In this document: piece after piece, positions 1-56,453 of the stretch
Layout of the letters: the number at the start of each line of letters is the position of its first letter
How positions within the stretch are numbered: position 1 is the stretch's first letter
NCBI RefSeq assembly: GCF_946408925.1
Contig: NZ_CAMJUE010000007.1
Location: 1-56,453, forward strand
Direction of reading: 5' to 3'
Source: an uncultured Methanobrevibacter sp.
GTDB lineage: Archaea; Methanobacteriota; Methanobacteria; Methanobacteriales; Methanobacteriaceae
DNA: 56,453 nucleotides
Position numbers and translations under genes: made by a program
The notes under the pieces: generated by a model
Seen by the model: only the letters and a program-made list of their open reading frames with translations
The model's database searches: none
Told to the model about the DNA's origin: nothing

Positions 1-55
1 CAGGTTTAGGACCTGTTGACGCAGGTCTTCCAGGGTTCGAATCCCTGCTCCCGCA
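1..55 (+). tRNA. tRNA-Leu(UAG), 5' part outside the window
   Basis: This is the 3' part of a tRNA. The anticodon loop reads TTTAGGA (positions 5-11), which gives anticodon TAG. Its 3' stem strand CCTGT pairs with CAGG at the window edge. A long variable arm (about 16-30) fits a class II tRNA such as Leu. The T arm is CAGGG-TTCGAAT-CCCTG (31-47), followed by acceptor strand CTCCCGC and discriminator A at 55. CCA is not encoded. Confidence 0.85.
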
Positions 56-89
56 TTCTTACAATTTTTTTATATTAGTTATCATAAAT

Positions 90-162
90 GCCGGGGTAGG
101 GTAGGTGGTCATCCTCCGGGACTGTGGATCCCGGGACTCGGGTTCGAATCTCGGCTCCGGCC
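90..162 (+). tRNA. tRNA-His(GUG)
   Basis: A cloverleaf is readable. Acceptor GCCGGGG (90-96) pairs with CTCCGGC (155-161). The anticodon stem CGGGA/TCCCG encloses loop CTGTGGA, giving anticodon GTG. The T arm is TCGGG-TTCGAAT-CTCGG. The discriminator is C at 162, as expected for His. The base before position 1 is T, so the His-specific G-1 does not appear to be encoded. The next three bases (163-165) are CCA, which may be chance because the other two tRNAs here lack it. Confidence 0.9.
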
Positions 163-261
163 CCATTTATAAAAACTATTCTTATTTTGATATTACTTTT
201 CAAATGCTCTCTCATTTACTTTATATACTTTTAAATTAAGATTATTTAATTGAGTGTTAAT

Positions 262-672
262 ATGGCAAAAAAAGGTTCTGCTGAAGAAAGGGATTTGGTA
301 CATAAATTGTGGGAGAGGAATTTTGCAGCTATGAGGGCTCCAGCATCTGGTGGCGCTACCAAAAGGCCTTTACCTGATGTTTTAGCTGGTAATGGCAAAC
401 TTTATTTAGCAATTGAAGTTAAAACAACTACCAAAGATAAGATTTATATTGAAGAAGAACAGATTTCTGCGCTTTGTGAGTTTTCAAAAATATTCGGTGC
501 TAAACCATATATAGGAGTTAGGTTTAAATACACTAAATGGCTGTTTTTAGAACCTCAAAATACTCCGAGGACCAGAACAGGAAATTATCGTGTTGAAAAG
601 GATTATGCACTGGAAAAAGGATTTGAAATTGATGAAATTGCAGGTATTGACAAACAGATGAAATTTGAATAA
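262..672 (+). CDS. hjc: Holliday junction resolvase Hjc
   Basis: This is an archaeal Holliday-junction resolvase, which cuts four-way DNA junctions during recombination and fork repair. The 136-residue protein carries the family's PD-(D/E)XK nuclease signature: E9 near the N-terminus, the segment RAPASGGA, D39 in LPDVLAG and the E52-x-K54 pair in AIEVKT. The length matches the family. An in-frame TTG lies four codons upstream at 250, but ATG 262 gives the usual MAKKGS-type start and I prefer it. No strong ribosome binding site is visible. It stands alone between two tRNA genes. Confidence 0.92.
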   Translation: MAKKGSAEERDLVHKLWERNFAAMRAPASGGATKRPLPDVLAGNGKLYLAIEVKTTTKDKIYIEEEQISALCEFSKIFGAKPYIGVRFKYTKWLFLEPQNTPRTRTGNYRVEKDYALEKGFEIDEIAGIDKQMKFE

Positions 673-723
673 TTGCAAATATTTATATATTATTAAAATT
701 ATATTTATTACTGTATGTTATGT

Positions 724-872
724 GGGGTTATGGTGTAACCTGGCAGCATCGGGGACTCCAGTTGTCTTATGAAGAATTATACGCGTAACTGAACAGTACC
801 TGTTGTGATGAACAATTGGAGTACTGAGGCAAGAGACATCCCCGGATTGGGGTTCAAATCCCTATGACCCCA
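724..872 (+). tRNA. tRNA-Trp(CCA) with a 76-nt intron
   Basis: Exon 1 is 724-761 and exon 2 is 838-872. Acceptor GGGGTTA pairs with TGACCCC, and the discriminator is A at 872. The anticodon stem GGGGA/TCCCC encloses loop CTCCAG plus A838, giving anticodon CCA. The T arm is TGGGG-TTCAAAT-CCCTA. The intron sits at the canonical 37/38 position. A bulge-helix-bulge can be drawn: bulges AG|T (760-762) and AC|A (836-838) flank a central helix CTCC/AGAG with one C-A mismatch. The inner helix is TGTC/GGCA. Confidence 0.93.
762..837 (+). ncRNA. Box C/D guide RNA forming the tRNA-Trp intron
   Basis: The intron carries all four boxes of a C/D RNA: C at 769-775 (ATGAAGA, one mismatch to consensus), D' CTGA at 789-792, C' GTGATGA at 805-811 and D CTGA at 824-827. 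The helix 763-766/828-831 closes the terminal C/D motif. The guide before D (812-822, ACAATTGGAGT) pairs for 11 bp, with one G-U, to the tRNA's own anticodon region. By the D+5 rule it would place a 2'-O-methyl on C34. This arrangement is established for euryarchaeal pre-tRNA-Trp. The D' guide (776-788) does not match the tRNA. Confidence 0.85.
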
Positions 873-931
873 TTTTTATACAAAACTTTTTTTCAAAAAT
901 TTTAATTACTTTCTTAATTATATTATCTTTT

Positions 932-1537
932 ATGAGTTCAATAGTTTTTATTTTAGGTTATAATATCGATTCTAATTATGTTTTAATTGATGATAATATT
1001 TTAGTGGATACTGGTACTGGATATTATAATGATTATTTATTCTCCAAACTTCGTGAAAATGGTGTTGAACCTGATGATATTGAAATGGTGGTGAATACTC
1101 ATTGTCACTATGATCACATTGGAGGAAATCAGTTTTTCCCAAATGCAAAAATTGCCATTCACAAACATGATGCGCTTTCTGTTAAGAATAAGGACACACT
1201 GGGCACCTCAATGTCTGTTTTTGACAATCCAGGCAACTGCAGAGTGGATATTGAATTGGAAGATGGCGATGACATTGCTGATTTTAATGTAATTCACACT
1301 CCCGGCCATACAAAAGGCGGAATATGTCTGTGGGATGGTGAAAACCTGATATCCGGCGACACTATATTTGCAGGTGGTGGAGTCGGTAGAATGGACATCG
1401 GCGGAGATTATCAGGACATGAAAAACAGTGTTAAAAAGCTAACTGAACTTGATGTGAAAAACATCTTTCCCGGTCATGGTCCGCATGTGGAAGGTAATGG
1501 AAAAGATCATATTAAAATGTCTTATTCCATGCTTTAA
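932..1537 (+). CDS. MBL-fold metallo-hydrolase (glyoxalase II-like)
   Basis: This is a cytosolic metallo-beta-lactamase-fold hydrolase of 201 residues, the size of the short glyoxalase II-like branch. The dinuclear metal site is complete: H57-x-H59-x-D61-H62 in THCHYDHIGG, H126 in TPGH, D143 in SGDTIF and H182 in PGHG. The substrate cannot be told from sequence; thioester or lactone hydrolysis is typical of relatives. The ATG follows an AT-rich stretch with no ribosome binding site, so it may be leaderless. Its 3' end overlaps the convergent trkA by 4 bp. Confidence 0.85.
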   Translation: MSSIVFILGYNIDSNYVLIDDNILVDTGTGYYNDYLFSKLRENGVEPDDIEMVVNTHCHYDHIGGNQFFPNAKIAIHKHDALSVKNKDTLGTSMSVFDNPGNCRVDIELEDGDDIADFNVIHTPGHTKGGICLWDGENLISGDTIFAGGGVGRMDIGGDYQDMKNSVKKLTELDVKNIFPGHGPHVEGNGKDHIKMSYSML

Positions 1538-2184
1538 TTTTCTAATTTTTTAGAAACTTTTTTCAGATTGCCTCTTTTGACTAGAATGGATATCTTTTCA
1601 CCGCGTGCAATTATATTGTCAGGCTGCGGAATTACTAATTTTCCATTTTGATAAGTGGCAATTATAATATATTCTTTTGTTGGGGATATTTCTTTAAATC
1701 GTTTTCCAACAATTTTATCATTTGTTATTGTCATTTCCATGATTTCAGCATCACCTTCTCCCAATGTTGTTAATTTTGCCACATGAGGATTGGTTACATA
1801 CTGCTGCAGTTGCAGTGCTGCTGCAACTTCTGGGCTGATTACTTGATCAATGCCCACTTCTTTGAATGCTTCTTCATGATCAGGGTTACTTACACGAGCA
1901 ACTATACGTTCAACATCGTATTTTCTGACTAATATGCATGAAAGTAGATTGGCTTCATCGTTTCCTGTAGCAGCTATGAAAACATCTGCATCTTCAATAT
2001 TAGTCTCTTCAAGCAATTTGGAGTTTGTTCCATTTCCGTTTATAACTAATGCATCTAAATCTGTTGCTACTTCGTTACATAATGCTTCATCACTTTCAAT
2101 TAAAGTAATGTCATTTCCGTCTTCACTTAATAAATTTGCAAGGGTAAATCCTACACGGCCTGCTCCCATAATAATAATGTACAT
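1534..2184 (-). CDS. trkA: Trk/Ktr potassium uptake regulatory subunit TrkA
   Basis: This is the cytoplasmic nucleotide-binding gating subunit of a TrkH-type K+ uptake system. Its 216 residues contain one RCK_N Rossmann domain with GAGRVG at 7-12 and the acidic ribose-binding position in TLIESD. A C-terminal RCK_C domain covers about residues 130-216. ATG at 2184 follows a good GGTGAT ribosome binding site. It lies 56 bp downstream of trkH on the same strand, so the two are probably one transcript. Confidence 0.9.
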   Translation of the reverse strand: MYIIIMGAGRVGFTLANLLSEDGNDITLIESDEALCNEVATDLDALVINGNGTNSKLLEETNIEDADVFIAATGNDEANLLSCILVRKYDVERIVARVSNPDHEEAFKEVGIDQVISPEVAAALQLQQYVTNPHVAKLTTLGEGDAEIMEMTITNDKIVGKRFKEISPTKEYIIIATYQNGKLVIPQPDNIIARGEKISILVKRGNLKKVSKKLEN

Positions 2185-2240
2185 TTAATCACCCAACAAA
2201 ATATTGAATAATCAATATTTAATTTATGACAATATAAAGT

Positions 2241-3674
2241 TTATCTTTTAAATATTTCAAAACCTGCTCTCAATGTAATCAATACTGGATAAATTTCCAA
2301 TCTTCCCGCCCACATGTCGAACAGGCTGACAACTTTTATCGCTGGGTGCAGTGTATGGTTTATTATTCCAAGTTCCAGACCGTTGTTTCCCTGCAGAGAC
2401 ATTGCGGCAAATAAACTTTTAAATGGATCATATCCGACTAAACAGAACAGTGCCCATGTAAACATGATGAACATCATGTATAGTGTTATGAAATTTCCGG
2501 CCTGTCCAATTGCTTTTTCAGGTATTTTATGTCCGTTTAACTTTATAGGTACGATTCTGCCTTCCGGAGATAAGATTTCCCTGATGTGTCTGTAGATTCC
2601 CTTAAAATAAGTTATCATTCGTACAAGTTTAATTGCCCCTACAGTAGAACCGTTTGACCCTCCGGTTAACATGAGGCACATTAAACATATGATGACAAAT
2701 GACGGCCATCCGGCCATGACATTTGCAGGGGCGACACTGGCTCCGGTTGTTGTTATTGCAGACACCACAGTGAACAGCAATTCCATCGGAACAATATTTG
2801 AAACAAGATAAAGCATTAATGTAACTATGGCAATGACTGTAATTATAATTTTAAATTGCAGATCATTTATTAATGATTTTCCTCTTGTTTTGATAACCTT
2901 ATAATGGACCATGAAGCTTGTAGCACCAAGTATCATTAAAATGATTGAAATAAAATAGATTACGTCATCGTGGTAAAAGCCCATGTTTGCATTTTTAATA
3001 CCCATTCCTCCTGTGGATACAATATGGAATGTATTACAAAGGGCATCAAAAGGAGGCATTCCTGCAAGCAGATACAGGATTATTCCCGCAATTGTATATA
3101 TTGCATAGATTTCGAAGGTTTTTTTAAGTGTGGTTTTAATACTTGGTTTTAATCGTTCTTCACGCGCTTCTGAATGGTACAGTGTGGATGATACAGAACC
3201 TGGTTTTGTCAAAACTCCAATCACCATAACGACCACTCCCAAACCGCCAATCCATTGTTCTAATGCTCTAAAAAAAAGTATGCTGTGAGGCAGGATTTCA
3301 ACATTGTCGAACATGGTTATTCCAGTACCTGTTAAAGCGGACATGCTTTCAAAAATAGCGTCTAGGAGGGGTATGTTTGTTGCAAGTGTAAAAACCAGTC
3401 CTCCGATGAGGCTTGCCCATAACCATGCAAATGATGAAATAATCATCCCATGCTTAATCCGTATTTTTTTGTTTTCAACATCTTTAAAATAATTCATGGA
3501 AAAGTATCCTAAAGATATGGAAATAAGTGCAGGGATGATAAAACTGACTAAATCAAACTCGAAATAAATCAAATCAAATATTAATGGGATAATGCACATT
3601 AAACCTATCCCAATCATCAGTATTCCTGAGTTTCTAGTAACAATTTTCAAATCAGTTTTAGTAATATACCTCAT
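2241..3674 (-). CDS. trkH: TrkH/KtrB-family potassium transporter, membrane subunit
   Basis: This is the ion-conducting membrane subunit paired with TrkA (477 residues). The four pore repeats show the family's filter glycines in order: ALTGTGITMF, IVSTGGMG, ITTTGAS and LQGNNG. Many hydrophobic segments surround them. It is the first gene of the trkH-trkA unit and is divergent from the flippase-like gene, with 67 bp of very AT-rich shared promoter region between them. Family length is usual. Whether it works with H+ or Na+ cannot be read from the sequence. Confidence 0.9.
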   Translation of the reverse strand: MRYITKTDLKIVTRNSGILMIGIGLMCIIPLIFDLIYFEFDLVSFIIPALISISLGYFSMNYFKDVENKKIRIKHGMIISSFAWLWASLIGGLVFTLATNIPLLDAIFESMSALTGTGITMFDNVEILPHSILFFRALEQWIGGLGVVVMVIGVLTKPGSVSSTLYHSEAREERLKPSIKTTLKKTFEIYAIYTIAGIILYLLAGMPPFDALCNTFHIVSTGGMGIKNANMGFYHDDVIYFISIILMILGATSFMVHYKVIKTRGKSLINDLQFKIIITVIAIVTLMLYLVSNIVPMELLFTVVSAITTTGASVAPANVMAGWPSFVIICLMCLMLTGGSNGSTVGAIKLVRMITYFKGIYRHIREILSPEGRIVPIKLNGHKIPEKAIGQAGNFITLYMMFIMFTWALFCLVGYDPFKSLFAAMSLQGNNGLELGIINHTLHPAIKVVSLFDMWAGRLEIYPVLITLRAGFEIFKR

Positions 3675-3741
3675 TATTTGTATAGTTTGAATAAATTTCT
3701 ATATAAACTTATAAGTATTATATTGTATAATTTATTATATA
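3675..3741. promoter_or_regulatory. Divergent promoter region between trkH and the flippase-like gene
   Basis: Sixty-seven bases, nearly all A/T, separate two divergent start codons. TATA-like stretches occur on both strands (for example CTATATAAAC around 3699-3708 and TTATTATATA just before 3742). The room is too small for separate regulatory zones. No strong ribosome binding site is visible for either gene. Confidence 0.4.
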
Positions 3742-4806
3742 ATGGACAGAAAAACTATCTTGCTTTTGGGGATAAGTGTCATTATCCTTTTAATAATGTT
3801 GTGGTTTGTAGGTATAGAACAGGTTATTGAGGCTTTAAAATTAGCAAATTTAAGTATAATAGCTTTAGCTATAGTCACACAAATAGTAACATATTTCTTA
3901 TATACATTAAGATGGCAAATCCTCAACAAGTTAGCAAATATGGATGTTAGCATCACTAAATTGCTGCCTATGGTGCTGGTTGGTCTTGCAGTAAACAACA
4001 TCACTCCTTCAGGACGTGGTGGGGGAGAGCCTGTAAGGGCATATATTCTCGCCAAAGAAAATGATTATCAAATGGAGGAAACATTTGCAACAGTTGTAGC
4101 GGATAGGGCACTGGATACATTTCCTTTTGTTGTATTGGCCACTATAACAATCGCTGCAATGGCATTGTATTTTGATTTTGACACTTGGTTGCTTGTTGTA
4201 ATGATTTTGGCGGTTATCGGTATTGTTGTGGTGTTGGGTGTCTTAATTTATATGTGTATCAATCCGGGATTCGGAAAACGTGTTGACGGGTGGATTATTG
4301 GATTGGTTAGAAGATTCTATAAGAAAAACTCTGAAGAATTGGAAGAAAAAATACATGGAATTATTTTCGGTTTTCAAGACACTATGAAACTGCTGATTTC
4401 TAATAAGAAAGTTTTATACTATACTATCCCATTATCATTCCTTATATGGGTTTTTGAAATAATTAGGGTATATCTTGTCTTCCTTGCTTTCGGAGCAAAT
4501 GTTAATCTGATTGTAATAGGTGAGGTGTTTATTGTAGCGTCTCTTGTCGGTATGATTCCTCTGCTTCCGGGAGGTCTTGGAGCTGTTGACGGAATGATGA
4601 TTATCTTTTATTCAGCGGCCGGAATTTCCTCATCAGTCAGTGCGGCAGCAACAGTTATTGAAAGGCTGATTTCATTTTGGATGGTTACAATATTGGGTTT
4701 GGTTATCCTGCCAAAATATGGTTCATCAATATGGGATAAGATTTCATTGGGATCTTCTGAAGAAATTGAAGAGTCACTAAGTGAAGAATTAAAAGATGAT
4801 GGTTAG
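3742..4806 (+). CDS. Flippase-like integral membrane protein (UPF0104 / LPG_synthase_TM family)
   Basis: A 354-residue multipass protein with about eight hydrophobic segments and the family's conserved loop TPSGRGGGEPVRAY (residues about 90-103) and GGLGAVDGMM near 275-285. Relatives include the membrane domain of lysylphosphatidylglycerol synthase and archaeal AglD-like proteins, and many are annotated as 'flippase-like'. A role in moving or building lipid-linked sugars is inferred from family and context: an acyltransferase follows 2 bp later and glycosyltransferases follow that. The C-terminus is acidic and Ser/Glu-rich. Confidence 0.8.
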   Translation: MDRKTILLLGISVIILLIMLWFVGIEQVIEALKLANLSIIALAIVTQIVTYFLYTLRWQILNKLANMDVSITKLLPMVLVGLAVNNITPSGRGGGEPVRAYILAKENDYQMEETFATVVADRALDTFPFVVLATITIAAMALYFDFDTWLLVVMILAVIGIVVVLGVLIYMCINPGFGKRVDGWIIGLVRRFYKKNSEELEEKIHGIIFGFQDTMKLLISNKKVLYYTIPLSFLIWVFEIIRVYLVFLAFGANVNLIVIGEVFIVASLVGMIPLLPGGLGAVDGMMIIFYSAAGISSSVSAAATVIERLISFWMVTILGLVILPKYGSSIWDKISLGSSEEIEESLSEELKDDG

Positions 4807-4808
4807 TT

Positions 4809-5873
4809 ATGAATAATAAGACAGATCGTATTTTTTATTTGGATGTATTGAGGGCAGTGGCTATCTTATGCGTTGTTTTGTTGCATGTTGCCTGTCATAT
4901 GGAAGAAATTATTAATTTCAACAGTTCAACCATTTATTCGTTTAGCGGTCTTTTTGTTATATTCTCAAAGAATTTTTTCACAATAGGAGTTGACCTGTTT
5001 TTAATATTGTCCGGTGCTTTATTGTTGGGTCGGGACTGGAATATAAGGGAGTTTCTTTTAAAAAGGGTTCCCCGCCTGGTGAAACCGTTTCTTTTTTGGT
5101 CATTAATATTTAGCATAATGCTTATTGTGTCTTCTTTTTTAATACCAAGTATTAATTTTGTCACTAAATTCGGTATTTTTGACATGCTGAATGTGTTTTG
5201 GGATACATTAATGTGTAAAGCTCCAGGATCTGCGGTTTACTGGTTCTTCTGGATGATGCTTGGAGTATATCTGCTGATGCCGGTTTTCAATAAATGGGTA
5301 AAACATGCCAAAATGTTTGAACTGGAGTATTTCCTTGTCCTTTGGATTATTTCAACAGTATTTGACTATACTATAATGCAGCCATGTCCAATTAAATTGT
5401 CATATTTCATAAGTCCGATAGGATTGGTTGTTTTGGGATATTATTTAAGATACACTGAACGCAGAGTGTTCAACAGTTCAATTATTGCAGTTCTATTAAT
5501 CATCATTTCAAATGTGATAATGTTTGCTTATGCATATCATGTTGTCGGCAACGACCTTTCATTTTATTTCAACAGATATTCTGTTTTGGAAATTATGGAA
5601 GTGATTGGAGTATTCTGTCTTATTAAGACATGTTCCGTTTTCAATAATCCGAAAAGTTCAATTGTGAGAAAAATAATCCCTTCAATAGCGGTGTGCAGTT
5701 ATGGAATATATCTGATTCACAGTCAAATCGTCATGGTGGTCAGAAAACTTTTACCTGGCTCATTAAATCACACTGCTGAATATGTTATTTTGTTGTTTGC
5801 CGGTTTTATTGTATCATGGGTTATAATTCTTATTTTAACTAAAATACCTTATGTTAATGAATATGTAGGGTAA
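4809..5873 (+). CDS. Membrane-bound acyltransferase (acyltransferase family 3)
   Basis: A 354-residue polytopic protein of the O-acyltransferase 3 family, which moves acetyl or other acyl groups onto cell-surface sugars. The N-terminal signature is present: YLDVLRAVAILCVVLLHV with the family His in the first membrane segment, then the R-rich cytoplasmic loop (LKRVPRLVKPF) after the second. About ten membrane segments follow. It starts 2 bp after the flippase-like gene, so the two are probably co-transcribed. The acceptor is unknown; a glycan of the envelope is the natural guess. Confidence 0.8.
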   Translation: MNNKTDRIFYLDVLRAVAILCVVLLHVACHMEEIINFNSSTIYSFSGLFVIFSKNFFTIGVDLFLILSGALLLGRDWNIREFLLKRVPRLVKPFLFWSLIFSIMLIVSSFLIPSINFVTKFGIFDMLNVFWDTLMCKAPGSAVYWFFWMMLGVYLLMPVFNKWVKHAKMFELEYFLVLWIISTVFDYTIMQPCPIKLSYFISPIGLVVLGYYLRYTERRVFNSSIIAVLLIIISNVIMFAYAYHVVGNDLSFYFNRYSVLEIMEVIGVFCLIKTCSVFNNPKSSIVRKIIPSIAVCSYGIYLIHSQIVMVVRKLLPGSLNHTAEYVILLFAGFIVSWVIILILTKIPYVNEYVG

Positions 5874-5921
5874 AATAATGCCCATTTTTAAATTTACATG
5901 AGGGTTAATTAACATATATAT

Positions 5922-5943
5922 TATATAATATTCATATTATATA
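5922..5943. promoter_or_regulatory. 22-bp palindrome in the promoter of the GtrB-like operon
   Basis: TATATAATAT (5922-5931) and ATATTATATA (5934-5943) form a perfect 10-bp inverted repeat with a 2-bp spacer. It sits in the 123-bp gap before the glycosyltransferase gene and overlaps the only good TATA-like sequence. It could be an operator or simply a symmetrical TATA region. Confidence 0.4.
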
Positions 5944-5996
5944 TTGACTGATTTATCGTTATTTTTTCAAGTAATTTAAATGATTAGTGATGAGAA

Positions 5997-6959
5997 ATGG
6001 ATGAAAATAATAATGTTCCTATATTGTATTTGATTTTGCCTTGCTTTAATGAGGAGGAAATTTTATTAAAGACAACTGAAGAAACCGACAAGAAAATAAA
6101 TCAGTTAATTGAGCAGGATAAAATTTCTAATTTAAGCAGGGTTTTGTATGTTGACGATGGATCAATTGACAATACCTGGAATATAATTGAAGACATTCAT
6201 TCACAAAATAAAAGGTTTTGCGGATTAAAGTTTTCTAAAAATAAAGGACATCAAAACGCATTATTTGCAGGGTTGATGTTTGCCAAAGACAAATCAGATA
6301 TTACCATAAGTATGGATGCCGATTTGCAGGACGACCTGGATGTCATAGATGAAATGATAAATGAATACGGTAAAGGTTCCCAGATTGTATACGGCATTAG
6401 AAGTTCCAGACAAAGCGATTCATTTTTTAAAAAATTCACTGCAGAAAATTTCTACAGATTCATGGCTTTTTTAGGAGTGGAAATAGTATTTAATCATGCC
6501 GATTGCCGATTAATGAGTAAAAAATCACTTAATGCTCTTGAAGAATATGAAGAAGTGAATTTATTTTTAAGGGGAATTGTTCCACAGTTAGGTTTTAAAA
6601 CCAGCAATGTTTATTATGAAAGAAATAAAAGGGAATTAGGCCAATCAAAATATCCTTTTAAGAAGATGGTTAAATTTGCATTTGAAGGAATAACCTCTTT
6701 TTCCATTCGGCCTTTAAAAATGATTACTTCTCTTGGTTTTATAATGGCGATTTTCAGTTTTATTGTGATGGTATATGCATTAATTGTTAAAATATTGGGG
6801 TCTGCCGTTTCGGGTTGGACATTTATCATTATTTCCATCTGGCTTGTATCCGGAATACAAATGTTGTCTATAGGAATACTCGGAGAATATGTGGGTAAAA
6901 TGTATATTGAAACGAAAAAACGTCCAAGATACATTATAGAAAAGGAACTATTCGATTAA
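5997..6959 (+). CDS. GtrB/DPM1-like family 2 glycosyltransferase
   Basis: This enzyme is expected to load a sugar from a nucleotide donor onto a polyprenyl phosphate at the cytoplasmic face. Its 320 residues comprise a GT-A domain (about 1-225) with LPCFNEEE, VDDGSIDNT, NKGHQNAL and the metal-binding MDADLQDD (DxD). The acceptor-loop motif RELGQSKYPF follows, and two C-terminal membrane helices cover about 235-300. This architecture is GtrB/PglH-like. It is the first gene of a tight unit with a GtrA protein (10 bp gap) and a multipass protein. The sugar is unknown. Confidence 0.85.
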   Translation: MDENNNVPILYLILPCFNEEEILLKTTEETDKKINQLIEQDKISNLSRVLYVDDGSIDNTWNIIEDIHSQNKRFCGLKFSKNKGHQNALFAGLMFAKDKSDITISMDADLQDDLDVIDEMINEYGKGSQIVYGIRSSRQSDSFFKKFTAENFYRFMAFLGVEIVFNHADCRLMSKKSLNALEEYEEVNLFLRGIVPQLGFKTSNVYYERNKRELGQSKYPFKKMVKFAFEGITSFSIRPLKMITSLGFIMAIFSFIVMVYALIVKILGSAVSGWTFIIISIWLVSGIQMLSIGILGEYVGKMYIETKKRPRYIIEKELFD

Positions 6960-6969
6960 TTGGTGTAAC

Positions 6970-7353
6970 ATGAAACTTGGAAGAGAAATAATATTATATG
7001 TGATTTTTGGAGTTTTAACAACACTTGTCAATTTTGTTACATATATCTTTTTTGTAAGGTTTTTAAACATTAATTATCTGATATCCAATGTCCTTGCATG
7101 GTTTTTCTCGGTATTGTTTGCCTATGTTACCAATAAAATATGGGTATTTGAAAGTAAAAATAAGAATATCCTAAGGGAAATGTCTCTGTTTTTTGGAGGA
7201 CGTCTCTTTTCGGGTGTTGTTGACACAGGATTGATGTATGTGCTTATTGATATTTTATCCGTAGGCGATTTAATATCAAAAATCATTATTCAGGTTATTG
7301 TAGTTATATTAAATTATGTTATAAGTAAAATTATTGTATTTAAAAAGGAATGA
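6970..7353 (+). CDS. GtrA family membrane protein
   Basis: A 127-residue protein with four membrane helices and the GtrA signature (FGVLTTLVNFVTY near the N-terminus, the FVTNKIWVFESK-like loop in the middle, and a matching IIVFKK end). GtrA proteins are thought to flip polyprenyl-phosphate sugars made by a GtrB partner, which is the adjacent upstream gene. Length and spacing (10 bp before, 6 bp after) match classical gtrA-gtrB-gtr(type) modules. Confidence 0.85.
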   Translation: MKLGREIILYVIFGVLTTLVNFVTYIFFVRFLNINYLISNVLAWFFSVLFAYVTNKIWVFESKNKNILREMSLFFGGRLFSGVVDTGLMYVLIDILSVGDLISKIIIQVIVVILNYVISKIIVFKKE

Positions 7354-7359
7354 GGTAAT

Positions 7360-8802
7360 ATGGAGCTAAATAAAACAACATTGTTTAAATTTGTTAGGCA
7401 ATATTATCCATTTATAGTATTTTTCATTTTAATGCTGATTCTCCATGTCTTTATGGGATTTTTAGGGGACGACATTAGATTTTCAAAAGTTTTATCTAAC
7501 TATACAGTTCTCGACTATGCGCATATGAGATATTATGAATGGTCAAGCAGGATGATAATTGAAAGTGTATTGATTTCAATTTCACATGTTAACATGATTG
7601 TGTGGAAAATATTGGATTTGATTATCTACACTTTTGGAGTATATTTGGTTGTTAAAGTTATTAACAGGGATAATAATAAATTTCTTAATTTGTTGGGAGT
7701 ATTGTTATTTTTAATGTATCCGTTCCATGAAATGGCTTCAGCAGGATGGATTTCAACAACAGTATTTTATTCATGGTGTTTTATTTTTGGTCTAATTTCA
7801 TTTATTCCAATTATTAATGAGATTTATAATAAAACCACCGATAAATTAGTGTATGTCGTATCATTTTTATGTCTTGTATATGCGGTAAATCAGGAACAAA
7901 GCTGTGCGTTAATTTTCGGTTTCAATTTCCTTTATTTGATTTACTGTCTTATTAAAAAACAGAAAATCAATAAATTCAATTTATTGGCAATTGTTGTATC
8001 TGTTGCTTCATTGATTTTTATTTTCACATGTCCGGGTAATGAAGTGAGGGTTTTGGCCGAAACCGCTCATTGGTATCCTGAATTTGCAAGCTTCGGATTA
8101 TGGCAAAAATTATATTTGGGACTGGTTCCTACATTCGGATTGATGTTTGAAGAAAAAATCATTTTCCCATTATTTTATGTAATACTGTGTGTTTGCGCAT
8201 CTTTTAAAACCAATAATAAATATCTTAAATACTTTTTATACTTAAATATAGTATTCATTGCAATTTTGGCAGTATTCAAAACATGCATGGACATTGCACA
8301 ATTGCAAAATTCCCTTGGAGCTATGGGATCCATGTCTAAGTTATTGAATATTCCGATAGTTTCAAATATTTTAGGTATTTTCAAGTCATTTGTGGGATTG
8401 TTCCCTGGTTTGGAAAACACTATGGGCTTACTTACATATGAGGGAATTCCGGGCTCAATAAACATATTCACTGTTCTATTATGTCTCTATCTGGTTTTAA
8501 GTTCTTCAATATTCTTGTTTAAAGTCTACGGTAAAAATTATTTATTGCCTGTATTTTTATTCATTGGAGGATTCCTAAGCAGACTGATGATGGGTTTCAC
8601 ACCAACAGTATTTGCATCCGGATATAGGGCCATGTTTTTCTTCTATGCCATTTTAATAATGTTAATTTTAATGCTGATTAAAAACTTATTGGATGATGGC
8701 AGAATCAACGACAAATGGCAATCTATAATTAAAAAGGTATTTATGGTATTGGCAATACTTAACTTCCTTTTTGTGTTCGTTATTGTGTTTGTGATGTATT
8801 AG
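7360..8802 (+). CDS. Multipass GT-C-like membrane protein (DUF6056-like)
   Basis: A 480-residue protein with about 12 hydrophobic helices. After the first helix it has a short extracytoplasmic loop with FLGDDIRFSK. A DD/DE pair there is the usual place for catalytic acids in GT-C glycosyltransferases that use polyprenyl-phosphate sugars. It resembles the DUF6056 group. Following GtrB- and GtrA-like genes, it occupies the slot of the serotype-specific transferase in Gtr modules. The inference is that it moves a sugar from the lipid carrier to a surface polymer. The specific acceptor is unknown. Confidence 0.6.
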   Translation: MELNKTTLFKFVRQYYPFIVFFILMLILHVFMGFLGDDIRFSKVLSNYTVLDYAHMRYYEWSSRMIIESVLISISHVNMIVWKILDLIIYTFGVYLVVKVINRDNNKFLNLLGVLLFLMYPFHEMASAGWISTTVFYSWCFIFGLISFIPIINEIYNKTTDKLVYVVSFLCLVYAVNQEQSCALIFGFNFLYLIYCLIKKQKINKFNLLAIVVSVASLIFIFTCPGNEVRVLAETAHWYPEFASFGLWQKLYLGLVPTFGLMFEEKIIFPLFYVILCVCASFKTNNKYLKYFLYLNIVFIAILAVFKTCMDIAQLQNSLGAMGSMSKLLNIPIVSNILGIFKSFVGLFPGLENTMGLLTYEGIPGSINIFTVLLCLYLVLSSSIFLFKVYGKNYLLPVFLFIGGFLSRLMMGFTPTVFASGYRAMFFFYAILIMLILMLIKNLLDDGRINDKWQSIIKKVFMVLAILNFLFVFVIVFVMY

Positions 8803-8808
8803 TGTATT

Positions 8809-8876
8809 TAATCATTAGATTTGCAAGAATGTCTTGGTTAGGCGATTCAAGCATTCTTGCATTAAATCAATGATTA
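8809..8876. repeat. Two-tier inverted repeat between the GT operon and ftr
   Basis: The inner arms GCAAGAATG (8823-8831) and CATTCTTGC (8852-8860) are perfect. The outer arms TAATCATT (8809-8816) and AATGATTA (8869-8876) are also perfect and enclose them. The inner loop can extend with CTTG/CAAG. There is no T-run after it, so it is a weak terminator. It may be an operator or RNA structure about 107-175 bp upstream of ftr. Confidence 0.5.
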
Positions 8877-8982
8877 GATATCAATGTTAATAATTTAGTT
8901 AAATAGAAAACTTTATTTTTAGATATAATCATAAATTTAATTATCACAAAAAAATTTATTTTAAAAAAATTTTGGTGAAATT

Positions 8983-9867
8983 ATGGAAATTAATGGCGTA
9001 GAAATACAAGATACCTTTGCTGAAGGTTTTGGAATTAAAGTATCTAGAATTATTATTACCGCAGCTACTAAACATTTAGCTAAAATCGCTGCTACTGAAG
9101 CTACCGGATTTGCTACTTCAGTTATCGGATGTCCTGCAGAAGCAGGTATTGACCAATATGTTCCTCCAACTGAATCTCCAGACGGAAGACCAGGTTATGC
9201 AATCATGATCTGCCACATGTCCAAAAAAGCATTAGGCGGACAAATCATGGACAGAATCGGTCAATGTGTTTTAACCGCACCTACTGCAGCAGCATTCAAT
9301 GCTTTAGAAAGCGAAGAAGCATTCCCAACCGGAAAACAACTCAAATTCTTCGGTGACGGATATGAAACCGAAAAAGACGTAAACGGTAAAAAAATGCACG
9401 TAATCCCAATCATGTCAGGTGAATTCTTAGTAGAAGATGAAATGGGATGGAAAGACGGAGTAGCTGGTGGAAACTTCTTCATCATGGCTGACAGTCAAAT
9501 GGCTTCCATCGTTGCAGCTGAAGCTGCTGTTGATGCTATTCACGCTGTTGCTGGTGTAATCACTCCTTTCTCAGGTGGTATGGTTGCTTCCGGTTCCAAA
9601 ACTGGTTCCAAATACTCCTTCATGAGCGCATCCACCAACGAAAAAGAATGTGTAACATTAAAAGACCAAGTAGAAACTGAATTACCAGAAAACGTATTCG
9701 GAAACATGGAAATCGTTATTGACGGTGTTGACGAAGAATCAGTTAAAGCTGCTATGAAAGCAGGTATCGAAGCTGCTTGTCAAGTGCCTGGTGTTATCGA
9801 AATCGGTGCGGGTAACTACGGCGGAAACTTAGGACCTTACCAAATCCACTTACAAGACTTATTCTAG
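8983..9867 (+). CDS. ftr: Formylmethanofuran:tetrahydromethanopterin formyltransferase
   Basis: Ftr catalyses the second step of CO2 reduction to methane, moving the formyl group from formylmethanofuran to tetrahydromethanopterin in the cytosol. The 294-residue protein is full length and begins with the recognisable [17 protein letters not shown], followed by the conserved [26 protein letters not shown] ribosome binding site lies 4 bp before the ATG. Codon use is noticeably biased towards C-ending codons such as AAC, ATC and TTC compared with neighbours, as expected for a highly expressed gene. It is monocistronic, with a terminator hairpin after the stop. Confidence 0.96.
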
Positions 9868-9902
9868 AGAAATTAAATTTCTCTACTCTTACTTTTTTTT
9901 TA
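9866..9902 (+). terminator. Terminator of ftr
   Basis: AGAGAAAT (9866-9873) pairs with ATTTCTCT (9877-9884) in a tight hairpin that overlaps the stop codon. A run of nine T residues follows at 9892-9900. Confidence 0.7.
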
Positions 9903-9940
9903 ATAGGTAAAGTTATATTAATCTACTGTCAATATATTTA

Positions 9941-11747
9941 ATGATGGTAAAATATAGGTTTAACACAAAATAATTTTCATTTCATTTTGTTTTTATTTTT
10001 AAGCATTGGATTTGCCTCTGCTTCGGATAATATCACTAACAATGCACCAATTGATGATATTGTCCTGTCAGATATGGAAATTATTGAAGATTGCTGTGAA
10101 GATGTGTCTCCTACAAACAAGTCTGAAAGGATTGTCACTGCAATTCAAACAAAAAATGTCAATTCATACTATAAAGAAAACACTGAGCTTGTCAGTTATC
10201 TAAAAGATGTTAATAATCGCCCAATTTCAAATAAAAAGGTTTCAATTTTCATAGGCAATGCCGTTTATGATAAGATAAGTGACAGTCATGGAAAAATTGT
10301 TTTAAAGCTTAATTTGAAGCCAAACACCTACAAGGCCATCATCAAATTTGATGGGGATGAAAATTACACTTCATCTGTTTCTGATGCTATTGTCAAAATA
10401 AAAAAATCAACTTTAACTGTAACTGCCAAAAATTATAAAACCTATTTTGAATCTGATTTATTTTTCAAGGCCAAAGTGACTAATAAAATTACCAAAAATC
10501 CGGTTAAAAATGTTAAAGTGGCATTTAAGGTATATTTGTCTCACAATAAATGCAAGCTATATTATTCAACCACTGATGCTAACGGCATTGCCAAGCTTAA
10601 GAAAAATTTGAAAGTGGGTGTGTACAAGGTGGTTACTCAAATCAGGAAAAATAAATATATCAATGCTAAAAAAACTAAATCAACTTTAACAATTAAAAAA
10701 ACTGCCGAGATGGGGTGCACATCACTATATGTGCAGGTAAGCAACCATGAGGCCGTTGCCGGATATAGAAGGGATGCGACAAATGCCAAAACACTGCATA
10801 TTGTAAAATATAAGTTAAACGGCATTCCTGCAGTAAAGCAATATAAGACAAAGAGTTATTTTTTCCATTATTTAACCGCAGCTAACGGTTGGATGGCAGG
10901 AACTGGCGGCAGGGATAATCCGACAATTAATCATGCAATTGAAAAGCTTGCAGGAAAAATGATTAAAAATGGTAAAATCAAAAAATCCTATTTAAGAAAA
11001 ATACAGGGTTATGAAAGACAGTTGGGTATTGGCCACTTTTCAATCAAGGCGCCCAACGGCAAATATGCTGTTGTATGGGGTAGCGGAATCATATATGGTA
11101 AACTGAAGCCCGGTGAGTACTTCAAGGCACCTAATGCAAGATCACTGTTCCACCATGGAAATTATAAGCATTTCAGCAAAAACCCCGCAAAAGCGGCAAT
11201 CAGGATTGCAGCATCTGATTCATTTGGAATCAACAGAAGGGATGCAACGGTATTTCATTGGAAAGCTGCAACTCATGAGGGAAAGACAACTGCTGAACTT
11301 AAAGCATATGCTGCAAATGACAATGGAAGAATGGCGGGTAGAAGCACAGGATATCTTAAGGATAATGTGATATTTATGGGAAAATTCATCTCAAAAAACA
11401 AGCTTCCTAAAACACCTTCAAAGCTGTTGCTGGGAGTTCACAACTTCAAAAGTATTGATAAGTTAATCAAAACACAAACAAAAGTTAAAGCACCAAAATT
11501 AACCAGAAATCTCAATGAATCAAAAACCTTTAATATAACTGTAATGGTCAAAAAAAGCAAAAAGGCAATTAAAAACCTTAAACTCAAGCTTAAAATCGGC
11601 AAAAAAACATACACGGTCAAAACCAATTCAAAAGGAATTGCCAAATTCGATACCAAATCATTGAATGCGGGCAATTATACGGTGGTAATATATTCGGCCA
11701 GTGACAAATACTTTGTCACAGCAAAAAGTACAATTAAAATCAATTGA
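9941..11747 (+). pseudogene. Secreted Ig-like protein with a probable Ntn-hydrolase (C45/penicillin-acyltransferase-like) domain; apparent +1 frameshift near the start
   Basis: The long frame (TTG 9987 to 11747, 586 residues) begins inside a signal peptide that lacks a basic n-region. An ATG-ATG at 9941/9944 reads MMVKYRFNTK and stops at 9971. Removing one A from AAAA (9967-9970) joins the frames into a normal signal peptide ending FASA-SD. The mature protein has two Ig-like domains (about 55-238). A central domain follows, beginning GCTSLYVQ with Cys244 and then GYRRDATNA. It resembles the Gly-Cys autocleavage site and N-terminal region of isopenicillin-N acyltransferases. The C-terminal Ig-like domain is Lys-rich (about 505-586) and contains KTNSKGIAK. 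The substrate is unknown. If the frameshift is a sequence error, or if TTG 9987 is used, the gene is intact. Confidence 0.6.
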
Positions 11748-11753
11748 TTGTAC

Positions 11754-12884
11754 TTATTCAATTTCTTTTTTTGTAATTTCAGCGATTTCCTTATTTGTTA
11801 GGTTAACTCCTATGATTTCCTCTATCTCTTCAAGGTCTTTCAGTAACCTGTTAAAAGTGGAATTGTCAGGACCTGATATAAGATGGGAATGGGTATTGTT
11901 AACATTCTTGTAGAGGTTTTCCAAAGCTTGCTTTTGATCGTCATGTGTGCTTAGGTAATTTACATATTTCTGACCGTCTGAGAGGTTCATTGTTTTTATC
12001 TGGCGGGTAAGTGGAGTTTCGATTCCTGGAAGATGGTATTCAATGTTTTCAAGTGTGCATCCATATTTGGCTATGAGTTTAAATTCATCATATATTTTAT
12101 CCACCCGGTGTTTGACTGTCACCTTTAAAAGATGAGGTTTTGCAGATTCATAGTACAGGCCTTCTCCGCCAATAATTTCTGGAGACACAATCTTGTTTGC
12201 CCCCGCTTTTCTAAGTCTTTTGACATTTTCAAGTTTACTTGCCCTTGTCACAATCCATGCATCGGGATTGGTTTCACGTATTGTCATTACTATAAACAGG
12301 TTGTTGACATCATCTCCGGTACATATGATGACGCTCCTGCATTTTTCACCGGCCAATTTGGCAACAAGGTCATCTTCAATTGCATCATCATTTATCACCA
12401 CTACATTTTCACATTCTTCAATTGATTCACAGGTTTCCTTGTCCTTATCAATCACAATCACATTCTGGTTTCTTTGTGTCAGCTCATCAAAAACCACTTT
12501 TCCAACTCTTCCATAACCGCAGATGATATAATAATCTTCCATCACTTCAATCGCTTTCAATTTCCTCGCCCCCTTTGAATATTCTGTCATTTTTTCCTGT
12601 ACATTTGTTAAAATAATATTGAATACATATGCAAGCAGTGCAACTCCTCCAAGAGCCAGAGTTGTAGCAAAAATCTTTTGTATTCCGGTAGTTGGAATAT
12701 AGTCTCCGTATCCTACAGTTGCCATGGTGATAACGGAATAATAAATGGCATCAATCAGATTTAAATGCATTATAAAAATAGAGCCGATAATTCCGTAAAT
12801 GAAAAGTATTATGATAAGGATTAGGCCACTGCTGATGTATTTTGCAGGTAATTTTGTTAAGATTTTAAATGTTATTTTTCGCAT
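11754..12884 (-). CDS. MthK-like potassium channel (2TM pore plus RCK)
   Basis: A 376-residue channel. It has a first helix at about 18-40, a pore loop with filter TVGYGD at 56-61 and a second helix at about 72-93. An RCK_N domain follows with GYGRVG at 123-128, the acidic position in VIVIDKD, and then an RCK_C domain. The layout matches ligand-gated archaeal K+ channels such as MthK. A tail of about 70 residues after RCK_C is not usual in MthK. It ends 6 bp from the convergent Ig-like gene. No clear ribosome binding site precedes the ATG. Confidence 0.88.
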   Translation of the reverse strand: MRKITFKILTKLPAKYISSGLILIIILFIYGIIGSIFIMHLNLIDAIYYSVITMATVGYGDYIPTTGIQKIFATTLALGGVALLAYVFNIILTNVQEKMTEYSKGARKLKAIEVMEDYYIICGYGRVGKVVFDELTQRNQNVIVIDKDKETCESIEECENVVVINDDAIEDDLVAKLAGEKCRSVIICTGDDVNNLFIVMTIRETNPDAWIVTRASKLENVKRLRKAGANKIVSPEIIGGEGLYYESAKPHLLKVTVKHRVDKIYDEFKLIAKYGCTLENIEYHLPGIETPLTRQIKTMNLSDGQKYVNYLSTHDDQKQALENLYKNVNNTHSHLISGPDNSTFNRLLKDLEEIEEIIGVNLTNKEIAEITKKEIE

Positions 12885-12955
12885 ATGATTTTTCCCAAAT
12901 TTAAGATAATTATATTTATGTCGGGTGCTTATATTTTAATTTATAAGGTGATTTT

Positions 12956-14497
12956 TTGAAACCGATAGATATGATGGTTACTGACTATAATTGTGAATAT
13001 TTGGGATTATCAAGACTATGCTTAATGGAATCTGCCGGAAAATCTCTTGCAGAGGAAGTTGGTAAAATTGCAGTTTACACTTTTGCAAAACCGGTCAAGG
13101 TTGTGATTTTCACAGGCTCCGGCGGAAATGGGGGTGACGGTTTTGTTGCAGCAAGGTATCTTTTAAACCGTGGATATGACGTTGACATCTACATGTTAAA
13201 AGACAATATCCATTCAGCTGAGGCAAAAACCAATTTTGAAATCTTAAAAAATATGAAACCACGTCTGTCACGTTTAAAAATTTATAATCTAAAAACATTG
13301 GATGATATCAACAATTGCGAAGTGGCCAAAAGCAGCGATTCGGAGTTTGTTATAGTTGACGGACTTTTGGGAACAGGCATTCGGGGAAAACTTCAAACAA
13401 ACATTAAAAGGGCAATTGAAATTATAAACCAGTCAAAAGGTGTTACAATCAGCGTTGATGTGCCTTCAGGAATGGATCCTCTGACTGGTGATGTATGTGA
13501 CTTGGCGGTAGTTCCGGATTATACAATCAGTTTTCACAAGATTAAAACCGGTGTAAGGGATGCTGAAGAGGAAGTTGTCGGCGGACTTGTGACTGCAGAC
13601 ATTGGAATTCCATTTGAAGCGGAATATTATGTTAATTATGGTGACTTTTTAAGGCTAAAAAACAGGGATTTGAAATCACATAAGGGAAACAACGGCCGTT
13701 TGCTAATTGTAGGTGGAAGTAAGGACTACTCCGGTGCTCCGGCAATTGCAGGAATGGCTGCAATTGGGGCAGGTTGTGATCTGGTTTATGTTGCAAGCCC
13801 TGAAAAATCTGCCGAGGCCATAAAATCAACTTCTCCCGATTTAATCGTCAAATCACTTGAGGGGGATAAGCTGTCACTGTCCCATTTGGATGATATTGTG
13901 AACATTGCAGACAATGTGGATGCCGTACTTATTGGTCCGGGTTCGGGAATTGATGAAGATACTTCAAAACTATTCAATGTTCTTGTTTCAAAAATCAAAA
14001 AACCAATCGTATTGGATGCGGATGCTTTAAAGCAGGTTGACATGTCACTAATTAAAAACCGTGAGGACATCATATTGACTCCGCATATCTTTGAGTTTAA
14101 AACATTCTTTAAGGTCAATGGCAATTTAAAATTGGATATTGACTCATATGACTTTGCAAAGGTTGATGAAAACATTACTGAGTTTCACCAAATCACAAGA
14201 CAAATCAAAGGCACTGTCATTGTTAAGGGACAATATGATCTGGTTTTACAGGCAACCAAATTCAGAATAAACAAATCGGGCAATCCCGGAATGACTGTGG
14301 GCGGAACAGGTGATGCACTTGCAGGAATCTGTGCAGGTTTACTGTCACAGGAATTAGGTACATTTGATGCGGCATGCCTTGGAGTATTCATCAACGGCCT
14401 TGCAGGTGATGAGGCATATGAAGTTAAGGGAAACGGATTTTCAGCAACAGACTTGGTGTCCTATATAGGAAATGTGATTAAAAATGGATTATGTTAA
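12956..14497 (+). CDS. nnr: Bifunctional NAD(P)H-hydrate epimerase / ADP-dependent dehydratase
   Basis: This enzyme repairs hydrated NAD(P)H in the cytosol. Residues 1 to about 215 are the YjeF_N epimerase (GSGGNGGDGFVAARYL, DGLLGTGIRGK, SVDVPSGMD). Residues from about 230 to 513 form the ribokinase-fold dehydratase (GSKDYSGAPAIAGM, PGSGI, LDADAL, and GMTVGGTGDALAGICA near the active site). The start is TTG, supported by AAGGTGAT 6 bp upstream and by the family's N-terminal length. Its end overlaps sfsA by 14 bp, so the two are co-transcribed. Confidence 0.92.
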   Translation: MKPIDMMVTDYNCEYLGLSRLCLMESAGKSLAEEVGKIAVYTFAKPVKVVIFTGSGGNGGDGFVAARYLLNRGYDVDIYMLKDNIHSAEAKTNFEILKNMKPRLSRLKIYNLKTLDDINNCEVAKSSDSEFVIVDGLLGTGIRGKLQTNIKRAIEIINQSKGVTISVDVPSGMDPLTGDVCDLAVVPDYTISFHKIKTGVRDAEEEVVGGLVTADIGIPFEAEYYVNYGDFLRLKNRDLKSHKGNNGRLLIVGGSKDYSGAPAIAGMAAIGAGCDLVYVASPEKSAEAIKSTSPDLIVKSLEGDKLSLSHLDDIVNIADNVDAVLIGPGSGIDEDTSKLFNVLVSKIKKPIVLDADALKQVDMSLIKNREDIILTPHIFEFKTFFKVNGNLKLDIDSYDFAKVDENITEFHQITRQIKGTVIVKGQYDLVLQATKFRINKSGNPGMTVGGTGDALAGICAGLLSQELGTFDAACLGVFINGLAGDEAYEVKGNGFSATDLVSYIGNVIKNGLC

Positions 14498-15197
14498 GGG
14501 AATTTTCAAAGCAAGGCCGAACAGATTCATAGCAGAAGTTGAAGTTGAAGGAAACCTTGAAATAGCTCATGTGCCAAATACTGGCAGGTGCCGTGAGCTT
14601 TTGGTTGATGATGCTGTTGTTTGGCTTAAACCCTCAGACAATCCCAACAGAAAGACCCGGTTTTCGCTTCACTTTGTAGAAAACAAAGGGGTGCTAGTTT
14701 CATTATACTCACAGCAAGCCAACAGTATTGTATATGATGCAATTGTAGATGGTAAAATAAAGGAACTTTCAGGCTATTCTATTCATCAAAGGGAAAAGAG
14801 CATTGACAACTCAAGAATAGATATATACTTGGCTAATGAAAATGAAGAATGTTATGTTGAAGTAAAGGGTGTGACATTGATAGTTGACGGGGAAGCACGA
14901 TTTCCCGACGCTCCAACCGAACGTGGAGCAAAACACCTGAAAGAGTTGATAAAACTTAAAAAAGAAGGTATAAGATGCTGTGTGTTCTTTTTGATACAGC
15001 ATCCAGCTGGCAAATTCTTCAGGCCAAACTGGGAAAATGACTCCAATTTCAGCCAGACACTAAATGATGCATATGATGCAGGTGTTGAAATACTTGTCTA
15101 CAGGTGCGACAACCGTCTGGAAGGAATTGAACTTATTCCCGAGTCACTCGACTTTGATTTGGGAAAAAGTCTCGCCGATGGCCTCATTGATAACTAA
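14484..15197 (+). CDS. sfsA: SfsA family sugar-fermentation-stimulation / nuclease protein
   Basis: A 237-residue SfsA protein with the expected N-terminal OB-like region (ARPNRFIAEVEVEG, HVPNTGRCRELL). The nuclease-like core includes EVKGVTL and FPDAPTERGAKHL, then VFFLIQHP. Bacterial homologues bind DNA or act as nucleases; the archaeal role is not settled. It overlaps nnr by 14 bp upstream. Its last 54 bp overlap the convergent sirtuin gene, so both reading frames use the same DNA there. Confidence 0.9.
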   Translation: MDYVKGIFKARPNRFIAEVEVEGNLEIAHVPNTGRCRELLVDDAVVWLKPSDNPNRKTRFSLHFVENKGVLVSLYSQQANSIVYDAIVDGKIKELSGYSIHQREKSIDNSRIDIYLANENEECYVEVKGVTLIVDGEARFPDAPTERGAKHLKELIKLKKEGIRCCVFFLIQHPAGKFFRPNWENDSNFSQTLNDAYDAGVEILVYRCDNRLEGIELIPESLDFDLGKSLADGLIDN

Positions 15198-15872
15198 ACT
15201 TGCAACGTCATCATAGGGAGTCTCACTTTTGTTAATCAACACCATATTCTTACCATTGAAATAATTGACCAGGCCTGCAGCTGGATAAACCACAAGGGAT
15301 GTTCCGCCGATAATCAGTGTCTCAGCATTGGAAATGTAGTCAATTGCAAAGCTCAAAACCGCATTGTTTAAAGGCTCTTCATACAGTACAACATCGGGCT
15401 TGACTATTCCTCCACATTCACACCGTGGAATGCCTTCACTTTCCAAAATATAATCAAGTGAATACTCTTTATTGCAGATTTGACAGTAATTTCTGTGAAT
15501 GCTTCCGTGAAGTTCAAGAACTTCCCTGCTTCCTGCCTTCTGATGCAGTCCGTCAATGTTCTGGGTAATGACTGCCTTTAATTTTCCGGCATTTTCAAGT
15601 TCTGCCAGTTTCAAATGTGCCGGATTGGGTTTAGCATCGCTAAAGACAAGTGTGTCCCTGTAATACTCGAAAAATTCCTCAGTATGGTCCAGATAATAGG
15701 AATGTGAAATCAGATTTTCAGGAGTGTCCCCATATTTTTCAAGACTCTTGAAAATTCCGCTTTCGGATCTGAAATCAGGTATTCCACTTTCGGTTGAAAC
15801 TCCGGCTCCTCCAAAAAACACTATGTTGTCTGATGTGTCAATGATTTCCTGCAATTGTTGAATTTTAGACAT
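15144..15872 (-). CDS. cobB: Sir2-family NAD-dependent protein deacylase
   Basis: A sirtuin of 242 residues, the usual bacterial/archaeal size. The NAD-binding motif GAGVSTESGIPDFRS is at 22-36 and TQNIDG at 103-108. The catalytic His122 is in LHGS. The zinc ligands are C130-x2-C133 and C151-x-C153. In archaea, members deacetylate chromatin proteins such as Alba; other acyl-lysines are possible. The 3' end overlaps sfsA by 54 bp. It is divergent from the unknown gene at 16029, with 156 bp between. Confidence 0.92.
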   Translation of the reverse strand: MSKIQQLQEIIDTSDNIVFFGGAGVSTESGIPDFRSESGIFKSLEKYGDTPENLISHSYYLDHTEEFFEYYRDTLVFSDAKPNPAHLKLAELENAGKLKAVITQNIDGLHQKAGSREVLELHGSIHRNYCQICNKEYSLDYILESEGIPRCECGGIVKPDVVLYEEPLNNAVLSFAIDYISNAETLIIGGTSLVVYPAAGLVNYFNGKNMVLINKSETPYDDVASLVINEAIGETFSQIKVE

Positions 15873-15950
15873 ATGGATACTATATTTTTACTAAATATTA
15901 ATTTTTTCCAAATTGTCTGATAGTTTAAAATTGCTCTTTTAGGTAAATAT

Positions 15951-16001
15951 TGCTTTATATTCGTTAAATTGCTATGAAAAATAACTAAATGCTTTATATT
16001 C
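15951..16001 (+). promoter_or_regulatory. Duplicated TATA-box segment upstream of the Rpn-like gene
   Basis: TGCTTTATATTC occurs twice, at 15951-15962 and 15990-16001. Each copy is followed by CTATGAAA or TATGAAA (15972 and 16002). Either copy could act as a TATA box for the gene starting at 16029. The second lies about 28 bp from the ATG and would leave almost no leader. Confidence 0.4.
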
Positions 16002-16028
16002 TATGAAATACAAAATATAATTGGGTCA

Positions 16029-16862
16029 ATGTATTCGTCGACGAAATCTATTGATACTAATTTGGGAGGCGATTATATTTCTGCTCGAAACCAGGAATAC
16101 GATTCACTCCTTAAGTTGTCAGCACGAGCATTTGGTAATGCGCTTATGCGCATCACTGGTGAAAAACCTGGGATTGTTGAAGTTCTACATCATGATGTGT
16201 TGTCCGCTCGCCTAATGAGGGGCATTCTTGATTTGCCAATAAAAATGCCGTATGGCTATGTAATTGATTATGAATTTCATTCATGTCCAATTAGTAAAAA
16301 AACTGTAATCAGAAACTACCAATATGCTATTGAGTTAAGATCTGAGGTCGGGGTTCCTGTCAGACCTCATTTCGTATCTTTAGATGAAAAAAGAACTCCA
16401 ATTCCTACTGTTGAGCTCTTTTCAGGAGTCTTTTCTAATCCGGAAGTTACTTATTTAATTGACATTAACGGTAACGAAGTTTTAAATACCATCAATGATA
16501 AATTAGATAAACAGGTAGAATTGGATTATGATGATGCATATTGTTTGGCATTAATGCCTTTTTTCAGAAATGAAAAAAGCCGCAAAGACATGTTAAATGA
16601 TATGGCATATTTCATTAATCAAATTGAAATCTCTGAAGAGTTGAAATTTCTTGTTAAACTTGTTCAGATATTGTCTGCAAGAGCACTTTTTTCAGATGAT
16701 GAACAGGAAGAAATTATAGGGGTGATTAAAATGGGTAGTACATATATTGATAACTATGAAAAAAACCTGATACAAAATGCAATAAAGGAAGTTGCTTTGA
16801 AAATGAAAGAATTAGGTGCTGATTCAGATTTTATATTTGAATGCACAGGTTTTAAACTATAA
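16029..16862 (+). CDS. Hypothetical protein, possibly a divergent Rpn/COG5464-like PD-(D/E)XK protein
   Basis: I do not recognise a firm family. The 277-residue protein is soluble, with no signal or membrane helix. The stretch IDYEFHS (79-85) followed by RNYQYAIEL (95-103) has the spacing of the nuclease core in Rpn/transposase_31 proteins, where an E-x-(K/Q/H)-S motif precedes an R-x-x-x-Y helix. The C-terminal half is helical and acidic, with DYDDAYCLALMPFF, which also resembles that group. A nuclease role is a guess. The gene is monocistronic: it has a duplicated TATA-like promoter before it and a terminator hairpin after it. Confidence 0.6.
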   Translation: MYSSTKSIDTNLGGDYISARNQEYDSLLKLSARAFGNALMRITGEKPGIVEVLHHDVLSARLMRGILDLPIKMPYGYVIDYEFHSCPISKKTVIRNYQYAIELRSEVGVPVRPHFVSLDEKRTPIPTVELFSGVFSNPEVTYLIDINGNEVLNTINDKLDKQVELDYDDAYCLALMPFFRNEKSRKDMLNDMAYFINQIEISEELKFLVKLVQILSARALFSDDEQEEIIGVIKMGSTYIDNYEKNLIQNAIKEVALKMKELGADSDFIFECTGFKL

Positions 16863-16865
16863 TTT

Positions 16866-16898
16866 GGATATCTCTATCCATTTTTTTATTTTTTTTTG
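16866..16898 (+). terminator. Terminator after the Rpn-like gene
   Basis: GGATA (16866-16870) pairs with TATCC (16875-16879) around TCTC, 4 bp after the stop codon. Runs of seven and eight T residues follow (16881-16898). Confidence 0.6.
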
Positions 16899-16958
16899 AA
16901 TTATTAAATACTGTCTCTAACATAATTATTATTAACTTATTGTTAATTGGTGAGGGTT

Positions 16959-18608
16959 ATGGGAGAAAACAATTCAAATCTAGATTGGATGATTTACTGG
17001 TCATTGCCTAAGTTCAATCCCAGAAACAGCCAGATCAGATTAATCAATGAAATTAATTTTGCAATTGGGGAAGGATATAAAAATATAATCCTTGAAGCGG
17101 GAACCGGAATTGGCAAATCGGCCATTGCCACAACACTTGCCAATATGTATGAGGACTCTTATATTTTAACAATGACAAAACAACTTCAGGAACAGTATTT
17201 GGATGATTTCAATGACATGCTTGTTGAAATAAAAGGTCGTGGAAACTATAAATGTAATTATAAGGGCAGTTGTGACTTTTGTATAAAAGCTGAGTATAAT
17301 CTGAGAAGATGCAGCAACTGTGAATATCAGCTTGCCTTCAAACGAGCAACCGAAGCAAAGAATGTCATAACAAATTATGATTATCTCTACTATGCCAGTG
17401 TTGCAAATCCAATTCTGGACTCTCGTGAGCTTCTGATTTTGGATGAGGCGCATAACCTTGAGCGAAAGATGCTTATGCTGTCATCTTCAGAGCTGAATCG
17501 TGAATACATCTCAACAAAATTCGGTATAGACATATTTGAACCGTTGATGCATGCTGCAAAATCATTCAATGACCTTAAAAGAAATCCGGAATACTGGACG
17601 AGGCTTTGTGATGATTTGATAAAGGAATGCAAAAAGAGAATCAAGAAAATTGAGGGGGATGCCAACAAGTCCGTTCAGGTCACTCTGGATGAGTTTGAAA
17701 ATGACCCTTCAAAATATTCCAACTTTGACTATGTTGAAAAGCAGAACCTTGAACAGGACATCAAGACATTTGCAGGAATTGGACTGGGTTTGGCACATGA
17801 AGAATTGATTATAGATTTGCCAAATAGGGAATCTATTTTAAATAATGAAATGGATATTTCAGCGGAATTCAAGCCATTTTCTGTTGCTGACGATACTCAA
17901 AACCTTTTAGCCATGGGAAATGTCTGCATATTCCTGACCGGAACATTGGGAAGCAAGGACAAGTTTTGCGAGTGGAACAATATCAATCCCGAAGAGACAT
18001 ATTATATTTATGAAAAATCACCGTTTGATGTTGAAAAAAGGCCGATTTACACAGATTTTGTCGGAAACATGAGCGGGCGCAGGAGAGGCAAAATCCCAAG
18101 ATGGAAAAACAAAAGGGCAATAAATAAGCTTAAGGAATTGCTGAACCGTCATAAAAATGAAAAAGGGGTCATTCACACATCAAGTAATGAACAGGCATTC
18201 TGGATAATGGATAAGTTAAAGGATAATCGACTGGTTTTTGTTGGCGGCGAAGAGCGAAACTATATATTAAAGGATTTCACCAAATCAAAAGAAAACACCG
18301 TCCTGATTGGTGCTTCAATAAAGGATGGTGTGGATTTTAAAGGTGACCTGTGCCGTTTTCAGATTGTATTCAAGATTCCCTATCCTCAGCTTAATGAACA
18401 GGTTAAATATCGTAAGGCACTGGATCCCAAATGGTTTTACTATCAAACCGTAATGGCATTGATGCAGGCATACGGTCGTGGAATACGTGATATGGATGAT
18501 TGGTGTGTAATGTATATAATTGATTCCAGTTTTAAGCAGTTGGTTGAGTATAATCGAGGATTTTTCAATGAATATTTCCTTGAAGCGATACAAAAAAAGA
18601 AGAATTGA
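16959..18608 (+). CDS. Rad3/DinG-like DNA helicase (XPD superfamily)
   Basis: A superfamily 2 helicase of 549 residues from ATG 16959, chosen because GGTGAGG lies just upstream; an in-frame TTG at 16947 would add only four residues. Numbered from the ATG, Walker A EAGTGIGKS is at 46-54 and DEAH at 162-165. Between them is a cysteine cluster (C99, C105, C108, C118, C121) suggesting the family's 4Fe-4S domain. The C-terminal motifs include TGTLGSKD, FKIPYPQ and a QAYGRGIRD motif VI. It probably acts in repair or in clearing structured DNA. Confidence 0.85.
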   Translation: MGENNSNLDWMIYWSLPKFNPRNSQIRLINEINFAIGEGYKNIILEAGTGIGKSAIATTLANMYEDSYILTMTKQLQEQYLDDFNDMLVEIKGRGNYKCNYKGSCDFCIKAEYNLRRCSNCEYQLAFKRATEAKNVITNYDYLYYASVANPILDSRELLILDEAHNLERKMLMLSSSELNREYISTKFGIDIFEPLMHAAKSFNDLKRNPEYWTRLCDDLIKECKKRIKKIEGDANKSVQVTLDEFENDPSKYSNFDYVEKQNLEQDIKTFAGIGLGLAHEELIIDLPNRESILNNEMDISAEFKPFSVADDTQNLLAMGNVCIFLTGTLGSKDKFCEWNNINPEETYYIYEKSPFDVEKRPIYTDFVGNMSGRRRGKIPRWKNKRAINKLKELLNRHKNEKGVIHTSSNEQAFWIMDKLKDNRLVFVGGEERNYILKDFTKSKENTVLIGASIKDGVDFKGDLCRFQIVFKIPYPQLNEQVKYRKALDPKWFYYQTVMALMQAYGRGIRDMDDWCVMYIIDSSFKQLVEYNRGFFNEYFLEAIQKKKN

Positions 18609-18623
18609 TAGCGTAAAGCTATC
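18607..18623. terminator. Shared hairpin between convergent helicase and argG
   Basis: GATAGC (18607-18612) and GCTATC (18618-18623) form a 6-bp stem with loop GTAAA. It overlaps both stop codons, which lie 10 bp apart. It may serve as a bidirectional terminator, though only short T-runs flank it. Confidence 0.4.
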
Positions 18624-19797
18624 TGTTTAATTTTTGGAAGTTTGCAGCTTGAAGACCGTGGTATTTAATCATACCTTCAACTTCTCTCTGGTCAGTTTCC
18701 TTGTCTTCAAATGTGATTTGTTCCACGCTGTGTAAGCTGAATGGAGATTTTCTGATAATTGGTTGAATTGAACCTTTGAACAGTTTCATTACAACTTCTC
18801 CGCTTACTCTTTCCTGCATCTTGTCGATTGCTTGATCTAAGTCTTCTCTTAATGGTTCCTGCCATAATGCTCTGTAGACCAAATCTGCATAGAGTGTTGA
18901 CATGTATTCTGCAAATCTTAACTCATCAGTGGTCAGTACTAACTCTTCCAATGCCTGGTGTGCTGGGATTAAGAGTTTTGCACCGGGGGTTTCATAGATT
19001 TCCCTACTTTTGATACCGATCATTCTGTTTTCGATGGTGTCAACTCTTCCGATACCGTGTGCTCCTGCAATTTCGTTTGCTTTTTTGATGATGTCGATTA
19101 ATGGCATCATTTCGCCGTTTATTGCAACTGGGATTCCTTCCTCGAATTCAATGGATACTTTTTCAGGTTCATCTTTTGCATCTTCCCAGGAGGCAGTCCA
19201 TTCGTAAATGTCTTCAGGAGGTTCATTTGCAGGGCTTTCAAGAACATCTCCTTCAATTGCTCTTCCCCAGAGGTTTTCATCAATACTGTAAATTTTATCG
19301 TAGCTTAACTCGATACCTTTTGATTCGGCATATGCCTTTTCTTCGGTTCTTGTAAGGTTCATTTCTCTGATTGGTGCAATTATATCTAAATCTGACATTG
19401 CGCGAATAACTGCTTCAAATCTGAATTGGTCATTTCCTTTTCCTGTACAGCCGTGTGCAATTGCAGTTGCTCCTTCTTTTTCAGCTACTTCTATAAGTTT
19501 TTGAGCAATTAATGGTCTTGCAAAAGCAGTGCTTAATGGGTATCCTTCATATTCTGCATTTGCTTTGATTCCGCGTGCGATGTACTCGTTAGCAAATTCT
19601 TCTTTTGCATCTATATTGTAGTGTTTTAATCCTCCAATGTTAGCTGCACTGTTTTTTGCCTTTTCCATTTCTTCTTCGCCTTGTCCCACATCTACACATG
19701 CGGTAATAACTTCTACATTGTATTTTTCTTCTAATAATTTAACACAAACGGAGGTGTCTAGCCCTCCACTGAATGCTAAAAGTACTTTATCAGTCAT
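18619..19797 (-). CDS. argG: Argininosuccinate synthase
   Basis: ArgG joins citrulline and aspartate with ATP in arginine biosynthesis (cytosol). The 392-residue protein is full length, with the PP-loop motif [10 protein letters not shown] at 8-17, [15 protein letters not shown] in the citrulline/aspartate site and the conserved [20 protein letters not shown] at 19797 has a good GGTGAT ribosome binding site. No other arg gene is adjacent, so it is probably transcribed alone. The region upstream contains an unusual set of inverted repeats. Confidence 0.96.
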
Positions 19798-19935
19798 TTA
19801 ATCACCGTTAATTGTTTAATGATAAGAATTATCAAGATATATTTATGTTGTTAATAGTATTTAAATTTATTAAAAATTAGATTATTTTTTTCATTTTAAA
19901 AAAAATTATTCAAAAAATATTTTAGGCAGAAGAAA

Positions 19936-20051
19936 ACTCTTAATTGAGGGCTATAATTGAGGTTGACTGATTTTGGGGTTTTAAAAATAAAAACCTCAAT
20001 TAAGAGTCAATGAGTTTCAAGTATTTTCATACTTTTCATCTCTCAATTATA
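19936..20051. repeat. Interleaved inverted repeats between argG and the SF1 helicase
   Basis: Four copies of an 8-base core occur. Arm A is ACTCTTAATTGAGG (19936-19949) and its exact complement A' is CCTCAATTAAGAGT (19994-20007). Arm B is TATAATTGAG (19952-19961) and B' is CTCAATTATA (20042-20051). The order is A-B-A'-B', so the two hairpins interleave. The shared core TAATTGAG also allows A-B' and B-A' pairing. It lies 139-254 bp before the argG ATG and starts 38 bp after the helicase stop. The rest of the 291-bp gap is AT-rich with nothing else evident. Confidence 0.7.
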
Positions 20052-20088
20052 ATGTTGTTCCTCATAGTATATAAAAGTTTAGGTATTC

Positions 20089-22017
20089 CTAAATTTCAAT
20101 CAGCAATTTTCTATCTTCACAAAATTTTATCAGCCGGGCATAAGTTGGATTGGTTATTAAAGTATTTTTATTGCCTATAATAATTAATTTACGTTTTGCA
20201 CGGGTTATTGCAACGTTCAATCTTCTCAAATCCCTTAAAAAACCAATATTTCCATTGTTATTACTTCTAACTGTTGAAATGATAATGATTTCCTTTTCTC
20301 TTCCCTGAAAACCGTCAACGGTTTTTACCTCAACGGAGGTCATATCCTGAATTATCTTGACCTGATCGGCATAGGGGCTGATGATTCCGATGTCGTCTTC
20401 ACCGACACCTATATTCATATAATCCTGAGCAATGTCCGAACTGATTTCGGCTTCAAGACTGTTGATGATTGACTTTGAATCCTTAAGGTGGGTTTCGCCT
20501 TCGCTGTCAACATTTGAAGTGTCAATAAAAAGCAAAGCCTCCTCTTTTTGAGTCGATTCAAGAATATCATTGATGTTTATGTCATCAACACTGGAATCGC
20601 TTTTCAAGCTGTTGTTGTAGAATTCCTGGTTTGGAAACTTCATAAGAAGACTGTTCATACGGTACTGAACATTCAGCAGCTGTGATTTAAAAGGATAAAG
20701 TCTGATCAGCTCTTCAAATAGGGTTTTTTCCAATTTTCCTGCCCTGTCGCTTATTATTGTCGGAGGCAATTGCTTGTGGTCTCCTGCAAGTATAAATCTG
20801 TGCGCTTTCGCAATAGGAATCAGGACACTTGGTATTGTGGCCTGTGAAGCCTCATCAATAATTGCAACATCAAACTTGACTCTTGCAATCGATTCAAGAG
20901 CTGCAGAAGAATTTGTTGCAAGAATAACGTCACTTGAATCTATGATGTCCTTAATCATCCTATTTTCAATTCTTTTAATCTCATCATGTGCCTCATCAAT
21001 TTCCTGATTGATTTCAATCCATTTGGCCATTGATTTCATTTTATCGGAGCTGATTCCACGCCCTCCTTTTCCCTTTGAGGCAAGATGCAGTATGTCATAG
21101 TCTCCAAATCCTCTTCGATACTGTGGTGTGGGCTTGGTGTGAACCTTGCGCTTTTCAATCATATTGTCGATTTTTTTGTGAATCTTTTTGATTTTCCGGT
21201 TCAGCTTATGATTTTCAACCTTATATGCGAGAGTCTGTGTGATGTTGTGTTTTGAAACCCTTTGGGGATGGCCAAGTCTTGTTAAGGTTAGCTTTTTGTT
21301 GTCCATCAGACGCTCAAGGATATTGTCAACTGCAGCATTACTTTCGGCAGTGGCCAATACTTTATGGTTCTGACGGGTTTCCTGTGATATCAGCTCAACC
21401 AGGGTTCTTGTTTTTCCGGTTCCAAAAGGTCCGTGTATCAAAAAGAAGTTTTCACATGACAGTGCATTTTCAATGGCGGATTTCTGTGAATCGTTGAGAT
21501 TGTCATCAATATATGAAATGTATGGCACATCCCTGTTCTTTTTAGGATTTCTTTCATTTAAAATATATTCAAGGGCATTTTTACCCTTCAGACTCAAGTG
21601 TTTCAGGTTATCTTCCATACGTCTGAATGTAATGTCGTTGGCATATAGGTCAAGGCGGGTTTTCTTTTTAATTGCCCATTTTGGAACGCGTTTGTCAAAG
21701 GCCACCTTAATGAATCTGGCGCCTTTTTCGGTAACTGTGCCTGTCAGGTCGCTTCTAAGCGGATCATCGGTACTTACCAGCACCATATCTCCAACAGATA
21801 TTTCGGTATCTATCACTTCAGATCTTCCAAACTGGACGATTTGCATGCCCAATTCCTTACCCAGGCTTTTCCCTTTGACCTTATTGACTGCTCTTCCAAG
21901 TTCCTCTCTTTTCTGACCGGACATGGTGCTTATTTCACGGGTCATCAGGTCAATTTCAGCATCTCTTTCATAATTGATTAACGTAATTAAATTTTTAATA
22001 AATTTTTTCATTTTCAT
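20089..22017 (-). CDS. IGHMBP2/SMUBP-2-like superfamily 1 helicase
   Basis: A 642-residue Upf1-like SF1 ATPase. A beta-rich N-terminal region (about 70-130, OB-like) precedes Walker A GPFGTGKT (196-203). DEAS is at 388-391, and GDHKQLPPT (412-420), VQYRMN, VDGFQGREKE and LNVAITRAKRKL follow. An inserted charged helical stretch, rich in Lys and Arg, lies at about 255-345. Homologues unwind RNA or DNA 5'-3'; the archaeal role is not established. Two in-frame ATGs (22017, 22011) are possible starts. It is divergent from the aspartoacylase-like gene, 24 bp away. Confidence 0.88.
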   Translation of the reverse strand: MKMKKFIKNLITLINYERDAEIDLMTREISTMSGQKREELGRAVNKVKGKSLGKELGMQIVQFGRSEVIDTEISVGDMVLVSTDDPLRSDLTGTVTEKGARFIKVAFDKRVPKWAIKKKTRLDLYANDITFRRMEDNLKHLSLKGKNALEYILNERNPKKNRDVPYISYIDDNLNDSQKSAIENALSCENFFLIHGPFGTGKTRTLVELISQETRQNHKVLATAESNAAVDNILERLMDNKKLTLTRLGHPQRVSKHNITQTLAYKVENHKLNRKIKKIHKKIDNMIEKRKVHTKPTPQYRRGFGDYDILHLASKGKGGRGISSDKMKSMAKWIEINQEIDEAHDEIKRIENRMIKDIIDSSDVILATNSSAALESIARVKFDVAIIDEASQATIPSVLIPIAKAHRFILAGDHKQLPPTIISDRAGKLEKTLFEELIRLYPFKSQLLNVQYRMNSLLMKFPNQEFYNNSLKSDSSVDDININDILESTQKEEALLFIDTSNVDSEGETHLKDSKSIINSLEAEISSDIAQDYMNIGVGEDDIGIISPYADQVKIIQDMTSVEVKTVDGFQGREKEIIIISTVRSNNNGNIGFLRDLRRLNVAITRAKRKLIIIGNKNTLITNPTYARLIKFCEDRKLLIEI

Positions 22018-22041
22018 ACTTATTTTTAAATAAGAGTTTTA

Positions 22042-22797
22042 ATGTATATTATAATTATGCATTTTAAAAAAATTGAGGAATTCGGCAATTTGGAAATGAG
22101 TTACATTTCAAATCATTCCGGAGGATATATTTCAAGAAACAGGCATGTCCTCAGGAATCTGGAATTAAGCAAACTAACTCAATTCATTTTAGAAAAGTGC
22201 GTGTATGGCACACCAATTTTTAAATTGCCTGGTGGAGATAATCAGATTCTTATATTGTCCGGAATTCATGGAAATGAACTTCCTCCTCAAGTGGCCAATG
22301 TAAAATTAATCAACAAGCTATTGGATTGGGATTTGAACAATACAATTTATTTCATTCCATTTGCAGCGCCGAAGGCCACAATGGAAAATGAAAGAACATT
22401 CAATTCAATGGATTTGAACCGGTCTGCACATATCAAAAATTCAATAAGCAATCTTATTCTTGATGCGATTCAGGATTTGCAAATCAATCTTGTTGGTGAT
22501 TTTCACTCAACAGCATATAATTCAAATCCTGGTTTTGAAGCGGTGTTTTCATCAAAGTCTCCATGTCCCGAAAGCTTTTTTATAGCAAATTTTATTTCAC
22601 AGGATGTGGGATCAGAAGTGATATCCTTTGACTTTGCCGGTTCCTCATATAAGGGGGCTGTTGAGGATGTCTGCAATTTAAAGAGGGTTCCTGCTGTAAC
22701 ATGTGAGGTTCTATGTCCATTTACAACTATAGAGGAAGGGACTGTTGAAAGATCATTTGCTCAAATGGAAAGTTTTCTTTCCTGCTTTGGGTTCTGA
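22042..22797 (+). CDS. Succinylglutamate desuccinylase/aspartoacylase-family zinc hydrolase
   Basis: A zinc carboxypeptidase-fold enzyme of 251 residues. Zinc ligands are H76 and E79 in GIHGNE and H154 in GDFHS. The likely catalytic Glu222 is in TCEV. RTFNSMDLNRS (119-128) holds the substrate-binding Asn/Arg seen in the family. It probably hydrolyses an N-acyl amino acid or a similar amide; the substrate is not readable. ATG 22057 is an alternative start and fits the family length as well. It sits alone between a divergent helicase and a membrane protein. Confidence 0.78.
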   Translation: MYIIIMHFKKIEEFGNLEMSYISNHSGGYISRNRHVLRNLELSKLTQFILEKCVYGTPIFKLPGGDNQILILSGIHGNELPPQVANVKLINKLLDWDLNNTIYFIPFAAPKATMENERTFNSMDLNRSAHIKNSISNLILDAIQDLQINLVGDFHSTAYNSNPGFEAVFSSKSPCPESFFIANFISQDVGSEVISFDFAGSSYKGAVEDVCNLKRVPAVTCEVLCPFTTIEEGTVERSFAQMESFLSCFGF

Positions 22798-22865
22798 TTG
22801 ATTACCAAATGCTCTTGGAAAAACTACTTTTGATATATTATTATATATTGGTTTAAGGTGATTAT

Positions 22866-23573
22866 GTGTCGTCTTATAAAGGTCATTCTATATTTGCATT
22901 CATTCTATCCCTGATGTTTTTTCACAATCCTCTAGCAATTGCTTTAACATTAATTGGTGCAAATATTCCTGATTTTGATCATAAATTCAAAAAGGAACAT
23001 GTTTATAAGATGATAATATTGGGATTAATAGTGTTCATTTCACTTTATATCCTCAAATTACCTTATTATATAGGCTTAATCATTATATTTTTAGGGGTTA
23101 CTTTTTATTTTTCAGAACACCGAAGCTTTACCCATTCCATTTTTGGCGTTTTAACATTAACGTCTGCAGTTTCGCTGATTTTGATATGGGGATTCCAGCT
23201 GGCTGGTGCGGTGACAGTCATTGAAAATCACTATTTGCTCATGGCAATTTTAATCGCACTTTTAAGCTTTCTATTCTTAAATAAGAAGCTGCTCATGATT
23301 TTTCTTCCATTATTTTTTATCGGCCTGTTTGTTCTTCCGGTTGTTGAAATTTCATATATTCAAATAGTCCTGAGCTTGTTTTTGGGAGTGTTTTCACATA
23401 TGGTGCTGGATTCATTCACTCCATCTGGAATCAAAATTTTCGCTCCGATATCCTCCAGAAAGGTTTATAGGAATTTTGGATTGAGCATGATATTTCTGTT
23501 GTGCTTTTTGGCAGTGTTGTATAACATTCCATTGTTATTTGATTTGTTTGGAAATTATATTTTACATCATTAA
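22866..23573 (+). CDS. YdjM-like membrane-bound predicted metal-dependent hydrolase
   Basis: A 235-residue membrane protein of the YdjM/PF04307 family. Family residues are present: H6 in YKGHSIF, the DFDHK segment, EHRSFTHSIFG and HMVLDSFTPSGI. These His/Asp residues are thought to bind metal, but no activity is firmly known. About seven hydrophobic segments are visible. The start is GTG, supported by AAGGTGAT just upstream. An ATG two bases earlier is out of frame. The 3' end overlaps the convergent transporter by 4 bp. Confidence 0.8.
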   Translation: MSSYKGHSIFAFILSLMFFHNPLAIALTLIGANIPDFDHKFKKEHVYKMIILGLIVFISLYILKLPYYIGLIIIFLGVTFYFSEHRSFTHSIFGVLTLTSAVSLILIWGFQLAGAVTVIENHYLLMAILIALLSFLFLNKKLLMIFLPLFFIGLFVLPVVEISYIQIVLSLFLGVFSHMVLDSFTPSGIKIFAPISSRKVYRNFGLSMIFLLCFLAVLYNIPLLFDLFGNYILHH

Positions 23574-24535
23574 AATGACCTGCATGTAAAAAACAGTCCG
23601 GAATTTTTAATCCACAGGCAGAATTTGGAAACGATGTATAAGATAGGAAGCTCTATTAAAGGTCCGATAACAAGTGCAATGGATATCAGTTCATGTCCGG
23701 GAAATGAGTTGATTGCAATTGCAAGAGCCAATGGTGAATTTCGTGCCAATGTGGTCATTGTAAGGCTTGCATATTCCTGATATGTGAAATTGATTTTTTC
23801 AGATATTAACAAGTCTATTATGGCATTCACTATAAAGAATATGATTAACGGGACAAATATGGTAATGACTGAATCCTGATTATTAAATAAAAGGTCTCCC
23901 TGGCTTGCAAATATACAGAAAACCGCAAGTGATAAAAACCAGATTTGAAGGTCTGTGAATAGGTTGGTTGCTTTTTCTTTGAAATTATTATTAAATATGA
24001 ATTTAGCAATCTGTGCTAAAACAAATGGTATTACTATAACTATAAGTAGTGAATATGCAAGCTGTGCGTAGTCCAGGGCATTTGCGCTTGAAAAGAAAAT
24101 CACCAGATAAACAGGCAGCAGTATTATCTGCAGGACTAAATTGATTGGAAGTATCGATAAGCTTAAGGACAGGTTTCCCTTTGCCATTTTTGTAAATACC
24201 AGGTACCAGTCCGTACATGGAGTCAGTATTAGCATGAAAAATCCGACTAAAACATCAACATTTCCCTTTAAGAATAAAGATCCTAAAAAGTATCCGAAGA
24301 GGGGTGTCCAAATGAAATTGATTATCAGGCTTGCAGATGTGAATTTGACATTTTTAAAGCTGTTTTTAAGTTCATTTAAATCCACTTCCATGAATAATCC
24401 AAAAAGCATCAGACATAGAAAGATGTTTATCAGATTTGAAGTATTCTCTGCAATGATGTTGGTGTTGGAGAATATCAGTCCGATTATCACTGCTGAAAAT
24501 ATTATTATCGGTTCGAGCTTTTCTATTAATTCCAT
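23570..24535 (-). CDS. BASS/ArsB-Acr3-superfamily transporter
   Basis: A 321-residue protein with about ten membrane helices, of the bile-acid/arsenite symporter superfamily. I start it at ATG 24535 because GGTGAT lies directly upstream and the product then begins MELIEKLEP just before the first helix. A longer frame reaches 24718 but its extra 61 residues are basic and low-complexity, unlike the family. LTPCTDWYLVFTKMAKG in the fourth helix region resembles the Acr3/ArsB cysteine motif, which would favour arsenite or a related anion. No ars regulator is nearby, so the substrate is uncertain. Confidence 0.7.
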   Translation of the reverse strand: MELIEKLEPIIIFSAVIIGLIFSNTNIIAENTSNLINIFLCLMLFGLFMEVDLNELKNSFKNVKFTSASLIINFIWTPLFGYFLGSLFLKGNVDVLVGFFMLILTPCTDWYLVFTKMAKGNLSLSLSILPINLVLQIILLPVYLVIFFSSANALDYAQLAYSLLIVIVIPFVLAQIAKFIFNNNFKEKATNLFTDLQIWFLSLAVFCIFASQGDLLFNNQDSVITIFVPLIIFFIVNAIIDLLISEKINFTYQEYASLTMTTLARNSPLALAIAINSFPGHELISIALVIGPLIELPILYIVSKFCLWIKNSGLFFTCRSF

Positions 24536-24742
24536 GCAATCACCATTTTTAGGTATAACTAAATTTGCATGTTCTATTATATAATATTTTAGATATTGCA
24601 AATTCGTTTCCAAATGCCTGTTTAAGTGGTGTTTTCTGTTTATTTTTTTAATTTGGTGAACATTTTTGTTCATATTAATTTTTTTAAAAATTTTTGTATA
24701 GTTTAATTTGGATTTCAAATAAATTTTTTAAAAAAGCATAAC

Positions 24743-24750
24743 TTTATAAT
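24743..24750 (+). promoter_or_regulatory. Probable TATA box of the ehb operon
   Basis: TTTATAAT lies 81-88 bp before ehbA and is preceded by the A-rich stretch AAAAAAGC, a plausible BRE. This predicts a leader of about 55 nt. GGAG at about 24819-24822 would be the ehbA ribosome binding site. Confidence 0.4.
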
Positions 24751-24830
24751 GAATAATCATGATAAATATTACTGTATGTAATGTCAATTTTATCGACATT
24801 TTTTATATTAATTGAAATGGAGCTTGTTTA

Positions 24831-25145
24831 ATGTTTTTGACTAGAGTTGGATACGGAATTGCTTATTTCGTAGTTCTTATTATAGAAATCATTAAATCAA
24901 CACTTAGTGTTGCATTTAATGGAGTTATGAGGAGAAATATTGACCCTGTAGTTGTTGACATAGAAACAGTATTGGAGAGACCTGTTTCACAAACAATTTT
25001 AGCTAACAGTATTTCTTTAACTCCTGGTACTTTGTCTGTTGATTTGGACAGTGAAAATAACATTATCAAAGTAGCTGCTATTTCTCCAAGAAAAAAAGAG
25101 GATATAATTCCTTTTGAACCTTATATTAAGAAAATGTTAGAATAA
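24831..25145 (+). CDS. ehbA: Energy-converting hydrogenase B subunit A (MrpE-like)
   Basis: First gene of a 17-gene run that matches the ehbA-Q order known from Methanothermobacter. The 104-residue protein resembles MrpE/MnhE: one or two N-terminal membrane segments (about 5-30) and a small cytoplasmic domain with SISLTPGTLSVDLD. It is a membrane-arm component of the Ehb complex, which couples ion flow to ferredoxin reduction by H2. GGAG stands about 8 bp before the ATG. Confidence 0.85.
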   Translation: MFLTRVGYGIAYFVVLIIEIIKSTLSVAFNGVMRRNIDPVVVDIETVLERPVSQTILANSISLTPGTLSVDLDSENNIIKVAAISPRKKEDIIPFEPYIKKMLE

Positions 25146-25178
25146 TTTTCATTTTCATAAAAAATAGAGTGAGATAGT

Positions 25179-25445
25179 ATGGATATATTGTTTATTTCAA
25201 AATATATTGTGCTTATTGCATTAGTCATAATGATGCTAGCAGCCTTAAGGGCAAGCGCATACAAATCCACTTCAATGGGACTTTTAGGAAGTTCTGTTGT
25301 GGTAACAGCTTTTGCTGTTGGATTGCTTGTTGTTGGAGGCCAATACAATATTCAATTTTATAGGGATATATCATTAGCTTTAATATTCTTTGGTTTTGTA
25401 GGCACTATTGCTTTTGCGGTAACCTTGGGAGGGGAGGATAAATGA
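25179..25445 (+). CDS. ehbB: Energy-converting hydrogenase B subunit B (MrpF-like)
   Basis: An 88-residue protein with three membrane helices, like the MrpF/MnhF antiporter subunit, in the second position of the ehb operon. The segment MLAALRASAYKSTSMGLLGSS is typical of this small-subunit family. It overlaps ehbC by 4 bp (ATGA), indicating translational coupling. GAGTGAGAT lies before its ATG. Confidence 0.8.
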   Translation: MDILFISKYIVLIALVIMMLAALRASAYKSTSMGLLGSSVVVTAFAVGLLVVGGQYNIQFYRDISLALIFFGFVGTIAFAVTLGGEDK

Positions 25446-25864
25446 TAGAATATATTCAATCAGCTCTTCTAATTATTGCAGCATTTTTAATGATTGTATC
25501 AGCAATAGGCCTTTTAAGCTTATCAAAAGACACAAAACATATTGTTTATGCAAGAATTCATATTGTTGGTCTGTTTGATATTGCCTGTATTATTGCTATG
25601 ATTGGCCTAGGCCAATATCTCTTGGCTGGAATCTATTTTATCCTAGCACCATTTACGGCGCATGCAATAGCAAATGCTTATTGGAAAAAAGAAGATAAAG
25701 AAATTAACGTTGATCTAATGACAGTTGAAGAAGAAGTAGATGAAAATCATCCATTCATACATCCTAAAGCTAAAATTCAAGCTTTGGAAAGTGAAAACTC
25801 AGAAAAACTTAAGGTGGATGAGAGATTTTCAGTAACTACAATAGAAATTGATGAGGGTGAATAG
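25442..25864 (+). CDS. ehbC: Energy-converting hydrogenase B subunit C (MrpG-like)
   Basis: A 140-residue membrane protein with three N-terminal helices (to about residue 80) in the pattern of MrpG/MnhG ([21 protein letters not shown]). A charged cytoplasmic tail of about 60 residues follows, which ordinary MrpG proteins lack. The tail is rich in Glu and Lys. Its start overlaps ehbB and its end lies 1 bp before the ehbD ATG. Confidence 0.8.
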
Positions 25865-25865
25865 G

Positions 25866-26099
25866 ATGTTGGAATTTGTATTATGTTTCATAATAATATT
25901 AAGTGCAATCCTGGCTCTTGTTCAAAAAGACTTGCTGAAAGCGGCAATTTTAACCGGATTCTGTGGCGGTGCAATGGCAGTTCTGTTCCATATATTGCTC
26001 GCACCTGATGTTGCTTTAACTCAGGCAATTGTGGAAACCGCAATCGTACCGGTATTTATCGCACTGGCCGTTAAGAAAACTCAAAGGAGTGATGGCTAA
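25866..26099 (+). CDS. ehbD: Energy-converting hydrogenase B subunit D (MbhD-like)
   Basis: A 77-residue membrane protein matching the DUF4040/MbhD type. The conserved [19 protein letters not shown] carries the family's signature acidic residues in a helix. ATG 25866 is chosen because the stop of ehbC and a GGTGA ribosome binding site sit just before it; a longer frame from 25848 would overlap ehbC. The last base overlaps the ehbE ATG region (TAATG). Confidence 0.82.
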
Positions 26100-26485
26100 T
26101 GGCACAGACTCAATTGGCAATACTATTGACATCAGCGGCTTTAGTAATTATAGGTCTTTATGCGGCAATATTTATTGACAACATTATCAAGAAAATAATC
26201 GGTATCAGTTTTATAGAAGAGGGAGTCAATTTGTTCATTGTTGCAATAGGTTATAAGGCAGGCGGGGTAGTGCCAATCTTAATGCCGGGTATGGATACTT
26301 CATGGTTTGCATCCAATGCTGCATATCCTTTACCTTTCGGTTTAGTGCTCACCAGTATCGTAATCGGTGCAAGTACACTGGCCGTTATGCTTGCTTTAGT
26401 AATGGTTTTATACAAACGTTATGGCACATTATCTACAAAAGTAATGTTGGCTGACACATCAAAACAGGAGGAATACGATGAATGA
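26099..26485 (+). CDS. ehbE: Energy-converting hydrogenase B subunit E (MrpC/NuoK-like)
   Basis: A 128-residue protein with three membrane helices, homologous to MrpC and NuoK ([19 protein letters not shown] and [26 protein letters not shown]). It is the small antiporter-like subunit beside the MrpD-like ehbF, with which it overlaps by 8 bp. It is expected to help form the ion path in the membrane arm. Confidence 0.85.
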
Positions 26486-27932
26486 ACTAATCCCACTTAT
26501 GGTAATTGTTCCTCTGATGGCTGCATTATTGATCAGTGCATTTTCAAAATTCAACAGGATAACTAAAATCTTCGCATTTGTTGTGGCGTTATGTTTGCCG
26601 TTAATTCCTATATTGTCCAATTATGGTCTTCACTACTTCGGTGGTTACGAGCCGATGCTGGACAATGTAACCGGTGTGATGTTCCATCCGGCAATCACAT
26701 ATTCATTCACATTCCTGCAGCAGGTGTTCATTGGTGCCGTAGGCCTTTTAACATTCCTGGTAATATTCATTTACCTGACAAAATACAAAGAGGTTTCAGG
26801 ACCATACCTGTTCCTATTGTTCCTGGGTACAGCAGCGGTAACTGCAATGATTTTAACAGACGACATATTCCACATGTTCGTGTTCTTTGAAATTCTGGCA
26901 CTGGCTCAGGTAGGTATAGTTGCAGCTTCATCAATTGACTACAGTTATGAAATGGCTTTGAAATATATGATTTTAGGATCAATTGGTTCTCCAATGATGC
27001 TTTTAGGAATTGGATTTTTACTTGCTCTAACAGGTAGTGTAAATATAACAGATATTGCATCTGCAGTTCACATGGGTTTGATTGATGCCACATCTCCAGT
27101 ATTTTTATTATCACTCGCTTTAATATTCTTTGGTTGGTTATACGCATCCGGTTTACCACCATTCCATACTATAAAATCTGGAATCTACTCAAAAGCGGAA
27201 CCTCATGGTGCAGCTCTTCTGCAATCATTTACAGTTATGGCAATGATTTCCATTGTATTAATAATGTTTAGAATTTACTCCTCACTTCCAATCTTTGAAG
27301 TTCTCATAGTATTTTTCTCTATTTTGGCTATGATACTGGGTGTCTCTCTAGCATTGACCCAGACAGACTTCAGAAGAATGATCGGATTTTTAGCAGTTGG
27401 AGAATTGGGTTTCATCGGTTTAGGTATAGGGCTTGGAACAAACTTTTCACTTACAGCAGGACTTTTCCAGGCATTGAATGAAATCCTCATTACAGCATTA
27501 TTATTCATAGGATTCGGTGCAATAGTAAACGCTACAAATGAAGTTGATACAAGAAAACTCGGAGGACTTCTTGCATACCATCCAAAAGTAAGCATCATGC
27601 TTTTAATAGGTGGTCTTGCAATGGCAGGTGTTCCTCCATTAAACGGTTTCCAATCCAAATTGATGCTTGTTCAGGCATCTTTAAGTTGCGGATTCCCTGA
27701 ATTGTCCATTTTGGCAATTATGGTAAGTATAGCAACATTTGTGGTATTTGTCAAAACATATTACACAATATTCTTGAAGCCAAAACCTAATGATTTGGAA
27801 CTTGAAAACAGGGATGTTCCAAGAAGCATGGTTTTAGTAATGGGAATATTGCTGATAATTATAGTCATATTGGGTATCTTCCCGGATATGGTTACAAACG
27901 GAATCTCTAGCTTTGTAGGAGGGATTTTATGA
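26478..27932 (+). CDS. ehbF: Energy-converting hydrogenase B subunit F (MrpD/NuoN-like antiporter subunit)
   Basis: A 484-residue protein with about 14 membrane helices of the proton-conducting antiporter family. The ion-path residues are visible in [16 protein letters not shown] (Glu in helix 5), a broken helix with [44 protein letters not shown], and the later Lys in [17 protein letters not shown]. It is the main candidate for ion translocation in the complex. It overlaps ehbE by 8 bp and ehbG by 4 bp. Confidence 0.9.
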
Positions 27933-28264
27933 AACTGTATGATCAGATATTTGGTGTTGTAAAACAATTCAAAAAGTTATTCTCACCGGGACCTGTAACC
28001 AATGCAGACGTTTCAGGAAGCATTACTGCAGAAATATTCCTGATAGTTTCAATGGTTCTTGCAGTGATATTGCTCAGACACATTAGTCCATTGCTTGCAG
28101 GACTGGTTACCTTGATACTGGCAATTGTTTTGATTTCAAATATTCCGCTCATTCCGAAATTTAAAATCGAACAGGAAGATTCACTTGAAAAAATGCTGTT
28201 CTACGCAATTGTAGTACTTGCATTGATTGTTACATTCATATACTGGGGTGGTAGTCTTGTCTAA
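27929..28264 (+). CDS. ehbG: Energy-converting hydrogenase B subunit G
   Basis: A 111-residue protein with about three hydrophobic segments (about 31-48, 50-65, 90-108) after a short basic cytoplasmic N-terminus. I recognise it by position rather than by motif. It overlaps ehbF by 4 bp and ehbH by 8 bp. The role is presumably structural within the membrane arm. Confidence 0.7.
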   Translation: MKLYDQIFGVVKQFKKLFSPGPVTNADVSGSITAEIFLIVSMVLAVILLRHISPLLAGLVTLILAIVLISNIPLIPKFKIEQEDSLEKMLFYAIVVLALIVTFIYWGGSLV

Positions 28265-28535
28265 AGCAACAATTCGTAATTTACTGGCTGCAGTTTTAAC
28301 TGCGCTGTTTTCAGTCACATTGATTGATGCGATTTTCAATATAAGCAACATGATTAATCCTGGTGTAAGTAACATTTACAATGCATTGGGAACTCAAATC
28401 GCTCCAAACCTTGTTACAGTTGTAATATTTGATTTCAGAGCCTACGATACATTAGGTGAATCAATAATATTATTATCTGCAGGATTGGTTGTATTGCTGA
28501 TATTCGGCAGAGGATTATTGGGGGATAAAAGATGA
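28257..28535 (+). CDS. ehbH: Energy-converting hydrogenase B subunit H (MbhE-like)
   Basis: A 92-residue membrane protein. The conserved FDFRAYDTLGESIILLSAG is the signature of the MbhE / MrpA C-terminal segment. I place the start at TTG 28257 (MSKATIRNLL), inside the end of ehbG, because a longer frame from 28227 would give an unsupported extra N-terminus. GGTGGT sits just before it. It overlaps ehbI by 4 bp. Confidence 0.78.
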   Translation: MSKATIRNLLAAVLTALFSVTLIDAIFNISNMINPGVSNIYNALGTQIAPNLVTVVIFDFRAYDTLGESIILLSAGLVVLLIFGRGLLGDKR

Positions 28536-29008
28536 GTCAAGGTAGTGTAATTTTAAAACTTGTATCCTTACCAATATCAATCATATTGATTTGTTTAGGT
28601 ATTATGACAATTCTTGGAGGTCACATCACTCCTGGTGGTGGTTTCCAAGGTGGTGCAATGATAGCAAGTGGAATTATATTGTCTATTCTTGTTTATGGAA
28701 TAGGTAATTCTCCATTGGAGTTGTCCCATACCTACATAGAAGTTTTGGAATCTGTTGGTGCACTAGGATTTGTCATCTTCGGATTGATCGGACTGTTTGT
28801 CGGAGGATTTTTCCTATACAATGTGGGAGCAGATTTGTTGAATGTTGTTCCTCAATCAATCCAGAGCGTTTTACATTATCCTGATGTTACAAATGCAGGT
28901 ATTATCCCATACTTAAACATATTTGTTGGTTTAAAAGTATTTGTGGGATTATCTTCAATAGTTATTGCATTTGCAGGATTTAAAAAACTTACAGAGGAGG
29001 GTGAATGA
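28532..29008 (+). CDS. ehbI: Energy-converting hydrogenase B subunit I (MrpB-like)
   Basis: A 158-residue MnhB/MrpB protein with four membrane helices. GGHITPGGGFQGGAMIASGII is the diagnostic MrpB motif. It is an antiporter module component, coupled by 4-bp overlaps to ehbH and ehbJ. A 30-residue insertion-like loop between helices 3 and 4 (about 95-125) may face outside. Confidence 0.87.
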   Translation: MSQGSVILKLVSLPISIILICLGIMTILGGHITPGGGFQGGAMIASGIILSILVYGIGNSPLELSHTYIEVLESVGALGFVIFGLIGLFVGGFFLYNVGADLLNVVPQSIQSVLHYPDVTNAGIIPYLNIFVGLKVFVGLSSIVIAFAGFKKLTEEGE

Positions 29009-29256
29009 TGTTGTCTCTAGGACCAATAATATTTGGATTGATATTGGGTTTATTGATTGGTTCACAGCTTAAGCTCAACGTCCGCGATACCCATTTCACT
29101 CTCGGGGCATTTATAATAATACTTATTGCAGGAATTATTGTAGCATGGCAGTCAGGCAATTTCCCATTCTACACAGATTTGCCGCTGTCAACTGCATTTT
29201 TATCTGCATTAATAGGAATTTTTGTAGGCAAACTAATATTTGCAAGGAGTAAATAA
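29005..29256 (+). CDS. ehbJ: Energy-converting hydrogenase B subunit J
   Basis: A small protein of 83 residues with three hydrophobic helices, placed last among the membrane genes before the iron-sulfur genes. I recognise it by position. The start is ATGATG overlapping the ehbI stop, so either ATG may be used. GGAGGGTGA is a strong ribosome binding site. Confidence 0.7.
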   Translation: MMLSLGPIIFGLILGLLIGSQLKLNVRDTHFTLGAFIIILIAGIIVAWQSGNFPFYTDLPLSTAFLSALIGIFVGKLIFARSK

Positions 29257-29268
29257 GGAGTTTTTATC

Positions 29269-30678
29269 ATGTTTTTATCAATTAATGCATGCAACAAATC
29301 AGAGGAATGTATTAACTCATGTCCTACAAAATCCATTAGGATAATTAATGGAATTCCATTCAGTTGTCTTACCTGTGGAATTTGCTTTAAAAACTGTCCG
29401 AACCATGCAATATTCAAAAACAGCTACGGCGGATATGTTGTCGACAGAGCCAAATGTAACGGCTGTGGAATGTGCATGTACAACTGTCCGACAAATAACA
29501 TTACTATAGAGGACGGAATCGTATATGGAATATGTTCACGTTGCGGAGTATGTGCAGAACAATATCCTGAATGCCGTGTGGACGGTTATGAAGTTGAAAG
29601 AGACAGGCAGATTACATTAATCAAATCAATGAACATTTTGGATCCTCCACTTGATAATGTGCCTCACAAAAGCGATTATCGTGTAACTGAAGTGTCAAGA
29701 ACATGCTTTGGAACAGATACTGAAAAATGTATCCTGTGCGGAAGATGTGCGGAGTACTGTCCGACTGGAGCAATTCGCGTTAAGGTGGACCGTGATGAGG
29801 GAATCTGTAGGGAATGCAGACTATGTCATGATGTCTGTCCAAATGAATCAATGAACAAGCACCAAATAGTCAACAGTTCCACATGTACACTTTGTCTAAA
29901 CTGTATGAAGGCATGTCCTCACAATGCAATTTCAGTGGATGATTTCAAGATAACAATCAATAAGTTAAATCAAAAGGCTGCAGGAAGTATTGTATCATGT
30001 CAAAACTGCGGATTATGCGCAGACTTGTGTGAAAACGGATCGCTTATAAACGATGATGGAAAGTTAAGGTATGATCCTACCTGTGACACTGAAAACGTCA
30101 CTCACGACAAGGCAATCAGCTACTGTCCGGTCAAGACATTACGTGAAGACGATGAGATGTTCATCTATGATGAATTCTCCGACGAGGAGCTTGCGACACT
30201 TAAAGGATTTTGCGTAAGCTGCGGAAAATGTGTGCAGGTTTGTGACGACGCCAAGGCCCGCCAGGTCATGACCCAAACATGGGACGGCACTGTTACAGAC
30301 GACTGCATCTCATGCGGAATCTGTGTTGAAATGTGTCAGGAAGACGCAATCACACTGCACCGTGGCAAGATATCAGTAAATCTTTCAAAATGTATTTTAT
30401 GTGAAAACTGTGCAGTTCACTGTCCTGTTGACGCAATTCCAAAATCAACAATGTACAAAAATAGGATAGTTGGCGGATTCAACTTTATAGAACAGAAACT
30501 GTGTATGCACTGTGGAGTCTGCTATGGAATCTGTTCATATGATGCAATAGAAAAGATTGACGGCAATTACGTGGTTAATGAAGAAAACTGTACCTATTGC
30601 GGAGCATGTAAAAACGCATGTCCTGCAAAGGCATTTTTATTCGAGAGAAATTTTAAAGATTCAACAGAGGGTATTTAA
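29269..30678 (+). CDS. ehbK: Energy-converting hydrogenase B subunit K, polyferredoxin
   Basis: A 469-residue soluble polyferredoxin. I count eleven complete C-x2-C-x2-C-x3-C motifs, for example SCLTCGICFKNC, KCILCGRCAEYC and NCTYCGACKNAC. One variant (CSRCGVC followed by a later Cys) and an extra N-terminal cysteine set are also present, so about twelve 4Fe-4S clusters are likely. It probably stores or carries electrons between the NiFe module and ferredoxin-dependent enzymes. AAGGAG precedes the ATG. It abuts ehbL directly. Confidence 0.9.
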   Translation: MFLSINACNKSEECINSCPTKSIRIINGIPFSCLTCGICFKNCPNHAIFKNSYGGYVVDRAKCNGCGMCMYNCPTNNITIEDGIVYGICSRCGVCAEQYPECRVDGYEVERDRQITLIKSMNILDPPLDNVPHKSDYRVTEVSRTCFGTDTEKCILCGRCAEYCPTGAIRVKVDRDEGICRECRLCHDVCPNESMNKHQIVNSSTCTLCLNCMKACPHNAISVDDFKITINKLNQKAAGSIVSCQNCGLCADLCENGSLINDDGKLRYDPTCDTENVTHDKAISYCPVKTLREDDEMFIYDEFSDEELATLKGFCVSCGKCVQVCDDAKARQVMTQTWDGTVTDDCISCGICVEMCQEDAITLHRGKISVNLSKCILCENCAVHCPVDAIPKSTMYKNRIVGGFNFIEQKLCMHCGVCYGICSYDAIEKIDGNYVVNEENCTYCGACKNACPAKAFLFERNFKDSTEGI

Positions 30679-31170
30679 ATGAGCAGTATACTTAGAATAG
30701 CTTTGGAAGGAGCTTTTACCAACTTTAAAAGAATCTTTTTTGCAGCCGATAGGGTTACAGACATGGAACTGAGAGAGCAGATATCAACACTGTCAGTTGA
30801 GGTTGACGACAGGGTTGATGAAAAGGCCTGCATCGGATGTGCAGGATGTGCAAATGTCTGCCCGACAGGTGCAATTGAGATGAAGGGATTAACAAAACCC
30901 GTTAAGATAACCGATGATTGGACTAAAAGTGAAGTGCCTGAAATCAATCTTGAAAAATGTGTCGTATGCTATTACTGTCATGACTTCTGTCCGGTATTTT
31001 CACTTTATGGTGAAAAGGGAACAATACATCCAAGCTGTGTCGGGGATCAGGAAGTTGACATTGCAAGTACAATGGAACAGCCATTTAAAATACCTGAAGA
31101 CAGACTCAAGTTCATTGCACAGTATCTTTCAGACAGAACTGTATTGAAAAATCAGGAGGATGGTGATTAG
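30679..31170 (+). CDS. ehbL: Energy-converting hydrogenase B subunit L, two-cluster ferredoxin
   Basis: A 163-residue NuoI-like subunit with two 4Fe-4S motifs: ACIGCAGCANVCP (about 51-63) and KCVVCYYCHDFCP (about 95-107). It is expected to bridge electrons between the small hydrogenase subunit and ferredoxin. It starts at the base after the ehbK stop and abuts ehbM. The 50-residue N-terminus and the C-terminal tail are outside the ferredoxin core. Confidence 0.87.
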   Translation: MSSILRIALEGAFTNFKRIFFAADRVTDMELREQISTLSVEVDDRVDEKACIGCAGCANVCPTGAIEMKGLTKPVKITDDWTKSEVPEINLEKCVVCYYCHDFCPVFSLYGEKGTIHPSCVGDQEVDIASTMEQPFKIPEDRLKFIAQYLSDRTVLKNQEDGD

Positions 31171-31617
31171 ATGGGAATTAAATCATTTTCAAGAGCAAGG
31201 GCAATCCATGTCATGCTGGTTTATACAGGCGGATGTAACGGTTGCGATATTGAAATTGTAAACTCAATATTATCACCAAGATTCGATGCTGAGCAATACA
31301 AGGTGTTTTTAACCTGGAATCCTCGTGAAGCCGATGTTTTGGTTGTCACAGGACCGGTAACACACTTGAATAGAAAACCGTTGGAGGCAATTTATGAGGC
31401 CATTCCAAATCCTAAATTGGTTGTGGCTGCAGGAAGTTGCGCTCTGATGGGTGGTGTTTATAAGAATTGTCATGGTGACATTCCTTCAGAGGAAATCGAA
31501 GGACCAGTTGAAAATGTCATACCGGTTAATGCAAAAATACCGGGCTGTGCGGTAAGGCCACAGGATGTTTTGGCTGGAGTCGTATCACTTTTACCTACAT
31601 TACTGGATGCGGACTGA
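31171..31617 (+). CDS. ehbM: Energy-converting hydrogenase B subunit M (NiFe small subunit, NuoB-like)
   Basis: A 148-residue homologue of NuoB/EchC. The four ligands of the proximal 4Fe-4S cluster are C22 and C25 (GGCNGCDIE), C90 (GSCALMGG) and C126 (PGCAVRP). It is the minimal cluster-bearing subunit and lacks the extra domains of uptake hydrogenases. It pairs with ehbN, 12 bp downstream, and follows GAGGATGGTGA. Confidence 0.92.
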
Positions 31618-31629
31618 GAGGGGATTTGA

Positions 31630-32757
31630 ATGGATGAAAAGGTACCGAAAAGTAATATTATTGAAACAGAAATTCCAATGGGTACAGTTCACCCTGCTGC
31701 ATTGGAGCCATATAGGGTAAGGCTTTTTGTGGAAGATGAGATAGTTCAGGAAGCTGAAATAACTATTGGTGTTAATCATAGGGGTATTGAAAGGATTATG
31801 GAAGGACTTCCGGTTGAAAAGGCAAATGCACTGACCGAAAAAATTTGCGGAATTTGTTCAAACTCACATATATGGAACTCATGCAGAACAGCTGAAATGG
31901 GATTGAACATTGAAATTCCCGAAAGAGCCGAATACATTCGTGTAATAATGGGGGAACTTGAACGTTTGCATTCACACTTCTTGTACCTGGCACACGGATG
32001 TGAAGTGCTTTCCCATGAAACATTTTCAATGAGGGTCTTCTATATGAGGGAAATCGTAATGGAGCTCCTGGCAATGATTGGAGGAAACAGGGTTCAATAC
32101 GGATGTTCCGTTCTTGGAGGAGTAAGGCCAAGATGTGACCTGGACGAGGCAAAGCTCTTAAGGCTTAAAAATGACATGGATGCACTTGAAGAGAATCTCA
32201 CAGGCTTTGTGGACAGATTCATGGCGGATTCAATCCTGCTTTCAAGGGTCACCGGAATCGGAGTATTGCCGCAAAAGCAGGCAATCAAGCTGGCAGTAAC
32301 CGGACCGACCTTGAGGGCAACAGGCGTTGCAAGGGATTTGAGAACAACAATGTTTGAATATGACAACTTTGACTTTAACGTAATAACCCAGCCCGACGGG
32401 GATGTGAAGTCAAACTTAATCATGAGGGCATTAGAATCATTCGAGTCAATCAAGATTATAAGACAGGCTATTGCAAATATCCCGGAAGGAAAGGTTGTAA
32501 ACCGTGACTGGGAAATGTTTGACACAGATATAGTCCAAAGTTACATTGAAGTTCCAAGGGGAACGCTTTATCATTCATATCGCCTTGAAGGCGGAAGGGT
32601 AAGGCATTCAATCATAAGAACCCCTTCAATGGCAAATATCGGAGCAATGCAGTACGCATGTATAGGCGACCAGATTACAGATGCACAGTTATGTATCGTA
32701 CAGTGCGACCCGTGCTTCACATGTACTGATAGGGCAATTGAAATAATAAGGAGATAG
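31630..32757 (+). CDS. ehbN: Energy-converting hydrogenase B subunit N (NiFe large subunit)
   Basis: The catalytic NiFe subunit (375 residues). The N-terminal nickel site is C73-x2-C76 in [10 protein letters not shown]. The C-terminal site is C362-x2-C365 in DPCFTC. Only ten residues follow the last cysteine, so it ends close to the metal site. Family context is the group 4 energy-converting hydrogenases, which run H2 to low-potential ferredoxin using an ion gradient. AGGGGA precedes the ATG. Confidence 0.93.
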
Positions 32758-32760
32758 AAC

Positions 32761-33759
32761 ATGTTTGAAAATATATTGACAAACCCAATTTTTGCAGTAG
32801 TCATTACGGTGCTAGTTTGCTTTATAATCTCAACATTGCTTCCGGGAATCGAGAGAAAATATATCCATGCAAGAATACAGCAGAGAATCGGACCTCCGGT
32901 AACATCTCCTGGAATCATGGCTCCACTTAAATTCATGTTTAAGGAAAACGTCAATATTTCCTCACCGGTTCCGGGACTCTACAAGGCGTTGCCTGTAATA
33001 TGCTTTATTGTGGTTTTATGTGTAATGATTGCACTCACTCCACAGGCATATATGATTCCTGCCCTTGCAAGTCTGGTTGCAATCGTCGGATTTTTAAAGG
33101 TTGAAGAGATATGTTACGTCCTTATGGGTGCATTGTCAAAATCCGTAATGTCTGTTAACATGCCATTCCCTGACCAGATCAAGGGTGCGGCACACAACAA
33201 TGCAAACAGGTCATTTATCGAGGACATCAGTGCAAAAAGGTCTTTAAGGATGATAACCTATGGATCATTCCCGTTATATCTTGCATTGTTTGCTCCTGTG
33301 ACCGCTGCCGGAAGCATCTTTTTGCAGGACATCGTTTCATTTCAGCAGGTAAACGGACCGTTCCTCTTTACAGTATCCGGAGGCATTGCAGCAATTGTAT
33401 TCTTTATCGGCTACATGATAATTTTAAATGAGTATCCGTTTTCAATCATTAAGGCAAAAAGCGATGTGATTGAAGGACCTTACATGGAATATGCCGCTAA
33501 ATATAGGGCAGTTGTTGTGATAACCCGTGGATTTTTCATGTTTGTTCTTGGCGCAATATTTTCAGTGCTGTTCATTGGCGTTCCGCCAACAATAATGTCA
33601 TGGGGAATTCTGATTAATATTGCAGTGGCATTGATATTTGTATTCATGATGGGGATATTTTCAGCATTCTCACCTGTATTTACAAACAGGCAATTGCTGC
33701 CAACCATATTGGGGGCAACACTTCTTGGAATATTGTCCATCGTTTTAGGATTACTATAA
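32761..33759 (+). CDS. ehbO: Energy-converting hydrogenase B subunit O (NuoH-like)
   Basis: A 332-residue NuoH/HyfC-type membrane anchor with about eight helices. Conserved features are [16 protein letters not shown] after helix 1 (the E-R-K cytoplasmic loop near the quinone/NiFe interface in Complex I), [14 protein letters not shown] and [22 protein letters not shown]. It connects the hydrogenase module to the antiporter arm. It begins 3 bp after ehbN with AGGAGA ahead. Confidence 0.92.
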
Positions 33760-33773
33760 GGGGGAATTTATTT

Positions 33774-34037
33774 ATGAAATTTGTTATGAGACCATATCAT
33801 ATGGTGAGTCTTGGAGGATATATAGTTGAATGGGATTTCCCATACAGGGATCTTATCATTGTAAATAAAACCTCTGAACCAATCAAGGTTGAAATACCTG
33901 TATTTCACGAGGAATGGATTCAGGAACATAGGGATTTGGGCCTTGAAGTCATTCCTGTTACAGAAAATGACAATTACCTGAGCATGTGGAAAAGGGCGCA
34001 TGCGGAACTTGATAAAGTAAGGCCAAAAAATGAGTGA
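33774..34037 (+). CDS. ehbP: Energy-converting hydrogenase B subunit P
   Basis: A soluble 87-residue protein with no recognisable catalytic motif; the sequence is rich in charged and aromatic residues ([15 protein letters not shown]). It is assigned by its place as the sixteenth gene of the operon. GGGGG lies 9 bp before the ATG. It overlaps ehbQ by 8 bp. Confidence 0.75.
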
Positions 34038-34689
34038 TTACACATTAACAATCAAAACAAGTGAGAAAAAGGGTGTGCTTGATGACATTACCGATGTCAT
34101 TACCACTCACGGTGCCAACATCAGCTATGTTCATCTTTTCGTTGAAAAAAACAATGTGGGTTCCATAAATCTAGAACTGGAACATGTTGAGGATATTGAT
34201 GAGCTTGTTGGAGATTTGAAAGGTATTTCAGAAGTCCGCACTGTTGAACTGCACGGTTCCCAATTGGACATCTACGGAAAGCGCATAATCATTGTTGGTG
34301 GCGGAGCGCAGGTGTCACAGGTTGCAATGGGTGCAATCACCGAAGCCGACAGGCACAACATACGCGGTGAGCGCATAAGTATAGATACAATACCTTTGGT
34401 TGGTGAATATGCAATTGCGGAAGCCGTTGAGGCCATATCAAGGCTTCCTCGTGTAAGCGCTCTGGTTCTTGCAGGTTCACTTATGGGCGGCGAAATCACA
34501 AATGCAGTAAAAAATGTTAAAGAGCAAAGCAATCTGATTGTGATTTGTCTCAATATGCCTGGAAGTGTAACCGAATATGCTGATTTAATCATAACTGATC
34601 CTATTCAGGCGGGCGTTTTGGCGGTAATGTCTATAGCGGACACTGCAGTATTTAATATTGAACGCCTAGGCGATAACATCAAGTTCTAA
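34030..34689 (+). CDS. ehbQ: Energy-converting hydrogenase B subunit Q (ACT-domain protein)
   Basis: A 219-residue soluble protein: an N-terminal ACT-like ligand-binding domain (about 1-75, with [23 protein letters not shown]) and a C-terminal domain (about 80-219) with [21 protein letters not shown] resembling a Rossmann-type fold. It is probably regulatory, perhaps sensing an amino acid or other metabolite to tune the complex or its expression. It is the last gene of the operon, and a terminator-like hairpin follows after 24 bp. Confidence 0.78.
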
Positions 34690-34712
34690 TTTATGCTTAT
34701 GGACATATAGGT

Positions 34713-34740
34713 GGGAGTTAACTTATTAACTCCCCTATTA
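34713..34740 (+). terminator. Terminator of the ehb operon
   Basis: GGGAGTTAA (34713-34721) and TTAACTCCC (34726-34734) form a perfect 9-bp hairpin with loop CTTA, followed by an AT-rich tract. It is the strongest hairpin after the operon. A second inverted repeat (AATAAGGA 34819-34826 with TCCTTATT 34845-34852) lies closer to the convergent cas4-like gene and may serve that side. Confidence 0.6.
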
Positions 34741-34870
34741 TTATATATTATGAAATTCATATAATGTTATGGTGCATTGGAGTTGATTTTTTCAACCCTC
34801 TCATGAATGGAAAAATCGAATAAGGAGTTCTGGCGATTTAATAATCCTTATTCACTTATATTCATTTTGT

Positions 34871-35665
34871 TCAATCCTGTGAACAAATGTCTTCATATTC
34901 ACATTTTTCACATTTTTTGGAATGCTTTTTAACATTAGGCTTTTTTTTATTATCAATAATCTCTTTTACTTCACGGATTATGTCAAAAAACTCCTTTCTG
35001 ATATTGACATCCATAACCACCGGACGTCTGTCACCAATCTTTTCATAATCGACAAAGCCAACATAAACATCCTTTTCAAATTCCTCCTCTATAAGAATCG
35101 CATAGGCAACAAGTTCAATTGCATCCGAATCCCACACGCCCTTGAGCGGAGGATTTGAGCTTTTTAAAAGAACAGGGTAATTCTTTCCATCTATGATTTC
35201 AATTTTATCGCACACTCCAACCATGTCAAGCTCCTTGTCCTTGATGTGGTATGAGTACATGCAGTTGGGAAAGAATGTGTCCATTATTTCAAATGCATGT
35301 CTGTCAAGGATTGTCATTGCCTGCTTTATCTTGAGTGCGGTGATTTTGATGTTGTAGTAAGTGTTGTCGATAATCTCATTGATGTGTCCGTTTTCAAGTC
35401 CAAGATTCATTGATTTGATGGATTTTGTGGTGCTTTCAATGTATGGGTCGATGCTTTGTGATAATGTGTTTTCAATTTCTGAAATTGGCATGTCCTTTTG
35501 GACCTTGCGCATGTTTTTCTTGATCAGGTCCTGAATGTCGATTTTCAGTTTCTTTATCTCCATTGCAAGCTGATATCCTTTGTTTTCATTCATGTCCACA
35601 TGAGTTTCGATGTATAACTTCATCGGACAGTACATATATTGTTTAATTGAAGAAACTTTCATCAT
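34871..35665 (-). CDS. cas4: Orphan Cas4-like RecB-family nuclease
   Basis: A 264-residue Cas4/DUF83-like protein. The iron-sulfur ligands are placed as in Cas4: C13 (YMYCPMKLY) and the C-terminal C252-x2-C255-x5-C261. The nuclease core contains D153 (GVCDKIE) and K168 (PVLLKSS). The residue where the E of E-x-K is expected is Leu166, so catalytic activity is doubtful. Between C13 and the core is a helical insert of about 100 residues. No cas1, cas2 or CRISPR array is in the window. AGAGG precedes the ATGATG start. Confidence 0.7.
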   Translation of the reverse strand: MMKVSSIKQYMYCPMKLYIETHVDMNENKGYQLAMEIKKLKIDIQDLIKKNMRKVQKDMPISEIENTLSQSIDPYIESTTKSIKSMNLGLENGHINEIIDNTYYNIKITALKIKQAMTILDRHAFEIMDTFFPNCMYSYHIKDKELDMVGVCDKIEIIDGKNYPVLLKSSNPPLKGVWDSDAIELVAYAILIEEEFEKDVYVGFVDYEKIGDRRPVVMDVNIRKEFFDIIREVKEIIDNKKKPNVKKHSKKCEKCEYEDICSQD

Positions 35666-35754
35666 ATTATAACCTCTTAAAAATCTGTATTATTACTTTA
35701 AACTTAATAATATTTAAAATAAGAAGTTATAAATGCCTACAATTTTTCTAAATA

Positions 35755-35791
35755 AAATAAAAAAAGTAAATAGCTAACAATTTAGCTATTT
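35755..35791 (-). terminator. Terminator of the sodium symporter gene
   Basis: AAATAGCTA (35768-35776) and TAGCTATTT (35783-35791) form a 9-bp stem just after the stop codon of the minus-strand gene. On the minus strand a T-rich run (35755-35767) follows. Confidence 0.7.
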
Positions 35792-35795
35792 AAAA

Positions 35796-37280
35796 TCAAT
35801 TTTCCACTTTGTAGTAATTTTTGTTGATTGCCGGCAATTTTGCAAAGATGATCGGAACAACTATAAGGACTACTGTTAATATTCCCATTATGCTAATGCT
35901 CAATCCATCGGCAGTGCTTATGGTTGAATAGATTCCCTGAATCCAAAGTCCTCCAATACAAATCGGTAAAATGTATTTGATTACTGCTTTCCAGGTTTTG
36001 CCGACCTTAATGGATGAGTGTTGATTTAATGTATCTATTAAATCATCGAACTTGTAAATCCAACCGAAGATGATGCATTCAAGAAGTACTGCAAAGAGCA
36101 ATGCAAAGTTGTTGAGGTATGCATCGAAGACTCCAAGTATTGTGCTTCCGATACCTGTTGCAAAAATGCATGATATTAAAAATCCGATAATGCAAACCAC
36201 GGTTGCGGTCTTTTTACGTTCAATGAGGAACTTTTCAGATATTGAGTAGCACACTCCCTCCAGAAGCGCAATCACGGATGTGATTCCTGCAAACAATATG
36301 CATATGAAGAATAGCGGTCCCACTACATATGCTGCAGGTCCCATTATATTGAATACCTGTGGGAAGACTACGAATGCGAGTCCGGTTCCTTCGGTTACAA
36401 GTTCATTGAAGGGAATTCCGGATGTTAATGCCATGAATCCTAAAATTGAAAAGATTCCTATGGAGTTGAACACCTCAAAACCGGAGTTTGAAAATGCAAC
36501 TATTATTGCATTGTCGACCAGTTTGGAACCGTCGGGAAGGTAGCTTGCATATGTCATTGCAATCGCCATACCCAAACTCAGTGAAAATACGATCTGACCA
36601 AATGCCGCCAGCCATACGTCCAGATTGGTCAGTGCACTCCAGTCGGGTGTGAAAATCTGTGTGTATCCGATTGATGCTCCTGGAAGTGTAAGTGAAAATA
36701 TAACAATTCCAACAACTATCAAACAGAGTAGGGGAAGTAATATCTGGCTTACCTTTCCTATTCCGTCATTCAAGTCTCTTCTGATGATTGCCCATGCAAT
36801 GAACCATATCACAAACACTGACACTAAAACATTCGGAACAATTGTGAATATCCCTGACACTGAATCAGTTGCATGCAATACGTTGTTTGCAAAGTATAAA
36901 TCAGGGTTTGCACCCCATGCCTTTGTAAAACTCAACATGATGTAAATGAAGTCCCATCCGACCACACAAACATAATATGTTGTTATTAAAAACACAATCA
37001 ATAAGATTAACCATGCTATTGGTTCTAGTTTTTCCTTAATGGAGAATAATATTCTTGCAATGGATTTCTTGAACTTGAATCCGACGGCATATTCCACAAG
37101 AACAAATGAAATTCCTAAAAGAAATAGTGAAACGATGTATGGAATCATGAATGATCCTCCACCGTTGGAGTAAAGCACATTCGGGAAACGCCATATGTTT
37201 CCAAGTCCAACAGCCGAACCGATCATTGCCATCATAAATGCAAGATTACTATTCCATTCCTGTTTTTTAGTTTCTGTCAT
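35796..37280 (-). CDS. Sodium-dependent transporter (neurotransmitter:sodium symporter family)
   Basis: A 494-residue LeuT-fold symporter with about 11-12 helices. The family start is clear: EWNSNLAFMMAMIGSAVGLGNIWRFPNVLYSNGGGSF holds the unwound helix 1 and Na+ site residues. Helix 6 contains FSLSLGMAIAMTYASYL. Prokaryotic members usually import amino acids with Na+; the substrate here is not known. GTGAT lies before the ATG. It is monocistronic, with its own terminator. Confidence 0.9.
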   Translation of the reverse strand: MTETKKQEWNSNLAFMMAMIGSAVGLGNIWRFPNVLYSNGGGSFMIPYIVSLFLLGISFVLVEYAVGFKFKKSIARILFSIKEKLEPIAWLILLIVFLITTYYVCVVGWDFIYIMLSFTKAWGANPDLYFANNVLHATDSVSGIFTIVPNVLVSVFVIWFIAWAIIRRDLNDGIGKVSQILLPLLCLIVVGIVIFSLTLPGASIGYTQIFTPDWSALTNLDVWLAAFGQIVFSLSLGMAIAMTYASYLPDGSKLVDNAIIVAFSNSGFEVFNSIGIFSILGFMALTSGIPFNELVTEGTGLAFVVFPQVFNIMGPAAYVVGPLFFICILFAGITSVIALLEGVCYSISEKFLIERKKTATVVCIIGFLISCIFATGIGSTILGVFDAYLNNFALLFAVLLECIIFGWIYKFDDLIDTLNQHSSIKVGKTWKAVIKYILPICIGGLWIQGIYSTISTADGLSISIMGILTVVLIVVPIIFAKLPAINKNYYKVEN

Positions 37281-37531
37281 TTTATCACATTAATTTTATA
37301 CTTATAATGTTTGTTTTTGAAGTTTATATATTATTGTATTCAGTTGACTAAACCTGAAATATTCTTATTTGACAATTGATGAATAAATAATAATGGTATC
37401 AATAAAATACTTGAAAATTATTCGTTTGGCAAAAACACCAATATTTTATTGCACTTTTAAGATTATTTAATTTTTTTTATTAAATTTTGTTTAAAAAATA
37501 GTAAAAATGGGAGGTTAACTCTCAACATGAT

Positions 37532-38605
37532 TCAAGCGGGAGTTTCCTTAAGCTTCAGGTATTCATCAATCGCCTCACGGGTGGTTCCAACAACCAAACG
37601 GTAATGAGAGGGCTTGCCGTTGATGATTACCTTTTCAACCTTCCCCTTGGCGATGACATGCTCACCGTCAACCACTTCACCGGCATAGGTATGGGTGAAT
37701 GAAACGATTTCGGTTAGGGGATAGTCCACACCGTCAAGATGTCTCACGTTTTCAATGGTGTAGAGTGACGGGTTGTCATATGCTCCAAGGGCGCTAATGA
37801 TGTCCGCTTCGATTTTTTCAACTCCCTGAGGTTCATATACTGTATCTCCCCATTCACCTTCAATTTCACTGTAGTCCTTTGTGGCGAGAATATCGAAAAG
37901 GGTTCCGTTTATTGTTCCACGGTTGGCCTTTCGGTTTTCATACCATCTGAACTCCTCTTTGGTAAGGCTTTCATCAAACATCCTCTTGTCATAGACAAAA
38001 TCCCAATAGTCGTCGGTTATTCCCTCAACCTTTATTGTCTTGCCGATCTCTTCAATATGAATTTCCTCTCCCCGATATTTTTTGAATGCCTCAATTGCCC
38101 TTCGGTGATTGTCAAGGCCATAGACCACAAAGTCCAGGTCTGAAACGTCACTCTTTTGAAGGCCCGGAAGTATTGAGCCTGAAATTCCAAGATGGTCATA
38201 GGGGATGTCTGCCTTGAAATGGAAAAAGTCCGCAACATCCATGAGCTTTGATATGAGCTCGGGATTTTTGACCTCTCCGCCGTTGTCAAATGTTTCCTTA
38301 AGTCCCAACAATCTCTGGTCGGGTTTTATGATTCTTTCAACCTTGTCCAATGGCACACCCATCATCTCGACATTGGTAACATCACTGAAATACAGATATT
38401 CAGGGTGGTTTTCCCTGAGATAAGTGTATGCTTCCTCAGAGCCTACTTTCCTGTATCTTTTGCCGTCCTTTTCACGGTCACCCTTTTCATCGGGTATGTA
38501 TCTTAAAAATGAAATCACTCTGTCTTTTGGGTGAATGTAATTTGTTGATGCGAAATACAAATCATCGCTTGTATAAATAAAATCTCTGGTTCTAACTTGC
38601 TGCAT
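37532..38605 (-). CDS. Archaeal nucleotidyltransferase-fold protein (COG1665-like)
   Basis: A 357-residue cytosolic protein. In the middle, GISGSILPGLQKSDVSDLDFVVYG (about 141-165) is a polymerase-beta-type motif: GS followed by D-x-D in the metal site. The N-terminal about 60 residues (TRDFIYTSDDLYFASTNYIHP) and a beta-rich C-terminal domain (about 265-350) match the archaeal predicted nucleotidyltransferase group. Substrate and role are unknown. AGGAGA 7 bp upstream supports the ATG. The stop is followed by AT-rich DNA without a clear hairpin. Confidence 0.7.
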   Translation of the reverse strand: MQQVRTRDFIYTSDDLYFASTNYIHPKDRVISFLRYIPDEKGDREKDGKRYRKVGSEEAYTYLRENHPEYLYFSDVTNVEMMGVPLDKVERIIKPDQRLLGLKETFDNGGEVKNPELISKLMDVADFFHFKADIPYDHLGISGSILPGLQKSDVSDLDFVVYGLDNHRRAIEAFKKYRGEEIHIEEIGKTIKVEGITDDYWDFVYDKRMFDESLTKEEFRWYENRKANRGTINGTLFDILATKDYSEIEGEWGDTVYEPQGVEKIEADIISALGAYDNPSLYTIENVRHLDGVDYPLTEIVSFTHTYAGEVVDGEHVIAKGKVEKVIINGKPSHYRLVVGTTREAIDEYLKLKETPA

Positions 38606-38835
38606 AATATTTTCTCCTATATAATAATATATGGAGGTTGGCTTTTAAAATTGTTGTGCATTGAAAGAATGATGCATGTTGGTGATGTGGCATGGTGTAA
38701 TGTTTACCTTGCGGCGATATTAGTTGTACATATCGACAAACAAACAATTGTTATACATTAAAATAGTTTCATATAATAAAAACAAATTCCTGAATTGTAT
38801 ATAAAAATTCCTATTTTTTGCACATTTATGATAAC
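38606..38835. other. Intergenic region between the nucleotidyltransferase and giant-protein genes
   Basis: AT-rich DNA between divergent genes, with no reading frame of note, tRNA or repeat array. I see nothing in it beyond probable upstream promoter sequence for either gene. Confidence 0.5.
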
Positions 38836-38845
38836 TTTATATAAT
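38836..38845 (+). promoter_or_regulatory. TATA box of the giant surface-protein gene
   Basis: TTTATATAAT is a good archaeal TATA box. With initiation about 25-30 bp downstream, the transcript would start near 38865-38872, immediately before a hairpin in the leader. Confidence 0.5.
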
Positions 38846-38874
38846 ATCAAAACTAATATAACAACTGTATAAAC

Positions 38875-38898
38875 AAAAACCCAACTTGTTGGATTTTT
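38875..38898 (+). promoter_or_regulatory. Leader hairpin ending in a T-run before the giant gene
   Basis: AAAAACCCAA (38875-38884) pairs with TTGGATTTTT (38889-38898) around CTTG: nine of ten pairs, with one C-A mismatch. It lies near the predicted 5' end of the mRNA and six bases before the ribosome binding site. It could be an attenuator or stability element. Confidence 0.5.
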
Positions 38899-38904
38899 GT
38901 AACT

Positions 38905-38910
38905 GGAGGT
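38905..38910 (+). promoter_or_regulatory. Ribosome binding site that decides the giant gene's start
   Basis: GGAGGT is a full Shine-Dalgarno sequence. It stands 7 bases before ATT 38918, ideal for initiation there, but 34 bases before the first ATG (38945), too far to serve it. Confidence 0.7.
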
Positions 38911-38917
38911 TAAATTT

Positions 38918-41900
38918 ATTAAATCAAAAATTATTATTGTCTGTATGATTCTAGTCATGCTGGTTTCCATAACAACAGTTGTGGCCAGTGACGTTGACGA
39001 TTCAACTACAGGCGCAAACGACAACAATCTGACGGTTCAAAACAGTGTTGAAAACACTGTTGTTGGATCTGAAAATCAGGAAATGATAAATACAGGACAG
39101 GACACTGGAGGTGATCAGGAGGATACACTTTCGGCCAGTTCTGATGAGGATGTTTTGAGTGAAATGGATTTCTATCAATTGAGTTATGATATAAATCATG
39201 GGGGATCTTATATTACTTTAAATGATGATTATAAGTATCCTGGCACATACAATGAACCAGTGGAAATTTACTATCATGATAATTTTGTTCTTGATGGTCA
39301 AGGACATACAATAGATGGTAATGGCAAAACATCTATTTTTAAAATACAGTCATATGTTCATAATGTGACTTTTAAGAATATTAAATTCATTAATTCTGGA
39401 AAATCTGCAATTATTTTTGACCATACTTATGATAGTATTTTTAATTCATTTAATTTTATTAATTGTACATTTGAAAATAATAATGGTAATAATGGCGGAG
39501 CCATATGTTGTGGAGACATTCATGGTGTAATAAACATTACCAATTCAACTTTTAATAATAATTCTGCTTCTGGTAGAGGTGGGGCTCTTTATTGTGGTAA
39601 TGTAAAGAATATGCACACTACAATAAATATTGAAAACACTGTTTTTACTGAAAACCATGCATATGGTTATGGGGGAGTAATCTATACATATCAGTCTGCA
39701 GATTTATATATTAAATTTTCAAACTTTACCCGCAACTATGGTTATAGTGAAGGAGGAGTTATTAGAAATTCTGGAATCTTAGATATCGACGGATGTAACT
39801 TTTATTCAAATAGAGCTCATACTAGTGATGGGGGTGTGATTTTTATGGGACAAACTGTGGCAACTAATATTAAAAATTCTCGCTTTGAAGATAATTATTC
39901 AATTAGGAGAGGTGGTGTAATAATGAGTTATGGTGTTACCTTTGATGATTGTGTCTTTGTTAACAATGGTGTAGACCCTGACGGTGCTGGCGATTATGGT
40001 CGTGGAGGAGTTCTGTTTTCTAGAGATGGTACTAATGTTTTTAGAAATTGTAATTTCACTGGCAATTTTGCTCGAGAGGGTGGTGTAATGTGTTCAGATT
40101 ATAGGACATTTGTTCTGTCAACATTTGCATGTAATTTCGATAATAATTCTGCTTCTACAAATGGGGGTGTAATTTTCAGTGCTGCAAAGAGTACTACAAC
40201 AGTTTCAAATTCATATTTCAATAATAACTCTGCTCAACTTGGTGGGGCTATTCTAACAATGTATGAGAAGGGTGTTACAACTGGAACTTTTATGGTGCAG
40301 GAGTCTGAATTTACTAACAATAAAGCATCCATTGATGGAGGGGCACTTTATATTGGAACTTCAAATTATCAAATTGAATCTACAACATTTCGTAATAACA
40401 CTGCATCTATGGGAGGCGCTATTTATTGTGGTGGTAATAATGGGTTTGTAAATAAATGTACTTTTGAATCAAATAATGCAGTTACAGGTGTTTCAGTGTA
40501 CTGGAAATCAAATAACGGTGAAATTATTAGGTCCACATTTAAGGATGATTATCCAACTAGAAGTTCTGTTTATTGGGAAGGTACTGGTGGAAAAATATCT
40601 CAATCCGCTTTCAATGGTACAAATGTAATTCATATTGCCAATACTGCATCAGTTGTTCTTACATCAAACACTCAAACTTCAAGTTCATATGATGGATCTT
40701 CCGTAAATGTTGAAGGTCAGGCTTCATTTTCCCTAAATGAATTTATGAATGCAATCTATAATAAGGGTGTAATTTTATCACAAACATACATGATAACCTT
40801 AAATAATATTACTGTAATCACTGATGTTAATTCATTGCCAGTGTTTTCACGTATTGAAGATGATAACGGAAACTCCATTAAAGTTGATGAAAACATAACA
40901 ATTTTTTATGATAATGGTGTTCAATTGGCAACCACATTCAATAATACAGATTATGTGGCTTATGTAAGCAATCTTGCCATCGGATTACATAATTTTACTT
41001 CTTCAGGTTATAAGACTTCCAGTTTTAATAACATTGAAATTAAAGATGGTAAAATATTATACTTGGTATTGAATCTTACAGTTAATCAAACTAATTATGG
41101 TGAGAAGGTTGTATTTACAGCAACTCTTGTTAACACCACTATCAATGGTACAATTGTATTTAATGTGAATGATGTTAACTATTATCAGCCTCTTATAAAT
41201 GGTGTTTCTAATTTAACATTATATAATTTGGCTCCTAACGAATATAGGATTACTGCAACATATAAGGAATTCAATCAGACATTAAATGCTAATGTTACTA
41301 TTGATGTGCAATTGCGTAACAGTACCATAAATATTATTGCCAATAACATTACTTATGGTGGGGTTGTTACTGTTAATATAACTACTACTAATGGTACAAC
41401 TGGTACTGTTCATCTATTTGTTAATAATAAGATGTATACAGTCACATTAAAAAATAGTACTGCTCAACTTAATCTAACTAATCTGGCAGGAGGGTCATAT
41501 ACCATATTTGGAGTATATAATGGTGATATAAACTTTAATGGTAATTATAATGAGACTTCATTCACTGTTAGTAAGCTGAATGCTACTATAACCATTAATG
41601 CTACTAATGTTAATATGGGTGAAACTGCAGTTATAAGAGTTAATATGCCTGCTGATGCGAATGGTAATATATTGGTATATGTGGATAGTAAAGTATATTC
41701 ATTTACAAGACAACCAATAGTAGTTACTGTTAATAATCTAACTGCAGGTAATCATACTGTAAGGGTAATATATGATGGTAATAGTAAATACAATCCAAAC
41801 AGTACAAGTACCTCTTTTATGATAAATAAGATTAATCCAAAACCTTCCATTGTTGTAAGAGATATTAAGGTGGGGGATATTGCTAATATTACAGTTAATC

Positions 41901-44900
41901 TTGATGGTGCTACCAATGCTACAGGTCTTGTTTTATTGACCATTAATGGTATGCAGTATTTCACTAATGCCAATAAAACCAAGGCAACATTTTCAATATC
42001 TGGTCTGGCATATGGAAAATATAACGTAACTGCCACATATATAGAAGATGATGTATATTTCACCAACTCAACTAATGCATCTTTCAAAGTTGACTATGTG
42101 GAAATCACTCCGGCTTTCACTTATTCAGTTGATGAAGATTTGAATGTCATTGCAAATGTAACCGTTCCAAGTGATGCAAACGGAGATATTATTATTGAAG
42201 TGGACGGTAAAAACTACACATCAAATCTTGTAAAAGGCGTAGTAAGTGTATCAATCAATGGTTTGGGCGGTGGACAGTATCCGGTAAAAATCTACTTTGC
42301 AAATGATACAAAATATCTTGCAATAAATACTACTGATTCAATAACATTGAGGAAGGTTGATCCTGCAATTCGCATTGGTTCAGAACATATCTATGTTGGG
42401 GATAATGCAACAATTACTGTCACTCTTCCAAGTGATGCAACAGGTAATGTAACAATATTCATTAATAAAAATAATTATGATACTAAACCTATTGTAAATG
42501 GAAGTGCAACATTTACTGTATCTGGTCTGGCATTTGGTAATTATACAGTTGATGCAAATTACACTGGGGATAGAAAATATAATTCCATTAAAAAAGATGG
42601 AATATTGGTTGTTAGAAAAGTGGACCCAAACCCTTATTCATATATTAGTGTTGAGGATATTTTCGTAGGCGAAACTGCAACATTCAACATTACAATGCCA
42701 AGCGATTTAACTGCCAAAATCAATTTGACTGTACAGGGTGAAACCCATGTAGTCAATATTACAAACGGTTTCGGACAAATCAATATTACTGGACTAAAAT
42801 GGGGTCTTCCGGTTCCGGTTCATGCATCATTCTTGGGTAATGAAAAGTATTTAAAATGTGAAAGGGATTATACTGCATTTTCAGTTCACAGGATTACAAA
42901 CTATCCTATCAACATCACTGCAACTACAAATTCAACAAGTGCAAATATTACTGTAACATTGCCTAATGATGCTAATGGAGAAGGTAATATCACTATTGAT
43001 AATAGGGTGTTCCCAGTTACTTATGTAAACGGTAAGGCTAATGTCACTGTTGATAAATTGGTCGCAGGTCAACAGTATGTTGTTGATGCATATTTTACAG
43101 GTGATGATAAATATACCGAAGGTGGAGCAAGTAGAACATTAAATAGTAATAAAACACTTGACTATAATTTCACAGCGGCTGCTAAGGACATATTTGTCGG
43201 TCAAACTGCATACATTAACGTTTACTTACCAAACATTACCAATGGTACAATCACTATTAGAGTTCCCGGCAGAACTCCATATACATATAACGTTAATGAA
43301 ACATTTGTAAATGGAACCTATGATTTCCCAGTTTATAATTTGGCTGCTGGAAGGTATACATGTTACGTTACATACAGTGGTAATGAGATGTATGAATCAA
43401 GTACCAGATCAGGTACAATTGTTGTATCCAAAATCAACACTTCTCCAATTATAAGCTTCAATACCACTTATGTTGGTCAGAACCTAACTATACAGGTCAC
43501 TTTGCCTAGTGATTCAAACGGTACAGTTAACATAACAATTAATGAAAATGTTTACAATGCTACTGTAGTCAATGGAACTGCATATGTAAAGATTCCGGGA
43601 TTGCTTGCTAATACGTATCCTGCAAGTTTATACTACAGCGGTAATGAAAAGTACAATAACCGTACCCAGCCATTTGATGTGACAATCTCAAAAGTTCATG
43701 AATATCAATTTGATCTTGGAGTAATTGACATTAAGGTTGGGGATAATGAAACAATAACTATCAAATTGCCTTCAGACATTGATGTAGATGTAGTAATCAG
43801 TATACCTGGTTATATTAATGAAACTATTCCGTTAACAAATGGAACCGCAACATTCAATGCCACCGGATTTAAAGTTGGAAGATACAATGTAACTGCAAGC
43901 ATCAAGAATAGTGTAAAATATATTGATGATGATGTAACCAGATATTTCACTGTTTCACCGATTGATGACTATCTGTTTAACTTGCATAATGTGAATACGA
44001 CTATTGTAAGGGACAACATTACATTCATATTGGATTTACCTAAAGATGCAACAGGTAATGTGACAGTATTCATCTTCAATGAAAATCATACTGCCGAAGT
44101 TAAAGGTGGTGTAGCCACAATCAAGGTTCCTACCACTCAACAGGGCAATTATCAATTTACAATAAGCTTTAAGGAAGAAGGCAAATATGTCTATAAATCA
44201 CAATCAGGTTATGCATTTGTTGTAAAGACAAATCCAAATGTAAACTTGATTTATAATGCAAGTGTTGATGTTGATAAAAATGTAACTGTGACATTTGTTC
44301 TCGATAAGGATGCAACAGGTAATGTAACCATTACAAGCCGGGGTGTATCATACACTGCAAAACTTGTTAACGGAAGTGCCAACGTAACAATTAAAGGATA
44401 TCCGATATCATCCACATATTCCCCATCAGTATCATACACTGGTGATGAAAAATATAATCCATATTCCGGAACAATTACAATCACCTCTCATAAAGTAGAT
44501 GATTATGATATAACTGTAAACGTTTCAAATATCACTGTGGATGATGAGGAATTGGTAAACATTTCAATTCCAAGTGACGCAACAGAAGATGTATTGGTTT
44601 CAGGTAACTTCTCAGACAATACAATCTCAGTTAAACTCACCAACGGAAACGCAACATTTACAATAAAAGATTTACCTGCCGGAACCTACTACATCAATGT
44701 AAGATACCAAGGATATCAAAAGTATGCCGACAAGAATGTGACAAAAATATTTAGAGTTGACAAGGTTGTACCTCCAATTTCATTAGAATTTGTAAACAAT
44801 GACACTATTGTTGTCAGATTGCCTGCTCTTGCAAATGGTCTTGCAAACATAACTGTTGGAAATGATTTAATAAAAACTCAAATCAACATTACCAATGGTG

Positions 44901-47900
44901 TCGGATCATTGAATATAAGTGGCATACGTCCGGGCAGCTATTCAGTCAACGCTACATTCCTGGGAGGTGCAAGATACCTGCAAAACAGTACAAATATTAC
45001 AATTGAAATTCCAAAAATCAAGGAATACCTCCTGCCTATTACAGTTAAGGACATAATAGTCGGTGAAAATGCTACAATAACTATTGAAGCGCCATTTAAT
45101 GCCACCGGCAAAATGAATTTAACAATTAACAATGGAGATGTTATTGAAGTGCCTATTGTAAATGGTTTTGCCATATATAATGCTACTAAATTGGCTGTTG
45201 GCAAGTACAATGTTTCTGTAAGTTATGCAAATGTTGAATATGAAATTCAAACAAACACTTCCAAATTTGAAGTTAAACAAATTAAAACTAATATTGAAAC
45301 AAAAGTTACAGGTAATTCAACCAACATTAAAGTTAATGTAACCTTAACTGAAAGTGTATATGGTGGTAATTTAACAATCACTATTGATGGAACTCATTAT
45401 AAATTCACACAGATTACTACAAACAAAATAAATTTAACCGTTCCAAGTCTTCCGGGTGAACACGCAATATTTATAGAGTATTCCGGTGATGAAAACCATA
45501 CATATGCAGAGGATTTCATTCCTTTTGAAACTTTCAAAATAAGTGATTATTCATTAACAGTTGATGCAGATGATTTGATAACTGTTGTTGACAATAATAT
45601 TGTAACCGTAATACTTCCAAAAGGAATAGTTGGTGAGGTATATATTTATATTAATGATGAGTTATATGATGAAGCTGCACAGATTAATTCCACAACCGGA
45701 AAAGCAACTTTGGTATTGGATAGGTTGCCAAGCGGCAATTACACAATCAGAGCAGCTTTCTCAAGCAATCGTTATGAATTAAAAGAAAACACAACCAACT
45801 TCACAGTCATAAAGTTAAACACAACAATCAGTGTAAACGTAACAGACATTACAAAAGACTTAACAGAAGTAATCAATGTTACTGTAAACAAGAATGCTAC
45901 TGGGTATGTTGAAATATTTGTAAATAACGTAACTTTCAGAGTTAAAGTGGAAAATGGATCTGCAATATTGCTCAGATCCAACTTGGATGATAAGGTTTAT
46001 AATGTTACTGCAACCTACATTGGTGATGATTATTACAATTCAAACACAACCAATGTAAGTTTCACAGTCTCAAAAATCCCAGTAAACATTACAATCACTG
46101 CAAAAGACATTGTCATCGGTCAGGAAGCAAACTTCACTATAAACACTTCAAGACCGATTACAGATCAGGTGACTGTAAGAATAGGCAATAGAAACTACAC
46201 TGCTATTCTCTATAATGGTGTAGGTACTTTAATTGTTCTCGGACAGAATATCGGCACTCACAACGTTACCGTAATCTATGAAGGTGATGATGATTACCTG
46301 CCTGCAAACGACACAATCAACATAACAGTGCATGATAAGCTTCCAACCTCTGTAAAAGTAAATGTGACCAACATTACAGTCGGTGAAACCGTAACAATCT
46401 ATGTGAATGTTACCGGTGCTCAAAACGGTACCGTAACAATCTACATGTTGGGTAATCCGATTGTTAAAACAGTTGTAAACGGCACTGCAAACTTCACATA
46501 CCCCAACCTGGCAGCACGTGGCTACCACTTCACTGTGGAATACAATGAAAACACATTCTACAAGTCAAGCACTGCTACCGGAGACTTTACAGTATTCAAG
46601 AAATCTGCTCCAATCAGTGCCACTGTAACCAATGCTACTGTAGGAGACACTGAATACATTAATGTTTACCTGCCAACAAACGCTACAGGTAACATATTGC
46701 TTTCCGTAAACGGTTCAAACTACTACTCACCACTTAAGGGTGGTGTTGCAAGGTTTAACGTAACTGGTCTTGCAATAGGTAATCACACTGCACACATTAC
46801 ATTCAGAGGAGATGACAATTATCTCGCAAACGAAACAGATATTAATTTAACAACCGCTAAACGTGTACTTACAATCAACATTACTTCAGAAAAACCTGTA
46901 ATCGTTATTGGACATCCGGTTGTTTTCATTATTCAAACATCTGCTAACGTTACAGAAGTGGTGACAGTTAAAATCATTGACAGAACCACAAATGCTGAGG
47001 TTTCAAGCAACAATACATTTGTCGAAAACGGTAAGGGCACATACACAGTCTTAGGATTGGCTGCAGGTAACTATACTGCTAAGGTAATATTTGCAGGTAA
47101 CAGTCAATATGATAGAGTTACCAACAAGACCAACTTCACAGTATCAGGTAAATTGCCGACCAGCTTGAATATTAGTGTGGCCAATATCGTTTTAGGAGAA
47201 AACGCTACAATTTATGTGAATGTGACCGGTGCTTTAACAGGTAGAGTAACACTTAACATGGCTGGAAATCCTCAAACCAAGGATGTTGTCGACGGTAAGG
47301 TCAACTTCACAGTATCCGGATTGTCCGCACGTGACTATCACGTAACCGTAACATATGTTGAAAACGATAATTATCTCACAAGCACCAACGCAACAGACTT
47401 TACAGTATACAGGAAAAACTCAACAGTTTCAATCAATGCCACAAACATCCTTGTGGGCGAAACTGAAGTATTCAATGTAACTGTAACTCCAGGTGCAACT
47501 GGTTATGTCTTAATCAGCTTTGCTGATTTTAAACACTACGTGGACATTAACACAACAAACAACTTCCTGGTTCCTGTTGCTGATCTGCCTGTAGGGGAAT
47601 ATAATGTGACTATAACCTACTCCGGTGACAGCAATTACTTCAATTCAACCGGTAATTCTTCATTCAACATTACAAAACGTGTGACTCCAATTGTCATTTC
47701 ATGCAATCCGATTATCATTGAAGGTCATTCCGTAACATTCGCAATCACAACCAACAGCACAATAACTGAAGTTGTAACAATCCGTGTGAATGGCACAAAC
47801 TACACATCATTTGTAGTAAACGGCAGAGGAAACTACACAGTATACAACCTGCCTTCCGGTAATCACACTGCATATGTATACCTTGCTGAAAACTCCAGAT

Positions 47901-50900
47901 TCAAGGCTGCAAGCAACCATACTAACTTTACAGTCACAACAAAACTGCCTTCAAAGGTTACTATTGTTAATGTAACTGATGTTACTGTAGGCGATAATGT
48001 AGTCATCCGTGTAAATGTTACCAAAGGAGCAACAGGCATTGTATCATTGTCCATTTACGGTAAAGTCATTAACATGCCTCTTGTAAACGGCACTGCTAAC
48101 TTTACAGTTTCCAATCTTCCGGCTCGTGAATTCCCATTCACAGTATACTATCGTGGAGATAATAATTACCTGACAAGCAATGGTACAGGCCATGTGACAG
48201 TTAACAAGAAGGTTGCTGCAATAACACTGAACGTTACAAACAGTTATGTTGATGAAGTGGATGTAATCAATGTGACAGTTCCTGAAAATGCAACCGGACA
48301 TGTTTTAATCTCCCTTGGAGAAATGCATGTTTATGCACAAATCAACGGCTCAAATGTATTGAATGTAATCATTACTGAATTGCCTATAGGAGAATACAAT
48401 GTAACAGCCGAATATGTTGGAGATGAAAACTTCACTTCCGCATATGCAAACGCTGCATTCAATGTAACCAAACGTAATGTAAAAATAAACATTACATGTG
48501 ATCCTGTAATCATTGACGGACACCCTGTAACATTCAACATTCAAACAGACTACAACATTACTTCAGTTATAACAATCCGCGTAAACGGTACAAACTACAC
48601 TTCATTTATCCAGAAAGGTAAAGGTACATACACTGTTTACGGATTGAAAACAGGAAGCTACACTGCTGAAGTCTTCTTTGATGGAAATGAACTGTACAAT
48701 GGCACATACAATAAGACTGACTTTGTCATGACTGGTAAATATCCGGTTTCAATTAAAGTTAAAGTTGCAAACATTACTTTAGGTCAGAACGCTACAGTTT
48801 ATGTGAATGTAACTGATATGGAAGGAAATCCTATCAATTCAGGTAATGTAACTCTTAACATTGCAGGTAGGCCTCAAAACAAGGCAGTTGTCAACGGTAA
48901 AGTGAACTTCACTGTAGCTGACTTGATTGCACGTGATTATCACGTAACCGCAACATACTCCGGAACCGATGATTACCTGTCCAATTCAACAAGCACTGAC
49001 TTTACAGTATTCAGAAAAGAATCAGACATAAAGATTAATGTGACAAGCATTAATGTAGGTCAAAACGAAACAATCAAAATCAATGTGACTTCAGGTGCAA
49101 CTGGTATAGTATTAATCGATATCGCCGGTATACGGGTATATGCAAGACTCAACAACAGCTATGTGGAAGTGCTCTTCGATGATTTAGGTGTCGGCACATA
49201 CAATGTTACTGCAACCTACATGGGAGATGACAAATACTTCAACAGCACTACAAACGCTTCATTTACCGTAACAAAATTGGATACTTCAATCATAATCGAA
49301 GGATCCAACATTACAGTGGTCCAGACTGAAACATTCAACATTACAACTTCAGCAAATATAACCTCTGTAATATTCATTGAAATCGACGGTACAAACTACA
49401 CATCATTCATTGAAAACGGTAAAGGTACATTCACAGTTCCATTCGCTTTAGCCGCTAAAAAATACACAGTCTATGTATACCTGCCTGAAAACGACAGGTA
49501 CAATGCGGTTAGAAACTCAACCAACATTACTGTAAGTGCCAAAAAGGCATCTGCAGTGACAGTAAACGCTACAAGCATCACTGTTGGAGATGAAATGACA
49601 ATTTATGTGAATGTGACTGACGGCGCAACAGGCAATGTGGCTGTTTCAATTGCAGGTAACGTTTACAATCTTGTGCTCAACAATAGCAGAGCAAATGTAA
49701 CCATTAAAAACCTGACTGCACGTAACTACCATGTATCTGCAATTTACATAGGTGATGATTACTACCTCTCAAGTAGAGGTACAGCGGACTTTGTCGTAAA
49801 CAAAAAGGTATCTGCACTCAATGTGACTGCAACAAACATCACTGTTGACAGTCCTACAACAATCAGCGTTAAAATCACTAACGGAACAACCGGTGTTGTA
49901 TTGATTGATATCAATGGAACTGACTATTATGCAACCATTGAAAATGGTGCTGCAGTACTGACAGTTAAAAACTTGGTTGTTGGAACATACAATGTAACTG
50001 TAATATATGAGGGTGATGCAAACTACACTTCCTCTGTAAACTCAACCAGGTTCAGTGTTTCCAAACTCAACTCACAAATCACAGTTCAAGTTCTTGGAAA
50101 TGAAAAGGTTGCACAGGGAAATGATGTTTTAATTAATGTGACAGGTCCTAAAGATGCAACAGGCATTGCTATCGTAACCGTAAAACACGGTTCTGAATCT
50201 GAAGACTACACTGTATACATCAACAATGGTGAAGGTCTGCTCATTGTCTCAAAACCTCATGTTGCTCACTACACTGTGACTGCCACATATCAGGAAAACT
50301 ACAAATACCTGTCAAATGTTTCAAACCCTGATGAATTTGAAGTATATGCAAGCGGTGTAGGATTGGATGTGGACACCCACAACATTTATGTTGGTGACAA
50401 TGAAACAATCACAATCTCAGTTCAGGGCAACTATGATGGTAATATTGTAAATATAACCATTGACGGCAACATCAAGTTCACAGCTCCTCTTGTATACAAT
50501 GCTGCAGGCAATGTGAGTGTAGCAAAATACAACTACACTGGAAGATTAGTTGCAGGCATCCATCAGGTTGATGCGGTATTTGTATCAGATGAAGGTGACA
50601 GGAACATCACTCACTCAGGATCTTCCACATTCATTGTATCCAAAAACAACTCAACAGTTGGAATCCTGCCGATTTCAAACATTAAAGTTGGCCAAAATAA
50701 CACAATCGAATTGACAATCCTGCCGAGTGATGCTACAGGAACCATTGATGTTTATGTAAACGGTGAAAGACATACTGTAAATGTCAATAATCTTACTTTA
50801 AAACTCACCGGTTTGGCTGCAGGACATTATGTTGTTCAGGCAATGTATGGTGGAGATGCAAAATACCTCTCATCCAGTGCCAATGCAACATTTGACGTAT

Positions 50901-53900
50901 ACAAGAACAATATCACAGTCAAACTTGAAGTGGTTGACATTAAAGTGGGAGACACACAATACCTCAACGTAACATTGGCTGATGATGCACAGGGTCATGT
51001 ATTGATTAACATCAACGGTACTCGCTACTACGCTGAAATCAGAAACGGTGTGGCCAGTGTCAACGTTACAGGATTGCAGGTTGGCAAACATGATGTCAAT
51101 GTGACATTTGTCGGTGATGATAAGTACTATGCCAACTCAACAACCGGCAGCTTCAATGTGACTAAACTCGATACCTCAATTGTCATTAAAGGATATAACA
51201 TTATTGTCGGTCAGGATGTCGTATTGAACATCACTACTTCTGCAAACCTTACTGAAGTAGTATACATTGAAGTAAATGGTGTAAATCAGACTGCTTTCAT
51301 CAAGGAAGGTAAAGGCAACTTCACCTTAACCGGATTGAATGTAGGTCCTCAAACCGTTAAGGTGTACTTCCCAGGTAACACCCAATACGGTGCTATTGAT
51401 AACGAAACCACATTCACAGTAAGTCCGAAGATTTCAACTTCAATCAATGTGACCGTAGCCGATATAACAGTTGGAGAAAACATTACAGTTTATGTGAATG
51501 CAACCAAAGGAATCAACGGTCCGGTATATGTGACAATTGCAGGAGTGGCATATACTCGTGAGCTTGTTGACGGTAAGGTCAACTTTACAGTACCAGGCCT
51601 AATCGCTCGTGACTATGTAGTGTCAGCATTCTTCATGGGCAACACTGAATATGAGTTATGCAACACTACATCAACATTCAAAGTCCACAAGAAAGACACT
51701 CCAATAACTATTGAAGTTACAGACATCAAGGTTGGAGAAACCGAAATAATCAACGTGACTGTTGACTCCAACGCTACTGGAAACGTACTGATCAGTATTG
51801 GAAGCATTCATGTTTATGCTGATTTAAACAAAGGTAGAGCCAGTGTCAACATCACCGGTTTAGGTGTTGGCAAACACAATGTGACCGTAACCTATGTCGG
51901 AGATGGTAACTACAACGGAAATGAAACAAACGGATCATTTGAAGTGACCAAGCTCAAAACTTCAATTACAATTGAGACAAACAACACTTACATCGGTCAG
52001 CCTGTGGAATTCATAATCAAAACTTCAGCAAACTTCACTGAAGTTGTGACCGTAACCATAGGCAACAAGACTTACCACACATTTGTTGAAAACGGTACAG
52101 GTAGCCTTGTGCTTTATGACTTGCCTGTGGGTCCTCACACTGCTGTTGTAAACTTCCCGGGCAACACTCAATATGATGATGCTGAAAACAGCACAGACTT
52201 TGAAGTATATGCTAAAAAAGCTTCTGAAGTGACCGTTAAAGTTGAAAGCATAACCGTAGGTCAAAACGCAACAATCAGGGTCAACATTACCAAAGGAGCA
52301 ACCGGTAGTGTGACAATTGTTCTTGCAGGTCACGAATACACAAGTGAGGTCAACTCAACCACTGGTGAAGTTACATTCAACATCGAAAACTTAACAGCAC
52401 GTAATTATGTGGTTACAGCAATCTATCATGGTGACACATACTACAACTCCAATTCAAGTGATGCTAAATTCACAGTAAGTAAACTCGCTTCAAGTGTTGA
52501 TCTGGAAGTTAAGGACATTCTTGTTGGGGAAACAGAAATTATCAACGTCACAGTGACACCTGGTGCTACAGGTGTTGTATTGATCAACATCAGCGGCACC
52601 TGCTACTATGCAGATTTAGGAAGCGGAATGCCAACATTCACAATCGAAGGTCTTAAACCGGGCAATTATGAAGCGGTAGTAACCTACATGGGTGATAATA
52701 AATATGCAAACAGCACAGCTTCAAAAACATTCACTGTACAGGCGGAAATCACATTGACTGCAGGTGCAAACAACGGCAATACAACACCTGTCACAGTTGA
52801 TGTGGGCGATGAAAACGCAACCGGTGAGGTAACAGTTGTTGTTGATGGTGTTCCATACACTGCAAAAGTTGAAAACGGCACAGCTACAGTCAATGTAGAC
52901 GGAAGCAATCCGGGCGTTAAAGACGCAACAGTAACATACACTCCTGAAGGAAAAGACCCAATCGTACAGAACACAACAGTTGACATTCCTAAGGTAAGCG
53001 AATATCCTGTCAATGTTGAAGTTGTAAATGTGGATAAGGCAAACGGAACCGCAACCATCAAGGTGCAGGCTCCAAGCGATGCTACCGGAAATGCAACAAT
53101 CAAGATTGGTGATCAGACAATCCCTGTAACTCTTGATGAAAACGGTACTGCAATCGTAACCGTAAAAGACATTCCTGTAGGTTCACATGACATTGACGTA
53201 AGCTATGACGGTGATGACAAGTATGTTTCAAAATCCAACAGAACTCATGTAAACATGCCGATCAACTTACCTACAGTTAATGTTGTGGATCATCTGGTAA
53301 GAGGTTGGAACAGTCAGTTTGATTATGAAGCAGTATTTACAAATGAGTTTGGTGAAGTGCTGGTAAACACTACTGTAACATTTATTGTAAACGGTAAGTC
53401 CTACACTGTAAAAACCGAATCTCATGGTATTGCAAGATTGTCTGAAACATTGCCAGTTGGTGAATATACCATATCTTCAGTTAATCCTGTAACTGGTGAA
53501 AATGTTACCAAAAAACTCAGCATTGTTCCTAGGTTAATATACAATAAGGATTTAACCATGGACTTCCGTGACGGTTCACACTGGGACGTATTGGTAATTG
53601 GTGATGATGGTAAACCTGTGGGTGAGGGTGAAATTATTGATATTTATGTAAACACTATTCATTATGTTTCAAAAACAGATAAGAATGGTTATTCTAATTT
53701 GAAAATCAATTTGAACCCTAAAACCTATGATATAATTGCAGAATATAAGAACTTCAAAGTTAACAATAAATTAGTTGTAAAACAAACTCTTAAATTGGTT
53801 AAAAAGACTGTTTCAGTTAAAAAAGGTAAGAAATTAATCTTAAAAGCTACACTCAAATGGTCTAACGGTAAGGGCATTAGCGGTAAAGTAATTAAATTTA

Positions 53901-54061
53901 AGTTTAATAAGAAAACCTATAAGGCTAAAACCAATTCTAAAGGTCTTGCTAAAGTAACTATTAAAGCTAAAGTTACTAAAAAACTTAAGAAGGGTAAAAA
54001 ATACGCATATTCTGCAACATATGTTACAAACACTCTTAAGGGAAAAGTTAAAATTAAATAA
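38918..54061 (+). CDS. Giant secreted adhesin-like protein: beta-helix region plus about 46 Ig-like domains
   Basis: About 5,047 residues if it starts at ATT 38918, or 5,038 from ATG 38945. ATT is preferred because it has a perfect ribosome binding site and gives a basic n-region (KSK) before the hydrophobic signal core, which ends VVAS-DVDD. Next is a parallel beta-helix region (nt about 39160-40790) with repeats such as NNSASGRGGALYCG, like polymorphic-membrane/pectate-lyase repeats. About 46 tandem Ig-like domains of 85-95 residues follow (nt about 41065-53260), typified by xVGETEIINVTV...ATGxVLI...YNVTxxYxGDxxY. They are dense in N-x-S/T sequons. Two divergent domains and a Lys-rich C-terminal domain (53786-54061, with KTNSKGLAK) close the protein. 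No membrane anchor is visible. A role in surface adhesion is inferred. Confidence 0.88.
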   Translation: MKSKIIIVCMILVMLVSITTVVASDVDDSTTGANDNNLTVQNSVENTVVGSENQEMINTGQDTGGDQEDTLSASSDEDVLSEMDFYQLSYDINHGGSYITLNDDYKYPGTYNEPVEIYYHDNFVLDGQGHTIDGNGKTSIFKIQSYVHNVTFKNIKFINSGKSAIIFDHTYDSIFNSFNFINCTFENNNGNNGGAICCGDIHGVINITNSTFNNNSASGRGGALYCGNVKNMHTTINIENTVFTENHAYGYGGVIYTYQSADLYIKFSNFTRNYGYSEGGVIRNSGILDIDGCNFYSNRAHTSDGGVIFMGQTVATNIKNSRFEDNYSIRRGGVIMSYGVTFDDCVFVNNGVDPDGAGDYGRGGVLFSRDGTNVFRNCNFTGNFAREGGVMCSDYRTFVLSTFACNFDNNSASTNGGVIFSAAKSTTTVSNSYFNNNSAQLGGAILTMYEKGVTTGTFMVQESEFTNNKASIDGGALYIGTSNYQIESTTFRNNTASMGGAIYCGGNNGFVNKCTFESNNAVTGVSVYWKSNNGEIIRSTFKDDYPTRSSVYWEGTGGKISQSAFNGTNVIHIANTASVVLTSNTQTSSSYDGSSVNVEGQASFSLNEFMNAIYNKGVILSQTYMITLNNITVITDVNSLPVFSRIEDDNGNSIKVDENITIFYDNGVQLATTFNNTDYVAYVSNLAIGLHNFTSSGYKTSSFNNIEIKDGKILYLVLNLTVNQTNYGEKVVFTATLVNTTINGTIVFNVNDVNYYQPLINGVSNLTLYNLAPNEYRITATYKEFNQTLNANVTIDVQLRNSTINIIANNITYGGVVTVNITTTNGTTGTVHLFVNNKMYTVTLKNSTAQLNLTNLAGGSYTIFGVYNGDINFNGNYNETSFTVSKLNATITINATNVNMGETAVIRVNMPADANGNILVYVDSKVYSFTRQPIVVTVNNLTAGNHTVRVIYDGNSKYNPNSTSTSFMINKINPKPSIVVRDIKVGDIANITVNLDGATNATGLVLLTINGMQYFTNANKTKATFSISGLAYGKYNVTATYIEDDVYFTNSTNASFKVDYVEITPAFTYSVDEDLNVIANVTVPSDANGDIIIEVDGKNYTSNLVKGVVSVSINGLGGGQYPVKIYFANDTKYLAINTTDSITLRKVDPAIRIGSEHIYVGDNATITVTLPSDATGNVTIFINKNNYDTKPIVNGSATFTVSGLAFGNYTVDANYTGDRKYNSIKKDGILVVRKVDPNPYSYISVEDIFVGETATFNITMPSDLTAKINLTVQGETHVVNITNGFGQINITGLKWGLPVPVHASFLGNEKYLKCERDYTAFSVHRITNYPINITATTNSTSANITVTLPNDANGEGNITIDNRVFPVTYVNGKANVTVDKLVAGQQYVVDAYFTGDDKYTEGGASRTLNSNKTLDYNFTAAAKDIFVGQTAYINVYLPNITNGTITIRVPGRTPYTYNVNETFVNGTYDFPVYNLAAGRYTCYVTYSGNEMYESSTRSGTIVVSKINTSPIISFNTTYVGQNLTIQVTLPSDSNGTVNITINENVYNATVVNGTAYVKIPGLLANTYPASLYYSGNEKYNNRTQPFDVTISKVHEYQFDLGVIDIKVGDNETITIKLPSDIDVDVVISIPGYINETIPLTNGTATFNATGFKVGRYNVTASIKNSVKYIDDDVTRYFTVSPIDDYLFNLHNVNTTIVRDNITFILDLPKDATGNVTVFIFNENHTAEVKGGVATIKVPTTQQGNYQFTISFKEEGKYVYKSQSGYAFVVKTNPNVNLIYNASVDVDKNVTVTFVLDKDATGNVTITSRGVSYTAKLVNGSANVTIKGYPISSTYSPSVSYTGDEKYNPYSGTITITSHKVDDYDITVNVSNITVDDEELVNISIPSDATEDVLVSGNFSDNTISVKLTNGNATFTIKDLPAGTYYINVRYQGYQKYADKNVTKIFRVDKVVPPISLEFVNNDTIVVRLPALANGLANITVGNDLIKTQINITNGVGSLNISGIRPGSYSVNATFLGGARYLQNSTNITIEIPKIKEYLLPITVKDIIVGENATITIEAPFNATGKMNLTINNGDVIEVPIVNGFAIYNATKLAVGKYNVSVSYANVEYEIQTNTSKFEVKQIKTNIETKVTGNSTNIKVNVTLTESVYGGNLTITIDGTHYKFTQITTNKINLTVPSLPGEHAIFIEYSGDENHTYAEDFIPFETFKISDYSLTVDADDLITVVDNNIVTVILPKGIVGEVYIYINDELYDEAAQINSTTGKATLVLDRLPSGNYTIRAAFSSNRYELKENTTNFTVIKLNTTISVNVTDITKDLTEVINVTVNKNATGYVEIFVNNVTFRVKVENGSAILLRSNLDDKVYNVTATYIGDDYYNSNTTNVSFTVSKIPVNITITAKDIVIGQEANFTINTSRPITDQVTVRIGNRNYTAILYNGVGTLIVLGQNIGTHNVTVIYEGDDDYLPANDTINITVHDKLPTSVKVNVTNITVGETVTIYVNVTGAQNGTVTIYMLGNPIVKTVVNGTANFTYPNLAARGYHFTVEYNENTFYKSSTATGDFTVFKKSAPISATVTNATVGDTEYINVYLPTNATGNILLSVNGSNYYSPLKGGVARFNVTGLAIGNHTAHITFRGDDNYLANETDINLTTAKRVLTINITSEKPVIVIGHPVVFIIQTSANVTEVVTVKIIDRTTNAEVSSNNTFVENGKGTYTVLGLAAGNYTAKVIFAGNSQYDRVTNKTNFTVSGKLPTSLNISVANIVLGENATIYVNVTGALTGRVTLNMAGNPQTKDVVDGKVNFTVSGLSARDYHVTVTYVENDNYLTSTNATDFTVYRKNSTVSINATNILVGETEVFNVTVTPGATGYVLISFADFKHYVDINTTNNFLVPVADLPVGEYNVTITYSGDSNYFNSTGNSSFNITKRVTPIVISCNPIIIEGHSVTFAITTNSTITEVVTIRVNGTNYTSFVVNGRGNYTVYNLPSGNHTAYVYLAENSRFKAASNHTNFTVTTKLPSKVTIVNVTDVTVGDNVVIRVNVTKGATGIVSLSIYGKVINMPLVNGTANFTVSNLPAREFPFTVYYRGDNNYLTSNGTGHVTVNKKVAAITLNVTNSYVDEVDVINVTVPENATGHVLISLGEMHVYAQINGSNVLNVIITELPIGEYNVTAEYVGDENFTSAYANAAFNVTKRNVKINITCDPVIIDGHPVTFNIQTDYNITSVITIRVNGTNYTSFIQKGKGTYTVYGLKTGSYTAEVFFDGNELYNGTYNKTDFVMTGKYPVSIKVKVANITLGQNATVYVNVTDMEGNPINSGNVTLNIAGRPQNKAVVNGKVNFTVADLIARDYHVTATYSGTDDYLSNSTSTDFTVFRKESDIKINVTSINVGQNETIKINVTSGATGIVLIDIAGIRVYARLNNSYVEVLFDDLGVGTYNVTATYMGDDKYFNSTTNASFTVTKLDTSIIIEGSNITVVQTETFNITTSANITSVIFIEIDGTNYTSFIENGKGTFTVPFALAAKKYTVYVYLPENDRYNAVRNSTNITVSAKKASAVTVNATSITVGDEMTIYVNVTDGATGNVAVSIAGNVYNLVLNNSRANVTIKNLTARNYHVSAIYIGDDYYLSSRGTADFVVNKKVSALNVTATNITVDSPTTISVKITNGTTGVVLIDINGTDYYATIENGAAVLTVKNLVVGTYNVTVIYEGDANYTSSVNSTRFSVSKLNSQITVQVLGNEKVAQGNDVLINVTGPKDATGIAIVTVKHGSESEDYTVYINNGEGLLIVSKPHVAHYTVTATYQENYKYLSNVSNPDEFEVYASGVGLDVDTHNIYVGDNETITISVQGNYDGNIVNITIDGNIKFTAPLVYNAAGNVSVAKYNYTGRLVAGIHQVDAVFVSDEGDRNITHSGSSTFIVSKNNSTVGILPISNIKVGQNNTIELTILPSDATGTIDVYVNGERHTVNVNNLTLKLTGLAAGHYVVQAMYGGDAKYLSSSANATFDVYKNNITVKLEVVDIKVGDTQYLNVTLADDAQGHVLININGTRYYAEIRNGVASVNVTGLQVGKHDVNVTFVGDDKYYANSTTGSFNVTKLDTSIVIKGYNIIVGQDVVLNITTSANLTEVVYIEVNGVNQTAFIKEGKGNFTLTGLNVGPQTVKVYFPGNTQYGAIDNETTFTVSPKISTSINVTVADITVGENITVYVNATKGINGPVYVTIAGVAYTRELVDGKVNFTVPGLIARDYVVSAFFMGNTEYELCNTTSTFKVHKKDTPITIEVTDIKVGETEIINVTVDSNATGNVLISIGSIHVYADLNKGRASVNITGLGVGKHNVTVTYVGDGNYNGNETNGSFEVTKLKTSITIETNNTYIGQPVEFIIKTSANFTEVVTVTIGNKTYHTFVENGTGSLVLYDLPVGPHTAVVNFPGNTQYDDAENSTDFEVYAKKASEVTVKVESITVGQNATIRVNITKGATGSVTIVLAGHEYTSEVNSTTGEVTFNIENLTARNYVVTAIYHGDTYYNSNSSDAKFTVSKLASSVDLEVKDILVGETEIINVTVTPGATGVVLINISGTCYYADLGSGMPTFTIEGLKPGNYEAVVTYMGDNKYANSTASKTFTVQAEITLTAGANNGNTTPVTVDVGDENATGEVTVVVDGVPYTAKVENGTATVNVDGSNPGVKDATVTYTPEGKDPIVQNTTVDIPKVSEYPVNVEVVNVDKANGTATIKVQAPSDATGNATIKIGDQTIPVTLDENGTAIVTVKDIPVGSHDIDVSYDGDDKYVSKSNRTHVNMPINLPTVNVVDHLVRGWNSQFDYEAVFTNEFGEVLVNTTVTFIVNGKSYTVKTESHGIARLSETLPVGEYTISSVNPVTGENVTKKLSIVPRLIYNKDLTMDFRDGSHWDVLVIGDDGKPVGEGEIIDIYVNTIHYVSKTDKNGYSNLKINLNPKTYDIIAEYKNFKVNNKLVVKQTLKLVKKTVSVKKGKKLILKATLKWSNGKGISGKVIKFKFNKKTYKAKTNSKGLAKVTIKAKVTKKLKKGKKYAYSATYVTNTLKGKVKIK
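46076..50065 (+). repeat. Five copies of a three-domain cassette within the giant gene
   Basis: Fifteen consecutive Ig-like domains repeat in the order C-A-B. C domains read like F-I-T-TSANxTEVVxI and end VENGKGTxTV. A domains read TVGxNxTIYVNVT and (A)RxYHVT. B domains read VGETExINVTVxxxATGxVLIxI. The period is about 266 residues (about 800 bp). Copies differ too much at DNA level to be recent exact duplicates. Confidence 0.75.
51167..52744 (+). repeat. Two further copies of the three-domain cassette
   Basis: Six domains continue the C-A-B order: LDTSIVIKG..., ISTSINVTVADITVG..., KDTPITIEVTDIKVGETE..., then LKTSITIETN..., KASEVTVKVESITVG... and LASSVDLEVKDILVGETE.... A B-type domain at 50906-51166 precedes them. 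Three non-cassette domains (50066-50905) separate this block from the first. Confidence 0.7.
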
Positions 54062-54063
54062 AT

Positions 54064-54110
54064 AGGGGATTAAAACACAATCTCTTATTTTATTTTTCTT
54101 ATTTTTTTAC
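54064..54110 (+). terminator. Probable terminator of the giant gene
   Basis: A weak GGGATT/AATCTC stem just after the stop is followed by a T-rich tract (54087-54110). The rest of the gap to 54336 is AT-rich with nothing else evident. Confidence 0.45.
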
Positions 54111-54336
54111 ACCACATTTAAATTAAAAAAAGCTATCATTATTCCACTGTTAATCGAATCAATATTCATTTATATTTATCATAATTATAATTATTTTTAT
54201 TTAAGAAGTGATGCTCAACAAAACAATCCTGCCCATCTATATTCATCAATTCAAATTCAATAATTTTTTAAAATTAGGTTAGTTTAATACTTGTTAGATA
54301 CATAAATTAATTTGAAAATTGAATATAGGTTTTATC

Positions 54337-54930
54337 ATGACAATTACTCATAAACATATTGACGAAATTTTTGAATATGATGGAAGTCAGATTAATCCGT
54401 CATGGGCGTTTCAAGAATTTGGAATATACGGATCATCAATAATAACATGGATTGGTCCTGTTAATATCACTCCGGATAATCTAAAGGATTTTGCTGATGT
54501 CGGTCTTGAAATCAAATCAAATTATATGGTAAATTTCATTTGTGAATTCTTTGATCAGCAACCTACAAACATGAGAATTGCCTATTTAAGACAAAGATTG
54601 TTGGTGATGATTTTCAGAGAGATTCTCACAGAATATGGCGTTGCCACCACTAGGGAAGGTGATGATATATTTGTGGACGGGGCAAAATTATCAATATCTA
54701 TTGCAAGTGTCTCATTGAGTTCTGCAAAAATTCATTTTGCGCTTAACCTTGAAGACAGGGGAACACCAGATGATGTTGAAACAATAGGTTTATATGATAT
54801 TAAAATAAATAATCAACAAGTTTTTACAGAAAATAATATATTGGAATTAATCAATAAAACAGTTTCAAGATTCATTGAAGAGCTTGAAACAATTGAAAAT
54901 GATATAAGCAAAACTAAGGTGTTAGGATGA
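54337..54930 (+). CDS. DUF366 family protein
   Basis: A soluble 197-residue protein of the archaeal DUF366 family, with no known activity. Recognisable parts are [20 protein letters not shown] near the N-terminus and [21 protein letters not shown] in the middle. I start it at ATG 54337; a TTG at 54319 would add six residues. Its stop overlaps queD by 4 bp, and queD overlaps queE by 4 bp. That suggests a role in the same preQ0/archaeosine pathway. Confidence 0.8.
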
Positions 54931-55445
54931 AAATTTTAGTAAACGGTATACAATCAAATTTAAGGTTCTCTTCAGCACATGTAATTCCGGGTCATGAATC
55001 ATGCGGATACATTCACGGACACTCCTACTTTGTTGATGTTGAAATTGAAGGTGAACGATCAGGGGACTTTGATTTTGTAGTCGATTTCAAGGATGTTAAA
55101 AAATACACAAAGGCGATTTGTGATGAACTGGACCACAGATTACTGGTTCCGGTTTATAATGATTTAATTGATTTCAAGGACTTTGACAAGAAAAAAAATT
55201 CAATTTTTGAACTGCAAAAGCAAAAGTCTGTTTATTTCAAAATCGAGGATAAGGGATACACAATTCCGGTTGAGGACTGTGTTTTATTGCCTCTTCCTTA
55301 CACTTCAGCCGAAGAGCTGTCAAAGTTTTTCGCTGAAACCTTGGCTAAAAAATTGGCGGAAACTTATGATAATCTGGAATATGTTGCAGTCTGTGTAAAT
55401 GAAGGAATCGGTCAGGGTGCCGAATATAAAAAGGTTTTTGAATGA
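54927..55445 (+). CDS. queD: 6-carboxytetrahydropterin synthase (QueD/PTPS family)
   Basis: QueD converts dihydroneopterin triphosphate to 6-carboxytetrahydropterin, an early step toward preQ0 and archaeosine. Of 172 residues, zinc ligands are H18 (FSSAH), H30 and H32 (YIHGHSY). The catalytic Cys26 lies in HESCGY, and LDHRLL provides the His/Asp pair. An insert of about 30 residues (about 85-115) lengthens it relative to bacterial QueD. Starts and stops overlap neighbours by 4 bp. Confidence 0.9.
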
Positions 55446-56140
55446 AAGCTCCAATCATTGAAATATTTTCTTCATTTCAGGGTGAAGGTCTGCTTATAGG
55501 CGAAAGGCAAATTTTTGTAAGATTTGCCGGATGTAACCTGAATTGCAACTATTGCGACACCAATGACAGTAAATCTGAAAAATCAGGAACTTTGATGACT
55601 CCTGAAGAGGTCTGCGGGGAAATAGAAAAACTGATTACTCCTGACTGCAGAACCATTTCATTTACCGGAGGTGAGCCAAGTCTATATCCTGACTTCATAT
55701 CTGAGGTCAGCAGAAATTTCGATTTAAAAATAATGCTTGAGACTAATGGAACTTTGCCGGATAACATATTGTCAATTGAAAAATTGGATATGGTTTCTCT
55801 GGATATTAAGTTGCCTGAGCATTTTGATAGTGATTTTGATAATTCAATTTTTTTAAATGAAATTAAATCACTAAATTTATTAATAATCAATTCTATAAAT
55901 GTATATTGTAAAGTAGTTATATTGCCATCAACAAGAATAAAGTCATTTAAAGAGGTAGTTGAAAAATTATCACAAAATATTTCGAGCAAAAGCAACCTTA
56001 AAATAATTATCCAACCTTCTAGTCCATTAGGAGAATGGAAAAACCTTAATTTTAAATTATTTGAGTTTTCCGAAGTTGTTGGTCAATATTTTGAAGTTTC
56101 CACCATTCCTCAAATACATAAGATTTTGGATATTGAGTGA
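55442..56140 (+). CDS. queE: 7-carboxy-7-deazaguanine synthase (QueE)
   Basis: This radical SAM enzyme makes 7-carboxy-7-deazaguanine from the QueD product, on the way to preQ0 for archaeosine in tRNA. The 232-residue protein has the family start [21 protein letters not shown] and the 4Fe-4S motif C31-x3-C35-x2-C38. [11 protein letters not shown] provides SAM contacts. It is the last gene of the DUF366-queD-queE unit; queC is not in the window. Confidence 0.93.
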
Positions 56141-56203
56141 ATTGTTTTTAATATTTTATTGATTTTTATTTTTGGGATAGCAATCGTAAATAGAGGTGTG
56201 AAA

Positions 56204-56453
56204 ATGAAAGATAAAACATCTATTAACAGAAAATCAAACACAGGCTCAGTTGAACGTAAAACAAAAGTTCATGATAGGGAAGGAGACATCATGGCTATAG
56301 CATCAAGAGATGTTGTTTCAATTCCTCCTTCAAAAAGTATAAAAGACACTGCTAAAGTAATGATGGAACATGAATTTAGAAGATTACCGATCACTGACCC
56401 TGGTTCTGGAAAATTATTAGGTATTGTAACAGTAATGGATATATTAGATTTCT
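56204..56453 (+). CDS. CBS-domain protein, 3' end outside the window
   Basis: The reading frame is open from ATG 56204 to the window edge (83 codons). GAGGTGTG lies about 5 bp before the start. After a basic N-terminus of about 28 residues, a CBS domain begins: SRDVVSIPPSKSIKDTAKVMMEHEFRRLPITD, then LLGIVTVMDILDF. Archaeal relatives often carry two or four CBS domains that bind adenine nucleotides or SAM. The full architecture is not visible. Confidence 0.85.
   Translation, partial: MKDKTSINRKSNTGSVERKTKVHDREGDIMAIASRDVVSIPPSKSIKDTAKVMMEHEFRRLPITDPGSGKLLGIVTVMDILDF

Follow-up and report, generated by a model that had tools for sequence, protein, structure and literature searches.

According to Gupta and Seedorf (2024, PMC11532034), adhesin-like proteins account for over 10% of the genomes of M. 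smithii and M. stadtmanae, and how they evolved is named there as an open question. The paper gives the domain types, clades, and repeat counts of methanogen adhesins; it describes group I-A adhesins with an N-terminal hydrophobic segment, a beta-helix, and a long run of Ig-like Big_3_5 domains, a type of stalk domain referred to as archaeal Big domains, but no ordered super-repeat, cassette, or change in copy number is described in the sections consulted. Searches of the literature for repeat units in methanogen adhesins, or for recombination within their genes, found nothing. Duplication of several domains at once has been reported as a common way in which domain repeats generally grow (PMC1553488). 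In the A-band super-repeats of titin (PMC10665226) and the seven-domain repeats of nebulin (PMC1553488), homologous but distinct domains are arranged in a fixed order and grew via duplication of a multi-domain unit. The linkers of titin are position-specific (PMC10665226), and its period has been discussed as matching the thick filament. Bacterial Periscope Proteins (PMC8201768) carry surface stalks of highly identical domains whose number varies between strains.

Here, we describe a locus of the gut methanogen Methanobrevibacter. In the window, i.e., the whole stretch of 56,453 nucleotides that was analyzed, the ORF at 38945-54061 encodes a giant adhesin-like, putative surface protein.

Architecture of the giant protein

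The features outside the ordered part of the protein were as follows.

38903-54061, plus strand: giant adhesin-like ORF, 5052 aa from TTG 38903 or 5038 aa from ATG 38945
39542-40255, plus strand: beta-helix region, Pfam Chlam_PMP and Beta_helix matches (limits are those of the best Pfam stretches)
41063-45814, plus strand: d1-d18, unordered Ig-like stalk domains, collinear with all orthologues
52739-53263, plus strand: d45 and d46, terminal Ig-like domains outside the order
53363-54058, plus strand: C-terminal region, lysine-rich at its end, in which three domains match weakly and in part

The TTG at 38903, which is located 42 bases upstream of the ATG chosen by the ORF caller (38945), is probably the start codon. 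The TTG start puts a basic n-region (VKFIKSK) ahead of a hydrophobic segment, and the LEVKFIKSK sequence and hydrophobic run upstream of the ATG recur in the orthologue G071. As judged by eye, the segment following the basic start is of the N-terminal signal type. The beta-helix matches were above the cut-off (Beta_helix, 42.6 bits; Chlam_PMP, 69 bits), and the region probably extends beyond the limits given. With a profile built from the protein itself, 46 full Ig-like domains were found, and their Pfam name, also above the cut-off, was Big_3_5. The lysine-rich C-terminus (53600-54058) is common to the window and the orthologue G006, whereas far-clade orthologues end differently; it may be a wall-binding or tip region. 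The flanking genes, encoding a Cas4-like nuclease, a transporter, a nucleotidyltransferase, DUF366, PTPS, and radical SAM proteins, look unrelated.

Order of the Ig-like domains

The first-pass annotation had claimed that three domain types alternate in the strict order C-A-B for five cycles from 46076, that three odd domains interrupt them, that a B domain and two more cycles follow, and that the earlier domains have no such order. Position-blind clustering recovered exactly this string in d20-d44; average linkage with five groups read acd-acd-acd-acd-acd-beb-d-acd-acd. The start point had to be moved: although the cycles do run from 46082, the preceding d19 (45821-46075) clusters with B, and its four closest domains are all B. 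Both blocks therefore have the form B(CAB)n, and the array, beginning at 45821, is better written B(CAB)5-XYZ-B(CAB)2.

45821-46075, plus strand: d19, B-like by clustering and closest domains, opens the ordered array
46082-46861, plus strand: cassette 1 (C 46082-46336, A 46346-46600, B 46607-46861)
46868-47677, plus strand: cassette 2 (C 46868-47149, A 47159-47413, B 47420-47677)
47684-48472, plus strand: cassette 3 (C 47684-47941, A 47954-48208, B 48215-48472)
48479-49276, plus strand: cassette 4 (C 48479-48736, A 48746-49015, B 49022-49276)
49283-50065, plus strand: cassette 5 (C 49283-49540, A 49550-49804, B 49811-50065, the least typical B)
50072-50905, plus strand: XYZ interruption (X 50072-50350, Y 50357-50644, Z 50654-50905)
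50912-51166, plus strand: d38, B, opens the second block
51173-51952, plus strand: cassette 6 (C 51173-51427, A, d40, 51437-51691, B 51698-51952)
51959-52738, plus strand: cassette 7 (C 51959-52213, A 52223-52483, B 52490-52738)

A typical cassette is about 262 aa or 790 bp, and the cassette period in the window is 786-816 bp. Two domains carry inserts that are also present in G006, namely the C domain of cassette 2 (d23, 7 aa) and the A domain of cassette 4 (d30, 5 aa). The outer odd domains of the interruption, d35 and d37, grouped together in clustering, and XYZ itself may be a small X-Y-X unit.

In d20-d34 (46082-50065), the mean identity was 25% at lag 1, 26% at lag 2, 42% at lag 3, and 45% at lag 6. 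Domains at equal positions are thus closer than neighbors, as had been proposed for domains i and i+3 and as is the case in the super-repeats of titin and nebulin. None of 20,000 shuffles of the domain order reached the observed lag-3 excess for d20-d34, and the same was true of d20-d44; for d1-d19, 12,820 of 20,000 shuffles were as high, indicating no period-3 order there. Like types averaged 40-44% protein identity and unlike types 24-31%, the separation of A and B being only modest. The period-3 clustering expected of a domain tree was obtained for A and C, each a single group (bootstrap 87 and 98, respectively), but B was not recovered as one group. Nearest-neighbor typing matched the cluster type in 21 of 22 domains; the exception was d34, which is B by position but has an A domain as its best match.

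Cassette number and junctions in orthologues

Orthologues of the giant protein were present in other Methanobrevibacter species. Its named relatives were nearly all from this genus, many of them from ruminant gut samples, and no viral relatives were found in IMG/VR. Domains d1-d19 were in line in G006, G071, G014, G051, G009, and G064, with per-domain mean identities of 61-92% within the clade of the window and 38-63% between clades, and orthologous domains were under purifying selection (dN 0.06-0.26; dS about 0.6 to saturated). The XYZ block occupied the same place in G006, G071, G014, and G051. Between the landmarks d19 and XYZ, the window has five cassettes, G006 and G071 have three each, and G014 and G051 have two each, corresponding to 15, 9, 9, 6, and 6 domains, all multiples of three. 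The order of types was kept in both blocks, and the number between the landmarks differed by whole cassettes. The comparison covered one genome per species, and the variation seen was between species; most of the genomes compared are MAGs, and G014 is assembled as a single contig.

G006 is syntenic with the window, with matching neighbors of 357, 494, and 264 aa. Its cassette d23-25 consists of a C domain with the 7-aa insert of window d23, an A domain with the 5-aa insert of window d30, and then the counterpart of d31. The junction lies inside the A domain, where A is joined to A, in the middle of a 91-kb contig, and G006 has exactly six domains fewer than the window. G071 keeps different cassette members, and its d22 is closest to window d25, which suggests that its change was a separate event from that of G006.

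The copies in the window are only 28-62% identical at the protein level, so the array is not expanding there now. The third cassette (WIN_c26) sits on a long branch and shares no more than 45% identity with any other. Neither TRF nor an exact-repeat scan detected a DNA tandem repeat in the window, and a recent tandem duplication there was ruled out. Given the age and divergence of the extra window cassettes, G006 more likely lost cassettes than the window recently gained them, although the two kinds of event are not always distinguishable.

In the M. millerae MAG SIG13 (G009, SUTF01000011.1), a 732-bp stretch recurs exactly, with an offset of 786 bp. This period equals 262 codons, i.e., three domains; the match begins within a C domain and continues up to the end of the contig. 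The simplest cause is a tandem repeat of three domains, although an assembler that meets a repeat of this kind may stop or loop, so the contig end calls for caution. Highly identical tandem repeats of the kind known from Periscope Proteins were thus seen in this relative only and not in the window. The proposal of the first-pass annotation that the array grew by duplication of a cassette of about 800 bp is supported by the independent evidence of the cassette numbers of the orthologues, the G006 chimera, and the SIG13 copy, with two corrections, namely the age of the window copies and the likelier loss in G006.

The A domain d40 (51437-51691) was 77-87% identical to its counterparts in six other orthologues, whereas most other domains were 38-63% identical between clades. 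The place of this d40-like A domain differs: it is domain 40 of the window protein, domain 34 of the G006 protein, and domain 21 in the far clade, where it is flanked by relatives of window d20 and d41. It is thus a relocated, strongly conserved domain that has kept its type. Recent horizontal transfer was rejected, since the DNA is about 73-77% identical and dS is >1.5 or saturated; with the protein at 77-87%, these values fit conservation by selection better.

Ordered repeats in related giant proteins

Other adhesin-like proteins of Methanobrevibacter also contain super-repeats, with periods from 2 to 6. Four single-contig Methanobrevibacter genomes were surveyed (43 proteins, 669 domains), and a period with z >3 was seen in 18 of the 43 proteins; in nine of these it was at lag 1, and in the other nine at lag 2, 3, 4, or 6. 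A 4701-aa frame in G043 gave a lag-3/lag-6 signal. Period-3 or period-6 order was also observed in the giants L027 (G011), L064+L153 (G043), and L128 (G014); in G011, the DNA identity between copies separated by three or six domains is as high as 80-92%, and that array is therefore young. Giants with period 4 or 5 were L065-L066 (G044), L059 (G014), and L067 (G081), with z of about 6-10. The periods 2, 4, 5, and 6 in related giants rule out that period 3 is special, and the C-A-B array is not unique but represents a general process in well-preserved form.

Linkers, type signatures, and predicted structure

A survey of 81 junctions in seven orthologues showed that the C>A linker has 21 residues in 26 of 27 cases, A>B 20 residues in 27 of 27, and B>C 20 residues in 26 of 27. 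The linkers are thus position-specific in a 20-20-21 pattern, as in the titin type of super-repeat, with C>A one residue longer in nearly all junctions. Residues specific to each type were conserved in both clades. Ala-Arg, located in the turn between the fifth and sixth strands, is present in 26 of 26 A domains, and the Arg in no B or C domain; Gly49 is present in all C domains, and Leu32 in 97% of B domains. AlphaFold2 modeled B-C-A-B (17 sequences) as four ordinary Ig-like domains (pLDDT 93.7) whose mutual placement was uncertain (pTM 0.62). A fold search of the PDB returned only generic Ig-like stacks (such as RTX adhesin extenders and GhpA) and provided no functional clue.

These data bear on whether the C-A-B triplet is a structural or ligand-binding module, perhaps for a repeating ligand, whose order is kept by selection and not just by descent. 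The longer C>A linker, retained across species of about 45% identity, speaks for such a module, as do the type-specific residues shared by both clades and the ability of relocated domains, such as the d40-like A, to hold their type. However, linker length in the unordered stalk domains is kept between orthologues about equally well, position by position, which points to a role of linker length throughout the rod and not to a special status of the triplet. The extra residue of C>A fits a three-domain structural repeat but also plain descent; recombination of like with like would by itself preserve the order of types; and the variety of periods in related giants, the four ordinary domains of the model, and the generic PDB matches also argue against a module. 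We therefore regard this explanation as unlikely. Of the three-domain unit suggested by the first-pass annotation, the structural part may hold in view of the 20-20-21 linkers, and no support was found for the ligand-binding part.

Discussion

The explanation that we consider probable is that this part of the stalk lengthened and shortened in units of the C-A-B cassette, through exchange between like domains. If domains of the same type that lie three or six positions apart recombine homologously, whole cassettes would be added or removed. The register would stay undisturbed, because like types (40-44%) resemble each other more than unlike ones (24-31%). The biological effect would be on stalk length, with the cassette as the step of change, and cassette number would alter the reach of the end domains from the cell. 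Each step would probably preserve the geometry of the rod too, since the three linker lengths are kept across species. Judging from this anatomy, the likeliest role of the array is that of a stalk changing length in three-domain steps. A stronger form, in which stalk length is adjusted only in whole three-domain steps and C-A-B is both the geometric repeat of the rod and the recombination unit, seems doubtful; if true, a long stalk could change length while its neighboring domains stayed unlike.

It is improbable that the order was selected against misfolding, such that unlike neighbors (about 25%) let three-domain duplications survive and single-domain ones not. Adjacent domains in the window protein are indeed dissimilar (mean identity 25%, maximum 44%), and the principle has been published for titin Ig domains (PMC4660218), with Periscope Proteins described as an exception to it (PMC8201768). 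In the survey of four single-contig genomes, however, pairs at least 80% identical made up 24 of 621 pairs at lag 1 and 22 of 539 at lag 3, a similar frequency. Near-identical neighbors are therefore tolerated in this family, and misfolding avoidance was rejected as a family-wide rule. That the array was inherited whole and merely diverged, with differences in number due to assembly errors, is very improbable: although the window cassettes are old and most of the compared genomes are MAGs, copies this dissimilar would not collapse during assembly, the single-contig G014 carries two cassettes ahead of XYZ, the chimera at the G006 junction is clean and marked by two shared inserts in mid-contig, and SIG13 contains an exact copy.

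This locus offers a clear case of adhesin evolution: the landmarks are fixed, the cassettes can be counted, one recombination junction has been mapped, and a relative contains an exact copy. It makes stalk-length change testable in archaea. The window protein shares both genus and architecture with the group I-A adhesins (PMC11532034). Like Periscope Proteins (PMC8201768), it has a putative surface stalk of varying repeat number that would change the projection of its end domains; unlike them, its unit comprises three unlike domains, its copies are mostly old, and the variation was seen between species only. Titin and nebulin are eukaryotic and intracellular and have longer units, and the window array has no known partner lattice comparable to the thick filament. 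The resemblance to titin and nebulin lies in distinct homologous domains held in a fixed order and growth by a multi-domain unit, and it indicates that cassettes of unlike domains arise also in archaeal surface proteins.
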